Source: Isoetes taiwanensis
Taxonomy: Eukaryota; Streptophyta; Lycopodiopsida; Isoetales; Isoetaceae
Length of the DNA: 64,000 nucleotides
Direction: 5' to 3'
Assembly (NCBI GenBank): GCA_021234155.1
Contig: JAJEKV010000011.1
Location: 15,826,441 to 15,890,440, forward strand
The notes below the pieces were generated by a model. The model was not told the origin of the DNA and searched no databases. It saw only the letters and a list, made by a program, of their open reading frames with translations. Each line of letters opens with the position of its first letter. The stretch's first letter is position 1. The position numbers and the translations under genes were made by a program. This document shows, one piece after another, positions 1-64,000 of this stretch.

Positions 1-478
1 CGGGGGGTGACTCCGGGCAACGAGAGCTGTTGGATAGGCATATTCACTCCTTATTCCTTAATCTACACTGTACGTAAAGTTCCTCGTTTGTGGGGTATGC
101 AAGTACAAAATTTGCTATACTGTATAACAAGATTCGCAAAATACTATAAGATTTCAAGCGGAATACTATATGGTGTTGATTTTGTACGTGCAAAATACAA
201 TTATGAGGGCTCTCGCTGCCCTATGTCACCCCCCGTGTGAATATGCACCCAAACCAAAGGGGGTTTAAGGGGGATTTTAATTTAAATGTGTTGGACCCAA
301 TGGTTGTGTTAATTAATGTCAATGGTAGTTATGTGTTGGTTGTTAATGTCAATGGTTGTTATGTGTTGGTTGTTATGTGTTGGGAGATTTAATTGTTAAT
401 GGTTTGTGTTGCAAAAAAAATTTTTTGGCCCCTTCGGGGCCTTAGGGACATCCCCCCCAGTGTGACAAAAATTTTAGA
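1..478 (+). mobile_element. Foldback MITE family A, copy 1 (cut by window edge)
   Basis: This non-coding repeat recurs at 2336-2695, 4845-5215, 28431-29085 and 40783-41436. An inner block of about 225 bp begins GGGGGTGACTCCGGGCAACG and ends with the imperfect inverse (GCTCTCGCTGCCCTATGTCA, then CCCCCCGTGTG), so it has imperfect inverted ends. It is followed by an AT-rich arm and a GGCCCCTTCGGGGCC palindrome at 427-441. No coding capacity is visible. The left arm lies outside the window. The superfamily is not clear from the sequence. Confidence 0.75.
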
Positions 479-1984
479 ATTCAAACCAGAAAAAAACTAG
501 AATTCATTTGAGGCTTTCATCACCTGTAGCTTTTGAATTTCATCACAATAAAACAAATAGAACATAAGTAAAAGTTACCATACAGATAGAGCGGATTGAT
601 CCCATTATTCTGAAAGTCATAAAGTTTGCAACACCCATACATAAACATTTTTCAACTGGAATTTAACACCCGGGGGCTTCACCTATACTATAGGTGGATA
701 TGCCATCTGCGTTACCCATGTAACCCAAAAACCTATTGTATACGACACATTTATATCAAAAACCCCTTGTAATACGACTAGTCAATGGTAAGGAAATGCA
801 ACCCATATCATACATTTACATGCCAAAAACGCATTACAAAGTAGTCCTTTCCTTATATATACGTTTTTTTTTTCCCCAAATCTTATTCGTATTATTACTA
901 CTATATCCTTGTTAACAATAAATATTTATGATTTAACGAACGTGAGCTTGGTGTAGAACATAAATGCATCTAGTGAAGACAAACATGTTTAAACTATATG
1001 CACAATACGAAGCACAAACTTCAAGCTTGAAACATAAAATATCAAAGCCATTATATTCTAGTGTCTTAATTCCATGTCACCAAAGCAACAACTCGTACAA
1101 GTTTTAGTTTCCCTTTCTGCTTTGCAAAAGTAAACTGGATTGGGGTGAAGGTTAGGGGACTATAGGGTGAGGGTATGAATTTGAGTGCGCGCCTGGTATA
1201 ATCCTTCCACGTCCTCAAGTACATAGGCATTTTTTAGAGGTGTTACATAGGTTTCTTATTGTTCGGTGGATACGCCTGCTGGTGCCTCACGTCAGTGGGA
1301 CAAGGAGGTTCCAATGAAAATTTGTACATAGTTGCTTTTGAGTTATTTTGGGATGTATATATTGCTAACAATTCAAAAATGAATCCTCTAAGTCTAGAGC
1401 CCTAGTCATATGATACGAAGATCAAACTGGCCTCCCCACAATGCTTGTCATATCCGTACGACTTTCAAAACCAAATTCCTTATTTTTTTGGTAAGTATAC
1501 GATACGACTAAACCAATAAAAAAACCCATATAGTTCACGCAGATGGTTCGTACGGCATATACTTGGTGCACCCCCCTTGATTTAACAGCAGCCTTTGGCC
1601 TACATGGATTCTTGTGGTGAGAAACCAAAGTGGAAAACTTTTCTGCTTGTTAGCACAAGGATCTAGAAGCCTTGGAATTTGCTTAATAACTGCCTCAAAA
1701 TCTAAAAATGCATGGTAATTTTTTGCAACCTTCATTCGGAATGAGCCATAAAACAATATCTAATAGCGCAATCCTGTATTAATCAGCTGGTAGGATGTGA
1801 AAGCCTACCAAACCCGGCCGAAAAATTGTTGTTTTAGCATAGATAACTTAACCAAACATATCCATATCATACACTATCAAAAAGATCTCGGAGAGAGCTT
1901 TCCAACGCAATAAAAATCATCTCAAACAGAGCTCTGGATCAAACGTTATGATAAGAAATGTGTTGCAGGCGGGGAAACTGCATT
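479..1984. other. AT-rich intergenic DNA
   Basis: I see no gene, RNA gene or convincing element here. Open frames are short and have no recognisable protein character. Confidence 0.6.
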
Positions 1985-2020
1985 ACATGCGCCCTTCAAG
2001 CCCTTCATGTTCCCATTATA

Positions 2021-2189
2021 CACCACACACACAAAAAGAGGGCTTTTGTTGTGAGCCATTGGTTGTTGACCATTATGCACCACACGCACAAAAAAAGGGC
2101 TTTTGTTGTGAGCCATTGGTTGTTGACCATTATGCACCACACGCTTAAAAAAAAGGCTTTTGTTGTGAGCCATTGGTTGTTGACCATTG
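2021..2189 (+). repeat. 57-bp tandem repeat, three copies
   Basis: Three near-identical units begin at 2021, 2078 and 2135. Each carries CACCACAC followed by an A-run and then GGCTTTTGTTGTGAGCCATT. The open frames over the array are a by-product of the periodicity. Confidence 0.9.
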
Positions 2190-2204
2190 GAAAAAAAAAG
2201 ACTA

Positions 2205-2700
2205 AAATCAATGGCTTAGAAATGGTGCACTCTAGATGTACGCATTAGTACATCTATTTGAATACATCACGAAATCATAGGAAAACCTTAGTGAAACGCG
2301 TACAAAAACACAAAGAAAACCCCCTGTTATTATGCTACATATTCACACGGGGGTGACTCCGGGCAACGAGAGCTGTTGGATAGGCATATTCGCCCCTTAT
2401 TCCTTAATCTACACCGTACACAAAGTTCCTCGTTTGTGGGGTATGGATGTATAGAATTTGTTATACTGTATAACAAGATTTGCAAAATACTATAAGATTT
2501 CAGGCAATATACTATATGGTGTTGATTTTGTACGTGCAAAACATAATTACAGGGGCTCTCGCTGCCCTACGTCACCTCCCGTGTGAATATGCACCCAAAC
2601 AAAAGGGGGTTTCAGGGGGAATTTAATTTTAAGGCGTGTAATGTAATAGTTTGTGTTATAGGTTAAAATTTTTTTTTGCCCCTTCGGGGCCAAAAACAAA
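2205..2700 (+). mobile_element. Module B joined to foldback MITE A, copy 2
   Basis: The left 135 bp are module B, recognised by GTGCACTCTAGATGTAC, an A-rich stretch and CCCCCTGTTATTATGCTACA. It runs directly into MITE A at about 2342 (CACACGGGGGTGACTCCGGG) and ends near the GCCCCTTCGGGGC palindrome. Module B also occurs at about 4765, 6985, 31334 and 43690, so it is a separable repeat or one arm of a larger element. Confidence 0.7.
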
Positions 2701-3211
2701 CAACATTACATCACATTTGGATGAGTTGATGTTATGTTGTGTTCAGACCCTAACAAACAAACATATAATACATTGTTAATATTTTAGAACATAGGAGCAA
2801 TGAAGGTGTTGGTGTAATAGTTTGTGTTAATTAATTTTATTGGTAGTTTTGTGCTAGTTGCTATATCAAGAAAAAATTTCGGGCCCTAACAAAAGCACAC
2901 AGACATCCCCGTAGAGCTCCATCATAAGTGATCCATAATAAGGGACTGGCAATTTAGTCGGATCACAAAAAAATAAAGGAGATACCTCTACGTTTTGACC
3001 CTTGAACATGGGTCCTTCGGAGGGTCAATTAGGCATGGGGTCACCTTATGTTATCCAAGGAAATGGTAAGCAATATGTGATGTCATGGGAAAGTTTAGAC
3101 CATCATGCAATGCTAGGGAACAAGTGTAATCTCTTCATGCAAGATATCCCATTATATATCCTCTAAGTGCAGAAACCAAAGAAGTGGGCCGGACCCATGC
3201 GATGAACCAAG
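2701..3211. other. Intergenic DNA with a diverged MITE A fragment
   Basis: Around 2810-2900 there is sequence resembling the AT-rich arm of MITE A (TTTGTGTTAATTAATTTTAT, then TTCGGGCCCTAAC). No gene is visible. Confidence 0.45.
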
Positions 3212-3950
3212 CAAATTTGGATATTCCTAACTGCACAGCTAAGAGCAAGAACGTTAGCTAGTGGTAAACTTAAAATTACAGGTTTTTACTGGAAACAGCG
3301 AACAAGGCTCAAACATTTGGTTACCTGTAAGCTGCTGCCAAATATAATCTGTCGCCTTCCATGTGTTTCAACAAGCAAATTTTGATATTGTTAATGGCAC
3401 AGCTAAGAGCAATAGCTGGTGATAAACCTTAAATTATAGGTTTTGTACTGGAAACAACCAACAAGCCTCAAACATAGGTAGACTCGGACATAGCAAATCA
3501 AATTATATTGTAGCCATGAGCATCGGACTACCTGCAAGCTGCTGCCAAATATAATACGTCGCCTTCGATGTGTTTCAACGAGCAAATTTGGATATTGTTA
3601 ATGGCACAGCTAAGAGCAAGAAAGTTAGCTGGTAATAAACTTAAAATTACACATTTTGTCAGGGATAATCGGCTACGCGGAGTAAGGGCGTGCCTGATTT
3701 CATCCTTCATTGCATCATTTCCCTCCTTCTTTGTTCGCAGACACATACTGATTTTATTACAAGAAATAATCTGAGTCTGCGATTGCTTGAAATGTCCTCT
3801 ACCCGAAACATTACTTACTGGAAACAGCCAACAAGCTTCAAACATAGGTAGACTCGGACATAGCAAATCAAATTATATGGTAGCCATGAGCATCCAGTTA
3901 CCTGTAAGCTGCTGCCAAATATAATCTGCCGCCTTCCATGTGTTTCAACC
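3212..3950 (+). repeat. Degenerate long tandem repeat, three units of unequal length
   Basis: A block containing AATGGCACAGCTAAGAGCAA, CTGGAAACAGCCAACAAGC, GTAGACTCGGACATAGCAAA and AGCTGCTGCCAAATATAAT is repeated three times. The middle and last units contain extra sequence, including a private insert at about 3655-3815. No coding function is evident. Confidence 0.8.
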
Positions 3951-4764
3951 GTTTTCTGGAAATGTTTACTGCCACAGGCATTTAACTCCTTTATAGACCA
4001 TGGCACAGCTTAATTCAGATGACAGATTCCCACCCTTTCTTCTCATTTCGTTATCTGCATTAAGGGGTTGAGCCTCATGTCAGTCCTTTCTGTGTCCTCC
4101 TCTGGCTGTCAGTAGCTTTTACATCTCTGCTTTGAGTTGCAGGGAAATCGGCCGCTTTCGCCACTTTACATTTGCTATTGCTTGAACTTGCCCAAATCCA
4201 TCAGGACTTGCCCAAATCCTCTGCAACTGTTTGGACTCACCGAAATCTGTCTGGAATGGGGCAGAATGGCCTGGCAAGAATAATCTGCAGGATCCAGCTT
4301 CATGGCAAGAGACTGCAGGATCCATCTAGAGGAAGCTGCGTTTCTAGGAGGTTTAGGGTAAACGTGCAGAGCCGGGCTTTTTCGCTCATCTGGGATCTTC
4401 GTTGCTCCATATTTTAGGCAAAGACAAGTTCTGTTTGACACAAAGAGCAACAGAAATGAAACAACTTGATACCTTTGTGGAAGCTAGTTCACCGCCCCTG
4501 CTCGCCCTAAACTATGAAGCCCCTCACTCACAGCTATATCCAAAGCAAAGCTTGATCTTGATCCAAAGCGAAGTCTTAAAACACTTCGCTTTCCTTGGAG
4601 CAGCGTGCATGAATGGGAAAGCCATCGCCCAACTAACCCTCCCCATATATAACGAGACCAGACCCTAATCCACACAACCCTAAAAAAAAATCCTAAAAAT
4701 AATGGGAGGATATTCACACCCACCACAAAAAAGCCTCCACCACAGGATTTGCCCCCTTTCCTAA
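3951..4764. other. No recognised gene
   Basis: Frames of up to about 100 codons exist on both strands but overlap each other and have no motif. A short direct repeat, GGACTTGCCCAAATCC, lies near 4190-4220. Confidence 0.5.
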
Positions 4765-5230
4765 AATCAACGGCTAACAAAAGGGTGCACTCTAGAAATA
4801 CTAATTAGTACACCTGGATGAATACAACCACCAAATCATATGAAAACCTTAGATGGGCATATTTGCCCTTTATTCTTTGATCTTAACCGTGCATAGCGAT
4901 CCTCGTTTGTGGGGTATGCCTGTACAAGTTTTTGTATACTGTATATTGAGATTTGCGAAATACTATAAGGTTTGTGAGAATGTACTTAATGGTGTTAATT
5001 TTGTACATGTATTGTAAGTTTTTAGGGGCTCTCGCTGCCCTACGTAACCCCCCATGTGAATATGCACCCAAACGAAAGGGGGTTTCAGGGGGATTTTAAT
5101 TTCAATGTGTTGAATGCATTAATTAATGTTAATGGTAGTGATGTGTTGGTTGTTATATTAAAAAAAAATTTGGGCCCTTCGGGCCCTAATAAAGGCCTTT
5201 GGGCACTTCGGGCTCTAACAAAAGCAAACA
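4765..5230 (+). mobile_element. Module B fragment plus truncated MITE A, copy 3
   Basis: Module B (GTGCACTCTAGAAATACTAA) runs to about 4852 and then joins MITE A without the usual GGGGGTGACTCC left end. The right part is intact (GGGGCTCTCGCTGCCCTACG) and finishes at TTGGGCCCTTCGGGCCCTAA. The left terminus appears to have been lost by deletion. Confidence 0.7.
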
Positions 5231-5629
5231 TAGAAAATCGCTTAATACAAACTACATCATCATGTCTTTTTGAACATGCAGCACAACATGGTTTTTATGC
5301 TAGGACCTCTTAGTACATTTATAAAGTTCCTCAATGCTCCCCCGTGAGAACTTCAACAACAAATGAGAACTTCAAACAAAAAACATTGTACTTGCTGACA
5401 TGTAAAAAGCAAGGTACTTATTGCATGAGTATCCAATCAAATCCCTCAAGCACAACTTCCGGTAAGATAGAAGCCTGCAGTTGCGAATGAAAATTGCGAA
5501 TGAAAATTATGACACCGAGAGATATCTCATAAATTCAATAGTTTTAATAATATAATAGGTAGTTAGAGGAAATAATATCCAAATTGATGCACATCATCAT
5601 TCAATATTACCAATATATATCCTGCAGTT

Positions 5630-5902
5630 TTGGTAAATAAGTCTCCTTCAAGGAAACATTATGACAAGACTGTCATTCATTTGCAAAAACATCGCATTGT
5701 TGAAATAAAGCACCACCAAGACTGGCCAGCTAACTGCCTGCTTGCAGAACAAGCTTTTGCAGAGGTGGAATTACATCGGGCAATAAAAAATGGTCAACGC
5801 CATATTCCTTCTTTGCAAATTCTTGGCAAAACAGTAAGCAGTGGGAAGAAATACCATCTTCATTTCATCAAAAGTGATGAAGAAATAGACGAAACCACAT
5901 GA
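5630..5902 (+). CDS. Hypothetical 90-codon frame, possible exon
   Basis: This open frame has mixed polar composition and an acidic end (KSDEEIDETT). It lacks the repeat periodicity of its neighbours. I do not recognise the product. The preceding bases (TATATCCTGCAGTTTTGG) contain a possible splice acceptor, so it could be an internal or last exon of a gene whose other exons I cannot find. It may equally be chance. Confidence 0.2.
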   Translation: MVNKSPSRKHYDKTVIHLQKHRIVEIKHHQDWPANCLLAEQAFAEVELHRAIKNGQRHIPSLQILGKTVSSGKKYHLHFIKSDEEIDETT

Positions 5903-6984
5903 GATAGAAGTTTGCTTATGCAAGATCCATTATTGGGCACCAGAAACAGCAATGCTGATACAAATTTTGCAGCAATAAGTCAGAAACCTGGACTTATTGA
6001 AGGTACTGGGATGTAGTAAATTTTGTACCTTTCAATTCAAAGTTGGCGATTGGCGGATAGGATTAAAAAGCCTTTGAAACATAGATAATGATTCTATTAT
6101 GATGATTCATCCTTGCTCTGCTGACTTTTGTTTTTTCGTTGGTGCACGCCCCTAAGTATAAATACATGCTATTGTGACTGTATAAAATGCGAATTCATAA
6201 GTAAATGCTTGAATATTTCCCTGACAAACAAAATTATGTTGTACCTCAGTTGATCTTGCAAAAACTTCAGGTCGTCATTACTGGCTTCCAAACTGACGCT
6301 TGCATTATCCAAATTTTTTTTAAAAGAGATTCTGCCTGCACCAATATATTGATCAATCATCAACATCAACAAATAAGAAAGTAAGACTCTATGGCTTCTC
6401 TTGCATATATGTAAGGCCAAACCTCTTCATATGTGTACTCCAACATGACATTTGCACCAAGCTACAAGCACATGGAGGTTGTGTCTTTAATAGAGGCCTG
6501 TGAATATACACCTTCTGCCACCTCATAGTCCACTTTTAGTACCGTAAATATAGTAAATGGTTAAGACCAAAGCAACATATTTCTACAAAGCAATTATCTT
6601 TAACGTAGATGCCATCGGTTCAACTCAACTGTTTGCCATCGGTTCAACTCAACTGTAGATGCTAATTTGCTCTAAAAACTAGCTGCTCTGGCAGGGTTTG
6701 TGAGAAAGAACCTTGTATTATAACTCTCGCCCAAAGACTATGGCATCCGTAACCCGGTTACTATGCGGCTCTTCACCCCCATCAGTGCTCTTCCCGCCAA
6801 TTCCATCCGCTTCTCACCGCAAGACATAGATCGACAAGTCGGCGCTCTTCCGGAAGAGCCGTGGAAAGGGTGGACCTTACATCCAACCCTAAAATATGCA
6901 ATTTCGACTCTTGCATGCAAAGAGAGGTTTATACAAATATTTTTCTTATACATCTATACAAACACATGGGTGCTAACCATTAAA
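5903..6984. other. No recognised gene
   Basis: The only structure I see is a short tandem duplication at about 6610-6655 (GCCATCGGTTCAACTCAACT twice). A GC-richer patch at 6740-6890 is open in both strands but has no motif. Confidence 0.5.
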
Positions 6985-7132
6985 AAACAGCAAAAAATTG
7001 ATGCACCATGTATGTGCACTCTAGAAATACTTATTCGTACGCTCCATCAAATACATCTACCAAATCATAGCAAAACCATAGAAAAAATAGTATAAAAACA
7101 CAAAAAAAAACCCATGTTATTTTGCTACATAT
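6985..7132 (+). repeat. Module B copy
   Basis: GTGCACTCTAGAAATACTTA, an A-rich centre and CCCATGTTATTTTGCTACAT match module B seen next to MITE A elsewhere. Here no MITE A follows, which shows that B can stand alone. Confidence 0.7.
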
Positions 7133-7315
7133 TCAAATGTCAAACACTCGTTATTTTGAAGTTCTATTGTATCCCTTTACTATTGCCACTGTTGACCTTT
7201 ATCAAATGCCAAACACTTATTATTTTGAAGCTCTATTGTATCCCTTTGCCACTGTTGACCTTTATCAAATGCCAAACACTTATTATTTTGAAGCCCTATT
7301 ATATACCTGAAATCT
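7133..7315 (+). repeat. 63-69 bp tandem repeat, three copies
   Basis: Units begin at 7133, 7202 and 7265. Each has TCAAATG, AACACT, TATTTTGAAG, TCTATTGTATCCCTTT and CACTGTTGACCTTTA. The first unit is 6 bp longer. The array begins exactly where module B ends. Confidence 0.88.
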
Positions 7316-7837
7316 ACTATGCAAAATTATAGATATTGTTGAGTAGCATTTGAACTTAAGAAATCCAATACTAAGCTTGCAATGCATTATTAAATGGTCG
7401 TTGCTAATAACAGGTTCAATTACACAAGTTTAGAACCAAAGAAATATTCACGGCATCCTTGGCCATCGCGATAAATTTCTTGTGTGAATTAAAGTAAACA
7501 CCTAGACCACCCACCCCATGTCCTTCCACATTTTTCTTCGCATGGTTCTTTGGTTCTTAGATTCTCTTGAAGGACCCATATCATTCAACTAAAAATTCAA
7601 TAGTCCCAAATAGAAAGTCCTGACAATCACTTGCATATAAATATAATCCCTTCCCTATTACCCACAATCTATATGCCGAGGGGCATAATTATTGCTCCAC
7701 GACATTCAAAAGATGCCAACACTAACATCAATGGGTCATTTATTAGAAATTTTTTCATCTTGAAATGCCCAATGAATTTAGAAAAACATCTTGACTAAGT
7801 TCATGCCACTACAAAGAAATGTTCAAAATACTTGGGG
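7316..7837. other. No recognised gene
   Basis: AT-rich sequence with no supported feature. Confidence 0.5.
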
Positions 7838-8478
7838 GTTCGAACAGACAGCAAGCTAGTAAAGAGAAATGTTCGCGGCGGCTCAACGGATGTGTGGTGA
7901 GTTGGTATAGGCCTAGTAATGCCAAAATAAATGTGCATTTGGTCAGGGGTTCAAACCTTGCCAATGTATGTTTATCTTTGGGAGTTGGTTATTGGGGTTA
8001 TACGATGATGATCCCCGACGTGGTAGAACTTAAAAGCTTATACGTGTCCTCCACTTTGGCTGCCGCAAGGCAGTGGGATATTCTAGCTAGTCTGTACAAG
8101 ATTAGTCTAGCATGGACCTTAAACAAAAATAAAAAATACTCGTGACTTCCTAAGGCAGGAGATATCCTGCCTACAAAGTGTGCATGTAAGGCAAAAGTTT
8201 TGCCCAACGGATGTGTGGTGAGTTGGTATAGGCCTAGTAATGCCAAAATAAATGTGCATTTGGTCAGGGGTTCAAACCTTGCCAATGTATGTTTATCTTT
8301 GGGAGTTGGTTACTGGGGTTATACGATGATGATCCCCGACGTGGTAGAACTTAAAAGCTTATATGTCCGCAAGGCAGTGGGATATTCTAGCTAGTCTGTA
8401 CAAGATTAGTCTAGCATGGACCTTAAACAAAAATAAAAAATGTTCGAACAGACAGCAAGCTAGTAAAGAGAAATGTTC
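7838..8478 (+). mobile_element. tRNA-like SINE dimer flanked by a 37-bp direct repeat
   Basis: Two near-identical units, at about 7884-8138 and 8204-8440, both read in the plus direction. Each starts with an A-box-like GTGGTGAGTTGGTATA and has a B-box-like GGGGTTCAAACC about 45 bp later, the layout of a Pol III tRNA-type promoter. Each ends in an A-rich tail (AAACAAAAATAAAAAA). The second unit has a short internal deletion. The whole block is bounded by an identical 37-bp sequence at 7838-7874 and 8442-8478, beginning GTTCGAACAGACAGCAAGC. This fits one insertion of a dimer by target-primed reverse transcription. Confidence 0.72.
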
Positions 8479-8965
8479 TTGTAATATGATCCTTACATGT
8501 TTTATTATTCCTTTTTGGAAGTCAAGGACCCACTAAATATTGGCCATCTAATGTTTAAACCAACTTCAATCACAAAATTTTTGCAAAGTCCACAAAAAAT
8601 GCTGTGCTTATCTTTTCTTTTTATCCTCTCTTTTTTTTTTTTATTAAAGTGTCCCCGTCTCTTACTCACCTATGATCCTTTGTTAAGTGAAGATGTAGTA
8701 GAGTTATCAACCAATTGGGCTTTGAAATATAATAAATTCTACAAGGCAGGTAGTTCAACGAGATGCATAGACAAGTACTATCATTATATGCTTCAATTTT
8801 AGAGCTTACGAAGATCTCACCTGTGATCTTGTTGACTAACAACAAAGGCAGAACAAGCTAAGAAAAATTGTGTGGGCAATCCCACTAATCTAAGAATTAA
8901 AGAGGCAAAGCAAGAACAAACTCAGACAAATCACGTGTGAGACACCATTAAGTTAAGATAATAAA
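8479..8965. other. No recognised gene
   Basis: AT-rich; the frame at about 8497-8802 has no motif and is probably chance. Confidence 0.5.
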
Positions 8966-8969
8966 GCCC

Positions 8970-9131
8970 CCTAAACTTGTTGAAGCCATAGTGCAACTCA
9001 AACTCTGGTCATCCATTATAGTAAATCGTAATTTTGATACGCAGAATTAGGCACCAATTATGCGTATGGAGTTACGTCTTATATACACAATGGATGGCCA
9101 AAAATTAAGTAGCACCATGGCTTCAACACGT
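8970..9131. repeat. Foldback repeat (MITE-like), about 160 bp
   Basis: The left arm contains TTGTTGAAGCCATAGTGCAA and CTGGTCATCCATTATA. The right arm contains the inverses TGGATGGCCA and GCACCATGGCTTCAACACG. The arms pair over roughly 45 bp with mismatches. Matching direct copies of AAGTTAAGATAATAAAG lie outside at about 8951 and 9203. Confidence 0.55.
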
Positions 9132-9325
9132 TGAGAATCGCGCTTCTACTATTAAGTCCTAAGATAATTAAAAAATAAAGCATTGTATGCACGAAGCTAC
9201 TAAGTTAAGATAATAAAGTCCTCATCAAAACAACCAGTGCAAGTGCAGTACAATACAATCTTGTACCAATCATATCTTAGGGTAGTTGAGACACAGACAT
9301 ATTTCAAATTCCCCTCACGTGAAAT

Positions 9326-10043
9326 TTGAACATGGCAATAGAAGATCCATTCTTGTTTTGTTGTTTATGCCTGCTGGTTGAGAGATTGTTCAAGCTTTCA
9401 TCATGTTTTTCCTCCGAAAGGAGCAATTCAGTCTTCATGGCAGGCTCTCCATTGCTTCCTAAATTACAGTTAGTTTTACAGCCCAATATATATGATCATG
9501 TGGATCCCTTTCCCACTACTATTTCCTTATCTAGTAAAAAGGCTGACAGAGCAAAGAAGCTGTTTGTGGCTATGGCGTATGTGAATGCAGAAACAAGGGA
9601 CATTAATCTGTTCACTAAGCTTCTCCCCCTTCCATGTAGATCAAATACTTGCAATCTTGATCTTGTGAAGGATTCGCCTGCAAAAAAAGCTCTGTCCAGT
9701 TTGCAATATTGCTTGTGCATTTGTTATGCAGATTTCTGAAAAATGATTCCTTCAAGCATAAACATTTATTTACAACAGAAGATTATAAGGAGCAAGATTA
9801 TGGAGGAAGTCGCCAAGAAGAACAGGCTTCAACACAACTGCCAAACTTAGGTATCTTTTCTTTGTCATTTCATATATTATATGTGAGTTACTAGTCAAGC
9901 TTTATAAATCTAGAGCAAGAAGAGGTTGTTAACACGTTGGACTTAACGTAACATGCATGCATTATATTGACATTTTAACATGTATTGACCTTTTCATTTT
10001 TCAGTGTCAAAGAAAAAGAAGCCGTTTGTATGTTTCTAAATGA
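9326..10043 (+). CDS. Possible 3' exons of an unrecognised gene
   Basis: A 137-codon frame (9326-9739) is followed by a second open stretch in another frame (to about 9849). That stretch can be spliced at TTAG|GTATC to TTTCAG|TGTCAAAG near 10005. The join preserves an open frame that ends in a lysine-rich tail (KKKKPFVCF) and a stop at about 10043. The stop falls soon after a plausible acceptor, which is weak support for a genuine last exon. The link between the first two pieces is unexplained. I recognise no domain. Confidence 0.22.
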
Positions 10044-10774
10044 AGATCTCAACCGTCAATGAGATGTATACTCAAATTCCAAAATTTTTGGGAGAACAAA
10101 ACAAGGCTGGACAAAGGACTTTTAAAGGTACTTAAAACCTTAATCAATTAGAAAAGCTAGATCTAGTAGTGAAGCACTTGTAAGTGGTGTTTTGTGTATC
10201 TGATTTGTTCTTTGACGTCACTCCTAGTTGGCAAGCTATAAGGAATGACTAATGTACTGATCTTTGATCTCTTAATAGACTGATGTATTGACTTGTTCTT
10301 TCTATATTCATGGTCTTGGTATTAAGAAATTGCACATAATGTTCAGTTTCTCTTTTTTTGTATGGAACGTAATTTGGTTTTGAAGGTATGGAGCACATAA
10401 TCCACATTCATAGAATCCATGCTTTCTACTACGGTAGCATAAAAATCCATTGGCATGCTTTATTTTGGTCCTGCTATCATTGAAGCACTAATAATAATGC
10501 AATATCATAAAGCTCTCTCATGTTTTTTAACATGAATGCATGAGTGCCTTTGTATAAATACATCCAGTTCCGTCCTATCTATCTCTATATGCTTTAGAAT
10601 CTGATGTAAGCGGCCTCACCGATTCACTCAAGACGTGGTACAAATGCAGATTTTTAGGCTCAAAGTGGACATAGACAAGTTTTGTTAGTAGAAAATTATG
10701 GCATCATAATGAGCTGTTGAGGATCATAGCAGAAATATGCTCAATCAGAAATATGCTCAATGGAAAGGCAATAG

Positions 10775-11230
10775 GCAATAAGGGGGGGAATGTATATAAA
10801 TTATATAAAGGGTGGAACATTGCCAGAAAGGGGCAAATAAAGAGATTTTAAGTAAGGGGGATATTAAACTACAAAATCACAAGGGGGGGATTGATGAGAA
10901 AATGGGTATTAATTGAGTATGAGATATTAAACTACAAGGTCACAAAAGGGAGATGGTTGAGAAGAGGGGTATGAACGGAATAAGAGGATATTAAACACAA
11001 AATTAGAAAGGGAGGATTTTTGAGAAAAGGGGTATTAATATTGGTGCAAAAAATGGGGTACAAATATTGCATATGTCGAAGTAAGGTACAAATGAAATTA
11101 GGAGGATATTAAACTACAAAGGGGTGCGAACATTATTTGTGAGAAAAGGGGGATATAAAAAAAAAAAAATTCAAGCAACGGTATATTAATCTACAAAATC
11201 AGAAAGGGGGGATAGTGGCCAAATACCCCA
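10775..11230 (+). repeat. Degenerate purine-rich repeat
   Basis: A motif of the form GGATATTAAACTACAAA, then CACAA and a run of four to seven G, recurs roughly every 50-70 bp with much variation. G-tracts alternate with AT-rich spacers. No coding capacity is visible. Confidence 0.6.
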
Positions 11231-11768
11231 TTTTTGAAAGGGTTGAAAATCATGTCCATTCCACGAAAAAACGGATTTTTCCACGAAAAAAGATTTGTAA
11301 GGTAAGGAGAAGCAAGGAATCGATCTATTCTGGCAATTCATGCATGCATTTTGTGAATTTGAATCAGTGTAATCTGTAATGTAATCTGAAACAATTCTTC
11401 AAGGGAATTCTTCAAGTACTAATGATGAGTTATTGGACTATCAACCAACCCGTTCAGTCTCTTATTTTGCACCTGCACCCTGAAGGACAGAGTTATGCTT
11501 TACAATTTCTCTATAACCCCAGCAGTGATGTTCTTGATTTAGTAAAATTCGTCTCTGATCTAATGTAATGTATCTGGTATACCCACATCTTCGGGGCAAA
11601 TGCATTGTTCTCCTTGGCATAGTTCTTGCATAACCTGATGTATATTTGCCTAACATCATGTTTATATCGGATGGAGGATTTGAGTTCTTTTGCTTTGTTA
11701 TAATTCATAGTCTTTGGATATATATTTGTGCCCTGAATATACCTGCATTGTGCATATAACACTTCCCT

Positions 11769-11840
11769 AACACTGTGCATTGCTGCTGCAGAATTGAAGT
11801 GCATATAACACTGTGCATTGCTGCTGCAGAATTGAAGTGC
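11769..11840 (+). repeat. 38-bp tandem duplication
   Basis: AACACTGTGCATTGCTGCTG and the following bases occur twice with a period of 38. Confidence 0.85.
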
Positions 11841-11989
11841 CCTTGATTATGTAACCCTGATTTCACCTCATGCACAAACTATAGGCTCTATAGGCAGCAA
11901 AAATCCTTATCTCTGTTCAAATTTGTACATTGTTCGCATGTTTTTGTTCTGCTCTAGTCTGTGGATTGTTTCAGTTTTGTTATCACCAT

Positions 11990-12112
11990 CTTGTACTAGT
12001 TTATGTGCTTTGTTATATCTAGAGTATAAATTGAAGCCGGTACTAGTTTATGTGCTGTGTTGGTTTGTACTAGTTTATGAAGCTTGTACTAGTTTATGTG
12101 CTGTGTTGGTAT
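11990..12112 (+). repeat. Short direct repeats of TACTAGTTTATGTGCT
   Basis: Four partly overlapping copies of TACTAGTTTATG lie in about 120 bp. Each is followed by GTGCT(G)TGTTGG or a variant. No gene is supported here. Confidence 0.7.
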
Positions 12113-12371
12113 CTAAGGATAAGCTGTAATAGCATTTCAAATGACAGCATTTGTCTAACGTATTGGTATTGTGGGTTACCTTGCTTTCTTCAATCTTATC
12201 TTGTAGACTTTGGCATGTCTGTGGTTTTTCTAGTACCATTTCATTTTTTTGTATTTGCAGATTGCCTTGACTTAATTTCAACGATTGATGCCACTTGATG
12301 TGCAATAAGGCCTCTCCAAGCATAGCATCAGTTCCCATGGGTTTGTCATCTGCTAGTGTTTTTGCGGGAAA

Positions 12372-12400
12372 GGCTTTCACGGCAATCTGCCATGAAAGCC
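12372..12400. repeat. Short stem-loop
   Basis: GGCTTTCACGGCA pairs with TGCCATGAAAGCC, with one mismatch, across a three-base loop (ATC). It stands in a GC-richer patch upstream of the permease gene. Its role is unknown. Confidence 0.5.
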
Positions 12401-12899
12401 ATGAAACCTGTTGCCCGTTGCCTGCCCGAAGGGCATTTTGGGAATTTCGGATTTGATAGGGGCAGAAGGATATCTACGGTGGAAAATCCTTCTCGTCCTT
12501 TGGCAGCCGAGATGGAGGCTTGAGATTTAACCATGGTGGTACTTATCAGAACCTCCGTGCTGTGCATGAAATGAAATGAAACTGTGTAAATAATAGCCGC
12601 ATTCACATTCAAACAGCTGGATGATTATTCTCCACACTGCTTGATATAGAGCCTGAATTTGAAACCCAGATATGCATAATTAAAATGAAAGAATATGAGC
12701 CATGCCCATGAGCCTGACGACGACTGAGGCAGACCCTTTATTAATACAGTACTCATGGGGCAGCTCGCCAGGCAACAGAGCATATCGAGGTAACAAATGC
12801 ATATCGAGGTTTTGTTGGCAACATATCTGATAAAATGTTATTCATAAATAAGATGAGAAAATACAAGAGTTTCTTCTTCCTCCTGCTGCTGGTTTGTGC

Positions 12900-13160
12900 A
12901 TCTGGGGACTCTCGAGTTAGATCACTTAAATGGCTCGTTTCCAATTGAAGAAATTTATTGCCCATTTGGGCCGTGGTAAACAGATTCAAATGTGTCCTAA
13001 TTCTCTTTTAAGTTTTGGAAGCCTGTCATTAATAGCAGAAGTCGTGTAATAAAACTGACCATGTGCAGCTTTTGACTTTGTGTGCCTTGCTGGCATTTGA
13101 ATTTGAAAGATTTTGCGACTCTCGATTTATTACTTAAATGGCTAGTTTCCGATTGAAGAA
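12900..13160 (+). repeat. Direct repeat upstream of the permease start
   Basis: ACTTAAATGGCT followed by GTTTCC and ATTGAAGAA occurs at about 12926 and 13134, with the preceding ACTCTCGA also shared. The second copy ends about 12 bp before the permease ATG, so the repeat covers the likely 5' leader and may be a duplicated promoter or leader segment. Confidence 0.6.
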
Positions 13161-13172
13161 CGAGCTACAGCT

Positions 13173-15295
13173 ATGGCGAACAGGGAATTGAGCTCCATGG
13201 CGCTAGAAATGAGGATAGATCCTGCAGAGCTTCGCCTCAACGAGTTGGGTTACAAGCAGGAGTTACGACGAGAAATTGTAGATCTCTATCTATTCAAAAT
13301 ATCTATCTATCTATCTATCTATCTCAATTTGAATAGATAGAATTTGGATTCTACAAAGAATTTTGATTGTATCTATTCAAAATTTCTTTTCTTATCTGAT
13401 AATTTTCTCTTTTGTTTGCCTTAATAGACCATGATCAAGCTTATTGGCATGGCATTTTCCACTGTGACCCTCATGGGGGGCATTACCCCAATGTATGGTA
13501 GCAGCCTATCTTACTATGGTCCTGCTGCTATGATTTGGGGTTGGTTTATTGTCATGATTCCTACATGGTTCATCGGACTCACCCTTGCCGAGATATGTTC
13601 TTCTTTTCCAGTACGTGACCATGAATCGAACTCGTGGTTGAGTTTTCTATGGTTCATTTTCCTAGTCCAACTTTGACTTATGACTTTCCTTGACTATAAA
13701 TTCAGACCACAGGATCACTTTACTTCTGGACTGCCAAATTGACTGGTCAAACTTGGGGTCCAATTGCTTGTTGGTGTTGTGCTTGGCTCGAAACCATTGG
13801 CCTCATTGCTGGCGCTGGAACACAGGTCCATTATCAAATGCAATAATGTTGCTTTTGGGACAAGAAAGTAATTAATAGACCTTACTTTTGATTACGATTT
13901 TCAGGCATATGCTGGATCACAAACTTTGCAAAACATTATCTTGCTAAAGACAGGTACCGCTAAAAATGGAGGCTATTTTGCACCTCGTGGAGTTTTCCTT
14001 GCATTTTACATTATACATATCATATCCTGGGGAGTATTGAATCAACTACCTATAAATATTATTGCAACAATAAACCTTATTTCCCTTTGGTGGCAGGTAT
14101 TTACACTCTTTTTGTATGCAAAAGCTTTTCCTAAGAACTTGTAGTAACTACACTCAAGATTCTCTAACTTGATGCATATTTATTGCAGATCATTGGTGGT
14201 TCACTTCTCATGGTATTGCTTCCACTAGTAGCTCCAACCACTCAACCACCATCTTATGTATTTACCCATCTTGAAGCATCTCCTGAGATTACAGGAATTG
14301 CTAGCAAGCCATATTGCTTTATTCTTGCCTTGTTACTTAGCCAATTTTCATTTCTTGGTTATGACACAGCTGCGCATATGACTGAAGAAACAAAAGGTGC
14401 AGAAAAGAATGGACCAATCGCAATATTATCGAGCATTGGCATGCTTTCGATATTAGGATGGGCTTACATGTTGTCTTTCACTTTCAGTATCCAGGTTGGA
14501 CTTTGCACCATTATTCTTGAAGTTGATTAGATGTTGGATCTAATTAGTTTGCTTTGGGTGTAGGACTTTAAATATTTATATGACACAAGCAATGAGACAA
14601 TGGGAAGTTTTGTACCAGCTCAAATACTATATGATGCATTCCATGGCCGATATAATAGTGCAAATGGCGCAATTATAATGTTATTTATCATATGGACTTC
14701 ATTTTACTTTGGAGGGCTTTCTGGAATCACCATGTCTTCACGTGTGGTAACACATCTTCTCCTTATGAAGTGAAGGGAATTATCTAAATTGTTTTTGTAC
14801 TAACCAACCTTACAACATCAGGTTTATGCTTTATCGCGTGATGGAGGGGTCCCATTATCAAAATTGTGGCGAAAACTAGACAATCGGCAAGTACCTAGCA
14901 ACGCATCTTGGTTCTGCTCTATTGTGGCTATTATTGCAGGTCTACCTCTTCTAAAGTTAGATGTCATTTTCACTGCAATAGTTTCAATATGCAGTATTGG
15001 GTGGATTGGGGCATATGCTATACCAATTTTTGCACATCTTGTCATGCCACGCGAAAATTTCAAGCCAGGCCCCTTCCACCTTGGTCGTGCAAGCCCTTAC
15101 ATAGCATTTGTTGCATTTGTATGGATTTGCTTCGCCATTTCGATATTCCTTCTCCCTACAAGGTATCCAATAACATGGGAAACCTTTAACTATGCACCGG
15201 TTGCCTTAGGAATCCTAACATTTCTTATAATGTCCTGGTGGTTTCTTGATGCTAGACATTGGTTTAAAGGTCCAGTTAAAAATGTAAATAACTGA
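13173..15295 (+). CDS. BAT1: Amino-acid/GABA permease, BAT1-like (APC superfamily), seven exons
   Basis: Exons are 13173-13277, 13428-13610, 13706-13825, 13905-14096, 14189-14494, 14564-14746 and 14822-15295. Every intron is GT-AG, every exon is a multiple of three, and the product is about 520 residues, close to the usual length of plant BAT1/GABA permease proteins. Family hallmarks are visible in order: RLNELGYKQELRRE near the N-terminus, LAEICSSFPTTGSLYFW at the exon 2-3 join, GYDTAAHMTEET in exon 5, YALSRDGGVPLS at the start of exon 7, and ARHWFKGP near the C-terminus. About twelve hydrophobic segments are expected and many are evident. The role, by family, is proton-coupled or bidirectional transport of amino acids or GABA across a membrane (plasma or mitochondrial). 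ATG 13173 was chosen because it opens the conserved N-terminal region. Which paralogue this is cannot be settled here. Confidence 0.9.
13302..13325 (+). repeat. (ATCT)n microsatellite in permease intron 1
   Basis: About six copies of a tetranucleotide lie inside the first intron. The flanking TCTATTCAAAAT and its inverse give the intron a small foldback. Confidence 0.9.
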
Positions 15296-15460
15296 CAAAT
15301 TGAGAAGTTAATACTACAAAATGTGAGCATTATGGCAATTCCATGACAAAACAAGTGTCAGATTGTAAAGTATAAATTATGACCAGTGGTAAGATATTAT
15401 ACCCGAGACACCTGAGGTCGGCCATATGTAATTCACCAGCACACGTGATGATGCATGATC

Positions 15461-15492
15461 AATAAAATATATCCTTCAAAAAAAAAAAAAAA
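15461..15492 (+). terminator. Candidate polyadenylation signal and A-tract
   Basis: AATAAA lies about 165 bp after the permease stop, followed by about fifteen A. The genomic A-tract directly behind the signal is unusual for an ordinary gene end and could instead be the tail of a retro-inserted sequence. Confidence 0.4.
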
Positions 15493-16100
15493 GGATCTCA
15501 GCTTTACATGTCTTGCAATAGACAATGTGTACTCTGTGGATTTGAATGATCAATCATCATTATAAATTAATTTAGTTTTACATGTCTTGCAATAGATAAT
15601 GTCTACTTTGTGGCCCCTTTGTGGATTTGAATGATCAAACATCATGAAGTATGAAGATAGAATGTACAAGCTATATATGTGAAATACCACATGCAACTAA
15701 GTGATACCACATAAGCAAATAAAATTTGCAAATTCTATGCACTTCAACTTCATCTATCTCTTCTATTGTTTAAATTTGAATTTTTTGGTTCGAAGGAAAG
15801 ACTTTTGGATTTTTCTTTAGTCACATTCACTAAGGTTTGGGGATTTTGTTGGGGATTTTAGATGCCGGGAAAAAAATTCCGATTTCCAAAAATAGGGAAT
15901 GTGTTTTCTGCTACGATTTCCGATGTTCGCCTTATCTTTCGGCGGATGCCTTATCCTTCCTGCTGCAGCTGGCGAAGCATGCATGTTAACCATATGGATT
16001 GTCATGCTTTCATGTTTTTAATTTCGCAAATGGGTAGATCAAATTACTTTTATTATGCTTCTTCTAATGGGTACATTCGAATTTGCATCGCCACGTTCTA
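15493..16100. other. Spacer between permease and its partial copy
   Basis: It contains a duplicated phrase (TTTACATGTCTTGCAATAGA at about 15503 and 15574). No gene is visible. Confidence 0.5.
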
Positions 16101-16105
16101 ACCAG

Positions 16106-16690
16106 CCTTACAAGATTAGGTTTATGCTTTAGGTTTGGCCTCAGTGGACGATTAAAAATCATTCTCATTCTCATTTATCGCGTGATGGAGGGGTCCCATT
16201 ATCAAAATTGTGGAAAAAACTCGACAATCGACAAGTACCTAGCAATGCATCTAGCTTCTGCTCTATTGTGGCTATTTTTGCAAGTCTACCTCTTCTAAAG
16301 TTGGATGTCATTTTTACTGCAATACTTTCAGTATGCAGTATTGGATGGATTGGGGCATATGCTATACCAATTTTTGCACATCTTGTCATGCCACGCGAAA
16401 ATTTCAAGCCGGGACCCTTCCACCTTGGTCGTGCAAGCCCTTACATAGCATTTGTTGCATTTGCATGGATTTGCTTTGCCATTTCGATATTCCTTCTCCC
16501 TACAAGGTACCCAATAACATGGAAAACTTTTAACAAAGCATCAGTTGCCTTAGAAATCCTAATATTTCTTATAATGTCCTGGTGGTTTCTAGATGCTAGA
16601 CATTGGTTTAAAGGTCCAATTAAAAATGTAAATAACCGACAAATTGAGAAGTTAATAATACAAAATTTATGCATTATGACAATTGCATGA
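16106..16690 (+). pseudogene. Duplicated last exon of the BAT1-like permease
   Basis: The sequence matches permease exon 7 and its acceptor region closely at DNA level. The first codons (VYAL) are followed by a 46-bp insertion at about 16132-16177 before the SRDGG region resumes. The original TGA stop has become CGA, so the frame runs on for about 17 codons to 16690. From GGVPLS onwards the frame is open and substitutions are mostly conservative. No upstream exons accompany it. It could act as an alternative terminal exon, but the insertion and the lost stop argue for a decaying partial duplicate. Confidence 0.85.
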
Positions 16691-16748
16691 CCGCAAGTGT
16701 CATATAAATCTTTTTTATTAAAAAGAGATGGTGTTGGTATTTGTGCCA

Positions 16749-16782
16749 GGAACGCCGCATGTGCAGATGCATGCGGCGTTCC
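16749..16782. repeat. Perfect 13-bp stem-loop
   Basis: GGAACGCCGCATG (16749-16761) and CATGCGGCGTTCC (16770-16782) are exact inverses around an 8-base loop, in otherwise AT-rich DNA. It could be a small RNA hairpin, a transposon remnant or chance. Confidence 0.6.
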
Positions 16783-18290
16783 CTCTTCCCCCGCAGGACT
16801 ATTTTGAATGCATGCGTCGATATCTGTGTTTGGAGGTTAGACGACTTTTGATATTTTTTCCGCTGTCGCTGGCTTATCTTTCCTTCTGTTGCTTCGATCT
16901 AAATGGTTCTAGCTTGCAGAAGGGCCAAGTTTTAAAGCAAATAAACTACCTATTTCTTCTAGCAAGGCATCTCTTAATCTATTTTCCAGATGTGTTGCAT
17001 CATTGCACGGTAAAAATTTATTCTTCAGTGAAAAAATATTATTTTGCAACCATTTGTTTACCCATCACGCATTTGCAGCTAGATCTTGTGTAATCAAAGT
17101 CTTGATTTTTGGATGGCAAACTGGGTCGTGATCCTTTCTAGAATTTAGTATGGTCTTGGATTTCGGACAATAGTAGATTGGAGGAAAAAAATTCCATGTC
17201 TGTATTGCTTTATTATCGCTTAGATTATACTGCAGGTAAGCATTTTTATTTTCTGTTTAGAACTCGATTTTGTAGGAGGGAGGTTGTCTTGATCTCTTAT
17301 GTTTCTTCTCAAGCGCCAAAATAGCATGGCTATGGGAAATGGAGGTCGTCTATTGGAGGTAGTTCTCTCAGTAAGTCTTACATTCTCAGAATTTGCTTCT
17401 CATGTCTGGTAGTCAGAAAGGTGAATTGCATTTCTTTGTTGATGATTTTTTTACGAGTATGATCTTGCATCTTGATTTTTTTGGCAGGTCTAAGAAAAAG
17501 CAAGCTAAATAAAGTGGAGGAAGCCATTCGAATCAATATTCAAGGCTTTGACATTTGTAACTTGCGTTGTTTTCAATCCGTTTCTTGGCAATTCCATCAG
17601 ATGCCGTTTTGCTACCCACAAGCTTTCTAGAAGCTTCTGATTCATTGCCGGGTTCATTGTCTTTGCAATTCTTATTTGCTTGCTCATCTACAACTTCTTT
17701 CTACAGCTCTATTTGCATCAAATATGCATATAAGTATTTTAGATTTGCATGCATAAACCAATTGCAAACTGTTTGTCTTAGTTTTGATAATGGATTTTTA
17801 CTTTGTCACCTTGATTTTGGACTTCAAATATATTGAAAGCCATGAGATAAATGCTATCTGTGTAGAGATTAGCTTGATGAGAGAAAGATTAACTCGCTGG
17901 CAAGTGGAATTTTAACATTTAAAACCTGTTTTATTTGTCTTAGATTTTACAGAAGTTGCCAGTTATTTTCCTGGAGCAGCTCCATCAATCAGATCATTGT
18001 GGATCTTGGAATAACTAAGGTCACTGTGGCACTTGGAATAACTAATGTGGCCTGAACTGTGTTAGCTAAACTAACCCAGGGTTCGTTTTTGTGTGGAGGT
18101 TCTCATAGGTTAGGTGATTTTCTTCTCTGTAGAATTATGATAGAACCTCAAGACTTCATTGTTCCTTATTAGACTTTTCCGTTGCAGACCACCACTATTT
18201 CTATCATCTTCATTCAAAGCATTTTTTTCTTCGAAGCCAAGGGCTTACATTATTCACAATGTGCCAAGTAGGTTTCCATACATTATTCAC
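16783..18290. other. No recognised gene
   Basis: T-rich, intron-like sequence with several short frames but no motif or consistent exon chain. Confidence 0.45.
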
Positions 18291-18299
18291 ACAGGACCC

Positions 18300-18960
18300 A
18301 AGACAATCTGGCTCATGACAGTTTTTAACCCAGATCAACACGTAGGACATCAGATGTATCGGGAAAACATACTGGGCAAAGCCAGAAGAGATATCTTGGC
18401 TAGATTCAGGATGGGGAGTCACGATCTGAGAATCGAAAAGGACAGGTGGAGGGGAATAGACAAGGAGGACCGGATATGCAAAATCTGCGACAATGGGAGA
18501 GTAGAGGATGAGAACCACATGATTAACGATTGCCCGATATACGGAGACATCAGACAGGCACAGAACTATAAGATGGGGGCAACCAGTACATATTTTGATG
18601 ACAATAACAGAATCACTGCTGCGAGATCTGGCAGACGCGATCCAGGGAATGATGATCAGACACAGAGAAGTTCACAGGGAAAGAGGGTTTGTAATATGAA
18701 CCGCACAAAGCGGCTCAAAAACCCCACACAAATTGTTCAGTTAAAAGCTGATTGATAACGACGCATCACTGCACGGCCATGAAGCCGAAGTAAAGCGGGA
18801 TGCTGGTAATAATAGAAAAAAGTCAGCCTTCAGAAAAGGCTACATCATAACAGCGTGATGTGCTAGTAGCGCCCTTTTAGGGAGCTCGCCCATGCTACAC
18901 AAGTCCAGGGGCCTGAGGGCACAAGGGACGTTAATGTCTATTCTATTCTATTCTATTCTA
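18300..18960 (+). mobile_element. LINE 3' end with TTCTA-repeat tail
   Basis: The open frame around 18300-18560 encodes the C-terminal part of a non-LTR retrotransposon reverse transcriptase protein. LARFRMGSHDLRIEKDRWRG is followed by a CCHC-type knuckle (CKIC, then about thirteen residues to H, then DCPIY). A frame change near 18590 separates this from a plausible end, REVHRERGFVI and stop, near 18700. A conserved-looking 3' UTR (GCGCCCTTTTAGGGAGCTCG) ends in a (TTCTA)n tail at about 18939-18960. The 5' part, including the polymerase, is missing, as in 5'-truncated insertions. Confidence 0.8.
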
Positions 18961-19610
18961 TATTTATGTATTCTTAAACGGGTAATTTATCTAGTTGAGA
19001 AGTTTGTTATGTTGTTTTGCATTTTTTTTGTTTTTAAATTCTTTTCAGCTCTGAATGCCAACATTGTTGAATCTGCAGTTTGGATTGGCTTGGTAATATA
19101 GACACCTGCTAGAAATAGACACTCGTGCAAAAACTTATCTTTTTTTCCTTGAGGTGATGCATTGTACTTCCATGCCCTTTCTGATTTGTAGGTACTTGTG
19201 TTGTGCAGGGTATATGTGGTTGCAGTGGTTCAGGAGGAGAAAAGCAATGTCCGAAATATTGACTTTGTACTGAAGTAGGCGTTCTCGCATTTCCATTCTC
19301 CGGATCTGATACTCTAGACTACTTTCTAATAATAGTTTTTTTTATTAATAGGTCCGATGTCGCTTTGCCAATTCTGTGCAATCAGCAGGTTTTCTATGAA
19401 AAGATGAGATTAATATCCAAAATAGAAAGTGCGAGGCCACATGCCCAAAAACTATTATGTCTAAGTGGTATGAGTCTTTGATGAATCTGAAACAAGGAAA
19501 CAAGTGTTAAATTAAAATTTGTTGCTGCAAAAGGTAATATCTCCTCTGATGGTGCTATGACAATATTATTTCTATCTTCAAAAGTGACAAACGCTGAACA
19601 AAGCAGTTTC
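18961..19610. other. No recognised gene
   Basis: AT-rich sequence between the LINE tail and the hAT element, with no supported coding. Confidence 0.5.
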
Positions 19611-20286
19611 CTATTGCACAGGGATAGGTTCTATACGTACAAAATTAAAATTTCTGACGTATAAAGTTAAAAAATACGTATTTTTTAATAAAATACGTAT
19701 TTAACGTATAAATACCTCGCCGGCCGGAAAAAAAATTTTCGGCGTCGCCAAACCTTCGCGGAAAGCGTCTGACGCTGAAAATTTTTTAAAACGCTGAAAT
19801 AGAAAGAATCGCGCGAAAGGACCGTTCGACATTCGCGACGCCGAAAGCCGCGATAGCCGCGTCTGCGAAAATTTTTTCGCAGACGCTATCCATTCATTTC
19901 ACAGCGTCTGCAAAGCGTGATGTTCGAAAAAATCACGAAAAAAATAACGGCAAAAACAATTCCGGCTGAAGATTTTCGGCGTCTGGCGAAAAAAATTAAA
20001 TCAGCGTCTGTGAAAAAGTCCGCGTCTGTTGTGGCGTTGTTTTCGCCAGACGTCTGTGGTAATTTTGGTTTCGCTGTCACGCTGTGATTCAAAAAGGTTT
20101 CGCAGACGCTGAAAATTTTTCACAGTCGCGATATAGTTGTTTTCATCAGACGTTAAATCTTCCGACGCCGGAATTGTTTTTTGCCGTATTTTTTGCGTTT
20201 TATACGGCAAATTTGTGCCGTATCATACAATTCATACGTATTCCGTATAAAACGTACAGCGTATTGAACCTATCCCTGCTATTGCA
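19611..20286. mobile_element. hAT-type non-autonomous element (MITE) with 8-bp target duplication
   Basis: The element spans 19619-20278 (660 bp). Its ends are inverted repeats, CAGGGATAGGTTC(T/A)ATACG, and it is flanked by identical CTATTGCA at 19611-19618 and 20279-20286. An 8-bp target duplication with a CAGGG terminus is diagnostic of hAT transposons. There is no transposase. The interior is strikingly rich in CpG and in GCGTCTG/CAGACGC motifs (around ten copies in both orientations). These may be subterminal transposase-binding sites. Other foldbacks (AAATACGTATTT) lie near the ends. Confidence 0.9.
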
Positions 20287-20797
20287 AGTACAAAAGTATT
20301 TGGATTTGCTGGATTAAAGGCAAACTTGGCTATTGTACGGCATGTTTTCTTTTATACATGAATATTTGTATTAAAGGCAGTAATGCTGATACTATAGAAC
20401 TCAGGAGTTAGTATTGCTCCATTGGGTTGTTGCCAAATGGAAATTGAAGTGAAGACACCATCTAGAGTGATCCCATTTTTTACTGAATCACACATGGTTT
20501 GCAGCTTCGACAATATTCAGAAGCCATTTCAGAGGATCATAATAAGTGGGTTGGATGTTTTATAACTAATCTAGAATGATAGCATCAGCCATGAATTTTC
20601 ATTGCCGTTGGAACTTGGTAATATTCCTAAGCATATAAGGCCTTCACCGTCTTAAACATGATTTTTGAACCGCAACTGGCCTTAACATGAATTTTGAATG
20701 ATTCTAAGAAACCTGTCTATAGTACACCCACAACTGACTTTATTTAGTATCATTATCCTTTTTTGAGATGATTGGTACACTTATCATTCTCATGTGT

Positions 20798-20946
20798 GTA
20801 TGCTGGTTGTTGCAGTGAATAAAATAAAATGTACTGAAACTCAAATTCTAGAAGTTGAGGATTTGCTTTCAAAGAAGTATGCTGGTTGTTGCAGTGAATA
20901 AAATAAAATGTACTGAAACTCAAATTCTAGAATTTGAGGATTTGAA
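20798..20946 (+). repeat. 79-bp tandem duplication
   Basis: GTATGCTGGTTGTTGCAGTG and the following approximately 50 bp occur at 20798 and 20877 with one substitution. Confidence 0.88.
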
Positions 20947-21102
20947 TGCCACAATAACATGCAACAACAATATGCATGCAGCATTTGCCTTATAGGTATG
21001 AAATGCAATGATCTGAGGTGTTTCATCCTTAAGAATTATAGTGAAAATGAGGGCATAAGTGATTAGTAGAATTAAAATATTTTATCATAAAACTATTTCT
21101 AG

Positions 21103-21185
21103 AGAATAGAAGAGAATAGAATAGAATAGAATAGAATAGAATAGAATAGAATAGAATAGAATAGAATAGAATAGAATAGAAGAAT
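21103..21185 (-). repeat. (AGAAT)n pentanucleotide array
   Basis: About fourteen copies. Read on the minus strand this is (TTCTA)n, the same unit as the LINE tail at 18939-18960. It may be the expanded tail of a minus-strand LINE insertion whose body has been lost. Confidence 0.9.
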
Positions 21186-22430
21186 AACCATATATGCATA
21201 TGTATAGAAATTAATGGACCATGTTTTGGCAGCATGACATAGATTTGACCACAAAAAACATTAATGAACATAAGCTCTCATAGACATCAACATTTGTCAC
21301 CTGTTATATAAGATTTTTGAGGCCCATCCACATCTGCTACAGATAGTCGAATCTACAAATCCGGATAAACCCACAACGAGAGCCAGTTAATCCAGTGAAT
21401 TGGACAGATTCTAATAACATGAGACTTGCCTGGAAAACAAAAAAAGGCCCAAAAAAGGAACTCCGGCGTAAAAAGAATATTCCTTCTGTTGTTATATATG
21501 CACTTTACTAGGATTGCATTCTCAACTAAGTTTAAGCAATTTAAAGCAATTTGAATAGAATCCAATTGAAAAGATTTTTTGTGTGATCCTAGATCATGCA
21601 AAGAAAAGTATTAATTTTAGATTATGCAAAGAAAATAATTACTGTTTTTAAACTATATCAAACATAGTTTTTGTGCCTGGGAGCTGGGGAATCCAAATAC
21701 CTATACGCTTAAAAGTGTTGGGTGGAGAGGGTTTTTGGCTAAAAACATGGATGGGCAGTATTACATGTTTCCAACCTTCAGATGTTTCGAGTTAACACAA
21801 TATCCCTCGACAGTAAGATATAGAACCAACATAATGTATTTAAGCTCTTATTAACATTTTGTCTATTTTGCACCATATAATCAAATATAATTTTGGTTTA
21901 AAATATAGTAAGCATGCCCTTAAAACAGGCCTGACATTTATTGTATTGAAATAGATAGTTGAGATTCTTGCAAGGCACATACTAACATAGCCCTTGAAAT
22001 TTCACCTAGCTATGCAAGTTTTGCTCCTATTCCAATAACAATTTCCGTCATAGACATATAATATATACTTCCACAAAACATTATTGTGTAGTTTAAACAT
22101 TAGAAATAGCTTGAACAATCAGGCACATCTCAATTCTAAGCTTACTATGCTATTGAAAATTGATAAAAAAACATGATACTATAGTCATGTGTAATCGACG
22201 AATTCATCTAGAAGAAATAAATAGACAACAATAAAATTCAATTCTAACATCTCCACTCTTTCATGTCAATCTCCTTTCAAATTTTGCAAATGGGGCACAA
22301 TGGTAAAATGATGTCTGCATTTGCAATACTCAATTTGTTCACAGCCATTAGGTACATAATAATCAAAATAAAATCATGAGTAATCCTAGATGCACCTTCC
22401 TCCAAAGTAAAGAGGGGCACACAACTTCAA
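21186..22430. other. No recognised gene
   Basis: AT-rich sequence. I find no conserved motif, repeat or exon-like segment I can support. Confidence 0.5.
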
Positions 22431-22433
22431 CTA

Positions 22434-22604
22434 TGCCATCGATCCGAGCCCTCGGATCAGTATTCTCGAAGAGGCGAGCATGCATTCTCCCATGCATGCA
22501 TGCATTGCATGCATTTTCTGGGGCTCTAGTTCGTTTGGGGATCGCTATTTCTTGCAGGTTCTTCATCGACTTCTCATCGCCATTTTCTCCTCTCTCAGCA
22601 GTTC
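22434..22604 (+). repeat. Hairpin head of modular retroelement, copy 1
   Basis: It begins CATC and then the stem GATCCGA-GCCC-TCGGATC. Next come repeated ATGC palindromes (CATGCATGCATGCATTGCAT), ATCGCTATTTCTTGCAGG, TTCATCGACTTCTCATCG and finally CTCTCAGCAGT. The same order recurs at 27635, 40014, 52740, 53097 and, diverged, 55681. Here it abuts the antisense gypsy fragment. Confidence 0.75.
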
Positions 22605-22605
22605 C

Positions 22606-23171
22606 CTGATCGAAGTCGATGTTGGTGTAGAGACCTGATCTGCAGATGAACTAGAACTAGAGCTAGAACCAGCAAATCGAAATGATCTAGTACGCCAATC
22701 AATCTGCGGGTTATGTAGCTCGAGCCAGGGCAGACCCAAGACTATTAGCGCATGAGGGCTAGCAATGAGATTGAAGGAAATACTACAAGAAACTCCCTCG
22801 AACAAAACCTGAAGAGGCGCAGTACATTCTGTGACTGCATCCGAGGAGATCTCTCGTCCATCAATCACTTCGACAGAACCAGGATGCTCAACCTTGCTCC
22901 TAGGGATGGCGTGCTTACTGGCGAATGCACTATCCATAAAGCAAGCATTTGCACCACAATCAAGTTGCGCCAACACTTGCAATCCTCCAACTTCTGATTT
23001 CAATGATATAGGGATGAAGAATGTCTTGCTGACCTTATCTGATGGAATAAACATGTCAAAAAATGTGGAAGGAGTCTGAGAAAAGGCAGCCAGCCGACGA
23101 GAGACTCCTACGACTCGGACCGGCCCCTGAAGTTTTCCGACTGATTTGGGCACTTCAATGGGCATCCACAA
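22606..23171 (-). pseudogene. Ty3/gypsy protease region (partial)
   Basis: The minus-strand frame covers a retropepsin-like domain: hydrophobic strand, then LDCGANACFMD, where D-C-G-A stands in for the usual D-S/T-G-A active site, and later ALIVLGLPWLELHNPQIDW, the ILG-type motif that follows in gypsy proteases. It would cut the Gag-Pol polyprotein. It overlaps the end of gag in another frame. No reverse transcriptase follows; the frame runs into the hairpin-head repeat and stops, so the element is 3'-truncated. Confidence 0.8.
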
Positions 23172-23943
23172 GCAATATGGCCAGCTCCTCCACAGTAGAG
23201 GCAGAGATTAGCCTCTCTCCGACGCTGCTTCTCGGCGGCAGATAAAGGTCCTCGAACTGCCCGATCAATCTGCATAGGCTCAGGTCTGGACCTGCTAAAT
23301 TCTAGAGATGAGACCGGGGAAGTCGTAGCTACAGGCACTTGCGTGGTTGGGAAGACCTGACTACGCCTCTCTTGCCTATGTTCGAAGAGCCGATTATCAC
23401 ATCGAACTGCAAATCTGATGGCTTCTTCTAAAGTTTTAGGGTCCTCCATAGATAACATATCTTTCACATCCTCTTGTAACCCCCTTCGGAAACAATCTCG
23501 AAGTGCAACATCATCCCAGGCAGTATCTACTGCAATTTGACGAAATTCTGATGCATATATTGAAGCTGGATAAGAGCCTTGCCTTAGATTGCAGAGTTTT
23601 GTGACTGTTGTGTGCTGACGATCGGTGTCTCCAACCTCGAGCTCTGCAGTGAAAGTAGCAAAATCTTGCAACTCTGGGGCTCCTTTCTCCAATAAAGGAG
23701 AAAACCAACTTAGACCTGGCCCTGTGAGAAGAGAACCAATCAGCCCCACTTGTTCTTGGGCCGTGGGATATCTATGAGGATGAGCTGAATCAGAAGCCTG
23801 ATCTGATTCAAAAAACCGCGGAGCTTGGACCGGGTGCCGTCAAACTTCTCTGACAGGCTGATCTTAGGCTCTGATAGCCTCAATCCCGAGCTAGAAACAG
23901 ATTCATGTGAAGCAATACATTCCTTAAGCTCTTTATTGTCCAA
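23108..23943 (-). pseudogene. Ty3/gypsy Gag (capsid and zinc knuckle), frameshifted
   Basis: Two minus-strand frames (23943 to 23740 and 23749 to 23108) together resemble a plant gypsy Gag. The N-terminal part has SLSEKFDGTRSKLRGFLNQI. The central part has a Gag (retrotransposon gag) domain with GLIGSLLTGPGLSWFSPLLE. The C-terminal part has a CCHC zinc knuckle (CLYCGGAGHIACGCP). A frameshift lies at about 23750-23800. Gag would package the RNA genome in virus-like particles; this copy is broken and lacks LTRs. The tandem segment begins inside its N-terminal region. Confidence 0.82.
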
Positions 23944-24576
23944 CTACAACTGTTGGCATACCTGAACAAGCTGCTGGACCTGCTGTAATAAAGTCAAAAC
24001 ATCCTCCATAGATATAAAATCACCAAATATGAGCAAAAAAAAATGCTTAGGATCAGAGCAGGCAAGAACCGGTAAGGGATTCCGGTTCCAACTGTCATGA
24101 ACCTACGTGAAAACAAGGAAAATACGTGGAGAATACGCAAGAAATATGCCAAGATCGGCAAAGAATCTGATATATGAACAGGAATCAAGAATACAATGGC
24201 CTGAAGGCAAGCAGGAACATGAGACAGATGCCTAGAAGGCTCAAGACTGGCGTTGAACCAGAATGGTTCGACAAGGAGGTGCCTCCTTATATATCTAGGC
24301 CAACAGTCAGGATCGCGCCACTCCAAAGGATGAGATCGCGCCAAGTGTCGCGCATGCATTTAGGTTCTAAAATATTCTAGAACCTCCTGAAGATAGTCCC
24401 ACATATGAGGAAGACATGAAGGAATGTCTTCAACAAATATTGGTAGCGCACTTGGCAAGGGTGTGTGACTAGGTTGCGAGTCTAAACCTGTCTTGTGCAA
24501 CTACCCTTTTGCATCCGTGTGGATTTTATCTTTTGTACATACGAGTATAATGTTAGGTATGATACAAATATCCGTA

Positions 24577-25003
24577 TGGTCGTCACAATTAATGGCCTTA
24601 CAGAAAACACAAACAAGTTGCTGATCTACATTCTCAAGAAAATTTGTGATGCTTCTCGAAAAGATTGGCAGAAAAACTCCCTACAATTTTATGGGCTTAC
24701 AACACTACTTACAAAATTGCTATTGGCCAAATCCCTTTCAAGCTTGTTTATTGTCAAGTGGCTTTGATTCCCTTTGGATACATACTACCGACATTGAGAT
24801 TTCAATTGGTTACTACTCCTAATCCCCCATCTGCTTTGCAATAACACGTCTATCAACTCCAATAACTTGATGAAACTCGAAGGGATGCTTATCTTCGAGC
24901 CCTAACTAGTCAACCGCTAAGAAAATCCTTGCATGACCACAAGATCAAAATGAAAGAATTCAACCAAGGAGATCTAGTCCTACTTTATGATTCCTACTTA
25001 AAG
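24577..25003 (+). pseudogene. Ty3/gypsy integrase C-terminal remnant (unit 1)
   Basis: Across shifting frames the DNA encodes pieces typical of plant gypsy integrase: SRKDWQK, then an ALWAYNTTYK-like stretch, IPFKLVYCQVALIPF, and after a stop LDETRRDAYLRALTSQP and KEFNQGDLVLLYDS. Several frameshifts and stops make it inactive. It ends abruptly at the TPR-like frame on the other strand. Confidence 0.75.
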
Positions 25004-25610
25004 GCTTTAAGTCCAGCAATGCTCTACAAGCTTCCCCAAAGTTGCCATTGAAGCATTGAATGCGAGCCAGAAATGCCAGAGCATAAAATACATACTCTTG
25101 ACTCTCTATTGCTAGGGCATTGTGTTTTAATTTTTGGCAAAATTCTATTGCCTTCGTAAGATTGTCTGCTCTTAAATACTGTGTTGCAAGCTCAAGAATG
25201 ATAGAAAACTTAAGAAAATTATTGTTAGCCAGATCCAAGCTCTTTTCTACCCAGGAAATTCCTGTCTCAAGCTTACCACTAAATTCTATAAGTAATTTGC
25301 CAAGCCAAAAGGCTGCAAGAGCTTGTGGATCATCATCCTTGACCTCAGCTTCCACACATATCTGCAGAAGACACTCGTATATTTGCTGAGGTTGTAGTTT
25401 TCGTGGTTTCCATTGCTCTAGATACATGATTCCAAAAAAGATATGGTAACCCAAAAAATTGCAGAAGGAGACAGTATTTTGGTCATTGTTTCTAAATGCC
25501 ACGTTTCTAGCTCGCAACAATTTGACGAGGCCTTCCGCATACTGCCCATTTTCTTGCATACACACAGCTTCATACAGAGGATACAATTCGTGGTGCTCAA
25601 ACTTATCCAT
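24960..25610 (-). CDS. TPR-like helical-repeat protein, truncated (unit 1)
   Basis: The 216-codon frame starts at ATG 25610, preceded in frame by a TAA, so the start is credible. The sequence is helix-rich with repeated A/L/F spacing: AEGLVKLLRARNVAF, ALAAFWLGKLLIEF, FSIILELATQYLRADNLTKA, YVFYALAFLARIQCF. This is the pattern of tetratricopeptide-type repeats, which usually serve as protein-binding scaffolds. I cannot assign a family. From about 25003 onward the frame reads antisense through gypsy integrase DNA, so the last approximately 14 residues are not native. This is a gene fragment (5' UTR plus first exon, or a retrocopy) truncated by or fused to the retroelement. Confidence 0.6.
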   Translation of the reverse strand: MDKFEHHELYPLYEAVCMQENGQYAEGLVKLLRARNVAFRNNDQNTVSFCNFLGYHIFFGIMYLEQWKPRKLQPQQIYECLLQICVEAEVKDDDPQALAAFWLGKLLIEFSGKLETGISWVEKSLDLANNNFLKFSIILELATQYLRADNLTKAIEFCQKLKHNALAIESQEYVFYALAFLARIQCFNGNFGEACRALLDLKPLSRNHKVGLDLLG

Positions 25611-27283
25611 CTTTGGTTGCGTTTATTGCATTGTGTTGTCCCTTTGTTTATTTATGATTGAATAAAACGAAACTGTAATAAAATGAACGCTGACTTAGAA
25701 GCCAAGGCCTGGAATGGAAAGTCCAAATTGCATGATATCAGATCCTGGTGACCTATTGACTTTTGAAAGAAAGTATTAGTATATCCAACGTCTATTGACT
25801 CTCTTTGCCAAAACAAAAAATGTGCTACTATTATGACAGTAAGCTTTTGAATCACCAACAAGGGCACGAAGTAAGCTTTGCATTTCTTCTGGCTATGGCA
25901 GATACGAAGAAACATAAACCCTGCAGACAGCAAAAAGTTTTTAAGAAAGACTCTGAGAAGCGATTTCTACTCAGCCATTTGAACTAGCTGCGACCCAGCT
26001 GTTGTGCGACCCAGCTGTTCGCCGCTTTTGCGGAACCGGAGCTCAAATGGCAGCCAAAAAACTAGACTTGCCACAACACCTGTGCCAAAAACCTAGACTT
26101 GCCACACAACACATGCTCTGCCAGAGACGGCCAGAGGCAGCCGAATCAGAGAATCCTTGGCAAGTTTGGGTCTGAAGGATGCCGGATTAGAGAATCTTTG
26201 AGCATTTGGGTCTGACGGATGCAAAGGAAGTCCATGAGACTTTTTAAAAATAAACCTTCGAACTTGCACCTAATAAAAACGTAAAAATAGGTTGGGCCAC
26301 TTTCTGCTCTATCCGCCTATGTATGTCTGCCACTTGGCAGACATTCTTTTCAAGAATCACTGATTCTTAAACTTAAATTTTCAGAAATCACTCATTCTGA
26401 AGCATTTTTTTAAGCGTGTATTTCTGCTGTTAAAATTTCTCCATCAACAGATATTCATCAAACTCATGGATAGATTCACAAAGAGAGATTCACACAGAGA
26501 GATTGATAAAATCATAACACTTTTGCAATTCATAAAACTATCAGAAAATTACATAATCACAAGAGAGATCCTTCTGCTTTCTTATCCAAGCTTCGGAAGT
26601 CCAAAACTCCCTGATATTTTTCATATTTCAGCTTCATAATCCAAAAGCCCTCTCATTATCGAAGTACAATTGACTGATATACACAAATTAAACATATGCA
26701 GCCATTTAGGAACAAGAGAATGCTGAATAAGAAACAGAGCTCGAAGTTGAGATATCAGAAAGAACCGCCGCAGCCGCACGTACCATAAGTCATAAGCTTG
26801 CGTTCAAGAGACCTGGCCGCCATACCATAAGCTTGCTTTGCTCCAAGAAACTCGTCCACACCCATAACCTAGCTCCAAGAACTCATCCACAGCACCAAGA
26901 AAGTCGTCCTAGCACTTTAGAACCCTGTTATGTCAAAAATCAAAACAATAGAGGCAAAAATAGAAAGAAAGCATAAAAAATCGACTACTTGCCATAAAAA
27001 CATGAAAAATCAGAGGCATTGCACCTAGCTCCAAGAAACTCAAGAACAGTGTTATCAACTTAAAATGCTCAGAAAACCACGAAAAAGAGTGGCGCTCCAC
27101 TTGGAAACTAAATCGCCAAAATGCCACAGCCAAGCCACTCCAGAGGACGTAAGAAATAGGCCGATCGCTCTAGCCAAGCTCTGTGACGCCACAGTGACGC
27201 CATAGCTGAAGCTCCGCCGGAACAGAGAGAGAATAAATGAACAGTAGCAGAAAGTGGCCCACCCATATTTTCACATCAATGTC
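25611..27283. other. Upstream of the TPR-like frame; no recognised gene (unit 1)
   Basis: Possible promoter/5' region of the minus-strand TPR-like gene, then low-complexity AT-rich DNA. Small direct repeats of CCTAGACTTGCCACA lie near 26060-26105. Confidence 0.45.
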
Positions 27284-27371
27284 CACGTGTCGGGGATTCC
27301 GGCCAGAAAATTGGCCTCCGCGCATCCACGCGTCGGTTTAGGCCGGAATCCCCTCCATGCGGACATTCCTG
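27284..27371. repeat. Short foldback element (unit 1)
   Basis: GGGGATTCCGGCC (about 27292) pairs exactly with GGCCGGAATCCCC (about 27341). Outer ATGTCC and GGACAT extend the pairing with mismatches. The unit 2 copy has lost part of the left arm. Confidence 0.65.
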
Positions 27372-27435
27372 TATACAGAAACAGAAAGAAAAAACATCAA
27401 GCACCTTCCCAACCTTTAAAAAAAGGGAAAGTTCT

Positions 27436-27505
27436 AAAAATGCCCTTGTATTTGGTAATAATTGTGAAAATGCCCTTGTATTTTGCGTAATTATCAAAAT
27501 GCCCC
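27436..27505 (+). repeat. Short tandem repeat AAAATGCCCTTGTATTT (unit 1)
   Basis: Three imperfect copies, at about 27436, 27467 and 27496. The same array is in unit 2 at about 39815-39885. Confidence 0.75.
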
Positions 27506-27634
27506 CAATTTTCTTGTTGTAGAAAGATAGCGAATGATATGCTACTCTCTATCCTGTCCTTTTGCCTCATTGATTTGGTGCATGTTCTTTTGCCTTGAGT
27601 TCGTGCATGTTTTCTACTTTAATGGGAGAAATGT

Positions 27635-28336
27635 CATCGATTCGCGTAGCGAATCGGGATTCTTGCACGAGACGAGCATGCATGCATTGCATGCGTCGCA
27701 TGCATGCATCGCATGCATTTTTAGGCCGTTCATTAGGTTGGGGATCGCTACTTATTGCAGAGTTCTTCATCGACGTTTCATCGGCGCTTTCTCATCTCTC
27801 AGCAGTATCCATAGCTCCCACCCTTCCCCCCCTTAAAATTGTTATTTGTATGTTCATAATTGTTTTAATTGTCGCGTGGCACGCGGGACCAGCCCCTCGC
27901 TTTTTCGAGGTGTAAATGTTTTTTTGTCGCGTGGCACGCGTGACCAGCCCCTCGCTTTTCGAGGTTTTTTCTCTATTGGTTTTTCTGTTGGTGATGTGCA
28001 GGTCCAGTGGTGATGCGCGACTTCGGTATTCTCTGTGGAGCGTGGGTTTTTTTGTGGGAACGTTTAGCAGCCCTGCGTTGTCCAAGCCCTTTGCCAAGAT
28101 TTTATCGCTAGGGTTTTTCCTCGAAAACCCGAAAGGGCGGGGTTTTTTAATCCCGGCAATAAGCTCTTGGCAGGTACACTAGCCAACATCTGTAGCACAC
28201 AATTTTATTTGGGGTCCAGGTGTTATAACTGGATATTCCTTATGTTTTTTCATTTTTTGGGTAGCCTGCGATGTGCAGCTACCCACCCTATACCATTGTA
28301 GAAAAACAGCTGAGATGAATGAAAAGCCTATCTATC
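27635..28336 (+). mobile_element. Hairpin-headed non-autonomous retroelement, full-length (unit 1)
   Basis: The head carries a GATTCGC-GTA-GCGAATC stem and ATGC palindromes and ends CTCTCAGCAGTA. The body contains two TCGCGTGGCACGCG blocks. A long stem joins TGCCAAGATTTTATCGCTAG (about 28092) with CCCGGCAATAAGCTCTTGGC (about 28153). A terminal stem follows (GGGTAGC...GCTACCC, 28259-28284). The 3' end is GCTGAGATGAATGAAAAGCC followed by TATCTATC. There is no protein coding. The short tetranucleotide tail, terminal stem and the long target duplication of the 53-kb sister copy suggest mobilisation by a LINE. Confidence 0.7.
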
Positions 28337-28430
28337 TTGGTTTCATGCGAGTCGCAGTGCAAGAATAACATCTTATTGATCCGTTAGCAATCGATACATA
28401 TCAAAAGATATTCAGAGATTTCTATCGATT

Positions 28431-29085
28431 TTCATGCTTTTAGAAAGAAAATCATAGGAGTTTTGCATGTTTTACATGTTTTTACGTATGTTTGCTTTTT
28501 TTAGGGCCCGAAGGGCCCAAAATTTTTTTTAGTATAACAACCAACACATAACTACCATTAACATTAATTAACACAACCATTGGGTCCAACACATTTAAAT
28601 TAAAATCCCCCTTAGACCCCCTTTGGTTTGGGTGCATATTCACACGGGGGGTGACTCCGGGCAACGAGAGCTGTTGGATAGGCATATTCACCCCTTATTC
28701 CTTAATCTACACCGTACGTAAAGTTCCTCGTTTGTGGGGTATGCAAGTACAAAATTTACTATACTGTATAACAAGATTTGCAAAATACTATAAGATTTGA
28801 ACCAAAATACTATATGGTGTTGATTTTGTACGTGCAAAATATAATTATAGGGGCTCTCACGCCCTACGTCACCCCCGTGTGAATATGCACCCAAACCAAA
28901 GGGGGTCTAAGGGGATTTTAATTTAAATGTGTTGGACCCAATGGTTGTGTTAATTAATGTTAATGGTAGTTATGTGTTGGTTGTTATACTAAAAATTTTG
29001 GGCCCTTCGGGCCCTAAAAAAACAAACATACGAAAAACATGTAAAACATGCAAAACTCCTATGATTTTCTTTCTAAAAGCATGAA
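28431..29085. mobile_element. Long-TIR foldback MITE A, complete (unit 1)
   Basis: The arms of about 205 bp are near-perfect inverses. The left begins TTCATGCTTTTAGAAAGAAA and includes AGGGCCCGAAGGGCCC. The right ends TTTCTTTCTAAAAGCATGAA. Nested inside, CACACGGGGGGTGACTCCGG and GTCACCCCCGTGTG form a second set of inverted ends. Single-armed copies at 1, 2336 and 4845 seem to be the inner part plus one arm. No target duplication is convincing and there is no coding. Confidence 0.82.
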
Positions 29086-31333
29086 ATAATGCGGCCTTTC
29101 CACATACAAATCCTTGTGATATAAAATATCAATTTCATTGTGTTGATTAATATTATACCAATACCAATATTAATACATGAGGTAGCTAGATATCGTGCGT
29201 TGTCCAAAGATACTTCACTTTCAAGGGTTGAATACTATTTCATTAGGCATAACATGGAACCAAACCATGAACACCAACAAGATAGGGGATTACCCCTAAG
29301 ATAGGAAGGGTAGTCGATCTTCTTATGCTACATGCTTTGTTATTACGAGTAGCCCACCAATGCAATTCACAATGCCTTGGCGTTGGTCTAACGAACTCAA
29401 CTAAACACTTTGAAATTAACAAACCGAAAAAGCCCTAACTGCAAAAGACTCACCAAAGGAAACAATGAGACAAGGCGCCTCTTTGCTTTCAAGTCTCGCA
29501 CCTGGAAAGGAACACAACATTTTCTCGCCAATAATCATAAACAAATGAAGCGTCCTCCTTCCGCCTCGATGATTCTGATTAACCAAGAGCTGTAAGAGGC
29601 TTAAGAACAAAGAAAGAAACCTCTTCCCTTCCCCATCATGGAACATAATAGGGTCAACAAAATTGACTTTCCAGGTTTATAGCGGGATACATCAGCCCTC
29701 CAAAACAACGGTTCAACATAAGTTGGTCTTCTAAAGTCTACTACGAAGCAATTAAAAGGTGTAGCTTTCTAGTTTTTCTTTCCCTTTGCTCTGAACTTAC
29801 TTCCATGATTCCGCCGGCCCCACGCACATTGTTCTCTGCGGTTCCCACTTAACTAGTTATCCCTCCAATTCTTTGCGCCTTCCACACCGATTCAAGAGGC
29901 TCTAACCAATATTAAATTCTTTCTTCTAGACACCAAAGATTTTGGGTACTTTTTTAAGGCATGGTTCTCCTTGCATAAGCATTGTATAAAGAAGTCAAGA
30001 TGGATGCTCCCTCATCAACGTCAACACATGACTAGTTCCTATTCAAATGGTCGTGTTTAAGCAATTCAGTAGCATGTGCAAGTGCATCTATTTAAATCTT
30101 CATCAAATACTAACGCCACTTTGGACATGCCTCAAATCCTTGCCTAAAGGGATTTCCTCCAATGCGCATACAATGCTTCAAATGGGAAAAACACCAACAT
30201 ATGTAGGCTATGCCTTAGAATAGCTGGTTCAATGTTACAATGCCTCAACTATACATATATTGGAAATGTAATGTAATGTATTTCTCGGCCAATCACGGAC
30301 CCTCAGTCCATAGGTCGCAAAACATCAAATAAATCCGAACAATCCGTAAATTCATGCATTCCATCTTTCACAATTGCATGTCCACAAAGATGAACACCAA
30401 TGAACAACACTCAAATCCCCTAATGCAAAACATCTATCTACCGTTGTCTTAGGAAATGAATGCAAATCGATAGCCCCCTCAGAGATTTATACAAAGGTCT
30501 GAATATTCTCATGGAGTCTAATGACCGATTGGGCTTCCCCTAAAAAGTTTGCAAAAGGTAAATTTTACATGGCAATTGAGCCTACCAGATCTCCGAATGC
30601 TTGGGCTTTGTTTCTCGCTTTCTCTCGAAGGAACACAACCCATTATTCTGCTTTCGCATGGTTTTTGTCAAGCAAATACGTAGATACAGAGATGAATAAA
30701 AAAGAGGTACTCAACTCCAGCTCTGGCGAAGAAGACTTCGCCTTTGGTAGTGCTTTAGGGCAGGAAAAAAGTAAAGGGTCGAGATGAAACAATGAGTTTA
30801 GTTTATCCAAACTCGCATATGCCTTCCCACGCCATACCTCTTCAAACCCGCTTCATTTTTTTTCCGTTCTGGCTCAAGCTTCCTACCCGCTAGTCAAACC
30901 AACAGTCCTTTTTGATCCACCCCCAAATCGCAATGTTGGAAGTTTCCAGCTTAGGGCATTCTTCCCCCTTGATTCCCAAGTGGGTTTGCCAGGATGATGC
31001 TGTAAAGGGCTTGGTTCCGCAGAGATGAAAAAGGAAAATAGCTCCATCGTTCAAAACACAAAAGCGGGGAGGAAGGACTTTCATGGATTGGCAAGCATCC
31101 GCTTCAAGCACTCGTAGCTCTCTCATTGAACCGTTAAGCTGCCCAAATCCGATCTTTGCTTGAATCCGACCCACATAACCACGCCCTTACAGCAAAAAAC
31201 CCTAAAATGAGCTGCTCGAGCTTTGCATGTCGAGCAAAAAAAAATATAATACGAAAAATAAAACTTAACTGAAAAATACTACATATATGGGTCTACACCA
31301 TTGAAAAGAGGCATTAAAATTAATTCAAGCGTA
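29086..31333. other. No recognised gene (unit 1)
   Basis: Frames of 60-95 codons occur on both strands (for example minus-strand 31174-30890) but show no domain. Their unit 2 equivalents are shifted or interrupted, so I give no product. Confidence 0.4.
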
Positions 31334-31470
31334 TGCAAATACAATGGGCACTCTAGATGTACTAATTAGTAGGCCTTGTGTAATAATTTATCATCAAATC
31401 ATATAAAACCATTGGAAAAACCGCACAAAAATACAAAACCCCCTGTTATTATGCTACATATTCCAACTCC
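31334..31470 (+). repeat. Module B copy (unit 1)
   Basis: GGGCACTCTAGATGTACTAA through CCCCCTGTTATTATGCTACA matches module B. No MITE A follows. Confidence 0.7.
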
Positions 31471-32131
31471 TTTGTTGAATACATCTTTACATCTATTGGT
31501 TTCTTGGCTTATTAAATCAAAAATTAGATCCATCGCTTGAAGTTGCTGTCGATTGTGTTATGCTTTTTTGCTGAGAACAATTTGCCCTGCTTCGCCTCTA
31601 AAATTGATGCATGCATGATGTTTTGCATTGTATCTGGCTGAAAATGGTCAAAACGTAAAACAGACTTGGGACGTTAGAAATGGGATGCGAGGCAAATGTT
31701 GGGCGATTTTTGTCGGTGTTAGAGCTCCAGCTCCACCCGGCCCTACTCCACAGATTCTATCAGGTAATCCTAATGTTGTTGCAGTAAACATGGCATATAA
31801 TGTTATTGCTGTAAACAGATCCTTTACAGATCATGACAGAAATTGGCACATGTTTTGCATTTTTTGTTGTCAGTCCAGATTGAAGGATCAGATGACAACA
31901 TAAGTGCAGAAAGCTCTTTAGTTGCATCAACATCCTAGAAATTGCAGCAAAGAGGGCCTCAAATATCTTTACACGGGACAAATTCGAAAACGTTAGGCTT
32001 AGGGACACCGTCAATTTCTCTTCTCATTTTTTCTTGGACGTAGAGCTTTTGCCAGTGGAATGCTCCTGCATGCTTTGTCCATATAAGCATGCTTTATTTG
32101 CTATGTTTGTATAGGCTGATGTAAACTCTGC

Positions 32132-33086
32132 ATGCCAGTTCAAACCATGACCCATACACTGCCATTTTATTACCATGCAGACTACCAGAAGGAGCACCTT
32201 TTATCTGTTTCAATTATGGTGCAAGGCACTTTCATTTTGAATGATGTTTGCATGCCTTTACAGAATGTTGAAGGTAATCAAACCTATGCATTTATGGATT
32301 GTTCTCGATCTTATGGGTTGGGGATCTTCATACATTATCTAGATCCAACTATGATGAGGTCTTTGAGCCAGGTAATACCATGTTAGAACCATGCCAAACT
32401 TTTTAATGGATCTTATAAAATGTTGATGGTTTGCAAATTTTGATCTCACCTTATATATGCTCAATTATTAGCTATTTTTCTCAATGAATGCTTCCTGTCC
32501 TGCTTTATAACTGATGCGAAAGGAAGATCATATCAAATCTTCTAAAATCAGTGGTAACACATCTTGTAAAGGTTGATCAGGTAATGCATAGATGCTTATA
32601 TTGCTTTCAATATTGTATTTCATTTTCTTATCTTTTCTTTCTTGCAAGCACTATTTAATATTTTCTAGGGGCATGGCAATTTTTGCTTCAAAGACTTCTA
32701 TTAAGGGCTGGGTTTACTGAAATGCACATTTTGAGCAAAAGTTGGCCATTATGCTTATTTGGTCAAACCTTGCATGTTGATTTTTGGCTCTTAAAAGCAT
32801 TCTATTCTAATGACATTTGGGTGCTTTTTTTTTGTTACGTTACAGATTAAGAAATTGTCGTAATATTGGACCAACCAAATTTTGGCAAATTAACATGCCT
32901 CCACTTTCACATATGGTCAAAGGTGAGATTTCTTTTATTGCATGAGTTGCACTCAGTGTTCTCTTTATTTTTCCTTTTAATCTTTCCAATTGTGCAATTG
33001 CAGGGCCTGAAATCTGGATGTATTATTTGCCATCAAGAGCAGCCACAGTTGCAATTAAGTTCACTATGGATACTGCAAGTACAAAG
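32132..33086 (+). CDS. Orphan exons of an unrecognised gene (unit 1)
   Basis: Two exons fit together well: 32846-32922 (after GTTACGTTACAG, before GTGAGA) and 33004-33086 (after GCAATTGCAG, before GTAGGG). Their phases match and the joined reading is open, with stretches such as GPTKFWQINMPPLSHMVK and WMYYLPSRAATVAIKFT. An upstream open stretch (32132-32373, ending LSQ before GTAATA) may be another exon, but its phase does not join directly, so an intermediate exon would be needed. The amino-acid mix looks like real protein, but I do not recognise the family. No start or stop exon is visible. Confidence 0.45.
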
Positions 33087-34630
33087 GTAGGGAATTGGAA
33101 ACTATTATAATTCATGATACTTGCTCAGGTGTTGATTCCATAAGCCATTTTTATAGATCCAACCAGCAAAGTTTGCTATGGTGGTAGAAAGTATTGAACA
33201 AAAGATGGGTCAAATGATGTGCTCCTTACAGAATGGGGAGGAATGCCTAGCATGTGGGAGCTAAATTGAGATTTAATCACGCTTCTCTAAAGTCTACATT
33301 CTGATGTGCTCTTATACAAGCAAGCTAAACCAGGCATAATTTCTCAGTTTGAAAAAAGGGGCAGCATGTGCAGAGTCATCACATCTACTGATTCTTACCA
33401 CTGGTACTGTATGCATATACACAATAATAAACCACCAGCAAGTTAGGTCTCTCAAGATATTTTCTTCACATACAACGTCGTAAATTATGATTATTGGCAG
33501 CCAATTGAGAGTTCCTACATAATAGTCCGGGAAGTTAATTTTTTGTCTACACATTGGTCTACAAAAGAAGAAATTCATTTCATTTGCTTTTTTGACCTGC
33601 CATTAAATCATAGCGTAAATGTAACCGGCTAGAAATTGTCACTGGTTCAAAACAAAGCTTTGTTTTTAACAAATATTACATGGGATATATATACTAAAAA
33701 AAACATCCCATATTAAAAAAAGACCATCCCATCTATTAGCAAGAGGCATGACCACATCCTTTAAATTTTATTTGTCCACACAATTAATAACATCTAAGTA
33801 TTTAAAAAGGTAGCTCTAATTAAATGTTCCAAGTACTTTTAAAGGTGGCTAAAGATGAAGGTGTAACACACATTTAAAGGTGGCTAAAGATGAAGGTGTA
33901 GCACACAATGAACAAGCTGCCTAAGATCACATTAATTAATGCAATAAGTGCAACGCCTATAAAGGGTTACATGGTGTGGTTCGCTCCATAGGCACAACAA
34001 ATCCACATTCATATAAAGCAGCGAGAGAGTGATTAAATAAGATTTAGGAAACAACCTCAACAATTCATAGAAATGGCCACTTGCATTGTTCCCAAAATGA
34101 TGCAAGGGCCCAGAAGTTACTCCACACAAATGCACAAAGTTCCAGCATTACAGGTTCCCAAGTTATGTCCAGCAACGCTGGGCATCGTTGTTTTTTTGCA
34201 TTAGAAAGTGCTAGATGAGAATTTCACGTCCAGTTTCGGCCATGAAAAACCTTTAAACTGGCACTTAACCTCCAAACGGTTGGATTGGTCATGCCAAATT
34301 CGACAATGTTAGCCATGCCGAATATTGGTCATGCCAAATCCGTTATTTAGCTTGTTAGGGCTGTCCAAAATCTTCCAAACAAGTAGGCGCCATAGCCATT
34401 TGCCCTATCTACATATGCGACTTCATATGCTCGTTAACCTAAAAGAAGAATAGCTTCGACTAGATGCCGTTTGTCACCAAGGCCTTAGACCAGAACAAAT
34501 TTTTAACCTCTACTCTTGTTATTTCCCATTAACCATTAGGGCCAATATTTCATATATATTTTCCATGATGATATTGTCACATATATGGTCATCATTAAGT
34601 GCATGCCATAATCAATTCAATGCCATGTTG
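33087..34630. other. Mostly featureless; one short tandem repeat (unit 1)
   Basis: TTTAAAGGTGGCTAAAGATG and following bases are duplicated at about 33840-33905. A weak hairpin (CCAGCAACGCTGG, about 34168) resembles the Helitron-type hairpin at 54069 but lacks a convincing CTRR end. Confidence 0.5.
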
Positions 34631-34638
34631 AATTTGTT

Positions 34639-35778
34639 GCATCCCCTTTTCTCACGGGGGTGTTGCGGGCTTGGGATCATGTGCGTGTGCTCTTCCAGCT
34701 AGATTATGCCTCAGTTTATCACCACTCTTCTCCTTTCTTGTGGGTTTCTCTACCCCCTGCGCACTTGCCCTTGGCTGCCACTGTGCATGCTCGGACGCAG
34801 GCCTGTTGGAGGCGAGCTGCTGTGCTCACCTTGGAGGATTGGTATTGGGGTGGTCAGCTAGCTTCGTGGGAGTTCTTTCGAGCTCGCTTTCGCCTGAGGG
34901 GTAGTGACCAGGCTATCTGGGAATGAGTGGCAAGGAGTATTCCACTACACATACCTATAGTCCCTCAGGATGATGCGGTGGTGCAGGTTTGGAAGGTTCA
35001 TCCGGATATTGTGTCTTCTTGTTTTGTGCGGTCTTGTTACCGGGTGCTGGCTATTCATGACACTCTGCCCCCTTCAGGCAAGTGGTCTCTGCAGCTTCCA
35101 GGTTCTCGATGGCGCTCGGTTTGGACGTGGACATGGAGCTCACTTCCCCCACCGAAGGTTAGGGTGCTTCTGTGGCAGGTGGTGCACCGCTGTATCAGGG
35201 TGAATGCCCTTGTGAGTCAGTTTAGGGCGGGTGTGAGCCCTCTCTGCCCTTGTTGTGGCCTTCATCGTGAGACTGTGGAGCATTGTCTGGTTTTATGCCC
35301 TCACTTGCAGCCTGCCTGGGATTGGGTCAGGGCTCTGTTTCAGGTGAGATTGACTAGCCAGCAGTTGCTGCTTCATGTGTATCCTGGTGCTTGGCCGCTC
35401 TTGCGGCAGCAAGCCTTGCATCTGTGCGTGGCTTGGTTGGTGTGGCTGATTTGGAAGCGGCGGCGGTTGTGGATCTTTCAGGGGATTCAGCAGCCTGCAG
35501 CCTCTCTGATTCCTCGACTCAGGTACAAGCTATTTCAAAGCTTTCTGGTGTTCCCGGGATTAGTAGAGCGGAAGTTTGCCATTTGGCGGGACTTCTTGGG
35601 TGTTGTAGATGGTGATGGTCGGTTTGTACAGCAGTAGAGTTGCAGTTTTTCTGTGAGTTTGTTGTGGAGTGTCGAGGTATCACTGTCTCTTTGGGGCAGT
35701 TCTCCTTCCTCCTCACTTGCTTTGTAACATTACCATTCTTTTAATATATTGATGACACAGTTCTTCAAAAAAAAAAAA
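34639..35778 (+). mobile_element. 5'-truncated LINE (L1-type), 3' end with poly(A) (unit 1)
   Basis: One frame from 34660 to 35637, interrupted by a TGA at 34924-34926, encodes the tail of a plant LINE ORF2 protein. The zf-RVT region is clear: PPPKVRVLLWQVVHRCIR, then CPCC, HRETVEHCLVLCP, and aromatic-rich sequence to the stop. A 3' UTR of about 130 bp ends in about fourteen A. AATTTGTT at 34631-34638 and again at 35779-35786 is the likely target-site duplication. The endonuclease and polymerase are missing, so it is a dead insertion. Confidence 0.85.
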
Positions 35779-35786
35779 AATTTGTT

Positions 35787-36276
35787 ATAGTGTGTATGGA
35801 GCTTAGATAACATTGTGATATTCACTATTGTGGAAGCGATATTATGGAAGCGTTGTTCTTCCTAATCAATGTCTATAAGCTACTCGTGACAAATTTAACA
35901 AGAGTGAGATGCATGATGCTTTTGTTTTCTAAGGGTACTTCCTTATGCACTTGATATAAATTGGAAATTTTGATCTACTAATCTACTTCTACTTTGTTAA
36001 TTTGGAAGTTTCCGGCATGGCCGAAAATATTTTTGGTTTCCTAAGATTGTTGATAGTTTGGTTGCCGGAAAATATTTCCGTTCTTTCAAAAATCGAGATC
36101 ATTTTCTTTGTGTTATTATTTCGACCAAGGGTTTCTTATTTGTGTGGAGTTTTCCCAATCTTTCCTTTTCTGGATCTTCTTATCGGATTGCAAGTGTCGA
36201 GTAAATGATGCATGCCAGGTTATGCGCTTCTAGCAGATTTGGGAAGCGTTACATGGGCATGGAAAAGGAAAGCCAG
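35787..36276. other. No recognised gene (end of unit 1)
   Basis: AT-rich. A 68-codon hydrophobic frame at 36002-36208 is conserved in unit 2, as expected from duplication, and has no motif. Confidence 0.45.
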
Positions 36277-36950
36277 ATTCATGTGAAGCAATACATTCCT
36301 TAAGCTCTTTATTGTCCAACTACAACTGTTGGCATACCTGAACAAGCTGCTGGACCTGCTGTAATAAAGTCAAAACATCCTCCATAGATATAAAATCACC
36401 AAATATGAGCAAAAAAAAATGCTTAGGATCAGAGCAGGCAAGAACCGGTAAGGGATTCCGGTTCCAACTGTCATGAACCTACGTGAAAACAAGGAAAATA
36501 CGTGGAGAATACGCAAGAAATATGCCAAGATCGGCAAAGAATCTGATATATGAACAGGAATCAAGAATACAATGGCCTGAAGGCAAGCAGGAACATGAGA
36601 CAGATGCCTAGAAGGCTCAAGACTGGCGTTGAACCAGAATGGTTCGACAAGGAGGTGCCTCCTTATATATCTAGGCCAACAGTCAGGATCGCGCCACTCC
36701 AAAGGATGAGATCGCGCCAAGTGTCGCGCATGCATTTAGGTTCTAAAATATTCTAGAACCTCCTGAAGATAGTCCCACATATGAGGAAGACATGAAGGAA
36801 TGTCTTCAACAAATATTGGTAGCGCACTTGGCAAGGGTGTGTGACTAGGTTGCGAGTCTAAACCTGTCTTGTGCAACTACCCTTTTGCATCCGTGTGACG
36901 ACTATCTTTTGTACATACGAGTATAATGTTCGTATGATACAAATATCCGT

Positions 36951-37377
36951 ATGGTCGTCACAATTAATGGCCTTACAGAAAACACAAACAAGTTGCTGAT
37001 CTACATTCTCAAGAAAATTTGTGATGCTTCTCGAAAAGATTGGCAGAAAAACTCCCTACAATTTTATGGGCTTACAACACTACTTACAAAATTGCTATTG
37101 GCCAAATCCCTTTCAAGCTTGTTTATTGTCAAGTGGCTTTGATTCCCTTTGGATACATACTACCGACATTGAGATTTCAATTGGTTACTACTCCTAATCC
37201 CCCATCTGCTTTGCAATAACACGTCTATCAACTCCAATAACTTGATGAAACTCGAAGGGATGCTTATCTTCGAGCCCTAACTAGTCAACCGCTAAGAAAA
37301 TCCTTGCATGACCACAAGATCAAAATGAAAGAATTCAACCAAGGAGATCTAGTCCTACTTTATGATTCCTACTTAAA
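36951..37377 (+). pseudogene. Ty3/gypsy integrase remnant (unit 2)
   Basis: Same content as the unit 1 remnant at 24577-25003. Just upstream, at about 36896, unit 2 reads GTGTGACGACTATC where unit 1 has GTGTGGATTTTATC. Confidence 0.75.
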
Positions 37378-37387
37378 GGCTTTAAGT

Positions 37388-37988
37388 CCAGCAATGCTCT
37401 ACAAGCTTCCCCAAAGTTGCCATTGAAGCATTGAATGCGAGCCAGAAATGCCAGAGCATAAAATACATACTCTTGACTCTCTATTGCTAGGGCATTGTGT
37501 TTTAATTTTTTGGCAAAATTCTATTGCCTTCGTAAGATTGTCTCGCTCTTAAATCTTGTGGTTGCAAGCTCAAGAATGATAGAAAACTTAAGAAAATTAT
37601 TGTTAGCCGGATCCAAGCTCTTTTCTACCCAGGAAATTCCTGTCTCAAGCTTACCACTAAATTCTATAAGTAATTTGCCAAGCCAAAAGGCTGCAAGAGC
37701 TTGTGGATCATCATCCTTGACCTCAGCTTCCACACATATCTGCAGAAGACACTCGTATATTTGCTGAGGTTGTAGTTTTCGTGGTTTCCATTGCTCTAGA
37801 TACATGATTCCAAAAAAGATATGGTAACCCAAAAAATTGCAGAAGGAGACAGTATTTTGGTCATTGTTTCTAAATGCCACGTTTCTAGCTCGCAACAATT
37901 TGACGAGGCCTTCCGCATACTGCCCATTTTCTTGCATACACACAGCTTCATACAGAGGATACAATTCGTGGTGCTCAAACTTATCCAT
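37388..37988 (-). pseudogene. TPR-like helical-repeat frame, frameshifted (unit 2)
   Basis: Matches the unit 1 frame from its ATG through the ILELAT segment. It is then broken at about 37540-37565, where TCTGCTCTTAAATACTGTG of unit 1 became TCTCGCTCTTAAATCTTGTG. The break sits at CTG positions, the context of most unit differences, so it may not be real. Confidence 0.65.
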
Positions 37989-39654
37989 CTTTGGTTGCGT
38001 TTATTGCATTGTGTTGTCCCTTTGTTTATTTATGATTGAATAAAACGAAACTGTAATAAAATGAACGCTGACTTAGAAGCCAAGGCACGAATGGAAAGTC
38101 CAAATTGCATGATATCGATCCTCGGTGACCTATTGACTTTTGAAAGAAAGTATTAGTATATCCAACGTCTATTGACTCTCTTTGCCAAAACAAAAAATGT
38201 GCTACTATTATGACAGTAAGCTTTTGAATCACCAACAAGGGCACGAAGTAAGCTTTGCATTTCTTCTGGCTATGGCAGATACGAAGAAACATAAACCCTG
38301 CAGACAGCAAAAAGTTTTTAAGAAAGACTCTGAGAAGCGATTTCTACTCAGCCATTTGAACTAGCTGCGACCCAGCTGTTGTGCGACCCAGCTGTTCGCC
38401 GCTTTTGCGGAACCGGAGCTCAAATGGCAGCCAAAAAACTAGACTTGCCACAACACCTGTGCCAAAAACCTAGACTTGCCACACAACACATGCTCTGCCA
38501 GACGCCGAGGCGGTACCGAATCGAGAGAATCCTTGGCAAGTTTGGGTCTGAAGGATGCCGGATTAGAGAATCTTTGAGCATTTGGGTCCGACGGATGCAA
38601 AGGAAGTCCATGAGACTTTTAAAAATAAACCTTCAACTTGCACCTAATAAAAACGTAAAAAATAGGTTGGGCCACTTTCTCGCTCTATCCGCCTATGTAT
38701 GTTCCGCCACTTGGCGGATATTCTTTTCAAGAATCACTCGATTCTTAAACTTAAATTTTCGAAATCACTCATTCAAGCATTTTTTTTAAGCGTGTATTTC
38801 TTGGCATTAAAAAATTTCTCCATCAACGATATTCATCAAACTCATGGATAGATTCACAAAGAGAGATTCACACGAGAGATTGATAAAATCATAACACTTT
38901 TGCAATTCATAAAACTATCAGAAAATTACATAATCACAAGAGAGATCCTTCTGCTTTCTTATCCAAGCTTCGGAAGTCCAAAACTCCCTGATATTTTTCA
39001 TATTTCAGCTTCATAATCCAAAAGCCCTCTCATTATCGAAGTACAATTGACTGATATACACAAATTAAACATATGCAGCCATTTAGGAACAAGAGAATGC
39101 TGAATAAGAAACAGAGCTCGAAGTTGAGATATCAGAAAGAACCGCCGCAGCCGCACGTACCATAAGTCATAAGCTTGCGTTCAAGAGACCTGGCCGCCAT
39201 ACCATAAGCTTGCTTTGCTCCAAGAAACTCGTCCACACCCATAACCTAGCTCCAAGAACTCATCCACAGCACCAAGAAAGTCGTCCTAGCACTTTAGAAC
39301 CCTGTTATGTCAAAAATCAAAACAATAGAGGCAAAAATAGAAAGAAAGCATAAAAAATCGACTACTTGCCATAAAAACATGAAAAATCAGAGGCATTGCA
39401 CCTAGCTCCAAGAAACTCAAGAACAGTGTTATCAACTTAAAATGCTCAGAAAACCACGAAAAAGAGTGGCGCTCCACTTGGAAACTAAATCGCCAAAATG
39501 CCACGGCCAAGCCACCTCCGTGAGGACGTAAGAAATAGGCCGATCGCTTCTAGCCAAGCTCTGACGCCACACGCGGACGCCATAGCTGAAGTCTTCACCG
39601 AACGTAGAGAAATAAATGAACAAGAGCGTAAAGTGGCCCACCCATATTTTTACA
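37989..39654. other. Upstream of the TPR-like frame; no recognised gene (unit 2)
   Basis: Counterpart of 25611-27283. A denser patch of differences from unit 1 lies at 38490-38830. One 136-codon frame there (38379-38789) is absent from unit 1 and has no motif. Confidence 0.45.
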
Positions 39655-39745
39655 TCAATGTCACGCACGTCGGGATTCCGCCGCCAAAATTGGCCTCCGC
39701 GCATCCACGCGTCGGTTTAGGCCGGAATCCCCTCCATGCGGACAT
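39655..39745. repeat. Short foldback element, left arm damaged (unit 2)
   Basis: The right arm GGCCGGAATCCCC is intact. The left arm reads CGGGATTCCGCCGCC instead of GGGGATTCCGGCC. Confidence 0.6.
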
Positions 39746-40013
39746 TCCTGTATACAGAAACAGAAAGAAAAAACATCAAGCACCTTCCCAACCTTTAAAA
39801 AAAGGGAAAGTTCTAAAAATGCCCTTGTATTTGGTAATAATTGTGAAAATGCCCTTGTATTTTGCGTAATTATCAAAATGCCCCCAATTTTCTTGTTGTA
39901 GAAAGATAGCGAATGATATGCTACTCTCTATCCTGTCCTTTTGCCTCATTGATTTGGTGCATGTTCTTTTGCCTTGAGTTCGTGCATGTTTTCTACTTTA
40001 ATGGGAGAAATGT

Positions 40014-40689
40014 CATCGATTCGCTGTAGCGAATCGGATTCTTGACGAGACGAGCATGCATGCATTGCATCGCGTCGCGATGCATGCATCGCATGCATTT
40101 TAGGCCGCTCATTAGGTTGGGGATCGCTACTTATTGCGTAGTTCTTCATCGACGTTTCATCGGCTTTCTCATCTCGCCAGTATCCATAGCTCCCACCCTT
40201 CCCCCTTAAAATTGTTATTTGTATGTTCATAATTGTTTTAATTGTCGCGGCACGCGGGACCAGCCCCCTCGCTTTTCGAGGTGTAAATGTTTTTTGTCGC
40301 GTGGCACGCTGTGGACCAGCCCCGACCGAGGTTTTTCTCTATTGGTTTTCCATTGGTGATGTGCGTCCAGTGGTGATGCGCGACTTCGTATTCTCTACGT
40401 GGAGCGGGGTTTTTGTGGGAACGTTTAGCAGCCCTGCGTTGTCCAAGCCCTTTGCCAAGATTTTATCGCTAGGGTTTTCCTCGAAAACCCGAAAGGGCGG
40501 GTTTTTTAATCCCACAATAAGCTCTTGGCGGTACACTAGCCAACATCTCGTAGCACACAATTTTATTTGGGGTCCGTGTTATAACCGATATTCCTTATGT
40601 TTTTCATTTTTGGGTAGCCTCAATGTGCAGCCTACCCACCCTATACCATTGTAGAAAAAAAAATGAGATGAATGAAAAGCCTATCTATC
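40014..40689 (+). mobile_element. Hairpin-headed retroelement (unit 2)
   Basis: Duplicate of 27635-28336 with about 26 bp net loss. The head stem persists (GATTCGC-TGTA-GCGAATC). The terminal stem GGGTAGC...GCTACCC is disrupted (GGGTAGCCTCAATGTGCAGC). Confidence 0.7.
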
Positions 40690-40782
40690 TTGGTTTCATG
40701 CGAAGTGCAAGAAGAATAACATCTTATTGATCCGTTAGCAAATCGATACATATCAAAAGATATTCAGAGATTTCTATCGATT

Positions 40783-41436
40783 TTCATGCTTTTAGAAAGA
40801 AAATCATAGGAGTTTTGCATGTTTTACATGTTTTTACGTATGTTTGCTTTTTTTTTTTTGGGGCGAAGGGCCCAAAATTTTTTAGTATAACAACCAACAC
40901 ATAACTACCATTAACATTAATTAACACAACCATTGGGTCCAACACATTTAAATTAAAATCCCCTTAGACCCCCTTTGGTTTGGGTGCATATTCACACCTG
41001 GGGTGACTCGGCAACGAGAGCGTTGGATAGGCATATTCACCCCTTATTCCTTAATCTACACCGCACGTAAAGTTCCTCGTTTGTGGGGGTATGCAAGTAC
41101 AAAATTTACTATCTTGTATAACAAGATTTGCAAAATACTATAAGATTTGAACCAAAATACTATATGGTGTTGATTTTGTACGCGTAAAATATAATTATAG
41201 GGGCTCTCGCCGCCCTCACGCCACCCCCTGTGAATATGCACCCAAACCAAAGGGGTCTAAGGGGATTTTAATTTAAATGTGTTGGACCCAATGGTTGTGT
41301 TAATTAATGTTAATGGTAGTTATGTGTTGGTTGTTATACTAAAAAATTTTGGCCCTTCGGCCCTAAAAAAAGCAAACATAATGAAAAACATGTAAAACAT
41401 GCAAAACTCCTATGATTTTCTTTCTAAAAGCATGAA
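40783..41436. mobile_element. Long-TIR foldback MITE A (unit 2)
   Basis: Duplicate of 28431-29085. The inner motif reads GGGTGACTCGGCAACGAGAG, whereas unit 1 and the independent copies at 1 and 2342 all read GTGACTCCGGGCAACGAGAG. Confidence 0.8.
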
Positions 41437-43689
41437 ATAATCTGTGCCTTTCCACATACAAATCCTTGTGATATAAAATATCAATTTCATTGTGTTGATT
41501 AATATTATACCAATACCAATATTAATACATGAGGTAGCTAGATATCAGCGGTTGTCCAAAGATACTTCACTTTCAAGGGTTGAATACTATTTCATTAGGC
41601 ATAACATGGAACCAGCCATGAACACCAACAAGATAGGGGATTACCCCTAAGATAGGAAGGGTAGTCGTCTTCTTATGCTACATGCTTTGTTATTACGAGT
41701 AGCCCACCAATGCAATTCACAATGCCTTGGCGTTGGTCACAACGAACTCAACTAAACACTTTGAAATTAACAAACTGAAAAAGCCCTAACTGCAAAAAGA
41801 CTCACCAAAGGAAACAATGAGACAAGGCAGTCTCTTGCTTTCAAGTCTCGCACGGAAAGGAACACAACATTTTCTCGGCCAATAATCATAAACAAATGAG
41901 GCCCCCCTCCTTCCGCCTCAGTGATTACAGTTAACCAAGAGCAGTAAGAGGCTTAAGAACAAAGAAAGAAACCTCTTCCCTTCCCCCATCATGGAACATA
42001 ATAGGGTCAACAAAAATTGACTTTCCAGTTTTATAGCAGGATACATCAGCCCTCCAAAACAACGGTTCAACATAAGTTGGTCTTCTAAAGTCTACTACAG
42101 AAGCAATTAAAAGGTGTAGCTTTCTAGTTTTTCTTTCCCTTTGCTCTGAACTTACTTCCATGATTCCGCCGCCCCTCCCGCATTGTTCTCTGCGGTTCCC
42201 CACTTAACTAGTTATCCCTCCAATTGCTGCAGGCTTCCACACCGATTCAAGAGGCTCTAACCAATATTAAATTCTTTCTTCTAGACACCAAAGCATTTTT
42301 GGGTACTTTTTTAAGGCATGGTTCTCCTTGCATAAGCATTGTATAAAGAAGTCAAGATGGATGCTCCCTCTGTCAACGCCAACACATGACTAGTTCCTAT
42401 TCAAATGGTCGTGTTTAAGCAATTCAGGTAGCATGTGCAAGTGCATCTATTTAAATCTTCATCAAATACTAACGCCAATCGACATGCCTCAAATCCTTGC
42501 CTAAAGGGATTTCCTCCAATGCAGACAATGCTTCAAATGGGAAAAACACCAACATATGTAGGCTATGCCTTAGAATAGCTGGTTCAATGTTACAATGCCT
42601 CAACTATACATATATTGGAAATGTAATGTAATGTATTTCTCACAAATCACAGACCCTCAGTCCATAGGCTGCAAAACATCAAATAAATCCGAACAATCCG
42701 TAAATTCATGCATTCCATCTTTCACAATTGCATGTCCACAAAGATGAACACCAATGAACAACACTCAAATCCCCTAATGCAAAAACATCTACCGTTGTCT
42801 TAGGAAATGAATGCAAATCGATAGCCCCTCGCCAGATTTATACGGTCTGAGATGAATATTCTGCGGAGTCTAATGACTGATTGGGCTTCCCCCTAACAGC
42901 AGTTGCAAAGGTAAATTTTACATGGCAATTGAGCCTACCTGTATCTCTGAATGCTTGGGCTTTGTTTCTGCTTTCTCTCGAAGGAACACAACCCATTATT
43001 CTGCTCGCATGGTTTTTGTCAAGCAAATACAGAGATACAGAGATGAATAAAAAAAGAGGTACTCTGAACTCCAGCTCTGGCGAAGAAGACTCGCCTTTGG
43101 TAGTGCTTTAGGGCAGGAAAAAGTAAAGGGTCAGAGACAGAAACAATGAGTTTAGTTTATCCAAACTCTGCATATGCCTTCCCACGCCATACCTCTTCAA
43201 ACCCGTTCATTTTTTTCCGTTCTGCGCTTCCTACCCGCTAGTCAAACCAACAGTCCTTTTTGATCCACCCCCAAATCGCAATGTTGGAAGTTTCCAGCTT
43301 AGGGCATTCTTCCCCCTTGATTCCCAAGTGGGTTTGCCAGGATGATGCTGTAAAGGGCTTGGTTCACAGAGATGAAAAAAGGAAAATAGCTCCATCGTTC
43401 AAAACACAAAAGCAGGAGGAAGGACTTTCATGGATTGGCAAGCATCTGCTTCAAGCACTCAGGTAGCTCTCTGCTGGAACCGGTTAAGCGCTGCCCAAAT
43501 CCGATGCTGCTTGAATCCGACCCACATAACCACGCCCTTACAGCAAAAAACCCTAAAATGAGCTGCTCGAGCTTTGCATGTCGAGCAAAAAAAAATATAA
43601 TACGAAAAATAAAACTTAACTGAAAAATACTACATATATGGGTCTACACCATTGAAAAGAGGCATTAAAATTAATTCAAGCGTATGCAA
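41437..43689. other. No recognised gene (unit 2)
   Basis: Counterpart of 29086-31333. Its frames differ from unit 1 through scattered indels, which argues against conserved coding. Confidence 0.4.
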
Positions 43690-43818
43690 ATACAATGGGC
43701 ACTCTAGATGTACTAATTAGTAGGCCTTGTGTAATACGCCCATCAAATCATATAAAAACCATTGGAAAAACCGTACAAAAATACAAAAAAAACCCCCTGT
43801 TATTATGCTACATATTCC
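43690..43818 (+). repeat. Module B copy (unit 2)
   Basis: Duplicate of 31334-31470. Confidence 0.7.
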
Positions 43819-44482
43819 AACTCCTTTGTTGAATACATCTTTACATCTATTGGTTTCTTGGCTTATTAAATCAAAAATTAGATCCATCGCTTGAAGTTGC
43901 TGTCGATTGTGTTATGCTTTTTTGCTGAGAACAATTTGCCTGTTCCTGTCTCTAAAATTGATGCATGCATGATGTTTTGCATTGTATCTGCTGGAAATGG
44001 TCAAAACGTAAACAGCTTGGGACGTTAGAAATGGGATGCGAGGCAAATGTTGGGCGATTTTGGTCGGTGTTAGAGCTCCAGCTCCACCCGGCCCTACTCC
44101 ACAGATTCTATCAGGTAATCCTAATGTTGTTGCAGTAAACATGGCATATAATGTTATTGCTGTAAACAGATCCTTTACAGATCATGACAGAAATTGGCAC
44201 ATGTTTTGCATTTTTTGTTGTCAGTCCAGATTGAAGGATCAGATGACAACATAAGTGCAGAAAGCTCTTTAGTTGCATCAACATCCTAGAAATTGCAGCA
44301 AAGAGGGCCTCAAATATCTTTACACGGGACAAATTCGAAAACGTTAGGCTTAGGGACACCGTCAATTTCTCTTCTCATTTTTTCTTGGACGTAGAGCTTT
44401 TGCCAGTGGAATGCTCCTGCATGCTTTGTCCATATAAGCATGCTTTATTTGCTATGTTTGTATAGGCTGATGTAAACTCTGC

Positions 44483-45433
44483 ATGCCAGTTCAAACCATG
44501 ACCCATACACTGCCATTTTATTACCATGCAGACTACCAGAAGGAGCACCTTTTATCTGTTTCAATTATGGTGCAAGGCACTTTCATTTTGAATGATGTTT
44601 GCATGCCTTTACAGAATGTTGAAGGTAATCAAACCTATGCATTTATGGATTGTTCTCGATCTTATGGGTTGGGGATCTTCATACATTATCTAGATCCAAC
44701 TATGATGAGGTCTTTGAGCCAGGTAATACCATGTTAGAACCATGCCAAACTTTTTAATGGATCTTATAAAATGTTGATGGTTTGCAAATTTTGATCTCAC
44801 CTTATATATGCTCAATTATTAGCTATTTTTCTCAATGAATGCTTCCCATCACCTTTATAAGCGATGCGAAAGGAAGATCATATCAAATCTTCTAAAATCA
44901 GTGGTAACACATCTTGTAAAGGTTGATCAGGTAATGCATAGATGCTTATATTGCTTTCAATATTGTATTTCATTTTCTTATCTTTTCTTTCTTGCAAGCA
45001 CTATTTAATATTTTCTAGGGGCATGGCAATTTTTGCTTCAAAGACTTCTATTAAGGGCTGGGTTTACTGAAATGCACATTTTGAGCAAAAGTTGGCCATT
45101 ATGCTTATTTGGTCAAACCTTGCATGTTGATTTTTGGCTCTTAAAAGCATTCTATTCTAATGACATTTGGGTGCTTTTTTTTTTTAATTCTGATTAAGAA
45201 ATTGTCGTAATATTGGACCAACCAAATTTTGGCAAATTAACATGCCTCCACTTTCACATATGGTCAAAGGTGAGATTTCTTTTATTGCATGAGTTGCACT
45301 CAGTGTTCTCTTTATTTTTCCTTTTAATCTTTCCAATTGTGCAATTGCAGGGCCTGAAATCTGGATGTATTATTTGCCATCAAGAGCAGCCACAGTTGCA
45401 ATTAAGTTCACTATGGATACTGCAAGTACAAAG
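44483..45433 (+). pseudogene. Orphan exons (unit 2), acceptor altered
   Basis: Exons equivalent to unit 1 lie at 45193-45269 and 45351-45433, with identical coding content. The acceptor before the first reads TTTTTAATTCTG instead of GTTACGTTACAG, so it lacks the AG. The second acceptor and both donors are intact. Confidence 0.45.
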
Positions 45434-46984
45434 GTAGGGAATTGGAAACTATTATAATTCATGATACTTGCTCAGGTGTTGATTCCATAAGCCATTTTTA
45501 TAGATCCAACCAGCAAAGTTTGCTATGGTGGTAGAAAGTATTGAACAAAAGATGGGTCAAATGATGTGCTCCTTACAGAATGGGGAGGAATGCCTAGCAT
45601 GTGGGAGCTAAATTGAGATTTAATCTGCTTCTCTAAAGTCTACAGTTACAGGCTCTTATACAAGCAAGCTAAACCAGGCATAATTTCTCAGTTTGAAAAA
45701 AGGGGCAGCATGTGCAGAGTCATCACATCTACTGATTCTTACCACTGGTACTGTATGCATATACACAATAATAAACCACCAGCAAGTTAGGTCTCTCAAG
45801 ATATTTTCTTCACATACAACGTGCAGAATTATGATTATTGGCAGCCAATTGAGAGTTCCTACATAATAGTCCGGGAAGTTAATTTTTTGTCTACACATTG
45901 GTCTACAAAAGAAGAAATTCATTTCATTTGCTTTTTTGACCTGCCATTAAATCATAGCGTAAATGTAACCGGCTAGAAATTGTCACTGGTTCAAAACAAA
46001 GCTTTGTTTTTAACAAATATTACATGGGATATATATACTAAAAAAAACATCCCATATTAAAAAAAGACCATCCCATCTATTAGCAAGAGGCATGACCACA
46101 TCCTTTAAATTTTATTTGTCCACACAATTAATAACATCTAAGTATTTAAAAAGGTAGCTCTAATTAAATGTTCCAAGTACTTTTAAAGGTGGCTAAAGAT
46201 GAAGGTGTAACACACATTTAAAGGTGGCTAAAGATGAAGGTGTAGCACACAATGAACAAGCTGCCTAAGATCACATTAATTAATGCAATAAGTGCAACGC
46301 CTATAAAGGGTTACATGGTGTGGTTCGCTCCATAGGCACAACAAATCCACATTCATATAAAGCAGCTCGAGAGAGTGATTAAATAAGATTTAGGAAACAA
46401 CCTCAACAATTCATAGAAATGGCCACTTGCATTGTTCCCAAAATGATGCAAGGGCCCAGAAGTTACTCCACACAAATGCACAAAGTTCCAGCATTACAGG
46501 TTCCCAAGTTATGTCCAGCAACGCTGGGCATCGTTGTTTTTTTGCATTAGAAAGTGCTAGATGAGAATTTCACGTCCGGTTTATTACCATGAAAACCTTT
46601 TAAACGGCACTTAACCTCCAAGCGGTTGGATTGGTCATGCCAAATTCGACAATGTTAGCCATGCCGAATATTGGTCATGCCAAATCCGTTATTTAGCTTG
46701 TTAGGGCTGTCCAAAATCTTCCAAACAAGTAGGCGCCATAGCCATTTGCCCTATCTACATATGCGACTTCATATGCTCGTTAACCTAAAAGAAGAATAGC
46801 TTCGACTAGATGCCGTTTGTCACCAAGGCCTTAGACCAGAACAAATTTTTAACCTCTACTCTTGTTATTTCCCATTAACCATTAGGGCCAATATTTCATA
46901 TATATTTTCCATGATGATATTGTCACATATATGGTCATCATTAAGTGCATGCCATAATCAATTCAATGCCATGTTGAATTTGTT

Positions 46985-48131
46985 GCATCCCCTTTTCTCA
47001 CGGGGGTGTTGCGGGCTTGGGATCATGTGCGTGTGCTCTTCCAGCTAGATTATGCCTCAGTTTATCACCACTCTTCTCCTTTCTTGTGGGTTTCTCTACC
47101 CCTGCCAAGACTTTTGCCTTTGGTCGCCACTGCATGCTCTGACGCTAGTTGTTGGAGGCGAGCCGGGCTGCGTGCTCACCTTGGAGGATTGGTATTGGGG
47201 TGGTCAGCTAGCTTCGTGGGAGTTCTTTCGAGCTCGCTTTCGCCTGAGGGGTAGTGACCAGGCTATCTGGGAATGAGTGGCAAGGAGTATTCCACTACAC
47301 ATACCTATAGTCCCTCAGGATGATGCGGTGGTGCAGGTTTGGAAGGTTCATCCGGATATTGTGTCTTCTTGTTTTGTGCGGTCTTGTTACCGGGTGCGGC
47401 TATTCATGACACTCGCCCCTTCGGGCAAGTGGTCTCTCGCAGCTTCCGTGTTCTCGATGGCGCCGGTTTGGGCGGGACATGGAGCTCACTTCAGGATCCC
47501 CACCGAAGGTTAGGGTGCTTCGTGGCGTGGTGCACCGGCCAGATCGTGGTGAATGCCCTTGTGAGTCGGGTTTAGGGCGGTGTGAGCCCTCTCGCCCTTG
47601 TTGTGGCCTTCATCGTGAGACCGTGGAGCATTATGCGGTTTTATGCCCTCACTTGCGGCTGCACCTCGATTGGGTCGGGGCTCGTTTCGTGAGATTGACT
47701 AGCCGCCAGCTTCTTTGCTTCATGTGTATCCTGGTGCTTGGCCGCTCTTGCGGCAGCAAGCCTTGCATCTGTCTGCGTGGCTTGGTTGGTGTGGCTGATT
47801 TGGAAGCGGCGGCGGTTGTGGATCTTCGAGGGGGATTCAAAGCGACTGCGGCCTCTCCTCGATTCCTCGACTCAGGTACAAGCTATTTCAAAGCTTTCTG
47901 GTGTTCCCGGGATTGGTAGAGCGGAAGTTTGCCATTTGGCGGGACTTCTTGGGTGTTGTAGATAGTGATGGTCGGTTTGTACAGCAGTAGAGTTGCAGTT
48001 TTTCTGTGAGTTTGTTGTGGAGTGTCGAGGTATCACTGTCTCTTTGGGGCAGTTCTCCTTCCTCCTCACTTGCTTTGTAACATTACCATTCTTTTAATAT
48101 ATTGATGACACAGTTCTTCAAAAAAAAAAAA
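46985..48131 (+). pseudogene. 5'-truncated LINE, frameshifted (unit 2)
   Basis: Duplicate of 34639-35778, with the same AATTTGTT at 46977-46984 and 48132-48139 and the same poly(A). The zf-RVT frame is broken in several places (47100-47180, 47390-47580, 47640-47860). Nearly all breaks fall at CAG/CTG/CG sites. Confidence 0.85.
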
Positions 48132-48629
48132 AATTTGTTATAGTGTGTATGGAGCTTAGATAACATTGTGATATTCACTATTGTGGAAGCGATATTATGG
48201 AAGCGTTGTTCTTCCTAATCAATGTCTATAAGCTACTCGTGACAAATTTAACAAGAGTGAGATGCATGATGCTTTTGTTTTCTAAGGGTACTTCCTTATG
48301 CACTTGATATAAATTGGAAATTTTGATCTACTAATCTACTTCTACTTTGTTAATTTGGAAGTTTCCGGCATGGCCGAAAATATTTTTGGTTTCCTAAGAT
48401 TGTTGATAGTTTGGTTGCCGGAAAATATTTCCGTTCTTTCAAAAATCGAGATCATTTTCTTTGTGTTATTATTTCGACCAAGGGTTTCTTATTTGTGTGG
48501 AGTTTTCCCAATCTTTCCTTTTCTGGATCTTCTTATCGGATTGCAAGTGTCGAGTAAATGATGCATGCCAGGTTATGCGCTTCTAGCAGATTTGGGAAGC
48601 GTTACATGGGCATGGAAAAGGAAAGCCAG

Positions 48630-51160
48630 AAACTGGAATCTTACAGATTGTTTTAGCCGGGTTGCGATTGTCGGATTTGATGTACCCAGAAGTGGCCCGG
48701 ATATTTGGCCGAAATTGGTCTCAGAATGAAATTTCTTCGAATACTATATGCACGGTTGTTTTTTGGAATTCCTATAACAGGGTAGTCTGTGCTTTGTTGG
48801 AGAACAAAAGGAAGAAGAGTGCAGGAGGTTTTTCCAAAAGGCAGAGGAGCGCAGGAGGTATAGGATTGGTCTAATCTTTTCGGCTAATTCTAGGCTATGT
48901 TATTAACAACGTTTTGCAGCTCAGTTGAGTGATTTCATTTTTGATGTGACGAAAAACCCCCTCTAAGAAGTACTTTGCCGTAGTGGTTTTGCAAGGATGA
49001 TTCGATTGCAAGATGCAGATTGGATCAGGTATATTATAAATCCCTACAGTTTTGCATCGTTGTTTGTATGATTTGACACTTTCTATTCTTTGCTGAAGCA
49101 AGCAAACTTGACACTACTTGAAGATGCACCACATCCTACTGGGTCTTCAAAGATTGCACGCCAAAGAACTCATTCAGATTGCATTCTAAAGATCATGTAA
49201 GGTGTAATAGCTGTTTTAAAATTCTGTTTGATGCTTTAAGGACCTCATCCAGATTGATCATGCAAGGTATGACAATTTCCTTTAAAATTCGTTTGATGGG
49301 TTGGTATTGAATGGACTATCTATGTTTCTACCGTTACTCTTGCACATATGATGCTCTTAAAAAAGCCTTCAGATCTGAAAAGCCCATATGCCTTACTCTT
49401 AAATGGTAAGAGAAGGAAAAGCTTTGATTTATTTGGTGATGTATGAGGTAGCAGAAGCAGAAAAGGTATGCGGATATGGAAGCACAAAATTTAGAGTTTA
49501 TTTCATTGAGAAGCATGCTCCTATCCACTTCAGATGTCCATTTTTTGTTGTTGTTCATGTTGTTTTTCAGATGCCCAAATGCTTAACATGTCGTAATGAC
49601 CTGCCACTGTTTAAGATGTTAACCGGTCTTTATTGTTTCGTATATGTACCTACTGCATTTCTGAAATTAGGCTTGGCAACTTACCAAATTGTGAAGTTAA
49701 GCTTGACGGTTCTAGCTTTTGCAAAATACATAGATCTTCATCTTGCAGATAATTGTTCTATGTACAAATATCATGTCGTATGTAAAAAGTAATTGACTAG
49801 AAGACAAGAAATATTGACTATTTGCCTATATGTTTTCAGTTCAGGCACAAATTGCAGAATAGTGAAGGCAAGAAAAGATGGCAGCATGCCCCGAGCAATA
49901 CTCATCATTCTTAAATATATGCGAGAGAGACCTTCCCAAGCAATGTCTTCTTAGTAAGGAGAGCATCTCTCTTAGAAGTTTTTACACCTCCAGTGCTTGA
50001 CGATTTTGCACTTTTATCTCACCTCAGAAAGGCCTTTGCGGAATCTAATAATTTTTCTGGATTTTCCAGCTCCATCCCAGAGATATCATGACTCAGTGAG
50101 TAACCATCTCTCTTTTTTTCTTTTTGTTTCTGCTTCTCTGTTTTCTGTCGAGATCAAATTGTTTGGAGTGGTTGTTATTTCGTATGATTCCTTTCTGCTC
50201 TTCTTGTGGCATGACTAGATATTACGGTCATCGGTGTTGAGCTTCCGCATGTCCTTGACTGGATTATAGCTTAGTACCTTGCATTTACATCAGATGAAAG
50301 GCTGCAGAAGCAAAGAAGATGGAATTTTGTAAGAGAGTCAAGTAGTTGAAAACGTTATCGCCAACTAAATTTGGAAGCAAGAGATTTAGCGCTGTGTATT
50401 TTCAGTTCCAAATATCAACTACAATCTATGCAACATTTTCTTGCTCTGTAAATAGCTTTTTGAAAGTGGGATGGCTGGGAATTTTTTTCTTGCAAATGAA
50501 TATAGGTCAAATTTGAATAGAGGTTAATTTCGAAGTTTGTATGGTTGCTCTTGGATTCAAAGCAAATAAGGATGTAATTTTCTCCGTTCATATTTGCAGC
50601 TAAGATATTTATATCGCAGCTCTTATCTTCTGGTCCCATGAGCATCAATGGGATATTCAAAAGTGTTATTGATTCATGATATTCGTTGTTCCAATATTTG
50701 TGGTCTTTTTAAATGGTTTCTTTGATCCAGGTTCGAAATACAGCAAGAGTTAGACAGATGGTTTTTGCCTTTATCCACCTGCGTGCATAAACCTTGCTTG
50801 ATTTATCATTCAGAACTAACAAGCTACCCTTAATAGCCATGCTTTATGTATATTAAAACAGGTATGCAGGTGATTCATTTCTGTTCAAGTAATCTCAGTC
50901 TTGGGATGCTCCTGCTTGGCTCCATCTATGTAGATGTTGAAAGATTGATAGGGATTTACTAGAGCCAATCAATGACATAAAGGTAAGCATGAGGTTGTGC
51001 ACAAAAGGCATTATTGTACAAGTGATATTAAATGTGGTGTTGTCTATGACGTTAATGCCAGTTTGGAATATGACAGATATGAAGGCAGAGAATCTAGGAG
51101 AAGAAAAACAGTCAAGCATGTACAAAAAAGTTATGAGGCACCAGATTTGTGTAATTTTAT
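48630..51160. other. No recognised gene
   Basis: AT-rich, intron-like DNA after the tandem segment. The longest frame (49403-49792, 129 codons) has no motif and is probably chance. Confidence 0.45.
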
Positions 51161-51164
51161 ACAG

Positions 51165-51560
51165 TTCGGGAAAGGGAAAGTAGGATGCAGGAGGTATATC
51201 ATTTCTGTTGTGTAACATAATTTTTCTTATTGTTTTACATAGCTAGCTATGATTTTATTTTGCTCTTATAACTATAGTTCTTTAATACCAACAGAAGAGC
51301 TAATATGCCATGCCTTAGCTGCAGTTTCTCAGGAAAGGGGAAGTAGGATGCAGGAGGTATATCATTTCTGTTGTGAAATTTGCCAAAGGCCTCAAGCTTT
51401 AATGTCTATAAACACAGCCGAGGAAAGGACTGAAGATATTATGTTTACTAGGTTGTGTGAAATTTGCCAAAGTTAGGCCTCAAAGTGAAATTTGCCAAAG
51501 GCCTCAAGCTTGGGCCTCAAAGCTTTAACGTCTATAAGAACAGCCGAGGAAAGGAAAGTT
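51165..51560 (+). repeat. Interleaved direct repeats
   Basis: GTAGGATGCAGGAGGTATAT occurs at about 51180 and 51343. AAATTTGCCAAAGGCCTCAA and the following AGCCGAGGAAAGGA recur at about 51376 and 51487. This indicates serial local duplication. Confidence 0.75.
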
Positions 51561-51674
51561 ATTTATGTTTATATTCCTGTTTGCAGGCAACTGTATGTTT
51601 GCTCTAAGAATGAGGATATTGCTTGAATCAACCATGTCATATACCACATTTGCAATGTATATATCCAGACGAAT

Positions 51675-51812
51675 GAAAGACTCCGGTCAATTATGTGTGA
51701 CTTGCACATGCACTCAGAACATTTTAGCAATTGCTTACATGTGAAAGACTCCGGTCAATTATGTGTAACTTGCACATGCACTCAGAACATTTTAGCAATT
51801 GCTTACATGTGA
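51675..51812 (+). repeat. 69-bp tandem duplication
   Basis: GAAAGACTCCGGTCAATTAT through GCAATTGCTTACATGTG occurs twice with one substitution. Confidence 0.88.
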
Positions 51813-51813
51813 A

Positions 51814-52345
51814 TCGATTTGGTTATCTTTTCCTTAGGAGATAGCATTATTCCCCTTTTGGCATATAATTGTACTAGATTTTCAATGAGCAAAAGTAGAC
51901 TCTGTTTTCAATAAGCTAGCATGATCATAATACATGGAAAATGTGCCATGTGGCATGAAGTAGTCTGCCTATTTAAATAATTGAACCTAAGTGATGGGAA
52001 TACTTCTTATGGGGTCAAATGAGACCTTGAATGAATGTAAATGGTACATATCGATTTGGTAAGGAGACCTTGAATGAATGTAAATGGTACATATCGATTT
52101 GGTTATCCTTTTCTTAGGAGATAGCACTATTCCCCTTCTGGCATATAATTGTGCTAGATTTTAAATGAGCAAAAGTAGACTCTATTTCAACAAGCTAGCC
52201 TGGATCATAATACACGGAAAATGTGCCATGTGGCATGAAGTAGTCCGCCTGTTTAAATAATTGAACCTATCTAAACACGTATCTAAACACGATGGGACGA
52301 CTTCTTTTGGGGTCAAAGGAGACCTTGAATGAATGTAAATGGCTT
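51814..52345 (+). repeat. 281-bp tandem duplication
   Basis: CGATTTGGTTATC followed by TTAGGAGATAGCA begins at 51814 and again at 52095. The units share about 90 percent of positions by eye and include a nested duplication of GAGACCTTGAATGAATGTAA at about 52019 and 52064. Confidence 0.85.
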
Positions 52346-52736
52346 ATGTCCCAGAATTTTGTATTATTATGAACATTTTGGATTTTAATATCTTTAGATA
52401 GTAGACGTTTGAGTATTTCGGTAACTTTTCCTCTTTAACATGCATTGTAACAATCTTTACATGGAAGGACAACGTAAGACATACCAATATCCATATAAAT
52501 CCTAGACATTACCACCATCTACAAATCCATGCCTCCCATCCTCCAGCTAAATCTTATGGATACTGGTATCTTGCAAAATCCATGGCTGTTAATGCATGGG
52601 GTTGGCCTCCTTCCCTCATTCCTCAAACAAAATTTAAATTCATAACACCAGATTCTTGCTGACATATTCTCTAGCATATGATTACTATACCTCACAAATA
52701 TGTAGGCATATGTTCCTGTTCACAAAGTATAACTAA
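52346..52736. other. No recognised gene
   Basis: AT-rich sequence with no supported feature. Confidence 0.5.
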
Positions 52737-52739
52737 TCG

Positions 52740-53053
52740 CATCGATCCGAGACATCGGATCGCCATTCTAGAATGGGACGAGCATGCATGTCATGCATGC
52801 ATGCGGGCGGCGCATGCCCGTTTTGGGTTGGGAGTTCGCTATTTCAGGCGCGTTTCTGCATCCACGTCTCATCGGCGCTTCCTCTTCTCTCAGCAGTACC
52901 TTATTCTCTTTGAATTGTTTCCAGGCAGGGGAGGGGCTTCTTCCTGCCTGGTTTAGCCAATTTGGCGTATCTTTCTTGCTATCCTTTACTGGCCTTTGGC
53001 CTCGTCCTGTGACCTCGTCCTTGATCCTAGTTTGTAAGGAAGTTCTCTGGTAG
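52740..53053 (+). mobile_element. Hairpin head with an unrelated body
   Basis: The head (stem GATCCGA-GACA-TCGGATC at 52744-52761, ATGC palindromes, CTCTCAGCAGTACC) is almost identical to the one at 53097. After ATTCTCTTTGAA the body differs and includes an inverted repeat (CCAGGCAGG...CCTGCCTGG, about 52920-52955). The 3' continuation is split by the next element and resumes at 53781. Confidence 0.65.
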
Positions 53054-53780
53054 TCGGGCGCTTTGTTGGTTTCTTGCGAGTCCCATTCTAGAATCGCATC
53101 GATCCGAGACATCGGATCGCCATTCTAGAATGGGACGAGCATGCATGTCATGCATGCATGCGGGCGGCGCATGCCCGTTTTGGGTTGGGAGTTCGCTATT
53201 TCAGGCGCGTTTCTGCATCCACGTCTCATCGGCGCTTCCTCTTCTCTCAGCAGTACCTTATTCTCTTTGAACCCACCCTCCCCCCCTTCTTTGTTTATTG
53301 TACAAGTTCTGTTTATCATGTTTTTCCACCCGCTGGGTGATGCTTTTTTTCCACCCGCTGGGTGATGCTATTCTCTGTATGTTTCTCGTTTGTTGTGTTG
53401 GTGATGTGCGTGTGCACAGTTGGCGGCGGCATCCGTTTCGACTTCTCCATGCGGGGGTTTTTGGGAGCGATTCTATGCCTTACGTTTGTCTAAGCCCCTT
53501 GCCGAAGGCTTATCACTAGGGTTTTTCCTCGAAAACCCGAAAGGGCGGGGTTTTTTAATCCCGGTGATAAGCTTTCGGCAGGTACATCAGCCACTCATCT
53601 ATTAGCATTGTATTTATTTTGGGGTCCAAATGATATAATTGGATTTTCCCTTTATTTTTCGTGGGTAGTTCGCATGTGTGCGGCTACCCACTGTCCACCA
53701 TTGTAGAAAATCTGCTGAGATGAATGAGAAACCTATCTATCGGGCGCTTTGTTGGTTTCTTGCGAGTCCCATTCTAGAAT
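53054..53780 (+). mobile_element. Hairpin-headed retroelement with 41-bp target duplication
   Basis: The element is 53095-53739. Identical 41-bp sequences, beginning TCGGGCGCTTTGTTGGTTTC, flank it at 53054-53094 and 53740-53780. It contains the head stem, a duplicated TTTTCCACCCGCTGGGTGAT, the long stem (TGCCGAAGGCTTATCACTAG with CCCGGTGATAAGCTTTCGGC), the terminal stem GGGTAG...GCTACCC (53663-53689), and an end of GCTGAGATGAATGAGAAACC plus TATCTAT. A long perfect target duplication and short simple tail indicate recent target-primed reverse transcription. Confidence 0.8.
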
Positions 53781-54068
53781 TCTACTCATCAATTAACGGA
53801 GCCAAGAGTTATAACTTTCCATGTTAGATATTACTGTTCTAAACTCAAAGTTTCATGATCTTTCTTAATGTATCACGAAGTAGATCAACAAAACCCAAAG
53901 CTACTTCGTGCTCGCCATCTTTGAATCACAAGACACTTGGTTTCAATTTAGTTCTCATATTCATAAATGAACCTCTATTCTTGACCCAATTTACATCTCC
54001 TCCTACAAATGGTTGTTTTTGTCTTTATCAATAAATCTTAGAAACGATCACCTCTTCATTGTTACTAA

Positions 54069-54097
54069 GCCCGGCAACGCCGGGCACCATAACTAGT
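54069..54097 (+). mobile_element. Probable Helitron 3' terminus
   Basis: A perfect hairpin GCCCGGC-AAC-GCCGGGC (54069-54085) is followed 7 bases later by CTAG (54093-54096) and then T. A GC-rich hairpin just before CTRR at an A|T target is the Helitron 3'-end signature. The 5' end is not settled; TCTACTCATC at 53781 is one candidate, but it is preceded by T rather than A. Confidence 0.55.
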
Positions 54098-54760
54098 CTT
54101 TATTAGAAAGACACTGTTGTTTCATTATTCGGACATTCAACCCAACTTTCCAAAAAGAAAAGAAAAAAATACAAATTAGAAGTTTTTAGCTTTGCATCGC
54201 AATATAGACAACAAAAAAATTGACATTACCTTTGATAAATGTTATTCTCTTAACATAATTCCTGTTCTTATCAAGTTATCACTACTCTTATGCTTGAAAC
54301 AAACCTTGGCACTATACATTCATCCTCTTACATGGATATGTCTAGAAATAGTTGTGGGAGAAAAGTCACTTTGAATGTACATCAAAAGTGAGGTCCAAGA
54401 ACTTTGGGCTAATATTTCTTCTTGTTCATTCCACCAAGATGTCCTAACAATCACTATGCCAACCAAAGCCAGACATGTACATTGATTAGTTTTGGGCATC
54501 ATAAAACTAGCCTCTAAACCATGTCTAGCTTCTTGTTTGAAGTATATATATTCCCTTATGCTAGTACGCTATATATTCTTGAGTGCTTTCGGGTTTGTAG
54601 TTACATGGAAGGATAAACAAATTCTAGTAAACAACACCTAAAAGAACACAAAATTTACTACCAACCCCTATTTCCCCCTTGCAATGGAGCTGGTGAAACA
54701 AGATCTCCTCAAATTACAAAACGTTTGGGATCATGTTATAGAGATGCTATTGGATAAATG
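54098..54760. other. No recognised gene
   Basis: AT-rich sequence with no supported feature. Confidence 0.5.
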
Positions 54761-54765
54761 AGTAC

Positions 54766-54792
54766 GTCTATCTATCTATCTATCTATCTATT
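54766..54792 (+). repeat. (TCTA)n microsatellite
   Basis: Six to seven copies. The preceding GATAAATGAGTACG faintly resembles the 3' end of the hairpin-headed element (GATGAATGAGAAACC plus TATC), so it may be an old element tail. Confidence 0.85.
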
Positions 54793-54839
54793 ATTGGGGG
54801 AACTATGGAATGGCAACAACTATACATGACGGTTGTTCT

Positions 54840-55175
54840 GACGAATATAGGAAGATAGTCAGCATAATAGTCAAGAAATCGACCACATCGTCAATTTATG
54901 CAACAGGTAAATAGTCAGACATTTAGTCAGATAAATGGTCATACATTTCTTCAGCTTACTATTCAGATGATTAGTCGGCAAAATCATCAAGAAGAATTTG
55001 TCAGACTACTCATCACATTATTAGTCACATTATTAGACGACTCATTAGTCAAGCTACAAATGTGAACATTAGAAAATTCGTCAGATGCTTATTCATCAGT
55101 TTATTAGTCAGATTTTTCGTCAGAGCTAAACGTCAGTTTGTTGGTCAAATGTACCGTCAATGTAATCATCAAATA
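54840..55175 (+). repeat. GTCA-motif cluster
   Basis: About fifteen GTCA sites, mostly as TAGTCAGA or CGTCAG, lie on one strand in about 330 bp at irregular spacing of 10-30 bp. It is not a simple tandem repeat. It may be a subterminal region of a DNA transposon or a cluster of binding sites. Confidence 0.55.
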
Positions 55176-55660
55176 TACATTTGACAAATTGTTTTGGACC
55201 TCTGGCGATGTTTCTGACATTTAGTAGTCATTCTTTTTGGTTACTCTCTTCTGTAACAGATAAAATCTATAACCTACATCTACAGCCCCTCTTGTATTTT
55301 ATATTTGCCAATGTGGCCACGCCACATGGCAGTTTGACTCAGCCCAGACCCATCAATTAGATTGGCAGAAATTGGATAGTCTCACTGCACCATCATACAG
55401 AGTTACAGTAATCAATTATGAACTCCTTATATTGGGAGCTCACCTTTTTTCAATACTTAAAATAACTCTCTAGAGGACATTAGCCTTGGATATTTTCACT
55501 TCCTAACCTAACTAGACTTTGACTAGATATCCCAAGAGCCCCAACTCTTGAGGTTGCGCACGTAGTGTAATTATTTCATGGTGCACCATAACAACTAGCA
55601 CTAGAGTTGTACCAGAGAAGGTGCATTTGCACTGTTTACTTTATATTTCATATAAAATAA
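55176..55660. other. No recognised gene
   Basis: Unremarkable AT-rich DNA. It ends at GCTGAGATGAAT (about 55665), which equals the 3' end of the hairpin-headed element. Confidence 0.5.
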
Positions 55661-55663
55661 AAT

Positions 55664-55800
55664 GTGGCTGAGATGAATAGCATCGATCCGAGCCCTCGGA
55701 TTGTTATTCTGGGATGGGACGAGTAGCTATATATATGCTCGTCCTTCTTGTGGCTCGGTTATCGGCGTCTTCTCACAGCAGCATTTCTTTCCTTGTCCAT
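55664..55800 (+). repeat. Tail-to-head junction of the hairpin-headed element, diverged
   Basis: GCTGAGATGAAT (element 3' end) is followed after two bases by CATC and the stem GATCCGA-GCCC-TCGGATT, with a terminal G-T wobble. A shortened head follows, ending TTCTCACAGCAGCA. It then joins gypsy integrase sequence near 55830. Confidence 0.6.
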
Positions 55801-55829
55801 TGCTTCCCTCATGTCTTATCATCTACAGT

Positions 55830-56772
55830 AAGAGGGAAAGATGCCTTGATGGTTGTGGTCGACAAGTTGTCGAAGATGGCGCACTTTGTGCCTTGCAGGA
55901 CCACTGAGACAGCCATGGATACCGCGAAGCTCTTCACCAAGGAAATCTTCAGGCTCCATGGCATGCCAAGAGAAATCATCTCCGACAGAGATCCAAAGTT
56001 CATGAGGGCCTTTTGGCAAGATCTTTTTGCGACGATTCAGACGAAGCTGTCCATGAGCATGGCCTATCATCCTCAGACGGATGGGCAAATAGAAAGGACC
56101 AACAGAATTTTGGAAGATATGCTATGAAACTATGTCTAGCACTTGGTGGAGTTCGCTTATAGTAGCACCAAGCAGGAATCATCCCAGATGTCGCCGTTCA
56201 TGATCAACTACGGCTACCAATGTTTAACTCCAGACACTTGGCACAATCCCGTGTCAAAGGTAGAGGTTTCTCAGCAAATGTTGGCCGACATGCAGCATCT
56301 GGTAGAAGAGGTCTGAGGATATCTTCTCGCAGCAAGGAGTCGACAAAAGAGCATCGCCGACAAGCATTGGACGATCAGAGAGTTCCAAGTTGGCGACAAC
56401 GTTTGGCTCAAGATCAAAGTGAAGCAGGCGAAGCTCCGCATCGAAAATTGTAAGCAGCTTGCTCTAAGGTGGGCTGGACCTTTCAGAATAGCCAAGAGAG
56501 TAGGTAACCAATCCTACAAGTTAGAGCTGCCAGCACACCTGAAAATTCATAAAGTCTTCCACGTGAGTTTGTTGAAGAAGCATACTCCAAATCCAGATGA
56601 AGTCTTGGACACTCCAACGTTGTTGGAAATGACGGAAGAGCAGCTGGAGATAGTTCCAGAATTGATTCTTGATAAAGCTTTCAAGAAAACAAGGAGATCA
56701 GAGTTTCTCCAATATTTGATCAAGTGGAAACACTTGCGGTGGAAGACGCGACATGGGTACTTAAGAAGGGGG
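55830..56772 (+). pseudogene. Ty3/gypsy integrase and chromodomain-like C-terminus
   Basis: The reading covers the integrase catalytic core and tail: VVVDKLSKMAHFVPC (first Asp), ISDRDPKF (second Asp), AYHPQTDGQIERTNR (catalytic Glu), LRWAGPFRIAKRVGN (GPY/F-like module), HKVFHVSLLKK, and a chromodomain-like end (ILDKAF... EDATWVLKKG). Integrase would insert the cDNA; chromodomains target chromatin. In-frame stops lie at about 56125 and 56140, another near 56310, and a frameshift near 56735. Protease, RT and RNase H are absent, so this is a 5'-truncated remnant. Confidence 0.88.
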
Positions 56773-56790
56773 TGAAAGCATGTTGTAGCG
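56763..56790 (+). promoter_or_regulatory. Polypurine tract and probable start of a 3' LTR
   Basis: AAGAAGGGGG directly follows the chromodomain codons and is followed by TG (TGAAAGCATGTTG). This is the arrangement of a plus-strand primer site next to a 3' LTR. The LTR end is not resolved. Confidence 0.5.
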
Positions 56791-56945
56791 GAACAAAAAC
56801 GTGCATTTTAGCACCACATTTTTGGGTGCTAAGTGTGGTGGGAACTACCGAATTTGTAGTGGGAGAAGGAATTATTTTTTCAAAAATACACATGATTACT
56901 TATTCAAAATTTTGTCCTTTCAGTCTTATTCAGCAACGTACACGA

Positions 56946-57077
56946 TCATTTTCCCTCAAAAACTCTGATCACGCTCCCTTAATCCGGCAAGACCATTTCT
57001 GATTCTGAATTTTCATTTTCCCTCAAAAACTCTGATCACGCTCCCTTAATCCGCCAAGACCATTTCTGATTTCTGGC
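56946..57077 (+). repeat. 67-bp tandem duplication
   Basis: TCATTTTCCCTCAAAAACTC through AGACCATTTCTGATT occurs at 56946 and 57013. It lies within the putative LTR or just before the next gene. Confidence 0.85.
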
Positions 57078-57095
57078 AAGAAGATCGATCACGAA

Positions 57096-60032
57096 ATGGC
57101 TCTGATCATACCGGACTTGAATGCCACGGGATACACCTACAAGGAAATGTACAGGCAAGAAAAGCATTACGCCACACAAGAAGAAATCGAGTCTATTTGG
57201 GGACCGAAAGTATTAGGAAAATCCACTTACAGGTGGGTTGCATTCTAGATTCGGGGATGCCCATGATTCTCTGTTGTTTAGAATATTGTTTTGTTTCATC
57301 ATGCAGGTTGAAGAATCTGAGCAAGGAGAGGTATAATGAATATATGTGCCTTTACAAAAAAATCACAGGCGGGGGAAGTGTGCACGGGGAGGCATGGCCT
57401 CACAGACTATGGCTGTTGCGTATTACCTTCACACAAAAGGAAAAGAAATAAACTGGTTGAGTTTCTGGCAACAGTTAAGAGAAAAAGGGTCTGAAGACTC
57501 TCCGTCCCAACGTAAGAGGAAGCATGCAAGCATTTCAAATAGTGTGGAAGCAAAGCAACCTGCCACAGATGATGCTTCCTCTCTTGAAATGACTAGGCCA
57601 CAATTCAAGCCTCCTCAAGCTGTAAGAAGAATCTCGGGGAAAATCACTGAAAAAATAGGTACTTTTCAACCCTCTTCTTCTGGAACCACCATATGATGCA
57701 ATTTAATATTGGAACTGTTATTTTCCAAAAGGTCTAGCAAGCTTGAACAATCGTGTACACCACTTACTTCTTCATTTGGATGTGTTGTGAGTTATGTGTA
57801 GGAAATTTGTCTTTGCTAGTTTCGAAGTTGTGGTGGATAATTTCAGTTCCGCGAGTATGTAGCTCCAAATGTGTTACAGGACAGTCATATGGTGCCAAGT
57901 ACATGTTAATAATGTAGTTTGTAGCATATGTAGTGTCACATATAGTACCAAACAATGGTACCTTATCTGAATAGTGAATTGGCTTCCATATGTTTCTATA
58001 CTTAGTGTCATATGTGATGTTAGATATGGTGATACTTGTGAATGGTGGATTGTCCGCCATATGTGGTGCCAATCGCTGCGCTAAATATTGCACCACGCTA
58101 TATCCGCCACATATGGGGTGGTGGATGCCCCCGCCGGATGTGGTGCCTTCTTTGCATTGTGGTGCCACATGTGGTGTCTAATGTGGCACCACTATGGATC
58201 CACATTTTGCACCACATGTGGTGTCTTTGACGCCATTTGTGGTGCGGCAATAATGGATTGCCATATGTGGTGCCTTGGGTGCATTGTGGTGCCATAGGTG
58301 GTGTGTCATGTGGCACCGGTTTGATGCCACATGCCACACCACATGTGGTGAATATGACGCCACCCCTGGTGCCACATGCCACACCACATATGGTGAATAT
58401 GACGCCATTTGTGGTGCAAAGTTTGTCATGATGGAATTTGTGGTGTGTAAAGTGGTGCCTGTTGTGTCATGTGGTACTAACCTTGGATTACTTTCCGGTT
58501 GAATTCAACAGACACCGGGAGAATGGATCAACTCTACAAGATCGAAGTGATTCGGTGTAAGGCAAGATCGGTGATTCGGTGTAAGTCCGCTTTCGACCTC
58601 TTGAGGTACTTCATAACAAAATTCCTCGGTGCTTAGTATAATTGTATTCTCATTGACAAATTTATGTTCTCTTTGCGGGATTTGCAATCAACATTGCATT
58701 GAGAATTGCTGTCATGAATTTTCTACAGCATGGGTACAAGCCTTAGGTGTGAGTAGGGAGGATCAAAAGCAACTTCAAGCTACTGAGGCACTTACAGGTG
58801 AGCACTTATAGGTAGCTTAGTTTACATGCTAAGGGCCTGATGTAAGGGACAGATGCCAATTAGGATTAGTGGACTTCCTAATCTTTCACCCTGGCTTAGT
58901 CTCTTTCGTTTGTCCTGTTTGATGTGTCTAATTTGCCCCCTAGGATGAGGTCGCTCACTCATTTTAGGTGGCGAATTAGATACATCAAGCAGGAAACTCG
59001 AAATGAGAGTAAGCCTGGCTTAGTCTCCTTCGTTTTCTGTTTGCTGTATCTAATTTGCCCCCTAGGATGACATCGCTCACTCAGGTGGCGAATTAGATAC
59101 ATCAAGCAGGAAACTCGAAAAGGGAGTAAGCCCGACATAAAACAAGATCCTGGCTGGCTTAGTCTCTTTTGCTTCTCCTGTTTTGTGTATCTAAAGTGCC
59201 CCCTGGGATTGCTGAATGCGGATTGCTGAATGCAGTCACCAATACCATCTTCCATGTCTGCTCAGCCTCTTGAGGTACTTCATAACAAAATTCCTGAAGT
59301 GCTTAGTATAATTGTATTCTCATTGACAAATTTGCGTTCTCTTTACAGGATTTGCAATCACTGTTGCATTGAGAATTGCTGTCATGAAGTTTCTACAGCA
59401 TGGGTACAAGCCTTAGGTGTGAGTAGGGAGGATCAAAAGCAACTTCAAGCTACTGAGGCACTTACAGGTGAGCACTTATAGGTAGCTTAGTTTACATGCT
59501 AAGGGCACGATGTAAGGACAGATACATCAAGCGAGGAAACTTCGAAAAGAGAGTAAGCCCGGCTTAGTCTCCTTTTTTTTTCTGCTTATGTATCTAATTT
59601 GCCCCTAGGATGACATATCGCCACTCGGTGGCTTAATTAGATACATCAAGCGAAACTCGAAAAAGGAGTAAGCCCGACATAAAACAAGATCCCGGGCTGG
59701 CTTAGTCTCTTTTGCTTCTCCCCGCTTTGTGTATCTAAAGTGCCAAGTCAAGTCAAGCTCCGATGGGTGCTCTAACCGACAACAATCTGCCAGATCGGCA
59801 GATGCATTAAGTCATGCTCCACACCAATCGCCAAATCCAGATGCTTCGTGTTATGATCCGAACAAATCGTTTGGTGAATGTAAGTCACAAGGTAACTTCC
59901 AACCTTTTGTGCCCGTCTTCTTTTTAATTTGACCCATATAGTTACCGAATCACATTAAATTTTTGCAGGTTTGGAAGTGTCTCGGAGAAAAAGCAAGAGC
60001 AGATTTCAAGCAAAAGACACCTCCAAGACATT
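57096..60032 (+). CDS. Forward multi-exon frame of the 57-64 kb transposon-like block
   Basis: Exon 1 (57096-57232) starts MALIIPDLNATGYTYKEMY and joins in phase over a GT-AG intron to exon 2 at 57307 (LKNLSKERYNEYMCLYKK). Exon 2 then needs a frame change near 57370 to continue as MASQTMAVAYYLHTKGKEIN and a Ser/Lys-rich tail to about 57690. Further exon-like pieces are 59350-59467 (Cys/His-rich, ICNHCCIENCCHE, after TTTACAG and before GTGAGC), about 59740-59900 and 59970-60032 (after TTTTTGCAG, stop TGA). I do not recognise the product. Its position suggests an accessory or DNA-binding protein. The exon chain after exon 2 is tentative. Confidence 0.35.
57880..58475. repeat. Palindromic CCACATGTGGTG array
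   Basis: Many irregularly spaced copies of CACCACATGTGGTG and relatives (GTGGTGCCACATGTGGTG, GCCATATGTGGTGCC, ATATGACGCCA) fill the region, densest from 58040. Because the core is self-complementary, frames open on all strands; none is a gene. Similar motifs recur at 60485-60555, 61555-61640 and, as CACCACACTAGGCACCACA, at 63775-64000. Confidence 0.85.
58607..58850 (+). repeat. Exon-containing duplication, copy 1 (acceptor lost)
   Basis: Matches 59262-59510. The putative acceptor reads CTTTGCGG here against CTTTACAG in copy 2, so only copy 2 would splice. Confidence 0.8.
58880..59165. repeat. Foldback units, two in tandem
   Basis: Each unit of about 130 bp pairs GGCTTAGTCTC, CCTGTTTGATG and TCTAATTTGCCCCCTA with GGTGGCGAATTAGATACATC, AAGCAGGAAACTCG and GAGAGTAAGCC. 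Arms are about 48 bp with a loop of about 25 bp (AGGATGAGGTCGCTCACTCA). A third unit lies at 59515-59745. Confidence 0.8.
59262..59510 (+). repeat. Exon-containing duplication, copy 2
   Basis: Second copy of 58607-58850, 655 bp downstream, with an intact acceptor and donor around the Cys/His-rich exon. Confidence 0.8.
59515..59745. repeat. Foldback unit, third copy, degraded
   Basis: Same arms as at 58880-59165 with several short deletions (for example GATACATCAAGCGAAACTCG). Confidence 0.7.
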
Positions 60033-60484
60033 CTGAAGCATATATGTGTCTTGCTATATGTGTCTTTGTAAAGCATGTTGTGGCTGCAGTATCTGAGGCT
60101 TGGACATACTATCCCAATGCAAGGTGAGTTCATAAATTTGAAGGTATTACTCATCCAATGTGAGGCCTGATATGTTTGTTGCGGGGTGTACCAATTTCTA
60201 GTTCTTGAAGCTGTTGGACACGCTGAATGATGATTGATGTTGTGAAGCCGCGATTCTTTGTAGTAATGAAGTCGAGGTTGACAGATCAATAGATCTTTAC
60301 TTGTAATCACATGTTTGTATTATTGTAACCAAAGAGGTTATTCTTGTAACCTATTCTTTCATTGACACTCTAATGTACATTGTTGTATACTATTGTATAC
60401 AATAGACTTTTCTGGCTGACCAGAGCAACACTCTGGTGGAGTTCAAATCTCCAGAAGAAATTGATGTATTCAAAGATTCATGAC

Positions 60485-60560
60485 AATGTGGTGTTACATG
60501 TCGTGAATGTGGTGTTACAATGTGGTATTACAATGTGGTGTTACATGTCATTCCTGTGGG
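60485..60560 (+). repeat. ATGTGGTGTTACA short array
   Basis: Four copies of ATGTGGTRTTACA in 70 bp, related to the CACATGTGGTG motif, at the 3' edge of the antisense ORF. Confidence 0.8.
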
Positions 60561-61403
60561 TCTATCAAAAAGAGATCTGGGTCCAGCTCCTCCTCGTCAT
60601 CTTCTATGATCACCAGATCAGTGGCCACCGGGTCAGCTTCCCAGCCTATTTGCTCCCATTCTGGAGGGAAAGCAAAAAACCATAATGGTGGAGTGTTACC
60701 AAACAGAATAGCAGCTTCTCCATGTCCATCCTGCAAGGCCTTGTGATGATAGTACATATCCCTGGAAGTGAAGGAATTGGTCCTCATGAAACAACCTATC
60801 ATAACAAAAGAGGAACCTGTTTAGCGTAAAGGCTTGGTAGCCATTAAGCAGAAAAGGTCTCAACCTTTGCAGATCCTGGTCAATAGTATGAGGAACGGGC
60901 CAAAGATGCTGGTGTGTAAAAATTTCAGTGGAGGCAGAGTAAGTTGAGAGGTCTGGGAACTGTGGTGTACAATTCAACCTCTTGGTGAGAGTTTTCAGCA
61001 TTTCTGTGGTCATATTCTCATCCGGTGAATAGAGTAATTTCTGTATCCTGAGCATGTCCATCCATTCTGCATGGCTGAAAATCGGGACAACACGCCTATG
61101 TATTATGGGCTCTTCTTCTCTGGTCACATTGTCCCATTCCTAAGCACTCCATCGCTTTTCAAAGATCCAAGAGGTGAAGTTGGCCATGTCTGCCAGCTGT
61201 AGTAGCCTTCTTTGTAAGCTATAAATCAGAAAACGCTTCCCACCCAACATAACCAGTAAAGCGAAAACCGCTTCCCAAGGACCTCGCTTTTTGTAAAACG
61301 CCCTCGCTCCCGAATCGCTGTAATAAATCAGAAACTCGGTCGGGAGCAAGAAGAATGGCATCTCGGGCCTTTTGGGTTGCCCGAGGTCATTAATTTTTGC
61401 CAT
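60548..61403 (-). pseudogene. Antisense accessory ORF of the transposon-like block
   Basis: From ATG 61403 (MAKINDLGQPKRPEMPFFLL) the frame is open to 60696 apart from one TAG at 61140-61142. A frame change at about 60750 continues it to 60548, ending in an acidic tail (IIEDDEEELDPDLFLIDPQE). The total would be about 285 residues. It contains hydrophobic and basic stretches (WEAVFALLVMLGGKRFLIYS) and no domain I know. The single stop and single shift in an otherwise long open frame suggest recent decay or sequence error. It is divergent from nothing obvious but lies antisense and 3' to the transposase-like ORF on the same strand. Confidence 0.5.
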
Positions 61404-61554
61404 CCCATAATGATTTTTGGGTACGGCTGTCAGCCAAAGGATGATGAGAGGAATTGATGGGATCGAGAGAATTTAAGGAAAAGGAAAGTATTTCAGTAGA
61501 AAAGCTGTTCAGAAGGATCTATCTGTGTCAGGAGAAGAGACAGAAAGTGAAACA

Positions 61555-61642
61555 CGTGGTGAAACATGTAGTGAAACACATGTGTCACCACATGTGGTGA
61601 AACACATGTGGTGAAATACATGTGGTGAAACATGTGGTGAAC
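61555..61642. repeat. CACATGTGGTGAAA array
   Basis: Five tandem variants of CACATGTGGTGAAA(CA/TA) separate the two minus-strand genes. They are perfect palindromes at CACATGTG. Confidence 0.85.
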
Positions 61643-61859
61643 CTGGGGCATGTTACATCAGGGACATCAAAATACAATTACATATTACATCAGAAGCAAA
61701 CATATTACATTGAAACAAGGGACATCAAAATACAATTGAGCAAGGAATTGAGTTTCTTATATTATTCCCAAACAAGGCAAGACACAACAACATATTCAAA
61801 ATTTCTGAATCATTTCCTAACCTGTAAGAATGTGTTCAGCTATTCTTCATCAGACATGC

Positions 61860-63745
61860 TATCTTCATCAGATAAAACCTCGGGCAAGTTTTCTAGAATC
61901 TTTTCCTCATCTGCCTTGGTCTAGCACAGAAACGATTCGAGCACCTTTCTTGATCTGCTGCATGGGAACTCGAATAGCACAAATTTGAGTAGAGAATACA
62001 AGTGACTTTTACTCGTTTGTCAACAACTCATACATCACCTTTGACCGAGGCTTCTTTCTATAGTAAATGCCCTCCACAACGGTTTCACCTCTCATAAACA
62101 AGTTTCCGCTTACTTTGAAGTCATTTTCAACTTCAAATTTTGGCTTGGTGCATAGCAACATCCAAAATACGTAATCCTCCTCGTTCCCTTTAGGTGCAAA
62201 GAACCGCAAAGTCGCTCCTTCTCTAAGTGCTTCGCAAGTACATTTTGCCAAGGTTGAGTATAGTGGCTCCGGGTAGACTTGCGGGTCTCTTCCACATCCG
62301 CATGAACATTGGAGGATGGTTCAACGACTACAAGGTCCCATTCATCTACATACAATTCGTTCTCACACATGTCCCATTTTCCATCCAAACAATTGCTTTG
62401 CAAAAACATGATAGCTTTACGGTATGTAGTCGTGTTGGATTTCCGTCTTGAATCCATGGACTGAATGAATTTGCACTGGTTTAAGGAATTGTCTCTCGCA
62501 CCCCAAGCCTTTTTCCCCGTTGATATCCTCGGGTTTTATTTCCCGGTATCTCCTCAACTTTTCTTCCATTTTCAGTCCACTCGGATGTACCACATTGAAA
62601 TTGTTTCTCTGCAATTTTCACCACATCAATGGCATTATCTAGTTTAATGTCAGGATGTTTAAGCTGTAGACCTCGTATCCATCTTTTCAATTCTGCTGCC
62701 TTCCCATCATGTTCACCTTTTCCATGGTTTGATCCAAAGAAGTTCCACATCATGTTGACCTCTCAGATCACAACCGTACCTTCCAACAAAATAAAATGAT
62801 CTGGCTGCTTTGAATTGTGATGCAGCACCATCTGAAAATATATAGTGCTGTTTGGGGACATTGCCTTTCTGCTTTAAGTACTCAAAATGTTTCATAAAAC
62901 AATGTTGAACAAAAAGAGTGTCATGTTCCCTATCATCCGACACATAGTAGTGTGTTTCCTTCTCAATGGTGTTCAATGCGTGGATCAACCCGATAGGTTA
63001 TTTGAACAAATATAGTTATCGGTTGTTGACCCAAATAAGATGGACCGAACTTCATTCTGCTCCTTAAAAGTATAATTCTCTGCTGAAGTCAACCACGGAT
63101 AGATAAGCATCTCGGTGCAAGTTATCAAGGAGTTCTTTGTACCGGCCCGCCGCCACTTATATATCCGAAGTTGTGTAAAGGAAAATTTGGAAGCTTCTCC
63201 AACATTTTGTTCACCGATGGAAGACTTGCGGTTTCATTGTGTTGGTGAACGAGCTTAGACTTCTTCGCCATCTCTGAATCTGCTTTTTTCATAGTCTAGG
63301 TATTCCCACTTCACCATGCCACTATCACTAGATTGTTCATGTGGGCGGATAGGGAACTTCTTAATCCCACACTCTTTACACTCACCCGTAATGCATTCCC
63401 TCTTATGGTAAGGTTGGAAGCTAGTTTTCTCACATAAAATTCCACGCCACGACTTCTTGTGCTACTTATTTTGTATTCGGGCATCCGCATTCACCATATA
63501 TGTCCGACCAAAAAGTCGACAAGTCTGTTTCGCGACTTTTTGGGTGCTTAGTTCTCATACTATTGAAGCCATCTATTAGCATCCGCATTCTAACATGGTA
63601 TATATCTGGCAGAAGAACTATTGAAGTCCTTTAATTTTACAACAAACCATGGTTTCAACTTTTCAAACATCCTCTGTTTGATCATAACACTAGGATGTTC
63701 CGTCTTGAATTTCTGAACAATTGCAAATGCAAGGAAGATAACAAG
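61860..63745 (-). pseudogene. RNase-H-fold transposase-like protein (SDG..QFK / HGKG..DG family), frameshifted
   Basis: Read on the minus strand across several frames, in order: FKTEHPSVMIKQRMFEKLKP (about 63710); RYHVRMRMLIDGFN (about 63590); a Cys knuckle KRECITGECKECGIKKF (about 63380); VKWEYLDYEKSRF; ENYTFKEQNEVRSI (about 63060); then the open frame 62988-62713 with YYVSDDREHDTLFVQHCF and HYIFSDGAASQFKAARSFYF; then 62753-62481 with MMWNFFGSNHGKGEHDGKAA; then further C-terminal frames to 62009; and an acidic end DEDSMSDEE near 61863. The order SDD..HD, SDG..SQFK, W.FF...HGKG..DG matches from memory a family common in invertebrate and plant genomes, usually unnamed. The acidic residues fit a DDE/RNase-H-type core. 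At least five frame changes make this copy non-functional as written. Confidence 0.62.
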
Positions 63746-63774
63746 GTGATCGAAGATATTTATTGCACACTACA

Positions 63775-64000
63775 TTTTCTACCACACTAGGCACCACATA
63801 GCATATATTACGGACATTCATCTTACACCTCCTTATTCACCACACTAGGCACCACAACGCATATATTACATAATTTATTGTACACCATATTTTTCACCAC
63901 ACTAGGCACCACATAGCATATATTACGGACATTTCATCTTACACCTCGTTATTCACCACACTAGGCACCACATAGAATATATTACAGATTCATTTTACAC
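63775..64000 (+). repeat. About 60-bp tandem repeat running off the window
   Basis: Four units begin at about 63780, 63838, 63898 and 63956. Each has CACCACACTAGGCACCACA, GCATATATTAC and a T-rich spacer with TTACACC. The array lies directly upstream of the transposase-like gene and probably continues. Confidence 0.85.

Follow-up and report, generated by a model that had tools for sequence, protein, structure and literature searches.

The window (the whole stretch of 64,000 bp analyzed here, G000:C919:15826441-15890440, from a 1.66-Gb genome) ends inside a DNA transposon, the features of which are collected in Table 1. A frameshifted transposase gene and a second reading frame, ORF2, are located on the minus strand. 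Remnants of a companion gene are located on the plus strand, and arrays of short motifs are distributed between and beside these genes. The original prediction, that the transposase-like gene serves a multi-gene mobile element as its transposase, agrees with the finding that one element encloses the two ORFs, the forward gene and the arrays. The span proposed for it, 60548-64000, was too short; the true ends lie at 56770 and at the equivalent of 65438, past the window. The predicted forward gene belongs to the element and corresponds to the companion gene, but only a wreck of that gene is left in the window.

Table 1. Features of the transposon and its borders, in window positions. Positions beyond 64000 are given as equivalents in the adjoining sequence (L009).
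Feature	Position	Strand	Basis or remark
Left target-site duplication AAGG	56766..56769	.	Other copy at L009:1439-1442, past the window
Transposon	56770..64000, plus 1438 bp past the window to L009:1438 (equivalent of 65438); total 8669 bp	.	Paired inverted ends, target duplication, empty site
26-bp terminal inverted repeat, far end, GGGTGAAAGCATG...	56770..56795	+	Partner is the equivalent of 65413-65438 in L009
Companion-gene remnant, first exons (the predicted forward gene)	57114..57654 (57114-57233, 57302-57388, 57388-57654)	+	tblastn with L016 proteins, E 4e-7 and 8e-19
TGTGGTG / palindromic CACATGTGGTG array near far end	58058..58445	.
Companion-gene remnant, end of coiled-coil / RING-like segment	59222..59275	+	tblastn, 18 aa, E 2e-4
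Companion-gene remnant, linker upstream of NIF domain	59780..59929	+	tblastn, 86% over 51 aa, E 5e-24
Companion-gene remnant, C-terminal end of Ulp1-like protease	60008..60126	+	tblastn, E 5e-5
Short TGTGGTG array adjoining ORF2	60487..60540	.
ORF2, protein with acidic C-terminal tail, frameshifted	60551..61472	-	tblastn, 70-74% to L012 ORF2, best E 2e-115
Palindromic CACATGTGGTG array between ORF2 and transposase	61552..61640	.
Transposase main exon, frameshifted	61843..63673	-	Acidic motifs 62481-62997, acidic tail near 61843-61902; tblastn to L010 and L013; hhalign of intact relatives to L063
58-bp CACCACA-rich minisatellite in transposase intron	63758..64000 (repeat 63758-63992)	.	Motif runs on to the equivalent of about 64230

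Element ends and copies in the genome

Eight loci were fetched. One of them (L009) continues the sequence past the window, and the others (L010-L016) cover 10 kb around each of seven further copies of the transposase. Alignment of other copies and extension beyond 64 kb had both been proposed as checks of the original prediction. When the copies are aligned in the orientation of the transposase, L011-L015 and that of the window begin at one common base of GGGTGAAAGCATG, a boundary shared by six loci with different flanks. Two loci are outside this set, namely L010, where the match begins later, and L016, which is a distant relative. The inverted partner of the GGGTGAAAGCATG end was found at position 56770 of the window and thus defines an element of 8669 bp, with AAGG as target duplication on both flanks. 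The 26-bp ends begin with GGGTG and form perfect inverted repeats in C30, C67 and C499; the terminal inverted repeats measure 18 bp in L015 and 13 bp in the window copy, where the first 13 bp of the two ends are identical.

A Ty3/gypsy element is split by the transposon (window 55681-56769 and L009:1439-2407), and an unbroken second copy of it is present at L009:8235-8835. The frames adjoining the insertion match the Pfam domains rve (32.7 bits, cut-off 32.6) and SH3_Tf2-1. Joined without one AAGG, the two flanks align to the unbroken copy at 591 of 604 positions (98%). The empty site is represented here by a further copy of the target stretch, as opposed to the corresponding locus of a different genome.

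The 26-bp end, with up to three mismatches, was detected 838 times genome-wide (426 forward and 412 reverse), and the reversed-pattern control gave none. Target duplications were compared in 21 elements with paired ends, that is, all 19 forward/reverse pairs less than 18 kb apart among the 100 end matches listed, together with L015 and the window copy. The duplication is exact over 4 bp in 20 of the 21, agrees in three of the four bases in the remaining one, and is never longer; mispaired-end controls yielded an exact 4-bp duplication in 2 of 420 cases. The element family has been mobile in the past. The outcome named beforehand as refuting the prediction, a family of conserved host genes that stay at their loci and do not move, is next to impossible: the end is present in 838 copies, both the ends and the target duplications are defined for 21 elements, and an empty site exists.

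The exact 13-bp end occurs in 2820 copies genome-wide (control 4). Nine forward/reverse pairs of this end, among the 100 matches listed, span 321-324 bp between their outer edges and point to small non-autonomous copies. A further copy of this kind, 309 bp long and flanked by a GGGA duplication, has the same 13-bp ends and is nested in a larger copy (L012:2261-2569). Long LINE-like frames, with endonuclease/reverse transcriptase recognized by eye, are inserted in the companion region of another locus (L013:8297-13956, extended locus coordinates), and an LRR-malectin protein, in keeping with a plant, adjoins L015. For the transposase itself, the best 150 matches were scored out of 5534 first-look candidates, and for the divergent type represented by L083 the best 150 out of 13385, both totals being rough counts.

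Transposase, ORF2 and repeat arrays

The three ordered acidic motifs predicted on the minus strand are present in broken frames, with YYVSDDREHDTLF and FSDGAASQFK in the frame 62713-62997 and MMWNFFGSNHGKGEHDG in the frame 62481-62762. Since the transposase reading frames are broken, the gene in the window is a pseudogene. Its N-terminal exon corresponds to the equivalent of 65317-64505, past the window. In fuller copies, the transposase gene consists of a basic N-terminal exon and a main exon, which contains a Cys-rich part as well as the three acidic motifs; the intron between them has the same donor, CAG/GTTA, in L010, L012 and L016. ORF2 with its acidic tail and then a short ORF3 follow on this strand. 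The Cys-rich region, recognized by eye upstream of the acidic motifs in relatives with longer open frames, answers to the predicted Cys knuckle. The acidic tail of the transposase and the second minus-strand ORF beside it, which also has an acidic tail, were likewise found as predicted. ORF2 has 151 matches in G000, some of them partial, and no match to ORF3 was obtained in the window copy by tblastn.

The motifs VDFAEN, SDGAASQFK and HGKGEHDG are in register across the aligned relatives and also with L063, a 4-kb contig (L063:1-4028) labelled bacterium isolate Cli_8. This contig encodes a 690-aa relative of the transposase, which was found by motif pattern in the GACGG form only; its hhalign alignment spans 291 columns (E 3.9e-18) and places the three Asp at corresponding positions. 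Judged by these motifs, the transposase is of the DDD type with three conserved acidic (Asp) sites. The gene in L063 is bracketed by a motif array of its own (GTGTTGGACRTACA, seven matches against 0.09 expected) and by 12-bp inverted repeats (GGGCAATTCCAT), for which no matching 4-bp duplication was seen. The relative looks eukaryotic despite the bacterial label, and possibly derives from host contamination of a metagenome bin. Viral contigs contained no transposase relatives according to a protein scan, an alignment scan and two motif patterns, and none of L063 either.

The Pfam search, another check proposed with the original prediction, gave no match reaching the cut-off for the transposase or ORF2, and NCBIfam gave none for the L063 relative. 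A PDB profile search returned matches only at E above 0.1, and two AlphaFold2 models of the transposase, in which an RNase H fold of the catalytic core was sought, had low confidence, with mean pLDDT of 32.9 and 35.5.

The predicted motif arrays are present, well above chance frequency. With at most one mismatch, the window contains 14 matches to CACATGTGGTG, where 1.1 would be expected, and all lie at 58058-58395 or 61586-61639. The 8669-bp element contains 49 copies of TGTGGTG, compared with 11 in the 56769 bp of the window that precede it, and CACCACA recurs in the 58-bp repeat of the intron. TGTGGTG counts are 91 in L016 and 64 in L061, compared with 0 in 10 kb of L083, and the arrays are thus confined to part of the clade. 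Between the far array and the linker of the companion gene, the element contains a 219-nt stretch repeated directly at 95% identity (58629-58847 and 59299-59517).

Constraint on the transposase was estimated from pairs of copies, with dS saturated in many between-family comparisons. The pN/pS of the window type was 0.17-0.21 against L016/L061, and values against L083 were 0.42-0.50. The dN/dS was 0.12 for L016/L061 and 0.53-0.57 for L010 against L012/L013, and the close copies L012/L013 gave 1.04 in the main exon and 0.52 in the N-terminal exon. We read this pattern as selection while the lineages were active, and as weaker or absent constraint on dead copies of recent origin.

The convergent companion gene

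On the opposite strand of fuller copies, the coding pieces begin near the far end with a lysine-rich stretch, followed by a segment with coiled-coil and RING-like features and then by the NIF and Ulp1 domains. From their order and strand, we infer that these pieces constitute one spliced gene. The NIF domain (PF03031, gathering score 21.8) was identified in L016 (56.4 bits), L061 (59.5), L082 (74.1) and L083 (78.2), with E from 4e-15 to 7e-22 across these four copies; tblastn gave no match to it in the window copy. The Peptidase_C48/Ulp1 domain (PF02902) exceeds its cut-off in L016 (22.5 bits against 20.7, E 1e-4). An Ulp1 fragment in L014 has no Pfam match and displays HW, FDS and QSDCWSCG by eye (His-Asp-Cys). 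Ulp1 was not found in L082 or L083. By these sequence features, the companion gene carries an Ulp1 protease in two subfamilies. The RING-like piece is below the Pfam cut-off (zf-RING_2 at 19.5 bits against 27.3 in L082, and 18 bits in L083), with Cys/His spacing that is RING-like by eye. RING-like Cys/His pieces with coiled-coil were also observed beside the NIF gene at L083:5583-6973, L083:9164-9754 and L082:5975-6688.

A NIF match is located within 15 kb of 33 of the 150 transposase matches listed, 32 of them convergent, and shifted controls gave 1, 0 and 0. The other 117 have no listed NIF within this distance, so that either many copies lack NIF or the best-match lists missed it. Ulp1 was found within 3 kb of 66 of the 150 NIF matches listed, always downstream and on the same strand (66/66; shifted control 0). 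Transposase and Ulp1 are within 15 kb of each other in 28 of the 150 listed, always on opposite strands (shifted control 1). As the lists hold only best matches, these linkage fractions are not rates. L082 and L083 were chosen as NIF loci from the Pfam list regardless of transposase, and both have a convergent transposase or a C-terminal piece of one. The transposase of the L083 type is 44-51% identical over 124-171 codons, and its element has inverted GGGTGTAAATATGG ends and a CAAA duplication, read by eye. Among the 150 Pfam NIF matches listed, 14 are near the 150 listed L083-type transposases and all 14 are convergent, with shifted controls of 0, 2 and 2. The convergent arrangement of transposase and companion gene is kept in a subfamily whose transposase is 44-51% identical.

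DxDx(T/V) is the catalytic motif required for FCP/SCP-type phosphatase action. Among 18 NIF loci fetched, DxD is present in six, and the other twelve have DxNG (eleven) or YxNG (one). Members of the window's own subfamily have YxNG in L012, C499 and C30, and DxNG in C67. Because the motif is mostly DxNG and not DxDx(T/V), the NIF domain of the companion may be a pseudo-phosphatase. Several high-scoring NIF matches are clustered at 22.9-26.8 Mb of C1018 in G000 and perhaps represent a tandem host phosphatase family; the one NIF locus fetched from this contig (L077, 39.6 Mb) has DxNG. A literature search on NIF, Ulp1 or RING with transposons found no title or abstract opening that names a transposon with a NIF gene.

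Classification and possible role of the companion gene

Plant MULE (Kaonashi) elements are DNA transposons with an Ulp1-type cysteine protease. Their transposase differs from that of the present element, and we know of no NIF domain in them. CACTA elements generate target duplications of 2-3 bp. Those of MULE elements measure 7-12 bp according to the passage cited (PMC10741241). Membership in MULE or CACTA does not fit the 4-bp duplication, none longer, in 20 of the 21 elements. Ginger membership is opposed by the Pfam search, in which neither the transposase nor L063 matched rve (Gypsy-integrase-like); the flanking gypsy frame does match it.

Sola elements, in the passages cited, share with the present one a DDD transposase, a 4-bp duplication and inverted ends, include elements of more than 15 kb, and occur in a moss (Sola1, Physcomitrella) (PMC10741241, PMC9033089, PMC3627910). 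The superfamily is described as seemingly uncommon in flowering plants (PMC10741241). The convergent NIF-Ulp1-RING-like companion gene and the TGTGGTG arrays are unlike Sola. Accessory genes are described for two Sola groups. The giant Sola-1 element of the brown alga Ectocarpus, Sola1-1_Ec32 (21.5 kb), also has an accessory gene opposite the transposase strand, whose protein has ParB-like and DNA methyltransferase domains, whereas here a NIF fold and, in two subfamilies, Ulp1 are present (PMC12477816). Dictyostelid Sola2 elements with Fanzor1 share a Sola-type transposase, ends of 12-21 bp, 4-bp duplications and a companion gene, but that companion is Fanzor (TnpB-like) and the duplications are AT-rich, whereas those here are more mixed (PMC3627910).

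Likened to these descriptions by its 4-bp duplication and DDD signature, the transposon is quite probably Sola-type. The assignment of the protein to a mostly unnamed family in the original prediction is therefore probably wrong, as the features fit the named Sola superfamily by description, not by homology. The same kind of transposon from a superfamily other than Sola, either an undescribed DDD/E one or Ginger, Academ or Chapaev with duplications of about 4 bp, is rather improbable. Duplications of 4 bp occur in several transposon superfamilies and are not confined to one, which leaves room for such an origin, as do the missing Pfam and NCBIfam matches and a likeness drawn from description and not from Sola sequence. 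It is opposed by the cited description of Sola as DDD elements with 4-bp duplications, some over 15 kb, in a moss (PMC10741241), by the lack of the rve-type integrase match that Ginger would give, and by the Ectocarpus Sola-1 with its opposite-strand accessory gene (PMC12477816). Our reading, at a probability of roughly 0.8, is that the locus is a defective copy, 8.67 kb long, from a large and highly amplified family of cut-and-paste transposons that most likely belongs to the Sola superfamily and has a convergent companion gene.

The window copy is dead, internally deleted and frameshifted, and is thus not an autonomous element; since its frames are broken and NIF gave no match, it could be mobilized in trans only. 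In the mechanism we propose for the family, the transposase would bind the inverted ends and probably the TGTGGTG arrays, its three-Asp RNase H-type site would cut the element out, and insertion would proceed through a 4-bp staggered cut. The small copies, roughly 0.3 kb long, share the 13-bp end and would be moved in trans. The companion protein would be retained because it helps the element, and would most plausibly act on host chromatin or transcription factors controlled by SUMO, ubiquitin or phosphorylation, or on the transposase itself.

The companion could also be a captured host gene, a Pack-MULE-like passenger without a role in transposition, which we consider somewhat unlikely. The 117 of 150 listed transposase matches without NIF within 15 kb, the stop codons inside the match in part of the NIF copies, the degenerate catalytic motif and the lower constraint on NIF than on the transposase (L016/L061 dN/dS 0.43 against 0.12) would suit a passenger, but the convergent arrangement persists across subfamilies with 44-51% identical transposases, many NIF copies can be read through the full match without a stop, and DxNG is common to 11 of the 12 fetched NIF loci without DxD.

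As a tentative proposal, this would be a very successful Sola-type lineage in a plant-like genome, with a core second gene whose product unites the NIF phosphatase fold, the Ulp1 SUMO protease and a RING-like finger. That protein would edit marks of SUMO, ubiquitin or phosphorylation carried by the transposase or by silencing or transcription factors of the host, and would thereby allow the element to move. Sola is, in our view, among the least studied transposon superfamilies, and the companion may help such an element to move or to evade the host. If it works, the companion would represent a transposon-borne kit against host protein marks and offer a testable model of how DNA transposons escape silencing.
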